The notes beneath the pieces were generated by a model that was not told the origin of the DNA, searched no databases, and saw nothing but the letters and a program-made list of their open reading frames with translations. A program made the translations under genes and the position numbers. Below, one piece after another: positions 1 through 37,944 of a DNA stretch of 37,944 nucleotides; positions within the stretch are counted from its first letter, which is position 1, and the number at the start of each line of letters is the position of its first letter. Origin of the DNA: a virus; IMG/VR virus record IMGVR_UViG_3300017996_000011, positions 1 through 37,944 of that record; one strand, 5' to 3'.

Positions 1-780
1 GACAAGAACACCGTCCGCCTGTTCATCTGGTGGAAGGACACCAAGGGGCCGGTGCCGGACGAGGCGGACGGGGACAGCCCGGACGGGCTGTCCTACAGGT
101 ACGGGTACGAGACCAGGGTGGACCTCGACCTGTCCGCCGTCTTCTACGACCAGGACTGGCAGCAGGTGGACAGCATCACCTACTACGGCCTGAGGAACGG
201 CTTCGCCTGCCACTCCGGCGACATCACGAGCGCACCCAGGGGGGCGAGCGAGTTCATCGACATCGACATCGGCAAGGCCGTCAGGCACAGGGTCCGCTAC
301 GTGCTCATGAACGTCAACGGGTTCACGCGCCAGGACTTCTGCGACCTGCCGGAGTGCTTCGCTGGCTGGATGCTCCGGGACAAGCCGCAGTCCGGCGAGG
401 TGTACGACCCGAGGACCATCGAGGACAAGGCCGACCTGGCGATGAAGGCACGGGCAGGAGTCCCGCTCATCGCCGACCTGAAGGAGCGCAAGGTCATCTG
501 GTGCGACTGCGTCATGCCCGTGCGGAAGGGATACTCCGTCAACGTGTACAACAACCGCAGCACTATCCAGACCCTTGCCATGGCCATGACCAACGTTGCC
601 AAGGCCAGCGTCTACGACCTGCTCCTGCTGCATGCCAGGGCCCGTGGCACCCTGGTCCCCACGCCCGAGAAGGCGGACACAGTATTCTCTGTCAGGGTGG
701 GGACCCAGTACGAGCTTGAAAGGCTGGCCTCCGAGTTCATGGCCGATGCCCCAAGGCGAGGAAGAGGAGGCTCCGCCTAG
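1..780 (+). CDS. TerD-like domain protein, C-terminal part (5' end outside window)
   Basis: The reading frame is open from the first base, so the start lies upstream; a GTG at 52 is probably internal. The visible 259 residues begin with a strand reading RLFIWWKD. They then show a block typical of the TerD/tellurium-resistance fold: a DLDLSAVFYD strand, a later HSGDIT motif, and an acidic EFIDIDI strand. In TerD proteins the corresponding Asp-rich loops bind calcium. A further segment (FCDLPECFAGWM) resembles TerD-type domains fused to larger bacterial stress proteins. The last 60 residues are helical and end in a basic tail. TerD-family proteins act in stress and phage-related responses, but the exact role is not settled. 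The fold call is from motif memory, so I am moderately sure of it and not of the function. A 19-nt gap separates it from the next gene. Confidence 0.6.
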   Translation, partial: DKNTVRLFIWWKDTKGPVPDEADGDSPDGLSYRYGYETRVDLDLSAVFYDQDWQQVDSITYYGLRNGFACHSGDITSAPRGASEFIDIDIGKAVRHRVRYVLMNVNGFTRQDFCDLPECFAGWMLRDKPQSGEVYDPRTIEDKADLAMKARAGVPLIADLKERKVIWCDCVMPVRKGYSVNVYNNRSTIQTLAMAMTNVAKASVYDLLLLHARARGTLVPTPEKADTVFSVRVGTQYELERLASEFMADAPRRGRGGSA

Positions 781-798
781 CAGCCTAGGGAGGGGAAC

Positions 799-993
799 AT
801 GAAGGAGATAGACCTGAGGCCAGGGACGAGGGACTTCCGGGTATCCACTGTCGTGGATGCTCCGGGGGGGAGGGCCTATATGGGGCCCAACGTGCTGGTC
901 AAGGCCAGGGACTCCAGCCATGCCAAGGAGATAGTGACGCAGGCCGGACACAGCCCTAACCCCTACTTCCCGCCCGAGGAGATTAAGCATTAG
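799..993 (+). CDS. Small hypothetical protein, 64 aa
   Basis: The ATG is preceded by a strong purine-rich ribosome site (GGGAGGGGAAC). The product is small, charged and has no membrane segment or recognisable motif; it ends in a proline-rich stretch (NPYFPPEE). Third-position GC is high, as in its neighbours, which supports real coding. It sits in a same-strand run of small genes, ending 1 nt before the next start. I do not recognise a family. Confidence 0.7.
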   Translation: MKEIDLRPGTRDFRVSTVVDAPGGRAYMGPNVLVKARDSSHAKEIVTQAGHSPNPYFPPEEIKH

Positions 994-994
994 C

Positions 995-1306
995 ATGTCC
1001 CTCAGGCAGGAGGTAGCCAGGCTCGCCGGGAAGTGGCGCAGGGAGTGCGATGAGGCCAGGGCGGAGATAGAGCGCTTCAACGCCCGCCTCCTGGCAGGGG
1101 AGACTATCATCTCCACTGTCACTACGGGGCACTTTCCCCTGGGCAAGGAGCAGGCCGCGGACGAGCTGGAGGAGGTTCTCCATAGGTGCCCTTCTGACAG
1201 CATGGAGGACCATGGCGAGGACCCGTGCCCCTGGTGCGGCTCCCCCCTGGCCTACTGCCCGGAGGGGGAGTACTGCACCAGCACGAAGTGCTCGTATGCG
1301 GCGTAA
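995..1306 (+). CDS. Small protein with N-terminal helix and C-terminal zinc ribbon, 103 aa
   Basis: The ATG comes 1 nt after the preceding stop, suggesting translational coupling. The first ~50 residues are charged and probably helical (RREC, EARAEIERF). The last ~30 carry a CPWC pair followed by two further cysteines (YC..., KCSY), the pattern of a treble-clef or zinc-ribbon site. It may bind nucleic acid or protein, but that is inference. No specific family recognised. Confidence 0.75.
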   Translation: MSLRQEVARLAGKWRRECDEARAEIERFNARLLAGETIISTVTTGHFPLGKEQAADELEEVLHRCPSDSMEDHGEDPCPWCGSPLAYCPEGEYCTSTKCSYAA

Positions 1307-1317
1307 GGTGTAAGGGG

Positions 1318-1545
1318 ATGACTGTCCAGGTAGTAAGGTCGGGCAAGTACCTTGCAGGCTCGCACTGGTTACGGGACAGCAGGCCCCCCTATCTCGGCCC
1401 GGGGCTGGGGCCCATAGAGTGGCCGGGAGGCCCTGCTACCTCGCTGGAGTGGGCGCTCAGCGTGGAGACGCCATGCGGCTACGGGCTGGTGGCAAGACCG
1501 TCCACGAGGTATACTGATAGGGAGTATTGCGGGTTTAGCCGGTGA
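1318..1545 (+). CDS. Small hypothetical protein, 75 aa
   Basis: I chose the ATG at 1318 because a GGTGTAAGGGG ribosome site precedes it and the preceding gene stops at 1306; a GTG at 1225 would force a long out-of-frame overlap. The product is rich in Gly, Pro and Trp, with no recognisable domain. It is followed by a 174-nt stretch full of inverted repeats, so it may end a transcription unit. Confidence 0.6.
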   Translation: MTVQVVRSGKYLAGSHWLRDSRPPYLGPGLGPIEWPGGPATSLEWALSVETPCGYGLVARPSTRYTDREYCGFSR

Positions 1546-1719
1546 ATGCTGGCCCTTCCTTCTAAACCTAAAGGGCTAGCCCCCCTCGGGGGGCAGCCTT
1601 TGCCAACCAGGTCCAGCGGTTTCCGGCGAAAGAGGGGGGCGTAGGTCCGGGGATGGAGAGCAAGTAGCCTTCGGGTGAATATGCTTGAGCCTCCGGCCAC
1701 GCTCCCCTAATTCTTTTCT
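1546..1719 (+). other. Highly structured intergenic region, possible non-coding RNA
   Basis: This gap holds at least three nested or adjacent inverted repeats. One is GGCT-(A)-GCCCCCC facing GGGGGGC-AGCC at about 1571-1596. Another is a ten-pair stem, AGGGGGGCGT with ACGCTCCCCT (one G.U), at about 1632-1709. Inside the second is a GCC-TTCG-GGT tetraloop hairpin flanked by AGCA and TGCT. A T-rich stretch (AATTCTTTTCT) follows the outer stem. Such order could mean a small structured RNA ending in a terminator, or simply two terminators. It lacks a T-arm consensus, so I do not call it a tRNA. Strand is assumed from the neighbours. Confidence 0.4.
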
Positions 1720-1827
1720 ATGAAGAAGAAGGCCAGGAAGGCGCTTGTCGTCATTGCTGCCGTCCTCCTTCCCGGAGGGCTGATCGCCCTTGCCGTATGG
1801 GGCATAGCAAGGCGTCTCAGGAAGTAA
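1720..1827 (+). CDS. Tiny single-pass membrane peptide, 35 aa
   Basis: The frame reads MKKKARKALVV and continues as a hydrophobic helix of about 18 residues, then ends in basic residues (RRLRK). A basic-hydrophobic-basic layout is typical of small phage membrane peptides such as spanin-like or holin-like accessories, though nothing identifies a role. The weak point is the ribosome site: only pyrimidine-rich sequence precedes the ATG. It may therefore be translated poorly or be a chance frame. Confidence 0.45.
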   Translation: MKKKARKALVVIAAVLLPGGLIALAVWGIARRLRK

Positions 1828-1864
1828 TCCAATCCCCCGATGTATAGTAGGCACGGAGGCACTC

Positions 1865-2057
1865 ATGGAGCCAGGGGAGTTCGGGCTTGATTCCTTCAAG
1901 GGCGAGGTCCTGAGGGTGCAGTGCTCGTACCATGACGGGCTCGGCCGCTGCGGCTCGCAGGTCGGCAAGCTGTGCCCCAAGTGCGGCTGGCCAGAGGGTC
2001 GCCGCCAGGGTGAGGGAGTTCATCAGGACCGACCACGCCCGCAAACACACTCTGTAA
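1865..2057 (+). CDS. Zinc-ribbon protein with apparent +1 frameshift near its end
   Basis: The start has a good ribosome site (GGAGG, 5 nt, ATG). The frame encodes cysteine pairs ending in CPKCGW, a plausible zinc ribbon. After about residue 43 this frame turns into low-quality sequence with no stop and would run on to 2335. In the +1 frame the same region reads RVAARVREFIRTDHARKHTL and then stops at 2055-2057, one base before a strong terminator hairpin. The simplest reading is a frameshift around 1985-2000, either an assembly error, a real mutation or programmed. Alternatively one unshifted 156-residue protein is made from 1865 to 2335. Confidence 0.4.
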
Positions 2058-2058
2058 C

Positions 2059-2083
2059 AAAACCCCCTTTTAAGGGGGGTTTT
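2059..2083 (+). terminator. Rho-independent terminator
   Basis: AAAACCCCC, a TTTTAA loop region, then GGGGGG and TTTT form a compact GC stem flanked by A and T tracts, the classic intrinsic terminator layout. The A/T symmetry means it could also work on the minus strand. It directly follows the +1-frame stop of the upstream zinc-ribbon gene and precedes the next start by 30 nt. Confidence 0.65.
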
Positions 2084-2113
2084 GATGCAAGGAATATCTG
2101 TCATGGAGGCCCG

Positions 2114-2335
2114 ATGAAGAAGAGAGGCAGGCCGAGGAAGTGGTTCACATGGACCCTGGAGGTAAAGGTTGACCGGTCGTGGGTCGCTGACGGGTTCGAC
2201 ATCAAGAACGCCGAGCAGGCCCACGAGCACTTTGCCAGCATACTCCCCTATGCCTTCGGCGACGAGTTCAAGGCACGGGTGGTATCAAGGCCCCCCCGCA
2301 CCGAAATCCGCAAGGCACAGGGGTACAAGCGATGA
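2114..2335 (+). CDS. Small basic protein, 73 aa
   Basis: The ATG has a ribosome site (ATGGAGGCCCG) and the product begins MKKRGRPRKW, an AT-hook-like GRPRK motif that can contact the DNA minor groove. The remainder is a mixed alpha/beta sequence (TWTLEVKV, AEQAHEHF). Frame and codon use are good from here on. It shares a frame with the upstream zinc-ribbon gene without an intervening stop, so an annotation pipeline may merge the two; the terminator at 2059-2083 argues for separation. Its stop overlaps the next start (ATGA). Confidence 0.65.
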   Translation: MKKRGRPRKWFTWTLEVKVDRSWVADGFDIKNAEQAHEHFASILPYAFGDEFKARVVSRPPRTEIRKAQGYKR

Positions 2336-2727
2336 AGACGCCTATCGACGACACCTGCAAGGGCTACCCTATCCAGCCCGAGCATATCGACACCTCGGGG
2401 CACTTCTGGTCCGCCTTCGACCACAACGAGACGGAGATATCCGCCAACTATATCGTCCGCCTATGCCAGAAGAACGGGGGATGGAAGCCGTTCTCCTTCT
2501 CGGACATCAACAACCTCTACAAGGGCAACAAGAACGCCGAGGTCCTGGACTACGCCTTCAACAACCTGCGCTGCTTCACGTGCCTCCGCCGTGGCACCCC
2601 CGTGGCAGAGGCAGAGGGCCAGCAGTACGTGCAGGCAGGTGCCGACGGCCTGATGCGGGTCACGCACGAGTTCATCACCGCCTGCTTCACGTCGTCCCCG
2701 AGCAAGGGCCTGCTGAAGGGAGAATAG
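2332..2727 (+). CDS. Hypothetical protein, 131 aa
   Basis: It starts in an ATGA overlap with the preceding stop, showing translational coupling. The sequence is soluble and mixed alpha/beta, with a short central cysteine pair (RCFTCL). Residues such as ISANYIVRLCQKNGGW and FSFSDINNLY look like a genuine folded domain, but I do not recognise the family. No membrane segment is visible. Confidence 0.75.
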   Translation: MKTPIDDTCKGYPIQPEHIDTSGHFWSAFDHNETEISANYIVRLCQKNGGWKPFSFSDINNLYKGNKNAEVLDYAFNNLRCFTCLRRGTPVAEAEGQQYVQAGADGLMRVTHEFITACFTSSPSKGLLKGE

Positions 2728-2731
2728 GCAC

Positions 2732-2932
2732 ATGGGCGGCAGGAGGCTGAAGAAGGCAAGCCGTACCGAGATTGACCAGTTCATAGCCCGCCTCACCCTC
2801 CTCAAGGAGGAGGCCATGCGCATCGGCATGTACAGGACCGGGCAAAAGCTGGAGGAGCCCATCAGGCAGGCCGGCTGGGAGCTGGCCGACCTCATAGAGC
2901 ACGGCGACATCGAGCAAACCCCTAAAACATAG
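2732..2932 (+). CDS. Small helical protein, 66 aa
   Basis: The ATG follows the previous stop by 4 nt with an AGGGAG-type ribosome site. The product is charged and mostly helical (TEIDQFIARLTLLKEEAMRI), with an Arg/Lys-rich start. It could be a small regulator or accessory subunit, but no family is recognised. Confidence 0.7.
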   Translation: MGGRRLKKASRTEIDQFIARLTLLKEEAMRIGMYRTGQKLEEPIRQAGWELADLIEHGDIEQTPKT

Positions 2933-2954
2933 TATTCTCCCTAGGAGGCAACCG

Positions 2955-3257
2955 ATGAGCATCCTAGAGGACATAACCGCCGAGAGGGCATACCAGGAGA
3001 AGAGCTGGGGCACGGCCTTCGACGACAGGAACACCCTGAACGACTGGGTGGCATACGCCGCCATCTACCTTGGCCGGGCGGCATCCATGAAGGCCACCCC
3101 GGCAGAGCAGAGGGAGGGCATACTCAAGACGGCCACCATCCTGATAGCGGCGGTAGAGGCCTTCGACCGCAACAAGGGCTTCCCGCCCAGGCACTACGAC
3201 CCGGAGAACCCGCAGATGACGGTGCCGGCCGACCCGAGCAGGAGCCGGGCAAGATGA
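2955..3257 (+). CDS. Small helical phage protein, MazG-like pattern, 100 aa
   Basis: The start has an AGGAGG ribosome site. The N-terminus reads ERAYQEKSWG and continues NDWVAYAAIYLGRA, a pattern common in small phage proteins that resemble all-alpha NTP pyrophosphohydrolases (MazG-like). The acidic EExxE metal site of true MazG enzymes is not visible, so I make no enzymatic claim. The C-terminal third is polar and proline-rich. Its stop overlaps the next start (ATGA), placing it in one transcription unit with the HD-domain gene. Confidence 0.7.
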   Translation: MSILEDITAERAYQEKSWGTAFDDRNTLNDWVAYAAIYLGRAASMKATPAEQREGILKTATILIAAVEAFDRNKGFPPRHYDPENPQMTVPADPSRSRAR

Positions 3258-3856
3258 GGGCTGGCACCAAGAGCCTGCTGTTCGGCGAGCACCAGTTCCT
3301 CATCCACCCCCTGTACGTGGCCCTGGCGTGGAGGAGCATGTTCGGCTTCCCACGGGACCTTAGGCTGTGGCTCTGCTTCCTGGTACATGACTGGGGCTAC
3401 TGGGGTAAGGAGGACATGGACGGGGAGAGCGGGAGGAAGCATCCCTGGCCGGGGGCAGTGCTGGCCCACCGCCTGCTGGACAGGGGCCCTGGCATATCCT
3501 ATGCCTGGATGGACTTCTGCCTCTACCATTCCCGCTATATCGCCGAGAAGGGCATGATATTCGAGCGCCCGGTCTCCCGCCTGGCCCTCGCCGACAAGAT
3601 GTCGTTCGTCATGATGCCCTGGTGGGTGTACCTCCCCCTAGCATGGCTGTCCGGCTCCCTCAGGGAGTACATGGACAACGGCAGGGGGATGGGGGAGCCC
3701 ACGGTAGGGTACAGGGAATGGCACAGGGCGCTGTGCAGCAAGACCCTGGAGTGGGTAGTCTGTACCCTACAGCGCCCCGCTGCCAGCGACTACGGCGAGG
3801 GGCGGTACTGGAGCTGGAAGAAGAAGGGCAGCGATGGCAGTATGGCCTCTGACTAA
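3254..3856 (+). CDS. HD-domain phosphohydrolase-like protein, 200 aa
   Basis: The core reads CFLVHDWGYWG, with the metal-binding His45-Asp46 pair. It is preceded by a candidate first histidine (H18) and followed by KHPWPGA, an H92-S-R motif and a later Asp (about residue 114). This H...HD...H...D order is that of HD-superfamily metal-dependent phosphohydrolases, which cleave phosphoesters of nucleotides, (p)ppGpp-like signals or RNA. The substrate cannot be told from sequence. The family assignment is firm at superfamily level only. The protein is soluble, starts in an ATGA overlap, and its end overlaps the next small gene by 23 nt. Confidence 0.75.
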   Translation: MRAGTKSLLFGEHQFLIHPLYVALAWRSMFGFPRDLRLWLCFLVHDWGYWGKEDMDGESGRKHPWPGAVLAHRLLDRGPGISYAWMDFCLYHSRYIAEKGMIFERPVSRLALADKMSFVMMPWWVYLPLAWLSGSLREYMDNGRGMGEPTVGYREWHRALCSKTLEWVVCTLQRPAASDYGEGRYWSWKKKGSDGSMASD

Positions 3857-3965
3857 GGCCGCCAGGGAGAGGCTCTGGAGGGAGTTCCTGGAGCGCCTGG
3901 AGAGGCTCAGGCACCAGGGCAAGCGGCCTCCCATCAGGCGGAGGTGGCACTCCAGGTGGCACTGA
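3834..3965 (+). CDS. Small very basic peptide, 43 aa
   Basis: This short frame (MAVWPLTKAARERLWREFL...) overlaps the end of the HD gene and stops 1 nt before the next start, so it fills the gap exactly. It is helical and strongly Arg-rich, ending in an RRRWHSRWH tail. An AAGAAGGG purine run precedes the ATG. A small basic helix could bind RNA, DNA or a protein partner; nothing more can be said. Confidence 0.55.
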   Translation: MAVWPLTKAARERLWREFLERLERLRHQGKRPPIRRRWHSRWH

Positions 3966-3966
3966 T

Positions 3967-4299
3967 ATGCACTATGAGGTCCCAGGGGCAGGCTACTACG
4001 ACAAGGCCCACAACGATGCCGACAAGCAGGCAAACACCGACCTTATACGGCAGCTCCTATACTTCAACCTGGGGCACCCGAGGGGCGATAACCTGTGGGT
4101 GCTGCTAGGCAATGACTTTGTCCTTCACCCCCTCGGGCGGGACGGCCTGAGGGACGCAACGAACCTCCTCCTGGGCAGGGCACCGAGGAACATGGCCTGC
4201 GGGTGGGTGCTGCGCATCCTCTACAGGCTCCTGACGGTCAGGGTAAGCTCGTTCCTGCGCAACATGCTATGGGCCCTCCGGCAGTATTCTAAACCATGA
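3967..4299 (+). CDS. Hypothetical protein, 110 aa
   Basis: It follows the preceding stop by 1 nt and overlaps the helicase start by 4 nt (ATGA), so it is part of the same operon. The N-terminus is polar (YYDKAHNDADKQANTDL). The C-terminal half is amphipathic to hydrophobic (WVLRILYRLLTVRVSSFLRNML), perhaps a membrane-associated helix. No family recognised. Confidence 0.7.
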   Translation: MHYEVPGAGYYDKAHNDADKQANTDLIRQLLYFNLGHPRGDNLWVLLGNDFVLHPLGRDGLRDATNLLLGRAPRNMACGWVLRILYRLLTVRVSSFLRNMLWALRQYSKP

Positions 4300-6266
4300 C
4301 CAGCCAGTTCGACTACAGCTTCCTGAACGAGGAGCAGCTAAGGGCGGTCGCCCACCCTATCGGCAGGCCTGCCTGCCTTATCGCCGGGGCGGGGTCCGGC
4401 AAGACCGCCACCATCACGGCCAGGGTAGCCTGGCTGATGGAGAACAGCGTCCTCCCCTTCCGCATCTGCTGCATTACCTTCACCAACAAGGCGGCCGGCG
4501 AGATAGCCCGCAGGGTAGGGCTGTCGGAGGCCAGCCCTGCGGGGTCGGACATACCCCATATCTCCACCATCCACTCCCTGGCGCTCAGCGCCATCCGCAA
4601 GGACCCCGAGGGCTTCGGCTTCGACGGCAGGGTCACGCCCATGGACGACTACGACCAGGCGCAGATGTGCAAGAAGCTCATCGAGCGCATGCCCCAGGAG
4701 ATGGGCGTGGAGATGAACGCCTACCGCTTCCTGGAGAAGCTCGGCTACCACCGTGCCCGTGGGGTGGGGTTCTCGGACGGCTATACGGAGGACGTCCACG
4801 AGGAGGCGCTGGAGCACCACAAGGGGTACCATGCCCTGGACGACTGGGAGGTAAGGCTCTGGAGGCTGTTCGAGGAGGAGAAGCGGAAGTGCGGCACGGT
4901 TGACTTCGACGACATGATTCACCTGGTGGTCCGCCGTGGGGAGGGGGAGGACAACTGGCGGGCGGCCTTGCAGAAGCGCTTCCACCACGTCCTCCAGGAC
5001 GAGAGCCAGGACACCAGCCCCGTGCAGTGGAGGCTCGTCAACCTCCTGCTGGCGGACGGCAACCCTAACCTCTACTGCGTCGGCGACCTGGCGCAGAGCA
5101 TCTATGCCTTCCAGGGGGCGGAGCCACGCCTGCTCAAGGAGTTCAGCGAGGGCTGGCGGGGGCACGTGCCGGACCTCTACCGCATCTCCCGCAACCACCG
5201 CAGCCTGCCCTCCATCATCCGGCTGAGCAACAAGATTAACGCCGCCATGACGGAGGTCATCCCGCTCAAGATGATGCCATTCCGGGGCCTCGTCCCCGGC
5301 GGGGAGGAGGCGCAGCCGGGGCTGACCAGGATAATCAAGTCCAGCATGCCGGCCGACATAGCCGCCGTCATCGCCAAGGAGATACAGCACGACAGCCAGC
5401 TCAAGAAGGCCCCCATAGCCTACAAGGACAACGCTATCCTGGTGCGCAGCGCCATCCAGGTAAGGGACATCGAGGGGGCGCTGGTACGGCTCCGCATCCC
5501 CTACATAGTCCGGGGCGGCAGGGGGCTCCTCCAGACGGAGGAGGTCAAGGACATCCTCTCCTACTTCCGGCTGGCCGTCAACCACAAGGACTTCCCGGCC
5601 TTCGTGCGTGCCGTAGGGGTGCCGAAGAGGGGCATCGGGGACGTGGCCATCGAGAGGCTGCGCCAGAGGGCCAGCGAGGAGCACGGCGGCGACCTGGTCG
5701 AGGCATGCACCTCCCTGGACAAGCTGGACGTGTTCTACAGCAGCATATCCCAGGCCACGGCCATGCTGGACGACCCTGCCGGGGCCATGGAGGCGCTGGT
5801 ACGGCTGTTCGGGTACAAGGACTACATCTCCGCCAAGTACCGCCGCGAGGAGAGCAAGGCTAAGGCCAAGCACGAGAACATAGACCGCTTCCTCCTCCTG
5901 GTGCGGTCCCTCGCGGACGACGGCAAGACCTCCGAGGACCTGGTGTTCCACCTTGCCATGGACAGGCCCTCCGACGACGGGGAAGAGGAGGAAAAGGGGG
6001 AGGTTACCGTCTCCACCATCCACAGTGCCAAGGGGCTGGAATGGCAGCGGGTGTATATTACCAATGTGACAGAGGGCTCGCTGCCCCACAGGTTCAGCAT
6101 GGGGAGCCCCTCCGAGGTAGAGGAGGAGCGGCGGCTGTTCTATGTCGCCTGCACGAGGGCAAAGGACAGCCTTGCCCTATGCGTGCATTCCCTGGAGCCC
6201 CGTGGCCCCAACACCCTGTCGGTATCGCCTAGCAGGTTCCTGGGAGAGGTAGGGATAAGGGCATGA
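4296..6266 (+). CDS. UvrD/Rep-type superfamily 1 DNA helicase, 656 aa
   Basis: This is an ATP-driven 3'-5' DNA helicase by family. Visible motifs in order: Q-motif Gln14; Walker A GAGSGKT (31-37); motif Ia TFTNKAA; a DFDDMI segment; Walker B as DESQD near 235 (usually DExQD); motif III GDLAQSIYAFQGA near 260-270; motif V VSTIHSAKGLEW near 570; and motif VI FYVACTRAK near 615. Length is near that of PcrA/UvrD (about 700). All catalytic motifs seem intact, so it should be active. In a phage it would serve replication, recombination or repair, and could work with the Ku-ligase pair further along. It is coupled to both neighbours by ATGA overlaps. Confidence 0.95.
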   Translation: MTSQFDYSFLNEEQLRAVAHPIGRPACLIAGAGSGKTATITARVAWLMENSVLPFRICCITFTNKAAGEIARRVGLSEASPAGSDIPHISTIHSLALSAIRKDPEGFGFDGRVTPMDDYDQAQMCKKLIERMPQEMGVEMNAYRFLEKLGYHRARGVGFSDGYTEDVHEEALEHHKGYHALDDWEVRLWRLFEEEKRKCGTVDFDDMIHLVVRRGEGEDNWRAALQKRFHHVLQDESQDTSPVQWRLVNLLLADGNPNLYCVGDLAQSIYAFQGAEPRLLKEFSEGWRGHVPDLYRISRNHRSLPSIIRLSNKINAAMTEVIPLKMMPFRGLVPGGEEAQPGLTRIIKSSMPADIAAVIAKEIQHDSQLKKAPIAYKDNAILVRSAIQVRDIEGALVRLRIPYIVRGGRGLLQTEEVKDILSYFRLAVNHKDFPAFVRAVGVPKRGIGDVAIERLRQRASEEHGGDLVEACTSLDKLDVFYSSISQATAMLDDPAGAMEALVRLFGYKDYISAKYRREESKAKAKHENIDRFLLLVRSLADDGKTSEDLVFHLAMDRPSDDGEEEEKGEVTVSTIHSAKGLEWQRVYITNVTEGSLPHRFSMGSPSEVEEERRLFYVACTRAKDSLALCVHSLEPRGPNTLSVSPSRFLGEVGIRA

Positions 6267-6595
6267 ACAGGAAGGCAGCAGAGCAGTGGACCGAGTTCTG
6301 GGAGCTGGTGATTGTCAGCCGCCGCGAGAACCTCCATTACCCCGAGTACAACAACGAGTCCTTCCGCCAGGCGTTTACGAGCGAGGGGATAGCCAAGGAC
6401 CGGGCCGAGGAGGACAACGAGTTCAGGCTCAGGGGCATAAAGAGGGAGGACGCGCCGGGCGGCCCTATCAAGTGGAAGAGCGACCACCACGGCGGGGTCA
6501 GGAGCACCGAGAGCCCCAACGGCGAGGCGGACTACTACGTGTTCCCCCGGACTATATTCCCGAGGATGGACATCCCGCTGAGGGAGGGGTCATGA
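6263..6595 (+). CDS. Hypothetical protein, 110 aa
   Basis: It starts in an ATGA overlap with the helicase and overlaps the next start in the same way. The product is hydrophilic with many Arg, Glu and Asp residues and aromatic residues in YYVFPRTIFP. No cysteine cluster, membrane segment or known motif is seen. Tight coupling to the helicase suggests co-expression, not necessarily shared function. Confidence 0.75.
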   Translation: MNRKAAEQWTEFWELVIVSRRENLHYPEYNNESFRQAFTSEGIAKDRAEEDNEFRLRGIKREDAPGGPIKWKSDHHGGVRSTESPNGEADYYVFPRTIFPRMDIPLREGS

Positions 6596-7083
6596 TAAAG
6601 GACACGGTCCCCTGCTACGTGTGCGGGGGCACCAGGGAGGTTGACCCGCAGACGGGCGAGCCGCTCGACTGCGACGTGTGCGGGCCGAGGCTGTGCGAGG
6701 GATGCGAGGCGGGCAACCACTTCCAGTGCGTGGGCCACTACTGCGAGTGCAAGGAATGCAGGGCCAATGCAGGCAAGCATATAGTGTGCCCGCCCTGCAC
6801 GGAGGACAGGCATGACGGGTGCCTCGGGCACGGCTGCCACTGCAAGCACTTCAGGTGGCACGACCCCGACTGCCCCGAGTGCCAGGAGGCGATGAAGGAC
6901 TGCATCTGCGGCAGGATGCACTGGATGCTGAACGGCACCAGGAACGCCAAGTGGGAGTGGGACTGCCCGGTCCACGGCAGCACGAAGGTAGACAAGAAGG
7001 AGAGGGAGTACCACGAGCATGAACCTGCGGCCCTGGACGGGTGTATACTAAGGGGGGAGGAGATACATGTCGGCATTCTCTAA
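6592..7083 (+). CDS. Cysteine-rich multi-zinc-finger protein, 163 aa
   Basis: The ATG overlaps the preceding stop (ATGA) and has an AGGGAGGGG ribosome site. By my count there are 20 cysteines, mostly as CxxC or CxC pairs (CYVC, CDVC, CEGC, CEC, CPPC, CHC, CPEC, CIC), with several histidines between them. This predicts at least four zinc sites in the first 125 residues. The layout (CEAGNHFQCVGHYC, CTEDRHDGCLGHGCHC) is a duplicated module of alternating Cys and His, so the protein probably arose by internal repetition. Likely a nucleic-acid or protein-binding scaffold; the family is not recognised. The C-terminal 40 residues are polar. Confidence 0.8.
   Translation: MIKDTVPCYVCGGTREVDPQTGEPLDCDVCGPRLCEGCEAGNHFQCVGHYCECKECRANAGKHIVCPPCTEDRHDGCLGHGCHCKHFRWHDPDCPECQEAMKDCICGRMHWMLNGTRNAKWEWDCPVHGSTKVDKKEREYHEHEPAALDGCILRGEEIHVGIL
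7040..7049 (+). promoter_or_regulatory. Possible partial promoter (TGTATACT core only)
   Basis: GGTGTATACT matches the downstream half of the five-copy promoter motif described elsewhere, but the AATCCYGCC block is not at the expected distance. It lies inside the end of the cysteine-rich gene, 18 nt before the start of the SWIM-like gene. It may be a weak member or a chance match. Confidence 0.25.
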
Positions 7084-7405
7084 GAGGTTCCCAGGGATGG
7101 CGGTCGGCGAGTACAGGGAGATTGGCACCCCCTGGCATGCCGCCAGGACCCTTCCTGACAGCCTGTCCGTAAGGACCTTCGTGACCCCCTCCCATACCTT
7201 CCCTGACGAGGGCTACTACCTCCAGGCGGTGAAGGGCAAGAGGGCGGGATGGGGAAACGGCTCCGCCGTCATCATGTGCAACTGCATCGACGCCACGCTC
7301 AAGTTCGGCTCCGTCCTGACCGGCATCAAGGCCCCCTGCAAGCATGCCCAGGGGCTCAGGGCCCTGCTCGGCAGGGGGTATGCCTATGCCAAGGCAGAGG
7401 ACTAG
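7067..7405 (+). CDS. SWIM-type zinc-finger protein, 112 aa
   Basis: A CxC...CxH arrangement (C71, C73, C91, H93; CNC then CKH with 17 residues between) matches the SWIM zinc-finger pattern. SWIM fingers bind DNA or protein and occur in SWI2/SNF2 helicases, recombination mediators and transposases. The N-terminal 65 residues look beta-rich (YYLQAVKGKRAGWG). The start overlaps the previous gene by 17 nt and has a GGGGGGAGGAG ribosome site. The finger is clear by eye; the pathway is unknown. Confidence 0.75.
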   Translation: MSAFSKRFPGMAVGEYREIGTPWHAARTLPDSLSVRTFVTPSHTFPDEGYYLQAVKGKRAGWGNGSAVIMCNCIDATLKFGSVLTGIKAPCKHAQGLRALLGRGYAYAKAED

Positions 7406-7440
7406 AATCCCGCCGCAGGCCCGTGATTCCAGTGTATACT
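7406..7440 (+). promoter_or_regulatory. Phage promoter motif, copy 1
   Basis: AATCCCGCC begins exactly 29 nt before TATACT, as in the four other copies. The middle (GTGATTCCAGTGTATACT) is the most divergent. It starts at the stop of the SWIM gene and leads, after a 75-nt leader, to the 118-residue gene at 7516. No canonical TTGACA -35 box is present at 17 nt spacing. Confidence 0.65.
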
Positions 7441-7480
7441 TAGTGTGAAGGGGGCAGGCAAGGCGCTCCCGAGAGATTAT

Positions 7481-7501
7481 GGCCTCCGCACTGACGAGGC
7501 C
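7481..7501 (+). promoter_or_regulatory. Leader hairpin abutting a ribosome site
   Basis: GGCCTC and GAGGCC form a perfect six-pair stem with a 9-nt loop, immediately followed by the AGAGGAG ribosome site of the gene at 7516. It could stabilise the mRNA 5' end or tune access to the ribosome site. Confidence 0.4.
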
Positions 7502-7515
7502 AGAGGAGATTACAA

Positions 7516-7872
7516 ATGAATAGGAACGGGCTTGAGGAGCGGGAGACTGCCCGCCTGGTGTGGGACTATTTCCGGCTGATGCTGCCTACGACCAAGGACA
7601 GGCTGCTGGAGAGGTACAAGGAGGCAAGTGATCGCCTTCGCCCCGGTGCCTCCAGGAAGGTACGGCTGGTGACCAACGGCGTGGAGGAGGTCATCGAGGT
7701 CAAGTTCGGCTCTAACACCAAGGGCGAGTTCCTGACGATGAAGGACTTCTACCACGAGCTTATGAAGGCCAGCCCTGTATGGGCGTTCATCGGCGCTGAC
7801 CTGCCGAGCAATCCTCCACGGCAGAAGCGCCCCGGCAGGGGAAGGTTCAACCCGAACCGCAGGCCCCGCTAG
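7516..7872 (+). CDS. Hypothetical protein, 118 aa, under promoter copy 1
   Basis: The ATG has a strong AGAGGAGATTACAA ribosome site. The product is soluble: an N-terminal helical half (ARLVWDYFRLMLP, KDRLLERYKEAS), a short beta segment (KVRLVTNGVEEVIEVKF), and a basic proline-rich tail (PGRGRFNPNRRPR) suited to nucleic-acid contact. It stands alone between a promoter motif and a strong inverted repeat, so it may be a one-gene transcript. Family not recognised. Confidence 0.75.
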   Translation: MNRNGLEERETARLVWDYFRLMLPTTKDRLLERYKEASDRLRPGASRKVRLVTNGVEEVIEVKFGSNTKGEFLTMKDFYHELMKASPVWAFIGADLPSNPPRQKRPGRGRFNPNRRPR

Positions 7873-7876
7873 CTCT

Positions 7877-7946
7877 CTGGCAGGGCATGCGGAGTAGCTG
7901 ACTGTATCCAGGCATGGCCAGCGAAATCTGAGCCATGCCCTGCCAG
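7877..7946 (+). promoter_or_regulatory. Long inverted repeat leader, possible terminator/attenuator or bistable RNA switch
   Basis: CTGGCAGGGCATG (7877-7889) is perfectly complementary to CATGCCCTGCCAG (7934-7946). In the loop, GGCATGGC can instead pair with GCCATGCC, which includes part of the same right arm, so two exclusive hairpins are possible. The right arm touches the AGGAG ribosome site of the 335-residue gene. There is no T tract after it, so simple termination is less likely than translational control. Confidence 0.5.
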
Positions 7947-7956
7947 GAGACTTACT

Positions 7957-8964
7957 ATGAGAGAGGCACGCTTCGATACGGTCCTGCCCACCGACTGGAC
8001 AGGCAGCAAGGCGCTAGGGGTGTTCCTCGGCCAGGACTTCTGCGCCGAGCACGAGTGGGGCATAAGGGGCGTCCAGGAGCACTTCGGCATCTCCAAGAAC
8101 ACCCGTGCCCTGGGCGTCAACAGGCGCAGGATACGGCAGGTCCCCAAGAGCCTCATGTGGGTCAGGCGAGGCATCCGGGAGGGAATCCTTCTTCCCGAGA
8201 CATTCGAGCTACACTACGAGGGCCCGGTCAAGGCCGTGTCCTTCTACTGGCGCACCCTCTACCTCCCCACGGCCAAGGGGCTCAAGGCGGCGTGGGACGA
8301 GGGCTCCTTCATCGTGACCTCCAACCGCAAGAAGGAAGTCAGGCTCCTGCGCCAGGTCTATGACGCTATCAGGAGGAAGGACGCCGCCGTGGGCATCTTC
8401 AGCCCGCACGGGCTTAACCCCTTCGGCGGGCAGGGCCTAGGGATTGCCATCGTCAGCCGCATGGACAAGGATACGCTCAAGGGCTGGAAGGATGCCGACC
8501 GGGAGCAGCAGTTCCTCCAGAAGGCCAAGAGGGACAGCGGCATCGTAGACATACTCCGCAAGGCAGGCAAGAGGTTCTTCGACGTCTCCCCCAGGCTTGA
8601 GAAGGACGGGACCATCGTCTACTGGCTCAACCCCTGGGACGAGGGCCATGCTAAGGCGGGGTGGTACTCCCTCCAGGACCTCAAGGACTGGGCAGAGGGC
8701 AAGGGGAAGGTGGTACAGCCCCCTCCCCCTCCCCCTGAGCCTGAGCCCGAGCAGCCGGAGGAATGGGGAGACGAAACTAGCACTCCCGGTGCCAGCATCC
8801 CTGGCTCGGAGCTACCGCCCATCCCGCCCCCCGAGCCCGAGCCCGAGCTGCCGGAGGAGCAGGGGGACGAGACCAGCACTCCCGGCGCTGGTATCCCTGG
8901 CTCGGAGCCCTTCCAGGAGATGCTAGGGGAGGAGCCGAAGTGCGACGACGGGGTTCAGCAATGA
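7957..8964 (+). CDS. Hypothetical protein with tandem proline-glutamate repeats, 335 aa
   Basis: The start has a CCAGGAGACTTACT ribosome site next to the leader inverted repeat. Residues 1-250 form a basic, mixed alpha/beta region (NTRALGVNRRRIRQV; FYWRTLYLPTAKGL) that I do not recognise. From about residue 250 the sequence becomes low-complexity: two copies of a roughly 33-residue unit, each with a PEPEPE stretch, a DETSTPG motif and IPGSE. These make an extended, acidic, probably disordered tail. The first domain could be DNA-binding, given its arginines, but that is a guess. The stop overlaps the next start (ATGA). Confidence 0.8.
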   Translation: MREARFDTVLPTDWTGSKALGVFLGQDFCAEHEWGIRGVQEHFGISKNTRALGVNRRRIRQVPKSLMWVRRGIREGILLPETFELHYEGPVKAVSFYWRTLYLPTAKGLKAAWDEGSFIVTSNRKKEVRLLRQVYDAIRRKDAAVGIFSPHGLNPFGGQGLGIAIVSRMDKDTLKGWKDADREQQFLQKAKRDSGIVDILRKAGKRFFDVSPRLEKDGTIVYWLNPWDEGHAKAGWYSLQDLKDWAEGKGKVVQPPPPPPEPEPEQPEEWGDETSTPGASIPGSELPPIPPPEPEPELPEEQGDETSTPGAGIPGSEPFQEMLGEEPKCDDGVQQ

Positions 8965-9164
8965 GGGACAAGAAGCGGTTCATGCACGAGCTGGCCGTGT
9001 TCCTGGTGGCCGAGCAGGCCTCTGACAGCATCGGGCTCCAGCTAGGTAGGCCCTTTGCCAAGCGCTGGGCCGCCCTCCGCAGTGCTACCCCCCTCTTCGG
9101 CTACCCGACCGTGGAGGAGGCCATGAAGGTGCTGTCGGGATGGCTGCTCGGGGAGGGCAAATGA
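8961..9164 (+). CDS. Small hypothetical protein, 67 aa
   Basis: I chose the ATG at 8961 because it overlaps the preceding stop (ATGA); an upstream GTG/ATG reading would overlap more. The product (MRDKKRFMHELAVF...) is helical and moderately hydrophobic in the middle. It ends in an ATGA overlap with the next gene. No family recognised. Confidence 0.65.
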   Translation: MRDKKRFMHELAVFLVAEQASDSIGLQLGRPFAKRWAALRSATPLFGYPTVEEAMKVLSGWLLGEGK

Positions 9165-9343
9165 AGCTCATCAAGGTCGAGTTCAATGACGGCAAGACAG
9201 TAAGCCTGGACGTTGCCGAGTTCGGCTTGGGGGCAGGGGTTAAAGTAAGCAGCCAGATGGAAGAGGTCGGCTCCGGGGGCGGCAGCGTCCTCGACCGGCT
9301 TGCCTCCCTCCACGGCGGCGTCAAGGACATAACCGGGGGATAA
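9161..9343 (+). CDS. Small hypothetical protein, 60 aa
   Basis: It starts with an ATGA overlap and a GGGGAGGGCAA ribosome site. The N-terminal half is a beta-rich segment (MKLIKVEFNDGKTVSLDV), then a Gly/Ser linker (EEVGSGGGSVLD) and a short helix. It ends 1 nt before the start of the TPM-like membrane gene. No known function. Confidence 0.65.
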   Translation: MKLIKVEFNDGKTVSLDVAEFGLGAGVKVSSQMEEVGSGGGSVLDRLASLHGGVKDITGG

Positions 9344-9344
9344 C

Positions 9345-10451
9345 ATGTACCTTGCACTGCTCCTGCTGCTCCCGCTTATCCTGTGCTTCCTGGCGAAGTA
9401 CGTCTTCTGGAAGGACAGCTTCGGGTGGGCACCCTTCCTTATCGCCATAGGGGCCTGCGCCCTTACCGTCCTGGGCGGGCTTGCCATCGAGTTCTACGGG
9501 GTGACCTCCGACACGGAGGTATGGTCCGGCACCGTCACGGGCAGGCAGCGCAACGAGGTGTCCTGCTCCCACTCCTACCCCTGCAACTGCCACGAGGTAT
9601 GCACCGAGGACTCCAACGGGCACGAGAGCTGCACGGAGCACTGCGACACCTGCTACGAGCACCCCTTTGACGTGGACTGGGACGTCTACTTCTCCACCGG
9701 CAAGGTGATAAGCATAGCCAGGGAGGACCGCCAGGGGCTCATAGAGCCCAAGCGGTGGGACGCCGTCTATACCGGCGAGCCTACCGCCGAGACGCACAGC
9801 TTTACCAACTACCTGCTTGCCGCCCCCGGCAACGTCATGCTGCGGCATGATGCCCCCAAGGGGTTCGAGGCCCTTATCCCCGCATACCCCGACAACATCT
9901 ACGACTACTACCGGGTCAACCGCTTCCTGGTGATGGGCGGGGTGCCTGTCACGGGCAGGTACGACTGGGAGTGGATTCTTAACAGGCTGAACGCCGAGCT
10001 GGGCACGGTCAAGCAGGTGAACGTCATCATCGTCATCGTCCCCACGGCGGACCCCCGCTACGAGTACGCCATCCAGAAGGCCTGGGTCGGGGGGAAGAAG
10101 AACGACCTCGTGGTCTGCATCGGCGTCACGAGGTATCCCAAGATCGACTGGTGCCGCATCGTCTCGTGGACCACGGACGAGAGCATCAAGGTCCTGCTGC
10201 GGGACGATATCCAGGGCATAGGCAACCTGGACCACCGGGACGATATCATGGGGGCGGTACGCAGGGAGGCCATCGCCCACTTCCACAGGCGGCACATGAA
10301 GGACCTCAAGTACCTTGCCGCAGCGCACCAGCCGAGCGGCACGGTGCTGCTTGTCATCCTGATGCTGGAGGTAGCCAACGTGGCGGCAAGCGTCTACGTC
10401 TCCTACCGCATGCAGGGGGGCGGCTACCACCGTTACGGCGGATACTACTGA
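9345..10451 (+). CDS. Membrane protein with Cys-rich loop and TPM-like domain, 368 aa
   Basis: Two hydrophobic segments at the start (about 2-20 and 28-50) and one near the end (about 333-352) predict a membrane protein. A region at 65-105 is rich in Cys and His (CSHSYPCNCHEVC, CTEHCDTCYEH), a possible metal site or disulfide cluster. The later segment VNVIIVIVPTADP followed by YAIQKAWVGGKKND and VVCIGV resembles the TPM (YgcG) domain. TPM proteins are commonly encoded with LemA, which is the next gene here, and that strengthens the call. The role is probably at the cell envelope. The C-terminus is Gly/Tyr-rich. Confidence 0.7.
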   Translation: MYLALLLLLPLILCFLAKYVFWKDSFGWAPFLIAIGACALTVLGGLAIEFYGVTSDTEVWSGTVTGRQRNEVSCSHSYPCNCHEVCTEDSNGHESCTEHCDTCYEHPFDVDWDVYFSTGKVISIAREDRQGLIEPKRWDAVYTGEPTAETHSFTNYLLAAPGNVMLRHDAPKGFEALIPAYPDNIYDYYRVNRFLVMGGVPVTGRYDWEWILNRLNAELGTVKQVNVIIVIVPTADPRYEYAIQKAWVGGKKNDLVVCIGVTRYPKIDWCRIVSWTTDESIKVLLRDDIQGIGNLDHRDDIMGAVRREAIAHFHRRHMKDLKYLAAAHQPSGTVLLVILMLEVANVAASVYVSYRMQGGGYHRYGGYY

Positions 10452-10468
10452 TAACAAAGGAGAAGCAA

Positions 10469-11050
10469 ATGAATAGCGAGAGAGGCGCAATATCCGTACT
10501 GGCAGTCACGCTGCTGGCCATCCTGGGGGTCGTGCTGTTCCTCGGGGCATCGCTGGTCATCGGCTACATCAGCTTCGGCAACGAGGCCAACCGCTTCGAG
10601 AACAGCATCACCGCCGCCTACACCAACAACCAGAACGTCTACGACAACGGGTGGAAGACCGTGGTCGAGAAGGCGCAGGTCCCCGCCGAGTATACCAAGC
10701 AGCTAAAGGACCTCTATACCAACGCCATCACCGGGCGCTACGGCCCCACGGGGTCACGGGCCCTCTTCCAGTTCATCAAGGAGCAGAACCCGACACTGGA
10801 CCCTGGGATGTTCATACAGATTCAGCAGTCCGTGGAGGTCTTCCACAACCAGTTCGCCCAGGCCCAGACGGAGCTGGTGTCCCGGAAGCAGGAGTACCAG
10901 AACCTCTACACCGGCACCATGCACGGGCGCTTCTACAACACGATAGCGCACTACCCGCACATCGACATGAGCAAGTACGATATCGTGACGTCGGAGAAGA
11001 CGCAGACGGACTTCGGCACCAAGAAGGCCGCCCCGCTGAAGGTGTTCTGA
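10469..11050 (+). CDS. LemA family protein, 193 aa
   Basis: I chose the ATG at 10469 for its AAAGGAGAAGCAA ribosome site. An N-terminal transmembrane segment (about 8-32) is followed by the helical LemA domain: the FENSITAAYTNNQNVYDNGWKTV-like region and a later AQAQTELVSRKQEYQNLY helix. LemA proteins are small membrane-anchored helical proteins of unsettled function, often paired with TPM proteins. It follows the TPM-like gene by 17 nt and overlaps the next start by 1 nt. Length is typical. The phage copy may modify the host envelope or internal membranes, which is inference. Confidence 0.8.
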   Translation: MNSERGAISVLAVTLLAILGVVLFLGASLVIGYISFGNEANRFENSITAAYTNNQNVYDNGWKTVVEKAQVPAEYTKQLKDLYTNAITGRYGPTGSRALFQFIKEQNPTLDPGMFIQIQQSVEVFHNQFAQAQTELVSRKQEYQNLYTGTMHGRFYNTIAHYPHIDMSKYDIVTSEKTQTDFGTKKAAPLKVF

Positions 11051-11358
11051 TGACGTACCTCGTTGACCATTACTCGGACGGGCAGCCGCACCTCATGGAG
11101 GTGTCGGAGGCTATCTGGCGTGTCCTCAGGGCGATGGCAGAGAGGTACCCGTCGGACATCATCCTGTCCGACGGCCTTGCGAAGAGAGGGGGGGAGGAGC
11201 CGCTGGAACGGCTTGTCCTCCTCCGCAAGGGGTGCCCAGGGGAGGTAGTAATAGAGCTTATGAAGGGGCGCACGGAAACGTGCAATTCCCTGGAGCTGCA
11301 CAAAGAGGTGCAACCGCTCCACCAGGACGATAGCCTGTTCATAGAGAGGTGGGGATAG
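11050..11358 (+). CDS. Hypothetical protein, 102 aa
   Basis: The ATG overlaps the LemA stop by one base (TGATG). The protein has a helical N-terminal half (EAIWRVLRAMAERYP) and a beta-type segment (EVVIELMKGR). No motif identifies it. Its stop overlaps the next likely GTG start. Confidence 0.7.
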   Translation: MTYLVDHYSDGQPHLMEVSEAIWRVLRAMAERYPSDIILSDGLAKRGGEEPLERLVLLRKGCPGEVVIELMKGRTETCNSLELHKEVQPLHQDDSLFIERWG

Positions 11359-11636
11359 TGGGATACGGGATAAACAAGACCAACGAGGAGGGCACGGAGG
11401 CCACGCTCCACGGTTATGTCCACTGCGTGGACGGCATGCCGGTATTCAGGGTCAGCTTCGGGGAGCGGGACTCCGACTGGATGGACGTCCCGTCCGGGTG
11501 GCTCACCGAGAACCTGGACATACCGGAGTTCGTCGGCGGCATCACGACGGTGGATGTCAGCCTTACCGTAAGGCTAGGGAAGGCCAGGACCAGATACGGG
11601 GGGGAGGCAAAGACAGATGAGGAACATCAGGCTTAA
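11358..11636 (+). CDS. Hypothetical protein, 92 aa (GTG start)
   Basis: The GTG at 11358 shares a base with the preceding stop and lies just after a GAGGTGGGG ribosome site, so I prefer it over the in-frame GTG at 11349. The sequence is beta-rich (LHGYVHCVDGMPVFRVSF; VDVSLTVRL) and may form a small beta-sandwich or barrel. No family recognised. Confidence 0.65.
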   Translation: MGYGINKTNEEGTEATLHGYVHCVDGMPVFRVSFGERDSDWMDVPSGWLTENLDIPEFVGGITTVDVSLTVRLGKARTRYGGEAKTDEEHQA

Positions 11637-11835
11637 CACCTGCTCCGGAGGCACGGGCACCTGCTCCAGCAGGGCGGTGCTGACCGCCGAGACAGAGGAC
11701 GGGCGCACCATCGGCAGGGAGCTGGACTTCAGCAGCGATGCCCTCACCTCGGTGAAGTACGGGGCGTACCTCGTCATCCAAGGGCTGGCAGAGATACAGA
11801 TGGAGGAGAGGACCGAGCGGCATGAACAAGCCTAG
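11617..11835 (+). CDS. Small hypothetical protein, 72 aa
   Basis: It overlaps the preceding gene by 20 nt and the NMNAT gene by 14 nt. A GGGGGGGAGGC purine run gives the ribosome site. The product contains a short Cys/Thr/Gly stretch (NTCSGGTGTCSS) and a following beta strand; it may be a small beta protein. No family recognised. Confidence 0.65.
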   Translation: MRNIRLNTCSGGTGTCSSRAVLTAETEDGRTIGRELDFSSDALTSVKYGAYLVIQGLAEIQMEERTERHEQA

Positions 11836-12817
11836 CTACGGCGTCATAGTCGGCAGGTTCCAGTGCCACGAGCTGCACGACGGGCACATGGAGCTGTTCC
11901 GCATCGTGCGCGGCCGCCACAGCCGGGTAATCGTGTTCCTGGGCTGCAACAGGGTTGGCCCCACGAGGCACGACCCCCTGGACTTCGAGGTGCGCAAGCG
12001 CATGATTCAGGCGAAGTTCCCCGAGTTCACCGTCCTGCCCCTCCGGGACAAGAAGACCGACGAGGAGTGGAGCAGGGAGCTGGACTCCCGCATCTCCGAT
12101 GCCGTGGGGGAGGTCCCCGCCGAGGTCGTGCTCTACGGGAGCCGGGACTCGTTCGCCCCCTACTACCACGGCACGCACCCTGTCAGGGAGCTGGAGATAT
12201 TCAACGTCCCCAAGGCGGTCAGCAGCACGGAGGTCCGTGCCACCCTGACCAACACCGTCATGGAGTCCGCCGACTTCCGGGCAGGGGCCATCTACGCCAT
12301 GGGGCAGCTATGGCCCAGGGTCGTCACCGTGGTGGATATCGCCATCGTCCATGATTGCAGGCTGGGCCTAGGCTCCGATGCCCCAGGGGCCGGGCTGATG
12401 CTCCTAGTCGGGAAGAAGCCGGACGACATCCTCTGGCGGTTCCCTGGCGGGCATGCGCTCTTCACCACCGACTCCTTCGAGGCGGACGCCAAGAAGGAGG
12501 CCTTCGAGGAGACGGGGCTCGATGTCGATAGCCTGGAGTACATCGGCTCCCGCAGGGTGGATAGCTGGCGCTGGAAGGGCGAGCCCTCCGAGGGCTACAA
12601 GACCCTGTTCTTCGTCGCCGAGAGCATGGCGATGGGCGGGCACGGGTCGGACGACCTTTCCGAGACCAAGTGGTTCCGTATCGACGACCTGGCCGAGGAG
12701 GACTTCGAGAAGGAGCACAGGCCCCTCTTCAGGATGCTGCTCGGCCATGTCACCAGCAAGTGGGGATACAGCCTGAGGAAGAAGGAGGAGGAGCATGCCA
12801 CAGCCGTTGAAGGTTAA
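11822..12817 (+). CDS. Bifunctional nicotinamide-mononucleotide adenylyltransferase / Nudix hydrolase, 331 aa
   Basis: The N-terminal domain carries the nucleotidyltransferase signature: GRFQ (11-14), an LHDGH ATP-binding motif (18-22), and the C-terminal SSTEVR (134-139). This is the NadM/NMNAT pattern that joins ATP and NMN to make NAD+. The C-terminal domain (about 170-320) has a Nudix box: GG (209-210), KEAFEETG with Glu226, Glu229 and Glu230. Lys225 replaces the usual Arg, and the box has a one-residue offset near its start. NadM-Nudix fusions are known in bacteria and phages; the Nudix part usually hydrolyses ADP-ribose-type compounds. The next gene makes NMN, so the two form a complete two-step NAD+ salvage route. 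The end overlaps the next start by 23 nt. Confidence 0.92.
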   Translation: MNKPSYGVIVGRFQCHELHDGHMELFRIVRGRHSRVIVFLGCNRVGPTRHDPLDFEVRKRMIQAKFPEFTVLPLRDKKTDEEWSRELDSRISDAVGEVPAEVVLYGSRDSFAPYYHGTHPVRELEIFNVPKAVSSTEVRATLTNTVMESADFRAGAIYAMGQLWPRVVTVVDIAIVHDCRLGLGSDAPGAGLMLLVGKKPDDILWRFPGGHALFTTDSFEADAKKEAFEETGLDVDSLEYIGSRRVDSWRWKGEPSEGYKTLFFVAESMAMGGHGSDDLSETKWFRIDDLAEEDFEKEHRPLFRMLLGHVTSKWGYSLRKKEEEHATAVEG

Positions 12818-14228
12818 CCCCCTGGACAGGGACGACAGCTACAAGGACTCCCACTGGTTCCAGCTCCCCAAGGACACGGAGCACGTGTACAGCTACCTTG
12901 CGTCCCGTGGGGGGTTCTGGAAGCACACCATGTTCTTCGGCCTCCAGTACTACCTGGCGGCCTACCTGGAGGGGAAGGTGTTCGGCCCGGACGACGTCAC
13001 CGAGGCGGCCGACCATGCCAAGGCGCACTTCGGCCAGGACGGCATCTTCAACCGTAACGGGTGGATGCGCCTCTATGCCAAGCACGGCGGCAGCCTGCCG
13101 CTGCGCGTCCGGGCTGTCCCGGAGGGCACCGTCGTCCCCGTCAAGAACGTCCTGATGACCATCGAGAACACGGACCCCGAGTTCCCATGGCTCACCAACT
13201 GGGCAGAGACGCTGCTGCTCAAGGTCTGGTACCCTATCACCGTGGCTACCCTATCCTTCGAGATAAGGCAGGCCATCGGGGAGGACCTTGCCCGTACCGG
13301 CACCCCCTCCCTGCTGGACTTCAAGCTGCACGACTTCGGCTACAGGGGGGTCTCGTCCGAGGAGACGGCAGCGATAGGCGGTGCCGCCCACCTGGTCAAC
13401 TTCCTGGGCACCGACACCAAGGCCGCCCTGGCGATGCTGAGGCAGTACTACGACAAGCCGATGGCGGGGTTCAGCATCCCTGCCATGGAGCACAGCACCG
13501 TCACTACCTGGGGCGAGGACAACGAGGGGGATGCCTACGAGAACATGCTCAATGCCGTCCCCAAGGGGCTGGTGGCCTGCGTGATAGACAGCTACGATAT
13601 CTACCGGGCTGTCCGGGAGATATTCGGCGACCGGCTGCGGGAGCACGTGCTGCGCCGTGACGGCGTGGTGGTGCTGCGCCCGGACAGCGGCGAGCCTACC
13701 GTCATCCTTGAGGACGTGTTCAACATGGTGGCGGAGAAGTTCGGGTTCGAGACGCACCCCAAGGGCTGGAAGCTGCTGCCCGCGCAGATTAGGTGCATCC
13801 AGGGCGACGGCGTCAACTACCAGAACATCCTCCGCATCAACTCGCACCTCACCCGTGCGGGCTGGAGCATGGACAACTGGGGCTACGGGATGGGCGGGGC
13901 GCTCCTCCAGCAGCTAAACCGCGACACCCAGCGCTTTGCCCTCAAGTGCTCTGCCGTCCGCAGGAGCGGCTTCTGGGAGGATGTTTACAAGACTACCAAG
14001 GCGGACCCGAGCAAGGCCAGCATGGCGGGGCGGTTCGACCTGCTGCGCTACCCTGACGGGGAGCTGGAGACGGTCGAGTCGGATAGCTGGGACCCGCGCA
14101 GCCAGCCCGGCTGCACCAACGCCCTGGAGACGGTGTTCGAGGACGGGGCCGTAAAGCGCCACCAGACCCTTGACCAAGTAAGGGAGATTGCACGCACCTA
14201 TGACCGGTTCAAGGAGGAGGAGCAGTGA
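12795..14228 (+). CDS. nadV: Nicotinamide phosphoribosyltransferase (NAMPT/NadV), 477 aa
   Basis: NAMPT condenses nicotinamide with PRPP to give NMN. Family landmarks are present in order: KHTMFFGLQYYL near the N-terminus; HDFGYRGVSS near 178-187; GTDT near 205; SIPAMEHSTV near 226-235; RPDSGEP near 295 (the PRPP-binding region); IQGDGV near 335; and GMGGALLQQ near 365. Length matches the bacterial and human enzymes (about 460-490). It starts inside the end of the NMNAT-Nudix gene, so the two steps are co-translated. Together they would restore NAD+ from nicotinamide released by host NADases, the layout reported for the NARP2 phage pathway. No catalytic residue appears lost. Confidence 0.96.
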   Translation: MPQPLKVNPLDRDDSYKDSHWFQLPKDTEHVYSYLASRGGFWKHTMFFGLQYYLAAYLEGKVFGPDDVTEAADHAKAHFGQDGIFNRNGWMRLYAKHGGSLPLRVRAVPEGTVVPVKNVLMTIENTDPEFPWLTNWAETLLLKVWYPITVATLSFEIRQAIGEDLARTGTPSLLDFKLHDFGYRGVSSEETAAIGGAAHLVNFLGTDTKAALAMLRQYYDKPMAGFSIPAMEHSTVTTWGEDNEGDAYENMLNAVPKGLVACVIDSYDIYRAVREIFGDRLREHVLRRDGVVVLRPDSGEPTVILEDVFNMVAEKFGFETHPKGWKLLPAQIRCIQGDGVNYQNILRINSHLTRAGWSMDNWGYGMGGALLQQLNRDTQRFALKCSAVRRSGFWEDVYKTTKADPSKASMAGRFDLLRYPDGELETVESDSWDPRSQPGCTNALETVFEDGAVKRHQTLDQVREIARTYDRFKEEEQ

Positions 14229-14458
14229 AGACAACCATCGAGACAAAGACGGCCGAGCTGACCCTGGAAATCAGGGTCGAGTGCGCGGGGTGCGGGGCGG
14301 AGCTGGAGGCCGAGTACACCGAGCGCACCTCCTATGGGAGCCCGGTCAGGACACTCACCGTGGAGGCATGCGAGACATGCCTTGAGAAGGCTGCCTTCGA
14401 GGGCAAGCAGGAGGGCGTGGCGGAGGGCAAGGAAGCGGCGGCAGTAGACCTTATATGA
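14225..14458 (+). CDS. Small zinc-ribbon protein, 77 aa (GTG start)
   Basis: The GTG overlaps the NAMPT stop (GTGA) after a GGAGGAGCA ribosome site. Two CxxC pairs (CAGC near 20, CETC near 50) separated by about 28 residues make a zinc ribbon. The C-terminus is an Ala/Glu/Gly helix (GKQEGVAEGKEAA). It is co-transcribed with the NAD module but nothing ties it to that pathway. Ends in an ATGA overlap. Confidence 0.7.
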   Translation: MKTTIETKTAELTLEIRVECAGCGAELEAEYTERTSYGSPVRTLTVEACETCLEKAAFEGKQEGVAEGKEAAAVDLI

Positions 14459-14679
14459 CGGCACCGGAGCAGGAGCGGGGGCGTGATGACGTAAGTAGGA
14501 TTGTCCTGGCGTTTGCCTGGACCCTCCTCGGCTTCGTGCTGTTCCTCCGCCTCCAGGGCTGGCTAGGCATAGCCCTGGTATTCGGCCTGGAGACCCTGGG
14601 ATGGCTCATGGCCTTCAAGCTGCACTCCAGGGCCCACTCTGACGGGCTGCCCATACTCAGGAAGAAGGAGACCGTATGA
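14455..14679 (+). CDS. Small two-helix membrane protein, 74 aa
   Basis: After a polar first 14 residues, two hydrophobic segments (IVLAFAWTLLGFVLFLRL and WLGIALVFGLETLGWLMAF) are joined by a short LQGW turn, and a basic tail follows (LRKKETV). This is a two-pass hairpin in the membrane. Holins can look like this, but no lysis gene is nearby, so I do not call it one. ATGA overlaps on both sides. Confidence 0.7.
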   Translation: MTAPEQERGRDDVSRIVLAFAWTLLGFVLFLRLQGWLGIALVFGLETLGWLMAFKLHSRAHSDGLPILRKKETV

Positions 14680-15224
14680 AACCCACAGTCCTGGCAGTAT
14701 TTGCATTCCTCCTGCTGTCCCTCGCCCCGGCATGGGCGCAGAACGACGGCGACCAGCTTGTCCAGGTCCCCAAGAAGTATGTCTCGGCGGAGGGCCTCAG
14801 CCACTCCCAGGCCCCCAGGGTATCGGACGAGGTCCAGAAGTGGAAGGACATCGGGCAGGGCATAGGAGTGACCTTCAGGGAGGCCCTCAATGCCGCTGTG
14901 GACACCGCTGACAAGTTCGGCACCACCAGGGTGGGCATCTTCATCATGGTCATGGTGGCATGGCGGATAGTCGGCAAGGACTTTGCCGGGATGGCTCTCG
15001 GCATACCGTTCCTGCTCGCCGGGAGTGCCCTCTTCCTCTACCTGCTGCGCAGGCTGTTCTTCGGTTACCAGGTCCCCAAGAGGGCGGGGCTGTTCACCAG
15101 GGAGTACGCGGAGCATGCGCCCTACCACTTCGAGTCGAAGGAGGCACGCATAACGGCGGCGATAGCCGTAGGCCTGGCCTACTGTATCCTTGTCCTCGCC
15201 ATGCTCATCGTCATATTCCCATGA
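14676..15224 (+). CDS. Exported/membrane protein with signal peptide, 182 aa
   Basis: The N-terminus is a clear signal peptide (MKPTVLAVFAFLLLSLAPAWAQ) with a likely cut after AWA. A polar region of about 65 residues follows. Three hydrophobic segments come after it (about 87-98, 104-122 and 157-180), so the protein probably sits in the inner membrane with its N-terminal part outside. No enzymatic motif is visible. It lies in an ATGA-linked chain between a small membrane protein and the RNA ligase. Confidence 0.75.
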   Translation: MKPTVLAVFAFLLLSLAPAWAQNDGDQLVQVPKKYVSAEGLSHSQAPRVSDEVQKWKDIGQGIGVTFREALNAAVDTADKFGTTRVGIFIMVMVAWRIVGKDFAGMALGIPFLLAGSALFLYLLRRLFFGYQVPKRAGLFTREYAEHAPYHFESKEARITAAIAVGLAYCILVLAMLIVIFP

Positions 15225-15829
15225 AGCAGTACCCTGAGATTCCCGGAAGCACGCACGCCCCCCTCGGGGTGCCGTGCATAGCCTTCGAGAAGTACGACGG
15301 CTCCAACCTCAGGTGGGAATGGTCGAGGAAGAGGGGCTGGCACAAGTTCGGCACCCGCACGCAGCTATTCGACCGTACGGACCCGCTCTACGGGCAGGCG
15401 ATACCCATATTCCTCGGCACTATGGGGGACGAGATTGCCCGCCGCTCCAACGACATAGAGCGGGGGGTCCAGAGGGTCATCTGCTTCACGGAGTTCTTCG
15501 GCCCCGGCAGCTTCGCGGGCAAGCACGTGCAGGACGAGCCCAAGGAGCTTAGGCTTATCGACATGAACCTCTACAAGCGGGGCCTGATGGACCCCCGCCT
15601 GTTCGCCAGGTCCTTCGGCGACCTCCCCTGGTGCGCCAGGGTAGTCTACCAGGGCAACCTTAACCGCCCGCTCATCGAGGACGTGAGGAAGGGCGTGTAC
15701 CCCGTATGGGAGGGGGTCGTGGCGAAGGGCGACGGCTTCATGGTCAAGATCAAGACCCTTGCCTACCTTGCCCGGCTGAAGGAGGTCTTCGGCGGCCGGG
15801 CGGAGGACTTCGGCAAGTACTGGGAGTAA
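15221..15829 (+). CDS. RNA ligase (Rnl2-like nucleotidyltransferase domain), 202 aa
   Basis: The ATG at 15221 overlaps the previous stop (ATGA). The adenylation motif EKYDGSN gives Lys24 as the expected AMP-accepting lysine. Other nucleotidyltransferase motifs follow: CFTEFFGPGSF (motif III/IIIa region), EGVVAKG (motif IV) and VKIKT (motif V). The set matches the RNA_ligase family that includes T4 Rnl2 and phage homologues. The protein is short (T4 Rnl2 is 334 residues) and seems to hold only the catalytic domain without the C-terminal helical domain. It would seal RNA nicks, perhaps undoing tRNA cleavage by host defences; that role is inferred. Confidence 0.85.
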   Translation: MKQYPEIPGSTHAPLGVPCIAFEKYDGSNLRWEWSRKRGWHKFGTRTQLFDRTDPLYGQAIPIFLGTMGDEIARRSNDIERGVQRVICFTEFFGPGSFAGKHVQDEPKELRLIDMNLYKRGLMDPRLFARSFGDLPWCARVVYQGNLNRPLIEDVRKGVYPVWEGVVAKGDGFMVKIKTLAYLARLKEVFGGRAEDFGKYWE

Positions 15830-15852
15830 CGACGAGCTAGGGAGACGGGAAC

Positions 15853-16164
15853 ATGGAGGAGACGCCGCTACAGAGGTACCTGCGCAGGCACCGGGAGATA
15901 GAGGAGAGGGGCAAGGCGTACGGGGCAGAGATATCCTCGTCCTTCCTCCAGATATCCCAGGAGCTAAGCGAGGCCCAGAGGACCTGCAAGCATGAGTTCC
16001 AGGACTTCCCCTACAAGGACTGCCGGGGGAACGTCATAGGGTCCTTCCAGAAGTGCTCCCTGTGCTCCTACGATGAGCCTGTATCACGTGGCAAGTTCAG
16101 GGACGGCCGGAGGGTGGCACCGGAGGTAGGTCCTCTTCTTCACGCAGCAGCCTCTCTGCCCTGA
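15853..16164 (+). CDS. Small protein with metal-binding Cys/His site, 103 aa
   Basis: A GGGAGACGGGAAC ribosome site precedes the ATG. The first half is helical (LQRYLRRHREIEERGK). Then CKHEF and CSLC supply a possible CxH...CxxC zinc site near 53-77. The last 20 residues overlap the convergent minus-strand gene by 68 nt and look less protein-like, so the true end may differ if the assembly has an error. No family recognised. Confidence 0.65.
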   Translation: MEETPLQRYLRRHREIEERGKAYGAEISSSFLQISQELSEAQRTCKHEFQDFPYKDCRGNVIGSFQKCSLCSYDEPVSRGKFRDGRRVAPEVGPLLHAAASLP

Positions 16165-16285
16165 GGAGCCTGCGCCTCTCCTCCAGGCTGAGGTGCTCGC
16201 AGCTATAGGCGTCCTGGCCGCACTCCAGGCATCTCCTGGCGGTCTTGACCTCGGGGCAGTCCTTTCCGTCCTTTCCTCGGCGCAT
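16097..16285 (-). CDS. Small zinc-ribbon-like protein, 62 aa
   Basis: On the minus strand a GGGGGGAGAG ribosome site precedes the ATG, 11 nt after the stop of the 555-residue gene upstream. Cysteines in CPEV..., CLECG and a later SCEH give a short metal site. The remainder is an Arg/Glu-rich helix (SLEERRRLLRAERLLREEE). It is probably the last gene of the minus-strand operon, converging on the plus-strand gene with overlapping 3' ends. Confidence 0.6.
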   Translation of the reverse strand: MRRGKDGKDCPEVKTARRCLECGQDAYSCEHLSLEERRRLLRAERLLREEEDLPPVPPSGRP

Positions 16286-16296
16286 CTCTCCCCCCC

Positions 16297-17964
16297 TTAG
16301 CTATAAGACTGCACGAAGCCGGTGACCCCGAAGGCCCTCCCTATCGGAGTGGGGGTCACTGCCGGCCCGTAGCCAGCCACGGCGGTGCTGGTTATCTCCA
16401 GCCTGACCAGCCTGGTGACCAGCGGCACGTAGACCTTCCAGTCGGCCATGGCGGCGATGCTCACGCTGTAGACGTACTGGGGGGCGGTGCCGGACAGGTC
16501 GCGCTGCGTCCCCCGGTAGGAGCGCCGGGCCTCGAATATGGTCACCCCGTCCGCCTCCATGTCCTCCCGCCTCATCACGAGGAGCTGCTGCTTGAGCAGC
16601 TCGCTCAGGTCCGAGGAGGTCTGTAGGTCGTTGGACCGCACGTCCAGGGTAAAGTCGATGTTCTCCTTGGAGCCGTATACCTCGTAGGTCTCGCACGTGT
16701 CGGGGGACACGATTATGGCCACCTGGTCCCCTACCACCACGTTGTCCCCTATCGCTACCCTGAGGCCGGGTATGAGCTGCTCGTTGGTGCGGTACTTCCT
16801 GCCCTCGACCTCCCCCCGGCCGGTCAGTATCCTTACCTCCCACAGGCACCACTCCCCTGGCAGCAGCAGCCTGGGCAGCGTTATCGTGCCGTTGCTGTCC
16901 ACCGTCGCGGAGTAGTAGTCGCCGTAGGCGGTATGGATGAACACCTGGTTTTCTGCCAGGGACTCCCCCGGCCTGACGCCTGCCTGCAATATGTCCTCCT
17001 GGTTGGTGCCGGGGACATCCAGGGGGTTGGCCTTTACCACTGTCCTGGCCGTGATGGTCATGCCCGCCGGGGTCCACGCGGACAGCTCCACCCAGTGGTT
17101 GGAGGCATACCAGGCGTAGTCCTTCCCTAGCTGAAGCTCGTACCCCGTCTGGTCAACGAGGGAGAACGACACCAGGGTGCTCATCTCCTGCGGGGGGCTG
17201 GAGCCCGGCACGGGCACCATCCCCTGGGGGATGTTCGCCACCTCGGAGCCCCCTACGGTGCTGGCGATGATGACCTGGTCAACCTCCTGCTGGTACCAGT
17301 AGTCCACCAGCGGGACCAGGGGGGCAGGGGGGGAGCCCGCGTACAGGGTAAGCCCGGAGAGGGTGGGGGTAAGAAGGTAGCCTATCCTGGGGGAGAGCAG
17401 CAGGTCCACGGGCACCATGGGGCTGCCGGTGACGGTAGGGAAGCTGCCGTCGTTCACGGCGGTCACCAGGGGGGTAGGGGGGCTTCCCCTCCCCTCCACG
17501 TAGCCGGACAGCGTGGTGCCGTCTATGCCTGGGGCCAGGTAGACCAGGGAGCCCTGGGCGTTGGTCACCTTCCCCTCCTCCCAGCGGAACTGCTCCATGG
17601 TCAGCCTTACCCTGTTGTCCCGGTCGTCCACGGAGTCTACGTTGAGGTAGTAGGTCCCGGCCACGGGGGTCTGCTTGGTACGGTCTATCTCCTGGAGCCA
17701 CTCTATGAAGGAGCCGTCATGGTGCTCAATCTTGGCGAGTATGGCCCTCCCGTACTGCTTGGTCATGAAGTAGTCGGGGGAGAGGCGGTTGCCTGCCGAG
17801 GACACGTCCCTGATGCTGACCTGCGCGTCCTTCCACTGGATGAGGTTGTTGAAGGGGGTGGTTACCTCGCCGAGCGTCTCCCTGAACCGGGGGCTGCGGC
17901 TGACGGCATCCTCTATGATGCGGCGTATGTAGGCAATCAGGTTCCCGCCCGTAAGGTCGAGCAT
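16297..17964 (-). CDS. Probable virion structural protein, 555 aa
   Basis: An AGGAGACAGCC ribosome site precedes the start. The sequence is long, beta-rich and low in cysteine, with many Pro-Gly turns and repeated short strands (YLLTPTLSGLTLYAGSPPAP; NQVFIHTAYGDYYSATV), as in tail or baseplate proteins. The N-terminus is helical (LIAYIRRIIEDAVSRSPRF). Repeated VxxSVDDRDNRVRL-type strands hint at Ig-like modules. I recognise no named family, so the call rests on composition and on being grouped with other large structural-looking genes. It may belong to the baseplate or tail-tip. Confidence 0.6.
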   Translation of the reverse strand: MLDLTGGNLIAYIRRIIEDAVSRSPRFRETLGEVTTPFNNLIQWKDAQVSIRDVSSAGNRLSPDYFMTKQYGRAILAKIEHHDGSFIEWLQEIDRTKQTPVAGTYYLNVDSVDDRDNRVRLTMEQFRWEEGKVTNAQGSLVYLAPGIDGTTLSGYVEGRGSPPTPLVTAVNDGSFPTVTGSPMVPVDLLLSPRIGYLLTPTLSGLTLYAGSPPAPLVPLVDYWYQQEVDQVIIASTVGGSEVANIPQGMVPVPGSSPPQEMSTLVSFSLVDQTGYELQLGKDYAWYASNHWVELSAWTPAGMTITARTVVKANPLDVPGTNQEDILQAGVRPGESLAENQVFIHTAYGDYYSATVDSNGTITLPRLLLPGEWCLWEVRILTGRGEVEGRKYRTNEQLIPGLRVAIGDNVVVGDQVAIIVSPDTCETYEVYGSKENIDFTLDVRSNDLQTSSDLSELLKQQLLVMRREDMEADGVTIFEARRSYRGTQRDLSGTAPQYVYSVSIAAMADWKVYVPLVTRLVRLEITSTAVAGYGPAVTPTPIGRAFGVTGFVQSYS

Positions 17965-17995
17965 GGCTGTCTCCTACTTTAGGGCTGGATAGGCG

Positions 17996-18229
17996 CTACA
18001 GGCAGGCGGCGGCATCCTGGAGCCTGCACGCGGAGATGCCGTACAGCCTGTTCATGGGCGTGTACAGCATGACTGCCACGGCCTCCTCCAGGCTCCCGAG
18101 CCTTATGGCCCTCTCAAGCGGCCGTCCGAACGTCTCGAACCCCGGGCCGACCCAGAAGGAGGGCTCCTCGCGGCCCTCGTCCGAGAACGTGACGACCCAT
18201 GGGTCCTGGTTCCTATGATGCTTTCCCAT
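17996..18229 (-). CDS. Small hypothetical protein, 77 aa
   Basis: The start overlaps the end of the upstream 54-residue gene by 17 nt, with a GGGAGAAG ribosome site. The protein has an aromatic-rich N-terminal half (DPWVVTF, PSFWVGPGFETFG) and a helical C-terminus (LEEAVAVMLYTPMNRLYG). Family unknown; it is placed between structural-type genes of the minus-strand operon. Confidence 0.65.
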   Translation of the reverse strand: MGKHHRNQDPWVVTFSDEGREEPSFWVGPGFETFGRPLERAIRLGSLEEAVAVMLYTPMNRLYGISACRLQDAAACL

Positions 18230-18377
18230 CTTCTCCCGTCTTCTTTCCGGTCCCGGTCAGCTTATGCCATAGCCACGCTGGCCCGGCCAGCACAGCGATG
18301 ATGAGCCCGGCTACCACCCCCGAGCCGTACTCCTGCTGGTCGGCCTCCTGGCCGTTGTCCTTCCTTGGGGTACCCAT
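18213..18377 (-). CDS. Small single-pass membrane protein, 54 aa
   Basis: This short gene fills the gap between two larger minus-strand genes. It reads MGTPRKDNGQEADQQEY, then a hydrophobic stretch (GVVAGLIIAVLAGPAWLW), then a basic tail (HKLTGTGKKTG). Starting 6 nt after the previous stop and overlapping the next gene, it fits operon spacing. Likely an inner-membrane peptide; function unknown. Confidence 0.6.
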   Translation of the reverse strand: MGTPRKDNGQEADQQEYGSGVVAGLIIAVLAGPAWLWHKLTGTGKKTGEDGKAS

Positions 18378-18382
18378 CGCGG

Positions 18383-20161
18383 CTACCAGCTACTACCCTG
18401 CCCTAGCCTCGTGTCGGTCACCTGGTCGATGTCGCCCACGTTCGTCTCCTTGTCCATTATCTTGACGGGCAGGGCGCTGTAGTCAACGCCGGGCGGCGGC
18501 GGCGGCACGGTCTGGGTGATAGGCTCAATCCACTGGTGGATAGAGCGCCGGATGTCCCCGATGGACACGAACCAGCTAATCCTCGGGTACCAGCGGTTCT
18601 CTATCTGTATCTTGCCTCCACCGTCGTAGTACAGGATGTTCCACTCGCTGCCGTCATGGGCCTGGAACACGGCACCGGGCAGCATGTAGGCGAAGAAAAT
18701 CTCGTCCCCCTCTATCGGCGACAGGGGGTTGGGGAGCTGCAAGGTGCCGGGGTTGGGCTTGAACTGGGCGAACGTGCTGGTGCGCACGTCGTCCGGGTCC
18801 CCCACGATGGCCTGTAGCTCCTGGTCTGGGTTCGGGTGGTCTTCCTCGCACAGCACCCTGGCCGTCTTGGCCAGGTCGGCGGTCAAATCCTTGGCTTCCA
18901 TTCCCATAGCCGTCCCTCTCTTAGTCTCGGCAACCAAGCTGCCGAGCAGGCCCACGCCTCTCTTATGGGTTGGATAGTCCCTATCCTCGCCATCCTTCCC
19001 CCCCTCCGCCTCCTGGATTCTCTCGTCCACGGCATCGTCGTCCAGCGACCTCAGGGCCCAGTTCTTGTCCTCAAGCCGTATCTCCACCACCTGGCCGGGG
19101 GACGGCCCTCCCCCCTGGGGTATCTTCCTGGGGTCCCCGTCCGTCAGGATGCACGGCAGGGCGAGCTGGAGGCGGGAGTGGCTGAAGGCGGCCACGCTCC
19201 CCCCCGTCTCCTCGAACACCTTCTTGGCCCTCTCCTGGAGCCAGTGGACTATCTTTACCGCCCGGTCGTAGAACTCCCTGTAGGGCCTGCCCCCAGGCGG
19301 GGCCTTCTCCATGCCCTGCTGGAGCGCCAGCATCTCCCCCTCGTGGTCCCGCACGTAGTCCCCGGACCACTTCCCCAGGTCCCAGGGGCGCAGGTTGGGG
19401 ATAAGGTAGAGAGCGGCCCCGGTCGCCCTTGCCACCTCCCTGGCGGTCTCGGCCGCCCTGTCCAGGTCGGACGAGTATATCTCCTTTACATCCAGGCTCT
19501 TGAACTTCTTGGCGTCCTCCTTGGCCTCCCTCTTCCCCTCCTCGTCCAGGGGGACGTTGGCCCATCCCCGGATGCGGCTGTCGAGGGAGTCCCCCGTGGT
19601 GGTGTTGTAGGGGGTATGCCCGTGCCGCCCGAAGTAGACCGTGGGCTTGCCCTCCCCGGACGCGGTCCGCCTGTGCGTGGAGAAGGCAGTCCTCCTGGCC
19701 TCCCTGATGGCCTCCTTTACCCCCCCGAGGGGGGTGCCCCCCCAGTCCATGATAACTCCCTTGCCCTCGTCGAACATATAGGCCATGTCCTCCCAGCCGG
19801 GGCCAGCGCTTGCCATGGGCCTCCACCCGTGCCAGAAGACCTCTATATCCCCAGGGGGCACGGGCCTCTCCACGAAGAACTCGCCTGCGTCCCCCCCGCT
19901 CCTGGCATCCCCCAGGCTGGGTGCCCCTACCCGCAGGATGACGGGCTGGTATGCCGGGATGGTCCCCCAGGTCTCCAGGTCGTGCCGGAATATAATCTCC
20001 CCGAAGTACCAGGCATCCTTCAGGGTGCTGGAGAAGAACACCTTGCCGAGCGAGCCTGCCCCGAGGTCCCCGCCCCAGTTCGTATCCTCCGAGGGCCTTA
20101 GCCCCTCCCTCTGGATTCCTGGGATGCGGCTGGCAGGGGTACAGTGGTATAGGTACCTCAT
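18383..20161 (-). CDS. ADP-ribosyltransferase-like / histidine phosphatase fusion protein, 592 aa
   Basis: Residues 1-110 resemble ART-fold proteins (the KptA/Tpt1 and DUF3990 style): a YHCT motif (5-8), IQREGL, then GKVFFSSTLKDAWYFGE (39-55) and a GEFFVERPVPPGDIEVF strand pair with a candidate glutamate. Such folds transfer ADP-ribose from NAD+. Residues 173-390 form a histidine phosphatase domain: RHGHT (179-183) with catalytic His180, SSDLDRAAETA with Arg235, and a later FSHSR supplying the second histidine. The remaining 200 residues are unassigned and proline-rich near the end (VPPPPPGVDY). It sits among virion-type genes, so it could be packaged and injected like T4 Alt; that is inference. 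The phosphatase call is strong, the ART call moderate. Confidence 0.8.
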   Translation of the reverse strand: MRYLYHCTPASRIPGIQREGLRPSEDTNWGGDLGAGSLGKVFFSSTLKDAWYFGEIIFRHDLETWGTIPAYQPVILRVGAPSLGDARSGGDAGEFFVERPVPPGDIEVFWHGWRPMASAGPGWEDMAYMFDEGKGVIMDWGGTPLGGVKEAIREARRTAFSTHRRTASGEGKPTVYFGRHGHTPYNTTTGDSLDSRIRGWANVPLDEEGKREAKEDAKKFKSLDVKEIYSSDLDRAAETAREVARATGAALYLIPNLRPWDLGKWSGDYVRDHEGEMLALQQGMEKAPPGGRPYREFYDRAVKIVHWLQERAKKVFEETGGSVAAFSHSRLQLALPCILTDGDPRKIPQGGGPSPGQVVEIRLEDKNWALRSLDDDAVDERIQEAEGGKDGEDRDYPTHKRGVGLLGSLVAETKRGTAMGMEAKDLTADLAKTARVLCEEDHPNPDQELQAIVGDPDDVRTSTFAQFKPNPGTLQLPNPLSPIEGDEIFFAYMLPGAVFQAHDGSEWNILYYDGGGKIQIENRWYPRISWFVSIGDIRRSIHQWIEPITQTVPPPPPGVDYSALPVKIMDKETNVGDIDQVTDTRLGQGSSW

Positions 20162-20164
20162 GCC

Positions 20165-21484
20165 CTATGCCTCTATCCTCCCGAAGGTTACCGTCCTGCC
20201 GATGGGCACCTCGACCGTGTTCTCCCAGGGCTCGCGTCCGGGCAGGGTCTCCCTGGCATCGAAGAGCGGCTCCCCGTCCCCCCTCGGGTGGTGGGGGTCG
20301 AGGCCCTGGTCGGGGTTGTCCCTTACCACAGGGTTGTAGAGCGTGGGCAGGCCCGTGTTGATGGGGATAAGGTAGCGGGTGTCGCCGGGCTTCAGCAGCT
20401 CGGTGTCGAAGTCCTGCTGGAGGAGTATCCCCCTGGGCATCTTCGAGGTTACTCCGTGGATAATCAGCCTGTCCCCGTTCCTCCTGACGATGAGGTCTCC
20501 GTCCTGCACGATGGGGGTGTTGGTCAGGTAGCTGCGGCTCTCCCTGGCTGCCTTTATGCCCCCTCCCTCGTCCAGCTCGCGCACCAGGGCGGTGTCCGGG
20601 GGCACGTACAGGATGTCGTAGGGGCCGTAGTACCCCCCCACTATCCCGACCTCGAAGCACGACTTGCAGCCATGGCGGGGGGCACCGAGGCCGGACTCCG
20701 GGCGGGTGCAGCCGCAGGGCTCCCCCCTCGTCCGCCTGAACAGGATGTAGGCCGGCTCCCCTACCTGCTCGAATATCCAGTGGTTGCGCCTTACCATCTC
20801 GGCGTACTCCCAGGTCATGCTGTCCACCTCCTGGGTGTTCACTACCCTCGTGCCGGGAGCGCCGGGCGCATGAAGCTCCCCGTGGTCCCCGACAGGCACG
20901 ATGGTATAGAACTGCCGGACCATGGAGGTATAGATGTCCACGTAGTTCTCCAGGCGCTTGTAGGTCACCTCGAACTTCTGTATCCCGGAGTAGTCCACCA
21001 CGCTGACATTCTCCGTGTAGACCTGGGCCTGGTCCGAGACCGCCCCTCCCCTCGGGAGGTCGTTGTCGGCCGGCAGGTAGACGGCATAGTCGAGGGGCAC
21101 CACGGCTATGGGGCGTACCTCCACGGTCTCGTTGGAGGGGGTAGTCAGGACGACCCTGACGTCATCGGGGCTGGTGGCCAGCTTTGGCCGTGCCGCCACG
21201 ATGTCGGAGTAGGGTGCCTCGGGGAGCCGAAACCTCCACGTGCCCATCGTCCCCCTGTCAATCCAGTCCCCCGGCCTCACCTCGTAGGTCACCTCCTCCA
21301 GGGCCGCCTGGTCCCTCCAGAAGTGCCCCTTCCATGCCCCTCCCCGGTTCAGCCTCTTCCAGTTGCTCGGGTAGTCGTGCGCCCTGTAGATATTGTACCC
21401 TTTCGTTGCCTCGGGGTCGTCTATCCACCAGAGGTCGCGGCTCCCCACATAGCTGGAGTTAAGGACGAGAATCTCGTTTACCAT
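20165..21484 (-). CDS. Probable virion structural protein with Cys cluster, 439 aa
   Basis: First gene of the minus-strand operon. The N-terminus (EILVLNSSYVGSRDLWWID, then KGYNIYRAHDYPSNW) resembles a fibronectin type III-like strand pattern. Around residues 255-280 there is a CGCTRPE...HGCKSC cluster followed by FEVGIVGGYYGPYDI, a metal-binding insertion of a kind I recall from phage structural proteins. The rest is beta-rich. Not identified as a named protein; tail or baseplate is my best guess. It ends 3 nt before the ART-phosphatase start. Confidence 0.6.
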   Translation of the reverse strand: MVNEILVLNSSYVGSRDLWWIDDPEATKGYNIYRAHDYPSNWKRLNRGGAWKGHFWRDQAALEEVTYEVRPGDWIDRGTMGTWRFRLPEAPYSDIVAARPKLATSPDDVRVVLTTPSNETVEVRPIAVVPLDYAVYLPADNDLPRGGAVSDQAQVYTENVSVVDYSGIQKFEVTYKRLENYVDIYTSMVRQFYTIVPVGDHGELHAPGAPGTRVVNTQEVDSMTWEYAEMVRRNHWIFEQVGEPAYILFRRTRGEPCGCTRPESGLGAPRHGCKSCFEVGIVGGYYGPYDILYVPPDTALVRELDEGGGIKAARESRSYLTNTPIVQDGDLIVRRNGDRLIIHGVTSKMPRGILLQQDFDTELLKPGDTRYLIPINTGLPTLYNPVVRDNPDQGLDPHHPRGDGEPLFDARETLPGREPWENTVEVPIGRTVTFGRIEA

Positions 21485-21527
21485 TGCCCCCTACTGATAA
21501 AGGGGCTGGTAGTCCTCCCGCCCGCAG

Positions 21528-21562
21528 AATCCCGCCAGAGGCGGTGTATCCTGGTGTATACT
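21528..21562 (+). promoter_or_regulatory. Phage promoter motif, copy 2
   Basis: AATCCCGCC, 7 nt, then GTGTATCCTGGTGTATACT, with TATACT starting 29 nt after the first A. It lies in the divergent gap between the minus-strand structural operon and a 71-residue plus-strand gene starting 17 nt downstream. It contains two GTGTAT units 10 bp apart, one helical turn. Confidence 0.75.
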
Positions 21563-21578
21563 GTAGGTGGAGGGCAGC

Positions 21579-21794
21579 ATGGACTTCAAAAATAACATGG
21601 TCAAGGGCATGGAAGACAACCCGATGGGCATCCCCGAGTACGAGTATACGGTAAGGGTCAGGGTCCGGGCCATCCGCCAGTCCGACGCCGACTACCTGGC
21701 GGAGGACATCGCAGAGGGCCTCGCCCGCAGCACTAAGGGCCTCAGCACGGCCTCTGTCTGCTCCGCGCAGGTCACCGAGGCCAGGAAGCTGTAA
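21579..21794 (+). CDS. Small hypothetical protein, 71 aa
   Basis: The ATG at 21579 has a GTGGAGGGCAGC ribosome site; the in-frame GTG at 21567 would sit inside it, so I reject that start. The product begins MDFKNNMVKGMEDNP and has a beta strand (YTVRVRVRAI) followed by a helix (DADYLAEDIAEGLARS). It lies immediately ahead of Ku with promoter copies on both sides, so it is probably co-regulated with Ku. Function unknown. Confidence 0.7.
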   Translation: MDFKNNMVKGMEDNPMGIPEYEYTVRVRVRAIRQSDADYLAEDIAEGLARSTKGLSTASVCSAQVTEARKL

Positions 21795-21795
21795 G

Positions 21796-21830
21796 AATCC
21801 TGCCCATATCCGTGTATCCTGATGTATACT
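21796..21830 (+). promoter_or_regulatory. Phage promoter motif, copy 3 (upstream of Ku)
   Basis: AATCCTGCC, 7 nt, then GTGTATCCTGATGTATACT, spaced exactly as in the other copies. It begins 1 nt after the stop of the previous small gene and precedes the Ku start by 22 nt, giving a very short leader (AAGCGGAGGGAAAAAAGATC). Confidence 0.8.
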
Positions 21831-21852
21831 ATAAGCGGAGGGAAAAAAGATC

Positions 21853-22857
21853 ATGGCAAAAGCAGCAAGGACCGTAGCGGATATCGCCAGCCAGCTCAGC
21901 GCTGTGCTCAAACCGCAGCCCGCCAATGCCCCCCAGGCCGCCCCCAAAGAGAAGGTCTATGTCAGCAAGGCAACATGGACCGGCACTATCTCGGTCGCCC
22001 CTGGCCTTGCCTTTAAGGCGAAGCTCTACAAGGCCACCAACGACCCCACGGAAGGCTTCAAGTCCAACATGGTACACCAGTGCTCCGCCGCCGCCAATGA
22101 CGGGACCGTGGAGTACTCGCAGCTAAAGCAGGGCAGCATGAAGTGCTCCGTGTGCGGCGTCGATGTCCCCAAGGAGAGCGTCCAGAAGGGCATCCCCAAT
22201 GGCGATGGCACCTTCACCATCATCAGCGATGACGAGAAGAAGTCCTGCATGGTCCGCTCCGAGGGCGAGATGCAGGTCCTCCGCCTTGTCCCCTCCCGCG
22301 ATGTTGACCCTATCTACTTCGACGGCGCGTCCGAGTTCCTGGGGCCCGAGAAGGGTGCCGAGAAGTTCTATGTCGGGCTGCGCAAGATGCTCGGCAAGGG
22401 CCTTGTAGCCCTCGCCGTGAACGTCCAGCGCGGGCAGGAGTACATGCTGGTCCTCCGCCCCTACGGCAAGGACGGCATCATCGCCAACTACATCCGCCGC
22501 GAGCACGAGGTCCGTGCGTGCGACAAGTTCCCCATGGTCGCCCTGAGCCAGCAGGAAGAGGGGCTCTTCTCGCAGCTAGCCGATGCCCTGACGGGCAGGT
22601 TCGACACCGAGGAGTTCCCTGACACCTACGCCAGCAACCTGCGCGGGCTTATCGTTGCCAAGCAGTCCGGCACCGCTGCCCCCGTGGTCGAGAAGCAGGC
22701 CCCCGCCGCCGTGGCGGTTGACCTGATGGCGGCCCTCCAGGCATCCATCAACGCCGCCAAGGCGAAGCAGGGCGGCCAGCCTGTCGCCGTTGCCGAGCAG
22801 CTTATCGCCGAGAAGGCCGCCGAGGCCAATACCGCTGCCAAGTTCGCTATCAACTAG
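21853..22857 (+). CDS. ku: Ku family DNA end-binding protein, 334 aa
   Basis: Prokaryotic Ku forms a ring on double-strand ends and recruits a ligase. Family features: TWTGTISVAPGLAFKAKLYKA-type start of the Ku core (41-61); His75 and Cys77 with CSVCG (98-102), a zinc-like HxC...CxxC; the segment VDPIYFDGASEFLGP (151-165); and MLVLRPYG near 198-205. The first 33 residues and the last 60 (Ala/Lys-rich) are extensions of a sort seen in bacterial Ku tails. It has its own promoter and a GGAGGG ribosome site. The next gene, 8 nt away, is a DNA ligase. Mycobacteriophages Omega and Corndog are known to carry Ku. The assignment is by motif pattern, not by search. Confidence 0.9.
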   Translation: MAKAARTVADIASQLSAVLKPQPANAPQAAPKEKVYVSKATWTGTISVAPGLAFKAKLYKATNDPTEGFKSNMVHQCSAAANDGTVEYSQLKQGSMKCSVCGVDVPKESVQKGIPNGDGTFTIISDDEKKSCMVRSEGEMQVLRLVPSRDVDPIYFDGASEFLGPEKGAEKFYVGLRKMLGKGLVALAVNVQRGQEYMLVLRPYGKDGIIANYIRREHEVRACDKFPMVALSQQEEGLFSQLADALTGRFDTEEFPDTYASNLRGLIVAKQSGTAAPVVEKQAPAAVAVDLMAALQASINAAKAKQGGQPVAVAEQLIAEKAAEANTAAKFAIN

Positions 22858-22865
22858 GAGCCGTG

Positions 22866-23642
22866 ATGAAGGCAGAGCTACTGACTCCGATAGGTATACC
22901 GAGGCTGATGGCCCTTGCCAGGGACGACAACTACGGCTTCCAGCAGAAGCACGACGGGCACCGCACGCAGGTCGAGAAGCACGGCAGCACCATAAGGACC
23001 TACAACCGGGAGGGGGAGCCCACGCAGCCCCTCCCTCCCTCCCTGCAAGGCACCCTCCTGGCAAGCGGCATCCCGGACTTCTATATCGACACGGAGCGGG
23101 TGGGCAAGCGGCTCATCGTCCTGGACGTCGTCAGCCTCCTGGGCTCCAGCCTGAGGGTCCTGCCCTACAGCAGCCGCGAGCCTATCGCCCACCAGGCGTT
23201 CGACCATGCGGGGCCGGGGGTAGAGGTCATCGGCACCGTCCTGGGGACGGGGGCCAAGCTGGCCTTCCTGGAATGGCTCATCCGCACCAGGGCAGAGGGC
23301 GTGGTCGTGCGCGACATGAGGAAGCCCTACAGGGAAGGGGATGCCTGCCAGCACTTCAAGCTCAAGTTCGTCAAGGAGTGCGATGCCGTGGTCATAGGCC
23401 CCTCCCCGGACGGCAAGGACAGCGTCCGCATAGGGCTGTACCGGGAGGACGGTACCCTGCACGAGATATCCGGGGTAAGCCTCAGGAACAAGTTCCAGGC
23501 CCAGCCCGGCGAGGTCGTGACGGTGCGCTACCTGTGCGTCACCAGGGACCTGCACATACGGGAGCCCCATCTTGTCCGCAAGCGGGACGATAAGAGGGCC
23601 TCCTGCTGCTGGCTGAGCCAGCTTACCGAGGAGCAGATATGA
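22866..23642 (+). CDS. ATP-dependent DNA ligase, compact form, 258 aa
   Basis: The ATG at 22866 has a TAGGAGCC ribosome site. Motifs: KHDGH with Lys28 as the AMP-accepting lysine; YIDTERVG near 75 (motif III, with DTE in place of the usual DGE); AEGVVVRD near 143 (motif IV); FKLKF (motif V); and REPHLVRKRDDK in a C-terminal OB-like region. The sequence DAVVIGPSPDGKDSVRIGLY resembles the LigD ligase OB domain. It thus looks like a minimal two-domain ligase without polymerase or nuclease parts. Adjacent to Ku, it makes a two-component end-joining pair. Ends in an ATGA overlap with the next small gene. Confidence 0.88.
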   Translation: MKAELLTPIGIPRLMALARDDNYGFQQKHDGHRTQVEKHGSTIRTYNREGEPTQPLPPSLQGTLLASGIPDFYIDTERVGKRLIVLDVVSLLGSSLRVLPYSSREPIAHQAFDHAGPGVEVIGTVLGTGAKLAFLEWLIRTRAEGVVVRDMRKPYREGDACQHFKLKFVKECDAVVIGPSPDGKDSVRIGLYREDGTLHEISGVSLRNKFQAQPGEVVTVRYLCVTRDLHIREPHLVRKRDDKRASCCWLSQLTEEQI

Positions 23643-23812
23643 CGCTGAGGGAACAGATCGAGGCTGTCGTCAGGAAGGCCAAGGCCGCGAATGCCGATGA
23701 CGAGCGGAACGGCGAGGGCTCCTTCTACGTGCTCGGCTATATCGCATGCGCCCAGGACGTCCTCCGCGTGCTCGACGGGAAGACCCCGGCCAGCGCCTAC
23801 TGGGAGGTATAA
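23639..23812 (+). CDS. Small helical protein, 57 aa
   Basis: It starts in an ATGA overlap with the ligase stop and ends in a TAATG overlap with the next gene, so it is locked into the Ku-ligase operon. The product (MTLREQIEAVVRKAKAA...) is helical, with a central FYVLGYIACAQDVL segment that is mildly hydrophobic. Could be an accessory to the end-joining pair, but nothing in the sequence shows that. Confidence 0.65.
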   Translation: MTLREQIEAVVRKAKAANADDERNGEGSFYVLGYIACAQDVLRVLDGKTPASAYWEV

Positions 23813-24009
23813 TGGTAGCAGTCACCCACGGGAGGGCAGAGAGGCTCCCCGAGGAAGAAGTAAACGATATCCTATGGGAGATAGCTGCGGACATCCTGGG
23901 CCCGGCTTACAGGGCGGCCTACGAGAGGCTGTACTCGCTCAAGGAGGATGTCAGGGTGCAGTATACCCCGCCGTTCCGGCATAAGAGGAGGCCTATACCG
24001 TGTCCCTAA
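23812..24009 (+). CDS. Small hypothetical protein, 65 aa
   Basis: The ATG shares a base with the preceding TAA. The product is helical and charged (ERLPEEEVNDILWEIAADIL) with a basic Arg/Lys/Pro tail. Its end overlaps the next gene by 10 nt. No family recognised; it is probably in the Ku-ligase transcript. Confidence 0.6.
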   Translation: MVAVTHGRAERLPEEEVNDILWEIAADILGPAYRAAYERLYSLKEDVRVQYTPPFRHKRRPIPCP

Positions 24010-24212
24010 CAAAGCTGCTCAGGAAGCTGGCTTTCCATGCTGCCGTGGTCATAAGCGGCACCTGTGCCATCGTCCTGCTGATGGTCAGGCTGGTTACGAA
24101 GGGGGCCATCCCTGCCCAGCGGGCGGTTGAGCTGGGGTTCTGGCTGGCCATGGTTCTTGGCCTCGTGCTCGGGCTGCTCACCGTCTTCCTTGAGGGGAAA
24201 GGGGTTATCTGA
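24000..24212 (+). CDS. Small two-helix membrane protein, 70 aa (GTG start)
   Basis: A GTG start lies 9 nt after AAGAGGAGG. Two hydrophobic segments (FHAAVVISGTCAIVLLMVRL and LGFWLAMVLGLVLGLLTVFL) with a short polar turn make a membrane hairpin. The pattern fits a holin-like or accessory membrane protein, but no lysozyme is nearby. It overlaps the next gene by 1 nt. Confidence 0.6.
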   Translation: MSLTKLLRKLAFHAAVVISGTCAIVLLMVRLVTKGAIPAQRAVELGFWLAMVLGLVLGLLTVFLEGKGVI

Positions 24213-24409
24213 TGGGCCTATTCCAGCGCTTCCTGCGCCTCTTTGCCAGGAAGAGGAAGGCACTGCCCGACTACATCCTGTTCGCCCCCTGCCTGCGCCA
24301 TGGCGTCCGCTGCCGCAGCTACGAGGAGATATACGACCCGAGCACGGGACGCCTCCGCCCCGAGATGTTGGCCATGATTCCTCCCTACGCCCTATCCCCT
24401 TACCTATAG
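24212..24409 (+). CDS. Small basic protein, 65 aa
   Basis: It starts in a TGATG overlap. The N-terminus is amphipathic and basic (MGLFQRFLRLFARKRKALP), likely an interfacial or membrane-associated helix; the rest is polar with Arg and Tyr residues (SYEEIYDPSTGRLRP). Ends just before promoter copy 4. No family recognised. Confidence 0.6.
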   Translation: MGLFQRFLRLFARKRKALPDYILFAPCLRHGVRCRSYEEIYDPSTGRLRPEMLAMIPPYALSPYL

Positions 24410-24410
24410 G

Positions 24411-24445
24411 AATCCCGCCCGGTTTTGTGTATCCTGGTGTATACT
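24411..24445 (+). promoter_or_regulatory. Phage promoter motif, copy 4
   Basis: AATCCCGCC, 7 nt, then GTGTATCCTGGTGTATACT, again with 29 nt from the first A to TATACT. It starts 1 nt after the preceding gene ends and is followed 21 nt later by the ATG at 24467 with a GTGGAGGG leader nearly identical to that of copy 2. Confidence 0.8.
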
Positions 24446-24466
24446 GTAGGTGGAGGGAAAAACGTT

Positions 24467-24688
24467 ATGGCATGGCAACTACCAAACAGGAAAACCAAGA
24501 AAAGGACCCCTGTAACCAGGGACGAGAGATTCGGCAACTCCGTCGCCGAGCTTATGGATACCCTGGAGACGGTCAGGAAGAATAGCCAGAGCCTTCCTAG
24601 TGGGCTCCTGGACAAGGTCCACGGGAGGGTCGAGGACCTGACTATCCTTATCCAGAGGGCCATCCTTATCCAGAAGGCCCTTGACTAG
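24467..24688 (+). CDS. Small basic helical protein, 73 aa
   Basis: The ATG follows a TGGAGGGAAAAACGTT ribosome site behind promoter copy 4. The N-terminus is basic (RKTKKRTPVTRDERF); the remainder is two helices (SVAELMDTLETVRKNS; VEDLTILIQRAILIQKALD) with a heptad-like Leu/Ile spacing that could form a coiled coil. A single-gene transcript is likely, as the next gene is convergent with a 4-nt overlap. Candidate small regulator; unknown. Confidence 0.65.
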   Translation: MAWQLPNRKTKKRTPVTRDERFGNSVAELMDTLETVRKNSQSLPSGLLDKVHGRVEDLTILIQRAILIQKALD

Positions 24689-25278
24689 GCCTTTACCCAC
24701 TCCCGCTTGACCTCCACCCAGTCCCCTGGCAGTACCTCTTCCTTCTCGCCGCAGGCGAACTGGAAGTCGGCTATGTCCGGCAGCCCGGCGAACAGCCACC
24801 TCGTCCCCAGCATGATATTGACAAGGTGGGTGCATACCACCACGTGCCCCTCCTCGGGGGCATCGTAGATGACCTTCTTTATGCCCTCCGTCAGCCTTTC
24901 CAGGAAGGCGTTCATCGACTCCCCGCCCTTGGGGGACAGGTCCCTGCCCGCCCCCGTGGCGAGTATCCCCAGCACGTCCCTGACCTCCGACACTGGCTTG
25001 GCGTTCAGGATGCCGTAGTCGCGGGACTTCAGCCCCTCCAGCTTCTCCACCTTCAGCCCGTACTCGTGCGCCACGGTAGTGGCGAGGATGGACGCCCTCT
25101 CCAGGGGGCTGCTGTATACCTGCCTGATGCAGCAGAACTTGGACTTGATGCTGCCCACCACCCTGGGTATCTGGGCGAACCCGTCCGGGGACAGGGGGAT
25201 GTCCAGGCCCCCGCGCAGGCGGATAGGCTCCGTGTTGTAGGCCGTCTGAGTGTGGCGCAGGAACACGATGCGTTTCAC
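24685..25278 (-). CDS. Histidine phosphatase superfamily protein, 197 aa
   Basis: The start FLRHTQTAYN carries the phosphatase motif with catalytic His9 (RHTQT instead of the usual RHGxT). YSSPLERASILATTVA supplies the second arginine, and VVVCTHLVNIMLG the second histidine. Length suits a phosphoglycerate-mutase-type phosphatase, of which substrates range from sugars to nucleotides and proteins. Its relation to the phosphatase half of the 592-residue fusion is only at superfamily level by eye. The start lies 2 nt from the homing endonuclease end. Confidence 0.85.
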   Translation of the reverse strand: MKRIVFLRHTQTAYNTEPIRLRGGLDIPLSPDGFAQIPRVVGSIKSKFCCIRQVYSSPLERASILATTVAHEYGLKVEKLEGLKSRDYGILNAKPVSEVRDVLGILATGAGRDLSPKGGESMNAFLERLTEGIKKVIYDAPEEGHVVVCTHLVNIMLGTRWLFAGLPDIADFQFACGEKEEVLPGDWVEVKREWVKA

Positions 25279-25280
25279 TT

Positions 25281-25991
25281 CTACCCCTTCTCTAACGGTT
25301 TACAAAGAGGGCATCCTGAACTAATCTGTCCTCGGTTAACATGCCAGCGTACATGCTGGGCCTTCTTTCCGCTTCGCTCATAGCCTAGCCGCCCCGCCCT
25401 CTGTTTGGTCTGCCTAGACCCGGCCTTGCCTCCCAGTACATGAGCCTCGTGGGACAGACGGGCGGACGCCTCCTCCTTGTGCGCATCCACCCACTTTTGG
25501 CAGCCTGCGACCCGCACAGATTCGTCTTGGAGGGCACGGACGACCCTTATCTTATCCTTGGTCTCGGGCGATGTGGGGTGCCCGCCCATAACCTTCCTCC
25601 AGTGCTCCCGGAAGCTCGGCTGTGCCCACCTTTGCTTTAGGGCCTTGGTCACTTTGGCTTTCGCCGCAGGTCCGTGAGGACCGGTGAATCCCTCCCCTCC
25701 CCGGCAGATATTATAGCCGTACTCGGGGTCCTGCGACCGTAAGAACCTGATGAAGTCTTTTTCTGTCCGGTCAAGTTCGGCTTTATTCTGGATGTCGGAG
25801 CGGAGGGCGTGGATGGACCACAGTGTAGCCTGAGGATACTTCCGCATCGCATTAAAGAGGTATGATTGCCCACCTCGATGATGTCTGGCATCTGAAAACT
25901 TAGTCTGGAGATACCTCTTTAGGTTGTTGCCTTTGTGCTGGCCCACATAGTACTTTCCGGTTTTATGGTTGACAATTAGATAGATAAACAT
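25281..25991 (-). CDS. GIY-YIG homing endonuclease, 236 aa
   Basis: I chose the ATG at 25991 because a GGAGG site lies 5 nt upstream on the minus strand; longer reading through 26111 gives a stretch unlike protein. The start FIYLIVNHKTGKYYVGQHKG is the GIY-YIG nuclease signature, with a later ELDRTEKDFIRF supplying the catalytic glutamate region. The C-terminal half is basic, with an HVRWHVNRG...CPLC ending like a zinc finger used for DNA recognition. Local base composition is visibly more AT-rich than neighbouring genes, and it sits between two minus-strand genes, so it is probably a recent mobile insertion. It cuts DNA to spread itself; no intron is evident. Confidence 0.88.
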   Translation of the reverse strand: MFIYLIVNHKTGKYYVGQHKGNNLKRYLQTKFSDARHHRGGQSYLFNAMRKYPQATLWSIHALRSDIQNKAELDRTEKDFIRFLRSQDPEYGYNICRGGEGFTGPHGPAAKAKVTKALKQRWAQPSFREHWRKVMGGHPTSPETKDKIRVVRALQDESVRVAGCQKWVDAHKEEASARLSHEAHVLGGKAGSRQTKQRAGRLGYERSGKKAQHVRWHVNRGQISSGCPLCKPLEKG

Positions 25992-26038
25992 TTGAACCTC
26001 CACATATAAATACTGTGGATAGTCCAAATTTCCTGTCA
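25992..26038 (-). promoter_or_regulatory. AT-rich leader of the homing endonuclease with inverted repeat
   Basis: This 47-nt gap is the AT-richest stretch in the window. It holds CCACA...TGTGG arms around TATAAATAC, which may be a hairpin or a promoter -10 region for the minus-strand endonuclease. No clear -35 box is seen. The motif shared by the five plus-strand promoters is absent. Confidence 0.3.
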
Positions 26039-26962
26039 CTAACCCAAGAGCCAGCGCTGCTGCCTGAGCCCTACGGACATGGGCCGTATGGCGGTGATGA
26101 GGGGTGCCCACTCCTGGAACTCCTGCTGGTAGCTCTGCCCTAGGCTCTGGTAGAGCTGGGACTTGTTGATGTCCAGCGATACCCCGTTCAGCGAGTAGCT
26201 GAACTCATCGGCCGCCCACCGTGCGCCCTCGGCTGTCAGGCAGGAGGACGCTGCCCCGACCGCTGCGCACTTCCCCCAGTCCCTCGGCACGTTCTCCAAG
26301 GTAAAGCTCGTTAGGTTCTTCGGGTTCCAGGTGTTGAGCTTGGCTATGGCTATGTCCAGCATCCTCAGTATGGTGGGGTCGAGCCAGATATACCCCACCC
26401 TGGTCGTGTACCCCGCCACCACCCTGCCGGGCGTGGGGGGGCGGAAGTGGTAGTCCCTGTCCGGGTTGGTGTCCGAGAGCAGCTCTCTCACGTACATGAT
26501 GGCCGGGGCATACTTGTTGGTCGTCACCGGCCGCTGGGCGATGATGGCGCTGGGTGCCTCGAAGGAGGAGCTTGCCGGGTCGATGGCCTGGACGATGAAG
26601 TCCTCGAACACCCTGTTCTCCGGCTGGCCGGGGTACTGCACGATATACCATACCAGGCGGAATATGCCCCGCCAGAGGGTAGGCACTACCATGGGGACGA
26701 AGTACGCCCCCTGGGAGCCCCGGCAGGGCACCATCTTGGGCGGGCTGGCCAGGACGAGGTCCTTCTCCGGCAGCACCAGCATGCTGTTGGGCTGCTCCAG
26801 GTCATAGTCGTATGCCCGCTGCCCCGCCAGGGGCACCTTGTCGGTGACCTGGAATATGGAAAAGGCGATGATGGCGGGGTCTATGAGCGCCCCGTTCGAG
26901 TCCCTTACCAGGATGCCGAGGTCTCCCGGCCCCAGCTTCTTCCCCTGCGTCAAGGTAGTCAT
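26039..26962 (-). CDS. Probable virion structural protein, 307 aa
   Basis: The ATG at 26962 has a GGGGAGCAGCA ribosome site and begins MTTLTQGKKLGPGDLGI; longer starts look less natural. The N-terminal half is beta-rich (FSIFQVTDKV, MVVPTLWRGIFRLVWYIVQY) and resembles extracellular tail or capsid-decoration strands. The C-terminal half is helical and ends in RQQRWLLG. No family is recognised; the placement next to the sheath and tube genes, on the opposite strand, suggests a structural role. Confidence 0.6.
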   Translation of the reverse strand: MTTLTQGKKLGPGDLGILVRDSNGALIDPAIIAFSIFQVTDKVPLAGQRAYDYDLEQPNSMLVLPEKDLVLASPPKMVPCRGSQGAYFVPMVVPTLWRGIFRLVWYIVQYPGQPENRVFEDFIVQAIDPASSSFEAPSAIIAQRPVTTNKYAPAIMYVRELLSDTNPDRDYHFRPPTPGRVVAGYTTRVGYIWLDPTILRMLDIAIAKLNTWNPKNLTSFTLENVPRDWGKCAAVGAASSCLTAEGARWAADEFSYSLNGVSLDINKSQLYQSLGQSYQQEFQEWAPLITAIRPMSVGLRQQRWLLG

Positions 26963-27076
26963 TGCTGCTCCCCTGCATAGGATAACGGTAGCCGAAACAT
27001 GACTTTTACCCATCTCTAGTAGGGGCGGCCTTGCGGCAGAGGCAGCCCTGCCCCGAGGGCAGGGGGAGGAAGCAGG

Positions 27077-27475
27077 ATGGCAGTCTATACGTTCAGGTGC
27101 AGCAAGTGCAGCATAGTCCTTGAGGAGCTTATGCCGATGAAGACGGCTACCTTCGAGGACCGGCCCTGCCCGGCCAGGTGCGGGGGCACGTGCTCCTACC
27201 AGCTACGGGGGGCACCCTCCCTGGGCACGGAGGGCATGTCCAACGCGGCCTTCGACGTGAAGGTCGGGGCGGATGCCGAGAGGCGCTGGGAGAGGATTAA
27301 GGCCCGGCAGGGCAAGAGGAACAGGGTGCGCCAGGAGGCGGGGGCAGGGGCCCTGTCCGCTACCACCCACGAGGACTGGCGGGCCGTCCCTGGGGCAAGG
27401 CTCCGGGGGCTGGAGATACCCCCTAAGGCCCAGGACACGATAGTCATACCGGCAGGGGCGGGGCAGGAAAACTGA
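27077..27475 (+). CDS. FmdB-like zinc-ribbon protein, 132 aa
   Basis: The N-terminus MAVYTFRCSKCSIVLEE followed by CPARCGG is the FmdB-type zinc-ribbon pattern, with Cys8, Cys11, Cys31 and Cys35 as ligands. FmdB-like proteins are small putative regulators that are frequent in phages. The remaining 95 residues are Ala/Arg/Gly-rich with no recognised domain. A GGGGGAGGAAGCAGG ribosome site precedes the ATG. It lies 63 nt ahead of the sheath gene and may be co-transcribed with it, or the sheath may have its own promoter. Confidence 0.8.
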   Translation: MAVYTFRCSKCSIVLEELMPMKTATFEDRPCPARCGGTCSYQLRGAPSLGTEGMSNAAFDVKVGADAERRWERIKARQGKRNRVRQEAGAGALSATTHEDWRAVPGARLRGLEIPPKAQDTIVIPAGAGQEN

Positions 27476-27494
27476 CTTCCGCCCCCCTATTAGA
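27474..27494 (+). promoter_or_regulatory. Candidate promoter or regulatory element of the sheath gene
   Basis: GACTTCCG, 7 nt, ATTAGA lies between the FmdB-like gene and the sheath hairpin. A near copy with an 8-nt spacer precedes the tail tube gene. Two copies cannot prove a promoter. Confidence 0.3.
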
Positions 27495-27507
27495 GAGAGA
27501 AGATTCA

Positions 27508-27524
27508 GGCGGCACCCTGCCGCC
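27508..27524 (+). promoter_or_regulatory. Leader hairpin of the tail sheath mRNA
   Basis: GGCGGCA-CCC-TGCCGCC is a perfect seven-pair stem, directly followed by AAGGAG, the ribosome site of the sheath gene. Such 5' hairpins can protect abundant structural mRNAs. Confidence 0.5.
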
Positions 27525-27538
27525 AAGGAGAACTGGCC

Positions 27539-30500
27539 ATGGCACTTTTCGGTTCCTACGCACCCCCAGGGGTCTACACCTCGGTCGTCATCAGCGGAGC
27601 AGGCATACCGCTCTTCGGGAACGCCCGCATCCCTGTCATAATCGGGGAGGGCCAGGAGTTCTTCGAGCAGGACAACGTGGAGATTTTCCGTGGCTCCAGC
27701 GCGATAGCCCAGCCCTTGGTGGTGAACGAGAACATCTCGGACCAGATTACCGAGATTACCAACGAGGCCCATACCACCTACTTCCCGGTGGTAGTGGGGG
27801 GCAATGCCGGTGGCACGGGGCCGGGGACATCCGCCATTACCGATAACCCGGCGTACCTCCAGGTGACTGACAACGGCATCCCGCTCACCGTCATCTCCCT
27901 CAAGGGGCAGACCGGTGCCTTCTACACGCAGGAGCTTATGGTGCCCGGCGACAACGTCGAGATTACCTACTACTTCCTGCGCACCGACACTCCTATCACC
28001 AACGAGAACGAGTCTGACCAGGTCCCGAGCTATGCCGCATGGCAGGTCTACGATACCAATGGCAACTATGTGCCTGTCAGCGTCTCTCTCCCCGGCTCGA
28101 CCGGCAGCAATGTCACGGTAAACGTCTTTGACGACACCCTGTCCTCCCCTGCGGGCACCGGCGTGCTCGACACGCAGGCCATCGGCGGGGCGGGCACGGA
28201 TGCCATCACCTTTGACATCGCCAAGGTAGGGGGCGGGAAGCGCACCCTCGCGGACTTCTACGCCCTCCTCCAGATGAACATCCCGACCCTGGACGCGGGA
28301 ACCCTGGTCGCCCTGGCCCCGGTCCTGGCAGGCTCCCCCCCGGTCCTGAGCGACATGTACCCGGCCCTCTACCAGCTCCAGGGCGGGTTCGGCCCCAGCA
28401 CCAACACGGTGTTCAAGGTCGAGCATGTCCCCATCGTGGACGGCAGCGGCGGCGGCGTGGTCACGACCGACCCGACCAAGGTCACGGCAACGGTCAATGG
28501 CAGCACCACCGTCAACCCGGTCAGGGCAGTGGACGGCCTGCATGGCCTCGTGACCCTGACCCACCCCGTGGAGTCAGGCAGCACGCTTACCCTGAGCTAC
28601 TACACCAACACCTACCAGAACACCTACGACATCATCCCGGCGAACAACGTGTCGTCCGTCATACAGGTAGGGCTGGGCCCCAACCGGACGGACTTCATCG
28701 AGGATACTGACTATACCCTCGGCACGGACGGCAACGGGAACGACACCATCAACTGGGGCGCAAGCTCCGCGACAACGGTCGGCACCTCCACCACCGGCTA
28801 TACCCCCTTCGGGCCGACCCAGATACTCACGACCGTAGTGGACGAGAGGGTGTTCCTGCGCCTCTGCACGGGGGCCAGCAGCGGCTCCAACCTAGTCTTC
28901 ACGCTCCCGGACAACCCGACTGACGGCACCGGCCAGGGCAACGGCCCTGGGACCGTCACCGATGACCCGACCAAGATACAGGTCTATGTCGGCGTCAACC
29001 CCGTGGAGGCCCTGGAGAACTACCTGCCCGGCGAGTCCGAGCGGGTCATAGCCCTCTCCGGCAGCACGAGGCACTTCACCCTCTACAAGCCCCCCCTACT
29101 GGGCCAGAACGTCTACGCCTCCTACTGGCGCAGCACCCTGAACGACCACAGCTACACGGTCAAGGTCTCCAACCCCGGCATCTCGGGGCAGGGCACCTAC
29201 ACCATCAACGACGAGGTCGGGAGGGTGCTCCCGGTCGTATCGTTCAATGCCGGGGCAAGCTCCGTCCACCAGAGCGGCGAGTTCGCCCAGCAGGGCATCA
29301 TCTGGCCCTACAATTTCCCCGACCTGTACGACTCCCCAGGCGAGGTGGACGAGACTGTCACCCTGACCTTCCAGGACGACGGGTATACCCGTGACGTGGA
29401 CCCAGGGGCGCAGTCCTACCTCACGACCCAGGGCATCCTGTTCTTCTGCACCACGCCCGGAGTCGGCGGCAATGCCATAAGCGTGGCGTTCAACACCACC
29501 GGGACCTATGGAATCACCAAGGTCGGCAACGCCATCACCTTCAACGGCGTCACCACCACCAACCAGGTCATCACCCTGGCCGGTTCGGGCATCACCACCA
29601 CCTTCGGCACCGTCCTGGCCCAGCTTGTCACCGTGGGCACCATCAGCACGGCGGCGGCCGTCCACCTGGACGGCGGCGTTGACCCGGCCGACCCCCAGCC
29701 ATACTCCCTCCGCTACCTCGTCACCTCCTCCAGCCCGGACGGGTCCAGCGGCGAGGGCTACCTCGACCAGACCTACATCGACGAGAACACAGGGCTCAAG
29801 TTCACCATCGTCAGCCCGCAGGATGCCGTCCCGGACTACGGGTGGCAGAGCGTCCCGGTCCCCTACACCTTCGAGCCGGGCGACTACCTGGTGTTCCAGG
29901 TCAGCAGCGAGCAGGTCCGCTACTCGGGGTCTACCTACTTCCCGTACAGCGATGCCCAGCCCAACAACCTCGTCTGCATCGCCGGGCTCAACACGACGGT
30001 GGTCACCACCTTCGGTGCCAACACCGGCGACACCGCCATCATCCAGACCTTCAACAACTCCGGCAACCAGCCGGCCATCGGCGAGTACTACTACGTCTCC
30101 TTCCAGACCGAGAAGACCCCCGCCGACATGGCCATCACGCTGTACGACAGCGCCAGCAAGGCCTACTCGGCCTACGGGCAGCCCACTACCGTCAACCGCC
30201 TCAGCCTGGGCGTCCAGCTCATGACCGAGAACGGGGCGCAGCAGTTCGGCTGCATCCAGGTCCCGAAGCAGCCGGGGCTAGGCACTGCCACGGACGCCAG
30301 CTTCATAGCGGCCATCCAGACACTCGCCACGGCGCTCCCAGGCACCACCCAGAAGGCCAATGTCATCGTCCCGCTGAGCACCAGCACCTCGGTCCACCAG
30401 TTCCTCAGCCGCTTCCTCATCACCCAGGCGAACGTGAGGAACAAGGGGGAGGCCATCGGGTTCGTGGGCTACTCCAGCACTACCACCTCGGCCCAGGCCA

Positions 30501-31132
30501 GCGCCAACGCCGTGTCCCTCAAGAACGCCAGGATGCTGGCCATCGGCATGCCTGCGGCGGCGATACTCCTGACTGACTCCCAGAGCGGCATCCAGCTTGA
30601 GTACGCCGTGTCCGGCGAGTTCATGGCAGCCGCCATGGCAGGGCTGAACACCAACCCCGCCAACGACGTGGCCACTACCCTGACCAACCAGGACCTCGTC
30701 GGGTTCAGCAGGCTGCTCGTGCAGTACGACGACACCACCATGAACCTGATGGCATCGAACGGGCTCATCTGCCTGACCAACAACAACGGGGCGCTCTACA
30801 TCCGCCACTACAAGAGCACCGACCCGAGCAACCCCATCACCTCGGAGCCGACCTGCACCACGGTCACCGACTACGTCTGCCAGCAGTTCAGGGCGGACCT
30901 CCAGCAGTTCATCGGCAGGAAGCTGGTGGACGGCCTGACCACGGACATCGCGGTGGTGTGCAACGCCAGGCTGGTATCCCTCGTGAACAACGAGATAATC
31001 ACCGGCTACAAGGACCTCACCGTAATCCCGGACCCGACAGACCCGACCACGGTGGACGTCACTGTCACGTTCAAGCCGATGTTCAGCCTGCTCTACATCT
31101 CGGTCACCTTCACCGTGACCACGACCCTGTAA
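27539..31132 (+). CDS. Tail sheath protein, 1197 aa, with Ig-like insertions
   Basis: The N-terminus MALFGSYAPPGVYT is typical of contractile tail sheath proteins. The C-terminal third is the conserved sheath part, with helices and strands (IGFVGYSST, LAIGMPAAAILL, LTDSQSGIQLEYAVSGEFMAAAMAG) and a final beta segment (VDVTVTFKPMFSLLYISVTFTV) that links neighbours. At nearly 1200 residues it is about twice T4 gp18 (659). The excess lies in the middle: at least three diverged modules starting near residues 97, 307 and 472 share a (T)DxPTK-V...GxxxxV...GSTxxL pattern, like Ig-like decorations on the sheath surface. Translation follows a hairpin and a strong AAGGAG site. I am confident of the sheath call from N- and C-terminal features. 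Confidence 0.88.
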   Translation: MALFGSYAPPGVYTSVVISGAGIPLFGNARIPVIIGEGQEFFEQDNVEIFRGSSAIAQPLVVNENISDQITEITNEAHTTYFPVVVGGNAGGTGPGTSAITDNPAYLQVTDNGIPLTVISLKGQTGAFYTQELMVPGDNVEITYYFLRTDTPITNENESDQVPSYAAWQVYDTNGNYVPVSVSLPGSTGSNVTVNVFDDTLSSPAGTGVLDTQAIGGAGTDAITFDIAKVGGGKRTLADFYALLQMNIPTLDAGTLVALAPVLAGSPPVLSDMYPALYQLQGGFGPSTNTVFKVEHVPIVDGSGGGVVTTDPTKVTATVNGSTTVNPVRAVDGLHGLVTLTHPVESGSTLTLSYYTNTYQNTYDIIPANNVSSVIQVGLGPNRTDFIEDTDYTLGTDGNGNDTINWGASSATTVGTSTTGYTPFGPTQILTTVVDERVFLRLCTGASSGSNLVFTLPDNPTDGTGQGNGPGTVTDDPTKIQVYVGVNPVEALENYLPGESERVIALSGSTRHFTLYKPPLLGQNVYASYWRSTLNDHSYTVKVSNPGISGQGTYTINDEVGRVLPVVSFNAGASSVHQSGEFAQQGIIWPYNFPDLYDSPGEVDETVTLTFQDDGYTRDVDPGAQSYLTTQGILFFCTTPGVGGNAISVAFNTTGTYGITKVGNAITFNGVTTTNQVITLAGSGITTTFGTVLAQLVTVGTISTAAAVHLDGGVDPADPQPYSLRYLVTSSSPDGSSGEGYLDQTYIDENTGLKFTIVSPQDAVPDYGWQSVPVPYTFEPGDYLVFQVSSEQVRYSGSTYFPYSDAQPNNLVCIAGLNTTVVTTFGANTGDTAIIQTFNNSGNQPAIGEYYYVSFQTEKTPADMAITLYDSASKAYSAYGQPTTVNRLSLGVQLMTENGAQQFGCIQVPKQPGLGTATDASFIAAIQTLATALPGTTQKANVIVPLSTSTSVHQFLSRFLITQANVRNKGEAIGFVGYSSTTTSAQASANAVSLKNARMLAIGMPAAAILLTDSQSGIQLEYAVSGEFMAAAMAGLNTNPANDVATTLTNQDLVGFSRLLVQYDDTTMNLMASNGLICLTNNNGALYIRHYKSTDPSNPITSEPTCTTVTDYVCQQFRADLQQFIGRKLVDGLTTDIAVVCNARLVSLVNNEIITGYKDLTVIPDPTDPTTVDVTVTFKPMFSLLYISVTFTVTTTL

Positions 31133-31143
31133 GGGAAGGACAT

Positions 31144-31171
31144 GGGGGGAGGGGGCAGCACCCTTCCCCCC
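31144..31171 (+). terminator. GC-rich hairpin after the sheath gene
   Basis: GGGGGGAGGG and CCCTTCCCCCC form a stem with a short GGCAGCA loop, starting 12 nt after the sheath stop. No T run follows, so it is more likely a 3'-end stabiliser or partial attenuator, lowering downstream expression relative to the sheath. Confidence 0.45.
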
Positions 31172-31190
31172 ATAGCGACAAGGCGGCAGA

Positions 31191-31688
31191 ATGCAGATAA
31201 ACCCGGTCGTAACCCAGGCAAACGGCGTCATCAGCGTCCGCCTCCAGGCCTTGTTCATCGGCGACACCACGGACCTGTCGGACAAGGCCCTGATTGCGGC
31301 ATACGGGGACCCGCAGGTATCCCTGGTGGGGAACGGCACCTTCACGGGCCCGGTCCCGGAGGCCAGCCCCCCGGCCACCTTCAGCTTTACCTTCCCTACC
31401 AGCGAGTTCTACGTTGGGATTACGACCAAGATGTCATCGAACACCGTGAGGTTCATGACATCGCTCCCGTCCACCCCGGCCCCGGTGGGCAGCCCGGTAC
31501 ACTCCTATACGCCGTGGTGCAACCCCAACTCCCCTGCTGGCATGCAGGGGCCCCTGGACTGCATCACCATCTATCCGGCGGCCGCACTGGACATCTGGTA
31601 CTCGGCGATGCTCAACGAGATTACCGCGGCCCTGACGGCGCTCAGGAACCAGCCGCTTCCAGGACCATTGACGCCAGTGGACATTTAG
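31191..31688 (+). CDS. Probable small virion structural protein, 165 aa
   Basis: Starts MQINPVVTQANGVISVRLQALFIGD. It is beta-rich with many Thr, Ser, Pro and Val, as in small tail proteins, and lies between sheath and tube. The ribosome site (AAGGCGGCAGA) is moderate. The C-terminus includes a helical stretch (LDIWYSAMLNEITAALTALRNQ). It could be a tail completion or chaperone-like protein; no named family is evident. Confidence 0.65.
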   Translation: MQINPVVTQANGVISVRLQALFIGDTTDLSDKALIAAYGDPQVSLVGNGTFTGPVPEASPPATFSFTFPTSEFYVGITTKMSSNTVRFMTSLPSTPAPVGSPVHSYTPWCNPNSPAGMQGPLDCITIYPAAALDIWYSAMLNEITAALTALRNQPLPGPLTPVDI

Positions 31689-31698
31689 AGGAGCCAAG

Positions 31699-33195
31699 AT
31701 GAAGTCGAACCTGATAGCCCGCCGCAAGAAGGCAGCCCTGGCATCCGCAGGGGCCGACCCCTGGGTCACCGACCGGGACGGGACGGAGGCCAAGCCCCCG
31801 GAGACCGCAGAGGTCCCCCGTCTGGCAGCCAAGTCCAAGACTGCCCAGCCCGTGCCGGGCGCAGCGGGTGCTCCTCCGGCCGTGCCGCCAGCGGCCCCTC
31901 CTGCCCCTGCCGCCCCCCCTGCCCAGCGCAGCAGCGGGATGGTTGACCTGACCCAGATATCCAGCGAGGGGCTTGCCAAGATGATAAAGGCCCTTGCTGC
32001 CGTCAACGACCTGCTGAACGATAAGGCCCTGCTGGCAGTCATCCAGGCGGCCACGGCGCTCCTCAAGGGGCGTCCCGCCGAGCCCGAGGCACCCGCCACC
32101 GCGCCTGCCGCCGCCGCCTCCAGGGCGGCATCGGGCAAGAAGGCCTGGAGTGGCGAGGACATGGAGATGGCCGACCTCAACGTGCCCTCCTGCAACCAGT
32201 GCGAGATGCTTGCTATCAACGGCGTCAACTGCCATGAGACCGGCTGCCCGAACGAGGGCAAGACCTGGTCCCCGGAGCGCCAGGAGTGGGTACGCTACAA
32301 CCCTTGCCCCGAGTGCGGCAGCGATGTCGAGGAAGGACAGGCGTGCGACTGCCGCAGCGGCAACGATATGGCACCTAACATGGAGCGCTTCTGCCTCGGG
32401 GGGCTGAACATCGCCTCCTTCGAGAAGGAGGCGGTGACCCCCCCGGACATCAGCGAGAAGACGATGCACGAGCTTAAGGACGACCCCAGCATCGACGAGC
32501 CCTATGCCGTTGCCTGGAGCATCCACAACAAGAAGAAGGAGGGGAGCGCCTTCGAGGTAGTCGCCGTCCGCAAGGACGCGGCCGCCGAGGGGAGCTGGTG
32601 GATTAACGTCCACGAGCAGACCGGGGACATCGAGGAGTCCGGGGGAAGGACCCCGGAGGTCGAGGAGGCCCACGGCAAGGTGGACGAGAAGCCTGCCAAG
32701 CTGGACCGCCCCGAGACCACCCTCCCGGAGAAGCTCGGTGCCGAGTCTACCTGCATCGGGCGCGACTGCGGCAAGCAGTTCGACAAGTCCAAGCCTGAGT
32801 CGCGGGACACGAAGACACTGCGTAGCTTCTGGCAGAAGTACTGCCCGACATGCCGGACCAAGGGGAATGCTGGCGGTTCACCAGTCGAGGAAAAGAAAGC
32901 AGCCTCGGACCCCATGAAGGCCAGCACGGCGCTCAAGAAGGTGGAGACCCTGGCCGACCGCCTCAAGGAGATGTACCTGGACGCCAAGGCGGTATGCGAT
33001 GCCAACGACTCCCGGCCTGTCCGGGAGGCGGTAGAGGCGATATACCGGGCGTACGGCCTGCTCGGAAACGCCGCCAAGGTCCTGGGAAAGCAGGACATGC
33101 AGGAGAAGGCCGAGGCCGATGCCGTCGAGGCGAAGGGCAAGGCGAAGAAGAAGGGAGGCCTGCTGGACAGCCTGGTGCTGGCCGGGGCCGAGTAG
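31699..33195 (+). CDS. Multidomain protein with zinc-binding motif and Ala/Pro linker, 498 aa
   Basis: A GAGGAGCCAAG ribosome site precedes the start. Domain order: a basic N-terminus (LIARRKKAALA); an Ala/Pro-rich linker (about 45-80); a helical segment (80-120); a second Ala-rich linker. Next is a CNQCEML...NGVNCHETGCPN cluster (about 164-185) that I recall in many phage proteins, followed by CPECGSD and a later CDCRSG. After this a MHELKDDPSIDEPYAVAWSIH segment resembles a motif of phage structural and portal-associated proteins. A second Cys set (CIGRDCG, CPTCRTKG) and a helical C-terminus (LADRLKEMYLDAKAVC) end it. Possibly a scaffold or virion-associated protein; the role is unknown. 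Confidence 0.7.
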   Translation: MKSNLIARRKKAALASAGADPWVTDRDGTEAKPPETAEVPRLAAKSKTAQPVPGAAGAPPAVPPAAPPAPAAPPAQRSSGMVDLTQISSEGLAKMIKALAAVNDLLNDKALLAVIQAATALLKGRPAEPEAPATAPAAAASRAASGKKAWSGEDMEMADLNVPSCNQCEMLAINGVNCHETGCPNEGKTWSPERQEWVRYNPCPECGSDVEEGQACDCRSGNDMAPNMERFCLGGLNIASFEKEAVTPPDISEKTMHELKDDPSIDEPYAVAWSIHNKKKEGSAFEVVAVRKDAAAEGSWWINVHEQTGDIEESGGRTPEVEEAHGKVDEKPAKLDRPETTLPEKLGAESTCIGRDCGKQFDKSKPESRDTKTLRSFWQKYCPTCRTKGNAGGSPVEEKKAASDPMKASTALKKVETLADRLKEMYLDAKAVCDANDSRPVREAVEAIYRAYGLLGNAAKVLGKQDMQEKAEADAVEAKGKAKKKGGLLDSLVLAGAE

Positions 33196-33212
33196 GCAAC
33201 CGCGAGCAAAAG

Positions 33213-33234
33213 GACTTCCGGGGCTTTGATTAGA
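33213..33234 (+). promoter_or_regulatory. Candidate promoter or regulatory element of the tail tube gene
   Basis: GACTTCCG, 8 nt, ATTAGA in the gap before the tube gene matches the element ahead of the sheath gene (7-nt spacer there). It lies 15 nt before the tube ATG and 18 nt after the previous stop. Weak but suggestive. Confidence 0.3.
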
Positions 33235-33248
33235 CAGGAGAGGGAAAC

Positions 33249-33941
33249 ATGGCACAGGGTGGTTACATCTACGAGCAGGGGGCGAGCCCCCAGACAGAGT
33301 CCGTCATCTCGTCCCGCTTCAAGATTTTCACCGACATCGTCGGCGTCGGCAAGTTCGTGAAGCTCGGGGTGACGTCCCAGTTCAACATCTCCGAGACCAG
33401 GACGGTCGAGGCGGTGCGCGGGCTCGGGTACGGCGACCAGGTTGCCGAGCTGGTGCCCGGCGTCACCGAGCCGCTGAGCATCACCATCCAGCGCACATGC
33501 CTCTACCTCGCCAACATCATGCAGGTCCTCGGCTACAAGGCCGGGGTCTCGGGCGGCGTCCGCTCCATCCGTCACCACAGGTGGCCGTTCGACATCAAGA
33601 CCGAGATTGTCTTCAGCCAGTTGGCCTCCACCGACCCCAGCAACGCGGCCGGCGTGGGCGGCGGAACGCCCGACCTGACAAAGGCGGACATCCCCAACGA
33701 GGGCGGGTTCAACAACCTCGGCAACCCTGGCCTCTACGCGGTGGCCACAATCTACGAGGGCTGCTGGATTAGCAACTACACCACGGGGTACGTCATCGAG
33801 ACGGCGGCGGTCAACGAGAACGTGACCATCTCCGTCACCGACATCTTCGACTGCTCCGGCACGGTGTACGGCGAGTTCCTCGACTCGGGCCTCGGGCCGG
33901 GCGATGCCACTGGCCAGAGCTTGCTCTACACCATATCCTAA
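33249..33941 (+). CDS. Tail tube protein, 230 aa
   Basis: It follows the sheath gene by three genes, as tube genes do in many myoviruses. The sequence is a beta-rich fold with the pattern MAQGGYIYEQGASPQTESV, then a GLGYGDQVAELVPGVTEPLSITIQRT segment (the tube fold strand-turn-strand) and a C-terminal strand ISVTDIFDCSG. Length is near T4 gp19 (163) but longer, like tubes of larger phages. Start has GACAGGAGAGGGAAAC. The call rests on position and fold-like pattern, without a search. Confidence 0.7.
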   Translation: MAQGGYIYEQGASPQTESVISSRFKIFTDIVGVGKFVKLGVTSQFNISETRTVEAVRGLGYGDQVAELVPGVTEPLSITIQRTCLYLANIMQVLGYKAGVSGGVRSIRHHRWPFDIKTEIVFSQLASTDPSNAAGVGGGTPDLTKADIPNEGGFNNLGNPGLYAVATIYEGCWISNYTTGYVIETAAVNENVTISVTDIFDCSGTVYGEFLDSGLGPGDATGQSLLYTIS

Positions 33942-33990
33942 AATCAGTATTAAGCCCCAGTGCTTGAGCCCTTTGCGGAGGTATGTACGG

Positions 33991-34260
33991 ATGCCAGGGA
34001 AGGTAACCCGCGAGCAGGCCTGGGTGAACGTGTCCCCGTCCCGTAAGTGCTGGAGGCTGGTCTACAACACCAGGAGCAGGAGGGTCTTCATCCTCTTCGA
34101 GAAGGAGGGCTTGACCAAGACGTTCCAGGCCATGTTCTGCTCCGACCCCACCGACGGCGGCCCCGGTTCCGTCACCAGCAGGGAGGGCAGGGAGCAGTGC
34201 CTAGGGCGTGCCAAGGCCCTGGGGCTGGAGTTCCGCATCGCCCATAATCCTGCCGCCTGA
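33991..34260 (+). CDS. Hypothetical protein, 89 aa
   Basis: The ATG at 33991 follows a GCGGAGG site 9 nt upstream. It starts MPGKVTREQAWVNVSPSRKC and is beta-rich with basic residues (RLVYNTRSRRVFILFEKEGL). No family recognised. Its last 15 nt carry the AATCC start of promoter copy 5. A likely chance stem-loop (AAGC...GCTT) sits in the preceding gap. Confidence 0.6.
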   Translation: MPGKVTREQAWVNVSPSRKCWRLVYNTRSRRVFILFEKEGLTKTFQAMFCSDPTDGGPGSVTSREGREQCLGRAKALGLEFRIAHNPAA

Positions 34261-34280
34261 TGTGTATCCTGATGTATACT
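34246..34280 (+). promoter_or_regulatory. Phage promoter motif, copy 5
   Basis: AATCCTGCC, 7 nt, then GTGTATCCTGATGTATACT, spacing again exactly 29 nt to TATACT. It overlaps the end of the preceding gene by 15 nt and leads to the gene at 34303 with a GGGAGGAT ribosome site. Confidence 0.8.
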
Positions 34281-34302
34281 ATACCTGGGAGGATACACCC
34301 GC

Positions 34303-34918
34303 ATGGCAAAGACCCTCACGATAGGCAAGGCACCCCGCCTCGCAATCTCCAACGTCAATTCGCACCGTGGCATGGAGGGGTCTACCCTGGACGCCGACCT
34401 CTACCTGGACGGCAAGAAGGTCGGGTATTGCCTCGATGACGGCAACGGCGGCGGGATGCGCTTCGAGTGGAGAATCTATGACCCCAAGCCGGAGCTGGGC
34501 AGGACGTACAACCCCGCAACGGCACCGGGAGAGGCCGCACAGAAGGCGCGGGAGCGCCGGGACGAGGTGGAGCAGTACATCGCCAGCCTCAGCCTCCCCC
34601 CGGAAGTCGTGACCGGTGTCGGCCCCGACACGTTCGAGATGAAGCAGGACCTTGAGCACCTCGTCAACGAGGCGGCAGACAGGTGGGCGACGGAGAAGGC
34701 ACAGCGGGCGCAGTTCGCCCGCCTCCACGGCAAGAACGTCATCTACCGGACCCCGGGGATGAGGGACGGCAGCTTCCTTACCATACCCCTAAAGAACCAT
34801 GCGGGCTACGTTTCCGGCCGTGCCCAGGTGGCGGCGTTCGTGATGCACAAGCACCCTGACGCCATCCTTGTCGAGACCTTCGAGCAGTTTGCAGTAACAG
34901 GCGTAGGGAGGACGAATG
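34303..34918 (+). CDS. Hypothetical phage protein, about 200 aa, true end uncertain
   Basis: It begins MAKTLTIGKAPRLAISNV behind promoter copy 5. The first ~200 residues look like a real protein: strands (STLDADLYLDGKKVGYCL), a charged helix (EAAQKARERRDEVEQYI) and a later FVMHKHPDAILVETFE. After about residue 200 the same frame has no stop and turns into sequence rich in Pro, Gly and Arg that is the shadow of the next gene. It would continue to 35373. The end given here is where the convincing sequence stops, not a stop codon. No family recognised. Confidence 0.5.
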
Positions 34919-35140
34919 GCATACCTGGCAATCAACGGCCCCGAGGAGTGCAGCTCGATAGAGTGGCACTCTACCCTCGGCGAACTCAAGAACCGCCTGG
35001 AGGACACCACCCGGCCCTTCTCATGGAACGACCTGGAAAGGCTGACCAGGGACCGCCGGGCACTGGACAGGCTGGCAGACGTCATGCTCGATGCCGCAGT
35101 GAGCGAGCTGGTGAGGCAGAAGCAGCAGAGCGAGAGGTAG
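34916..35140 (+). CDS. Small acidic helical protein, 74 aa
   Basis: The ATG has a TAGGGAGGACGA ribosome site. Codons show the strong C/G third-position bias of the window, while the competing frame does not. The protein is acidic, then helical (NDLERLTRDRRALDRLADVMLDAAVSELV). It lies between two segments that share another frame, so it is probably a separate gene. Family unknown. Confidence 0.7.
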   Translation: MAYLAINGPEECSSIEWHSTLGELKNRLEDTTRPFSWNDLERLTRDRRALDRLADVMLDAAVSELVRQKQQSER

Positions 35141-35154
35141 GAGGCACAAAAAAG

Positions 35155-35373
35155 ATGAACCAAGCCACGAAGCGGCTGCTGTTCATGGGCGTAAAGCAGG
35201 CGGGGACGTACGACCCTGACGAGGCCCTAATCTGCATCGAGGAATCCCTTACAGGCAAGGAGGCCAAGGAGGCCCGTGCCTTCCTGGGATGGGTGCATAG
35301 CACGGGCAAGCAGTTCGGGTACGACACCATCGACGACCGCATCCAGGAATGGAAGGCCAGCCGGGCTACCTAA
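35155..35373 (+). CDS. Small hypothetical protein, 72 aa
   Basis: A GGTAGGAGGCACAAAAAAG ribosome site precedes ATG at 35155. The product is a helical small protein (TKRLLFMGVKQAGTYDPDEA; KEARAFLGWVHSTGKQFG) with good coding bias. It shares a frame with the 34303 gene, which has no stop between them, but the intervening gene at 34916 supports a separate start here. Its last bases overlap the minus-strand peptide gene. Confidence 0.6.
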   Translation: MNQATKRLLFMGVKQAGTYDPDEALICIEESLTGKEAKEARAFLGWVHSTGKQFGYDTIDDRIQEWKASRAT

Positions 35374-35488
35374 ACCACGGGAAGTGCGGGGCGGGGTACC
35401 GCTCCATGCGGTATATCACCGCCTGCCCTGCCGCCCATACCACGACCGCAAGCATCAGCATCCACCACCGCCTTATAAAGCGTCCCAT
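35366..35488 (-). CDS. Tiny membrane peptide on minus strand, 40 aa
   Basis: A GACAGGAGGGGAG ribosome site precedes the ATG. The product reads MGRFIRRWWMLMLAVVVWAAGQ, a basic then hydrophobic single-pass helix, followed by RMERYPAPHF. It fills the otherwise empty 35374-35557 gap and converges on the gene to its left with an 8-nt overlap. Function unknown; typical of tiny phage membrane peptides. Confidence 0.55.
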   Translation of the reverse strand: MGRFIRRWWMLMLAVVVWAAGQAVIYRMERYPAPHFPWFR

Positions 35489-35557
35489 CTCCCCTCCTGT
35501 CCCTACCCCCTAGAATACCCGAAAAACCGCTATGCGCTGCTTTAGTTGAGGAGAACC

Positions 35558-37944
35558 ATGCCGCACTCGCCCCTGCTGGTACCCAAGGAAGGCACCCTGC
35601 TCCCCACCCCAGGAGGCGGGGTAGGGGGGTTCGACAAGTCCGAGCTTTACGACGACCCCGCCTTCGCCACGAGGCAGCACCATGCCAAGCCGGGGAGCGA
35701 TGACGAGTACAACATGCCGTTCGGGGAGAAGGGCTCGGAGCCCGAGGGCACCAAGCACGGTGCTCTCCTGCCGACGTGCCGCGACCACGGCACCGTCTCC
35801 CCCGCAAGGAGGAACCGGGACACGGTCTGCCCCGAGTGCGGCCAGGGGGTCACTTTCCTGAGCGACCTGCTCCACTCCCACGGGACGCGGGTGAAGGTCA
35901 TGATTACCAGGGCCGACGAGGCCAGGCTGAGGGGCATGGGGTACGGCCAGGAGCAGATAGACAGGATGACGCCGGAGCAGGCAGAGGGCATCCTCGGGGG
36001 CGGCCGGAAGCACGGGGCCATTGACGCCTGCCCCCAGTGCCAGTGCCCCAAGGACCTCCACAGGCTCGGGGGGTGCATAGGGTTCGACAGGGAGGGCAAG
36101 CCCTGCAAGTGCCAGGAAAGGTACAGTGTTAGCCGGGAGGTATCCCCCGAGGACGAGAGGCAGCACAGGATACAGAGGGCATGGAACGGCCCGGCCCGCC
36201 GTGCCTCCCGCAAGTGCGAGTGCCACGGCTTCACGGAGAGCGAGGGGGACAAGTCCGTATGCACGTGCGGGCACCAGTGGCACGAGCACTGGCACAAGGG
36301 GGGCTTCGGGTGCAAGTTCGAGAAGGCATCCGCCCTCAGCAAGGCTGCCTTCCCCTCCGAGCCCGCCTTCCGGGCGGCCCAGATACTCGCCCAGTTCGGC
36401 AGGATAGCGGAGGCCGACGTCAGGAGGGTAGCCAAGGAGATAGACGACCTGGTTACCCATATGCCTATCTTCCCCCTGTCCAGGGGGGGACAGCCCAAGA
36501 AGGCAGTGTCCGAGACCCCCGTCAAGGTAATGGAGGACCTGGAGGACACCCCTCCCCTGCTCCGGTCCTCGGCCAGGGCGGCCTACACGGACGCCCAGAG
36601 GTTCAGGGAGGAGCTTAAGGAGGACGCGCCAGGCCTCGATGCCTACCTCTACCAGTCCGAGGTCTACTGCCCCGCCTGCGGCCAGGACGTCATCGACGAG
36701 CTGGTGGACAGGCACCTCATCCTGCCCCCTCCCCCCGGCACCGACTCCTCCTGGACCACGGACTCCGAGCATGTCCCCCAGCCCCTCTTCTTCACGGAGA
36801 CGGACGAGTCCTGCGCGAGGTGCGGGGAGGAAATCGGGAAGAGCAGCGGGCCTGCGGGCATGTTCACCAGGGAGGACAGGGGGCTCCTGGGGGAGATGGG
36901 CATATCCGCCTCCCTCATCGGCCTGACCCAGAGGGTGAAGCCCAACAACCCCCTCCTCGTGCCCAAGGAGCCCGACCCGGAGACGGCCACGTTCCTCAAG
37001 GAGGGCAGCGATATACCCGAGGACACGATGGAGGCCGCGATTCAGCTATCCACGGGCGGGATGCCCGCATATGTCTTCTTCTCTCCCGAGATAGCCAGGG
37101 GGAACCCCTCCCTGCCCGGCGCCGGGTGGTCGGTGGGTACGAGCATGGAGGCCATGTCCCCAGGCGGGAGCCTTGTCACGATGATAAGGCCGAGCCATCC
37201 AGCAATGGGCAGGGCTGCCGGGGGCAGGCCCCGCTGCCCGCACTGCGGCTCCGACGACTACGGCCTGATGCCTGCCGACTTCGAGACCGCCAAGTGCAAC
37301 GGGTGCGGGAAGAACTGGAACCATGGCATTGTCAAGGGGATAAACGCTAGCACCAAGTCCTACGGGGCGGGCACCCCCCTTGGCGGGACCGCCAACGGGG
37401 TAGGGCAGCCTGCGCCCGGCGAGGACCCCACGCATCCGGCAGGGTTCCAGCAGCCCACGCCTACCCCGGTCACCCCCCCGCCTGCCGGGCAGCCCTCCGG
37501 GCCCAGTGCCGGGACGCCCGCACAGCCCGACCCTGGGGTGGTAACGCAGAACATGACCTTGCAGAACCGGATGGTCCAGGGGATAATCAACCAGCAGGAC
37601 CAGGGCAACCGGCCCCCGCCCTCCTCCTCCATCCCCCAGTCGGCGGTCAACGAGGTTACCCAGCAGAGCCCCCAGGCGGACAGGAAGCTGGTGGAGCAGG
37701 TGGCGGAGAGCCTCCAGGGCAAGGCAGGGGCCCTCATCGTCCCCGATATCGACCCGCACGACTCGCCGGAGTTCCTCCCCCCCAAGCAGCGCAAGCACCT
37801 GGACGATGCCCTTATCGACGAGACCGGCAACCCCCCCATCCCCCTGCACAAGGGCGCAGGGACGGCAGAGGACGAGCCCGAGGAGGACGTGACCGACCTC
37901 GGCACCGTGTACGGCAGGCCGCTGAGGAGAAGCTCTCCCCCTCC
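35558..37944 (+). CDS. Very large multi-zinc-ribbon protein, 795+ aa, 3' end outside window
   Basis: A TTGAGGAGAACC ribosome site precedes the ATG, and no stop occurs to the end of the window. The protein carries many Cys/His clusters: CPECGQG (about 90), CPQCQC (about 155), CKCQ, CECHGF with CTCGHQWHEHW (about 220-245), CPACGQD and CARCGEE (about 370-425), and CPHCGS...CNGCGKNW (about 560-590). Between them are charged linkers. Residues beyond about 600 are Pro/Gln-rich (QQPTPTPVTPPPAGQPSGP), and helical segments follow. The layout of repeated zinc ribbons joined by disordered linkers suggests a nucleic-acid or protein-binding scaffold, possibly virion-associated. No known family. It shares its zinc-rich style with the 498-residue protein upstream. 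Confidence 0.75.
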   Translation, partial: MPHSPLLVPKEGTLLPTPGGGVGGFDKSELYDDPAFATRQHHAKPGSDDEYNMPFGEKGSEPEGTKHGALLPTCRDHGTVSPARRNRDTVCPECGQGVTFLSDLLHSHGTRVKVMITRADEARLRGMGYGQEQIDRMTPEQAEGILGGGRKHGAIDACPQCQCPKDLHRLGGCIGFDREGKPCKCQERYSVSREVSPEDERQHRIQRAWNGPARRASRKCECHGFTESEGDKSVCTCGHQWHEHWHKGGFGCKFEKASALSKAAFPSEPAFRAAQILAQFGRIAEADVRRVAKEIDDLVTHMPIFPLSRGGQPKKAVSETPVKVMEDLEDTPPLLRSSARAAYTDAQRFREELKEDAPGLDAYLYQSEVYCPACGQDVIDELVDRHLILPPPPGTDSSWTTDSEHVPQPLFFTETDESCARCGEEIGKSSGPAGMFTREDRGLLGEMGISASLIGLTQRVKPNNPLLVPKEPDPETATFLKEGSDIPEDTMEAAIQLSTGGMPAYVFFSPEIARGNPSLPGAGWSVGTSMEAMSPGGSLVTMIRPSHPAMGRAAGGRPRCPHCGSDDYGLMPADFETAKCNGCGKNWNHGIVKGINASTKSYGAGTPLGGTANGVGQPAPGEDPTHPAGFQQPTPTPVTPPPAGQPSGPSAGTPAQPDPGVVTQNMTLQNRMVQGIINQQDQGNRPPPSSSIPQSAVNEVTQQSPQADRKLVEQVAESLQGKAGALIVPDIDPHDSPEFLPPKQRKHLDDALIDETGNPPIPLHKGAGTAEDEPEEDVTDLGTVYGRPLRRSSPP

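Follow-up and report, generated by a model that had tools for sequence, protein, structure and literature searches.

In this study, we believe that the phage from which the analysed DNA derives probably uses components of its own to join DNA ends, and we lean towards reading its Ku gene and the ligase gene directly downstream as a phage-encoded two-gene end-joining module. Given its conserved minimal C-terminal region (DLMAALQASI), the Ku may also work with host LigD. The DNA (37,944 bases, hereafter the window) makes up an entire virus record. It includes a tail sheath gene (27539-31132), which indicates a contractile-tailed phage. A megablast search of 24 kb of the window against the phages collection gave no match, and no tRNA was found by tRNA search. 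Five related contigs (G001-G005) were available. G002 (IMGVR_UViG_3300035490_000346) matched the window at 99.9% across 1455-37944, and by match values the five contigs and the window represent three lineages only, namely window/G002, G004, and G001/G003/G005. The features of the region are listed in Table 1.

Table 1. Features of the accessory island that carries the Ku and ligase genes (window coordinates).
Feature	Coordinates	Strand	Remarks
Accessory island between two genes that adjoin in 6/6 sister contigs examined	21485..26038		~4.5 kb
16-bp motif GTATCCTGGTGTATAC, copy 1	21546..21561	+	putatively promoter-like
Small ORF, 75 aa	21567..21794	+	not found in G001 or G004
16-bp motif, copy 2	21814..21829	+	upstream of Ku
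Ku: core beta-barrel domain, conserved minimal C-terminal region, 35-aa tail of net charge +1	21853..22857	+
258-aa ATP-dependent DNA ligase (predicted NTase + OB), without WGR domain, in a clade holding WGR ligases	22866..23642	+
Four small ORFs (23639-23812, 23812-24009, 24000-24212, 24212-24409)	23639..24409	+	downstream of ligase
16-bp motif, copy 3	24429..24444	+
Small ORF, 73 aa	24467..24688	+	in G001, G002, G003 and G005, not in G004
Histidine-phosphatase-like gene	24685..25278	-	NCBIfam, best 8.9e-17, all below curated cut-offs

The initial annotation had described the first gene as a Ku-like core, and its placement in the Ku family was borne out. The 334-aa product matched the Ku beta-barrel family PF02735 above cut-off (E 4.7e-17, 62.9 bits, cut-off 25), PHROG 4873 'Ku-like' (2e-26) and the bacterial Ku structure 8v53 in the PDB (2.5e-20), and TWTGTIS, CSVCG, DPIYFD and LRPYG are all present in it. 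The NCBIfam equivalog TIGR02772 was matched over its full length (8.5e-35, profile positions 2-259 of 259) with 120.5 bits, which is below the curated cut-off of 150 bits. By these profile matches, the window Ku is classed as a divergent bacterial-type Ku of PF02735, outside the TIGR02772 equivalog. The minimal C-terminal region after the core is identical in 4/4 rows of alignment A1, and a similar motif was detected in 12 of 15 sampled bacterial Ku, the remaining three being missed by the search pattern. The charge of the C-terminal tail was +1 in the window Ku versus +3 to +15 in the 12 measurable sampled actinobacterial Ku. Other phage Ku paired with a ligase are more basic in the tail (G050 +2, G031 +3, G009 +3, G037 +7), so a low-charge tail is no rule. 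In the Ku tree, whose 15 sampled bacterial Ku were all drawn from the top 80 of 547 loci, the window Ku joined those of G031, G037 and G050 weakly (support 75), which is compatible with either a shared or a separate origin of the pairing. The scaffold MT838252.1 ('Bacteriophage sp.') was rejected as a source of a second phage Ku because its ORFs read like a piece of an actinobacterial chromosome, and it was used as outgroup and query only.

The second gene starts at ATG 22866 (alternative GTG 22863), ends at 23642 and encodes 258 aa. The 258-residue ligase described by the initial annotation was confirmed by its ORF, by PF01068 (1.5e-8, 35.1 bits, cut-off 26.2) and by the motifs KHDG, EGVVVR and KLK; PHROG 114 ATP-dependent DNA ligase was matched at 6.8e-11. 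What we take to be motifs I, III, IIIa, IV, V and VI are K28-x-D-G, D75-x-E77, D87, E144-G, K165-x-K167 and R240, respectively. Motif III does read DTE instead of DGE, as had been noticed. Its E was invariant in 14/14 rows of alignment A9 and 27/27 rows of A15, while the T was confined to 3/27 rows, all from the phage group of the window; K28, E77 and E144 were kept in 27/27 rows. The AlphaFold model had a pLDDT of 92.2 with the 27-row alignment and of 38.9 with four near-identical sequences. In VIA-align, the model matched human LIG1 8v1w (Z 20.9, rmsd 2.8, 258 aligned), LIG3 3l2p (Z 20.9, rmsd 2.7, 250 aligned), LIG4 6bkg (Z 20.2, rmsd 3.0, 257 aligned) and the LigD LIG domain 6nhx (Z 20.0, rmsd 10.6, 239 aligned). 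All 50 Foldseek and 50 VIA-align rows listed were DNA ligases or NHEJ ligation complexes. The predicted fold indicates that the second gene encodes the core of a DNA ligase, with NTase and OB domains and no third domain for DNA binding. A WGR domain search of the window ligase gave no match, the protein beginning at the ligase domain, and a sequence-level PDB search gave nothing better than E 0.5.

The distance from the Ku stop to the ligase start is 8 nt in the window, 10 nt in G001 and 8 nt in G004, and in 3/3 lineages GGAG stands at the Ku stop before the ligase. Both genes are under purifying selection in three pairs from three phage lineages, with dN/dS of 0.14-0.32 for Ku and 0.19-0.26 for the ligase. 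This indicates that the Ku and ligase pair is more than chance.

The ligase gave no match among 50,697 phage records, nor in a peptide scan of genome_contigs. Among plasmids, 13 records matched over 87-98% of the length with 26-30% identity, from Rhodococcus, Mycolicibacterium, Mycobacterium, Tsukamurella, Acidiphilium, Azospira, Variovorax, Pseudomonas and Halopseudomonas; two of them (H91, H92) were left out. These plasmid ligases were annotated as 'WGR domain', 'RNA ligase family', 'ATP-dependent DNA ligase' or 'hypothetical', and a scan of five gave WGR matches in three, one exceeding the cut-off, one equal to it and one falling short. Searching with a plasmid ligase led to a single phage record, the 309-kb jumbo phage Tunturi_5, whose host belongs to the Acidobacteriota according to a part of PMC11924767. 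An alignment of six ligases as query led to 40 IMG/VR loci, which gave 39 contigs after the very short L172 was left out. A WGR-like N-terminal region was recognised by a simple pattern and by eye in approximately 23 of the 39 IMG/VR ligases.

A quick tree of 59 ligase rows, with long branches, a midpoint root and actinobacterial LigD only, placed the window ligase in a 38-row clade of phage and megaplasmid ligases (SH-aLRT 99). The other side held 21 rows of LigD, LigC-like and G009 ligases (99), for which 10 of 22 LigD and 10 of 26 LigC-like rows were taken, L042 among them being G009's own ligase again. The G050 ligase was left out of the trees because its reading spans two overlapping frames. 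We therefore rejected the reading of the ligase as a stripped LigD or LigD derivative, since the tree sets it apart from the LigD rows, although the LigD/NHEJ profile TIGR02779 was still its best NCBIfam match (50.9 bits, curated cut-off 227.75). By this tree only, the window ligase is a member of the WGR-ligase clade and is not itself a WGR ligase. The lack of the LigD polymerase and nuclease domains, which the initial annotation had pointed out, was confirmed: the protein has 258 aa only, and five LigD queries found no POL/PE relatives in the ORFs of the window, G001 and G002, all fragments (best 0.43). Of the proposal of a phage-borne Ku with its own partner ligase, the origin from LigD fell, and it stood that both genes are real, adjacent, under selection, jointly present or absent, and near each other elsewhere; that end joining would need no host enzyme is one possibility.

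By HMM search, the ligase was present in 5/5 of the related contigs and the Ku in 4/5, the Ku of the fifth being truncated where the contig ends. The sister set consisted of 16 contigs with a NAMPT gene 62-73% identical (L211 has only part of NAMPT) and included pieces of 184, 231 and 332 kb. Neither Ku (0/16) nor a PF01068 ligase (0/16) was found in these sisters, so the ligase is no core gene of the lineage. The six sisters examined have the gene set of the window, with a sheath 43-72% identical; G064, G065 and G067 give identical values and may be one phage. The genes that flank the island, w20165-21484(-) and w26039-26962(-), are 4554 bp apart in the window. They adjoin in the arrangement of the window in G056 (~285 bp apart) and G068 (~65 bp). 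In the other four the block is inverted and the flanking genes are ~0.5-1.2 kb apart (~1.2 kb in G064, G065 and G067; under 0.8 kb in G069). The joint presence and absence, together with flanking genes that are neighbours in sisters, indicates that the two genes were acquired or lost as one cargo.

The company of Ku and ligase is repeated in other phage contigs. Among the 39 contigs picked for their ligase, Ku passed the cut-off in three by HMM (G031, G037 and G050); matches below cut-off in G034, G028 and G020 were not counted. As a rough background, since methods and contig sets differ, tblastn found Ku in 82 of the 50,697 phage records; apart from the query scaffold itself, these were all Mycobacterium phages (81). 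The genes of G031 include those for tail sheath, terminase, head and baseplate, and a joint scan of G037 and G050 gave a portal, two terminase proteins, a sheath and head genes. In G031 the ligase comes first and Ku follows on the same strand, 293 bp apart, which is opposite to the order in the window. Among 14 relatives of G031 by terminase, G079 is the only one with Ku and the only one with the ligase. G009, found by its Ku, also encodes a ligase of 382 aa, which falls on the LigD/LigC side of the tree and lies 2.9 kb downstream of Ku; G009 and G006-G008 were taken as phage from IMG/VR membership alone.

Several observations count against the module. The Ku had no match passing the cut-off in 36/39 ligase contigs, many of which are short fragments, and the complete 309-kb genome of Tunturi_5 has the ligase and no Ku. 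Ku was found in none of 10 of the 11 ligase plasmids, and in the eleventh it lies ~65 kb from the ligase. The two genes are not adjacent in G037 (~6.7 kb, one strand), G050 (~4.5 kb, one strand) or G079 (~6.2 kb). A PF01068 ligase was found in 0/4 of the Ku-bearing G006-G008 and Courthouse, the last searched across 110.6 kb, and this kind of ligase in 0/7 further Ku contigs of 106-111 kb, presumed mycobacteriophages of which one is perhaps Courthouse. We also rejected the clean rule that Ku takes the place of the WGR domain: where G031, G037 and G050 pair a ligase with Ku, that ligase keeps a WGR-like N-terminus, and the clade includes phage ligases with neither WGR nor Ku on the contig (for example L174, L175 and L179).

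For the end joining by Ku and ligase, we propose that a Ku homodimer would thread onto the free double-stranded ends of the phage DNA and would shield and tether them. The Ku core and the minimal C-terminal region would recruit the co-translated bare NTase-OB ligase or raise its activity, the ligase would seal compatible ends, and Ku would supply the end holding that is absent from the ligase. The likely use would be to turn the linear genome into a circle or to repair breaks in the course of infection. Circularisation would be of use to the phage, since G001 has a match to an integrase-family gene (phrog_1, 6e-46, within its 40-80 kb part). Studies have described precedents. According to parts of PMC9638933, the Ku core of Mycobacterium tuberculosis binds the LIG domain of LigD in isolation, LIG alone seals nicks only, and this nick sealing is stimulated by Ku without the extended tail and not by full-length Ku. 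In a part of PMC5746248, a bare NTase-OB ligase was a poor end joiner and became better when fused to a DNA-binding domain. Because the bare ligase and a Ku with a core, the minimal motif and a +1 tail fit these precedents, Ku may be the end-holding part. This fit is no rule, because the other paired Ku tails are of +2 to +7 and WGR-like regions persist in the clade's other Ku-paired ligases.

The Ku might instead work with host LigD, the neighbouring ligase being a general nick sealer for replication or repair that shares the island by chance. Pitcher et al. are said to have reported in 2006 that mycobacteriophage Ku depends on host LigD. The window Ku keeps the minimal C-terminal motif of the sampled bacterial Ku, most contigs of the ligase clade (36/39) lack a Ku above cut-off, as does Tunturi_5, and the ligase is the only ligase PHROG among the 96 ORFs scanned in G001, so it could be the general phage ligase. 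Corndog likely circularises by NHEJ aided by its own Ku, as stated in a part of PMC4351075. Against this, neither gene occurs in the 16 sisters, three of which are larger than 180 kb, the spacing of Ku and ligase is tight, they are gained or lost jointly, and their proximity is repeated in other phage contigs. We consider this explanation rather unlikely. To our knowledge, Gam is without the bacterial Ku C-terminal region that the window Ku keeps, which speaks against another reading, in which Ku is a Gam-like end cap against host nucleases and the ligase seals nicks, the two sharing a guard job with no joining complex. The repeated company of the ligase likewise points to joining, and neither window gene matched PADLOC at E <= 0.01, so a known defence system was also rejected. 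The accessory-island setting would suit a guard function, and the G031 ligase matched two PADLOC candidate-defence models (WGR_XIII 1.3e-25, HEAT-ARM_XIII 6.8e-14), by which a conflict role of the ligase clade is possible. Mu Gam is described in a part of PMC1378119 as a Ku relative that protects phage ends. On balance, we regard the end cap as improbable.

It is very improbable that the second gene encodes an RNA ligase or a capping-type nucleotidyltransferase. Such an identity would agree with the 'RNA ligase family' annotation of some plasmid relatives and with the weaker PF09414 (RNA_ligase) match in three of the five scanned, two of them above its cut-off. All five were at or above the cut-off of PF01068 (DNA_ligase_A_M), and the window protein itself had no PF09414 match at E <= 1. 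The OB domain with motif VI is present, and the structural matches listed were DNA ligases or NHEJ ligation complexes throughout. The RNA ligase identity was rejected on the PF09414 null result, PF01068 and the predicted DNA-ligase fold.

Phage Ku is usually seen as a borrower of host LigD, and mycobacteriophage Ku has been proposed to need host LigD. What is new here is a ligase clade other than LigD, a Ku and ligase on an accessory island that move jointly, and further phage contigs with Ku near a ligase of this clade. Among the matches listed in open-licence papers, as far as their accessible parts go, no description of a phage Ku-ligase pair was found. Part of a survey (PMC11936186) counts 11 viral Ku proteins; ten are from mycobacteriophages and the other is from a Streptomyces phage. 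A jumbo-phage survey treats ATP ligases as replication parts and links NHEJ to SbcCD in the part concerned (PMC7824862), and 'WGR' is absent from the main text of a minimal-ligase survey, which, so far as accessible, names end joining only for Lig D (PMC8455567).

The module resembles the bacterial Ku-LigD NHEJ in having a Ku core with the minimal C-terminal region and an ATP-dependent DNA ligase as presumed partner. In contrast, the window ligase is of 258 aa with NTase and OB only and belongs to another clade, no POL/PE was found in the fragments tested (window, G001, G002), and the Ku tail is short and hardly basic. The Ku of mycobacteriophages (Omega, Corndog, Courthouse) is likewise encoded by the phage, but the window Ku is only 28% identical to the Courthouse Ku, and Courthouse is without a PF01068 ligase in 110.6 kb. 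In cells, Ku beside a separate ligase gene is already known, with two separate, associated genes in Archaeoglobus fulgidus and in bacterial neighbourhoods (parts of PMC1378119 and PMC3765255), whereas the window pair is phage-borne and on an accessory island, and its ligase clade differs from the LigD/LigC rows tested. The Lig E minimal ligases are similar in size and domains (~250 aa, NTase + OB; 6gdr, TM 0.65) and have no row in the ligase tree; they differ by a leader peptide in most and a proteobacterial range, according to part of PMC8455567. The WGR-domain ATP ligases of megaplasmids and phages share with the window a same-clade ligase domain (SH-aLRT 99, 20-30% identity), but many have an N-terminal WGR and most are without Ku, whereas the window has Ku and no WGR.

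If the proposed module is true, Ku with a minimal ligase would make up an end-joining system of two parts, unusually small and with neither polymerase nor nuclease, and phages could use it to circularise or mend their genomes where the host lacks NHEJ. The phage and megaplasmid ligase clade, many of whose members have WGR, a domain that binds DNA breaks, would be a possible pool of end-joining enzymes. With considerable doubt, we further speculated that tailed phages have built LigD-free, self-contained end joining several times from Ku and small ATP ligases of two ligase clades, and that the clade of the window consists of end-joining ligases of mobile elements whose end-holding part is a fused WGR, a separate Ku or the two combined. 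The Ku and the ligase are small proteins and directly testable.

The island also holds unrelated-looking genes. A GIY-YIG-like match lies between the flanking genes in G064, G065 and G069 (3/3 tested), and the GIY-YIG-like ORF was rejected as a part of the module because it is present in sister phages without Ku too. The pair had also been described as standing under its own promoter copy. The repeated 16-bp motif upstream of Ku was found, and its function as a promoter is presumptive. The motif GTATCCTG[AG]TGTATAC occurs in the window at 21546, 21814, 24429 and 34264 and was absent from the eight sister pieces searched; with one mismatch allowed, G001 has four copies, of which the one at the matching place (L021:9592) differs from copy 2 of the window in the last base. 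Ku, the ligase, the ORF at 24000-24212 and the histidine-phosphatase-like gene are common to all five related contigs.

The ATP ligase clade to which the window ligase belongs contains members from phages and megaplasmids, many of which carry a WGR domain, and includes gp61 of the jumbo phage Tunturi_5 (L146:9656-10798) and the ligases on sequence pieces L134-L144 and L147-L186. In the open-licence literature searched, no description of this phage and megaplasmid WGR-ligase clade was found. On the Halopseudomonas plasmid (L144:3615-4753), the annotation splits the WGR part and the ligase part into two overlapping genes. In the phage contig G050, the reading of the ligase (L214:16137-17446, minus strand) spans two overlapping frames; the Ku of this contig reads through. 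Judging from its frames, the G050 ligase gene is broken, frameshifted or misassembled.

The WGR ligase of the phage contig G031 (L212:10458-11792, minus strand) matches the PADLOC candidate-defence models WGR_XIII and HEAT-ARM_XIII, and on the Mycolicibacterium alvei plasmid (L139:2323-4774) the WGR ligase has a HEAT-repeat gene nearby. On the basis of these matches and this neighbor, we consider it possible that the ligase clade is linked to defence.

The GenBank scaffold MT838252.1, labelled "Bacteriophage sp.", also carries Ku. We rejected it as a second phage Ku, because its ORFs, with an Fpg-like gene beside Ku, read like part of an actinobacterial chromosome.

Other features of the window
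Feature	Position	Strand	Match or remark
NUDIX-domain gene	11822-12817	+	weak nucleotidyltransferase match too; adjoins NAMPT-type gene
NAMPT-type nicotinamide phosphoribosyltransferase	12795-14228	+	PHROG 448, 1.1e-145
592-aa protein containing a histidine-phosphatase-like region	18383-20161	-	PF00300, 2.5e-29
Second histidine-phosphatase-like gene, in Ku-ligase island	24685-25278	-	
GIY-YIG-like ORF	25281-26003	-	start reads YLIV...YYVGQ (by eye)
Tail sheath, 1197 aa, very long	27539-31132	+	PHROG sheath match

The NAMPT-type and NUDIX-domain genes may perhaps form a phage NAD-salvage pair. In the tail sheath, only residues 885-1195 are matched by the PHROG sheath profile.

The GIY-YIG-like ORF has a weak PADLOC match (UzuA, 2.5e-5), and the sister phages G064 and G065, which are without Ku, have homologs of it between the same two flanking genes. 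This ORF is possibly a homing endonuclease that marks a variable site. Outside the island, the 16-bp motif occurs a fourth time at 34264, directly ahead of the ORF at 34303-35373.
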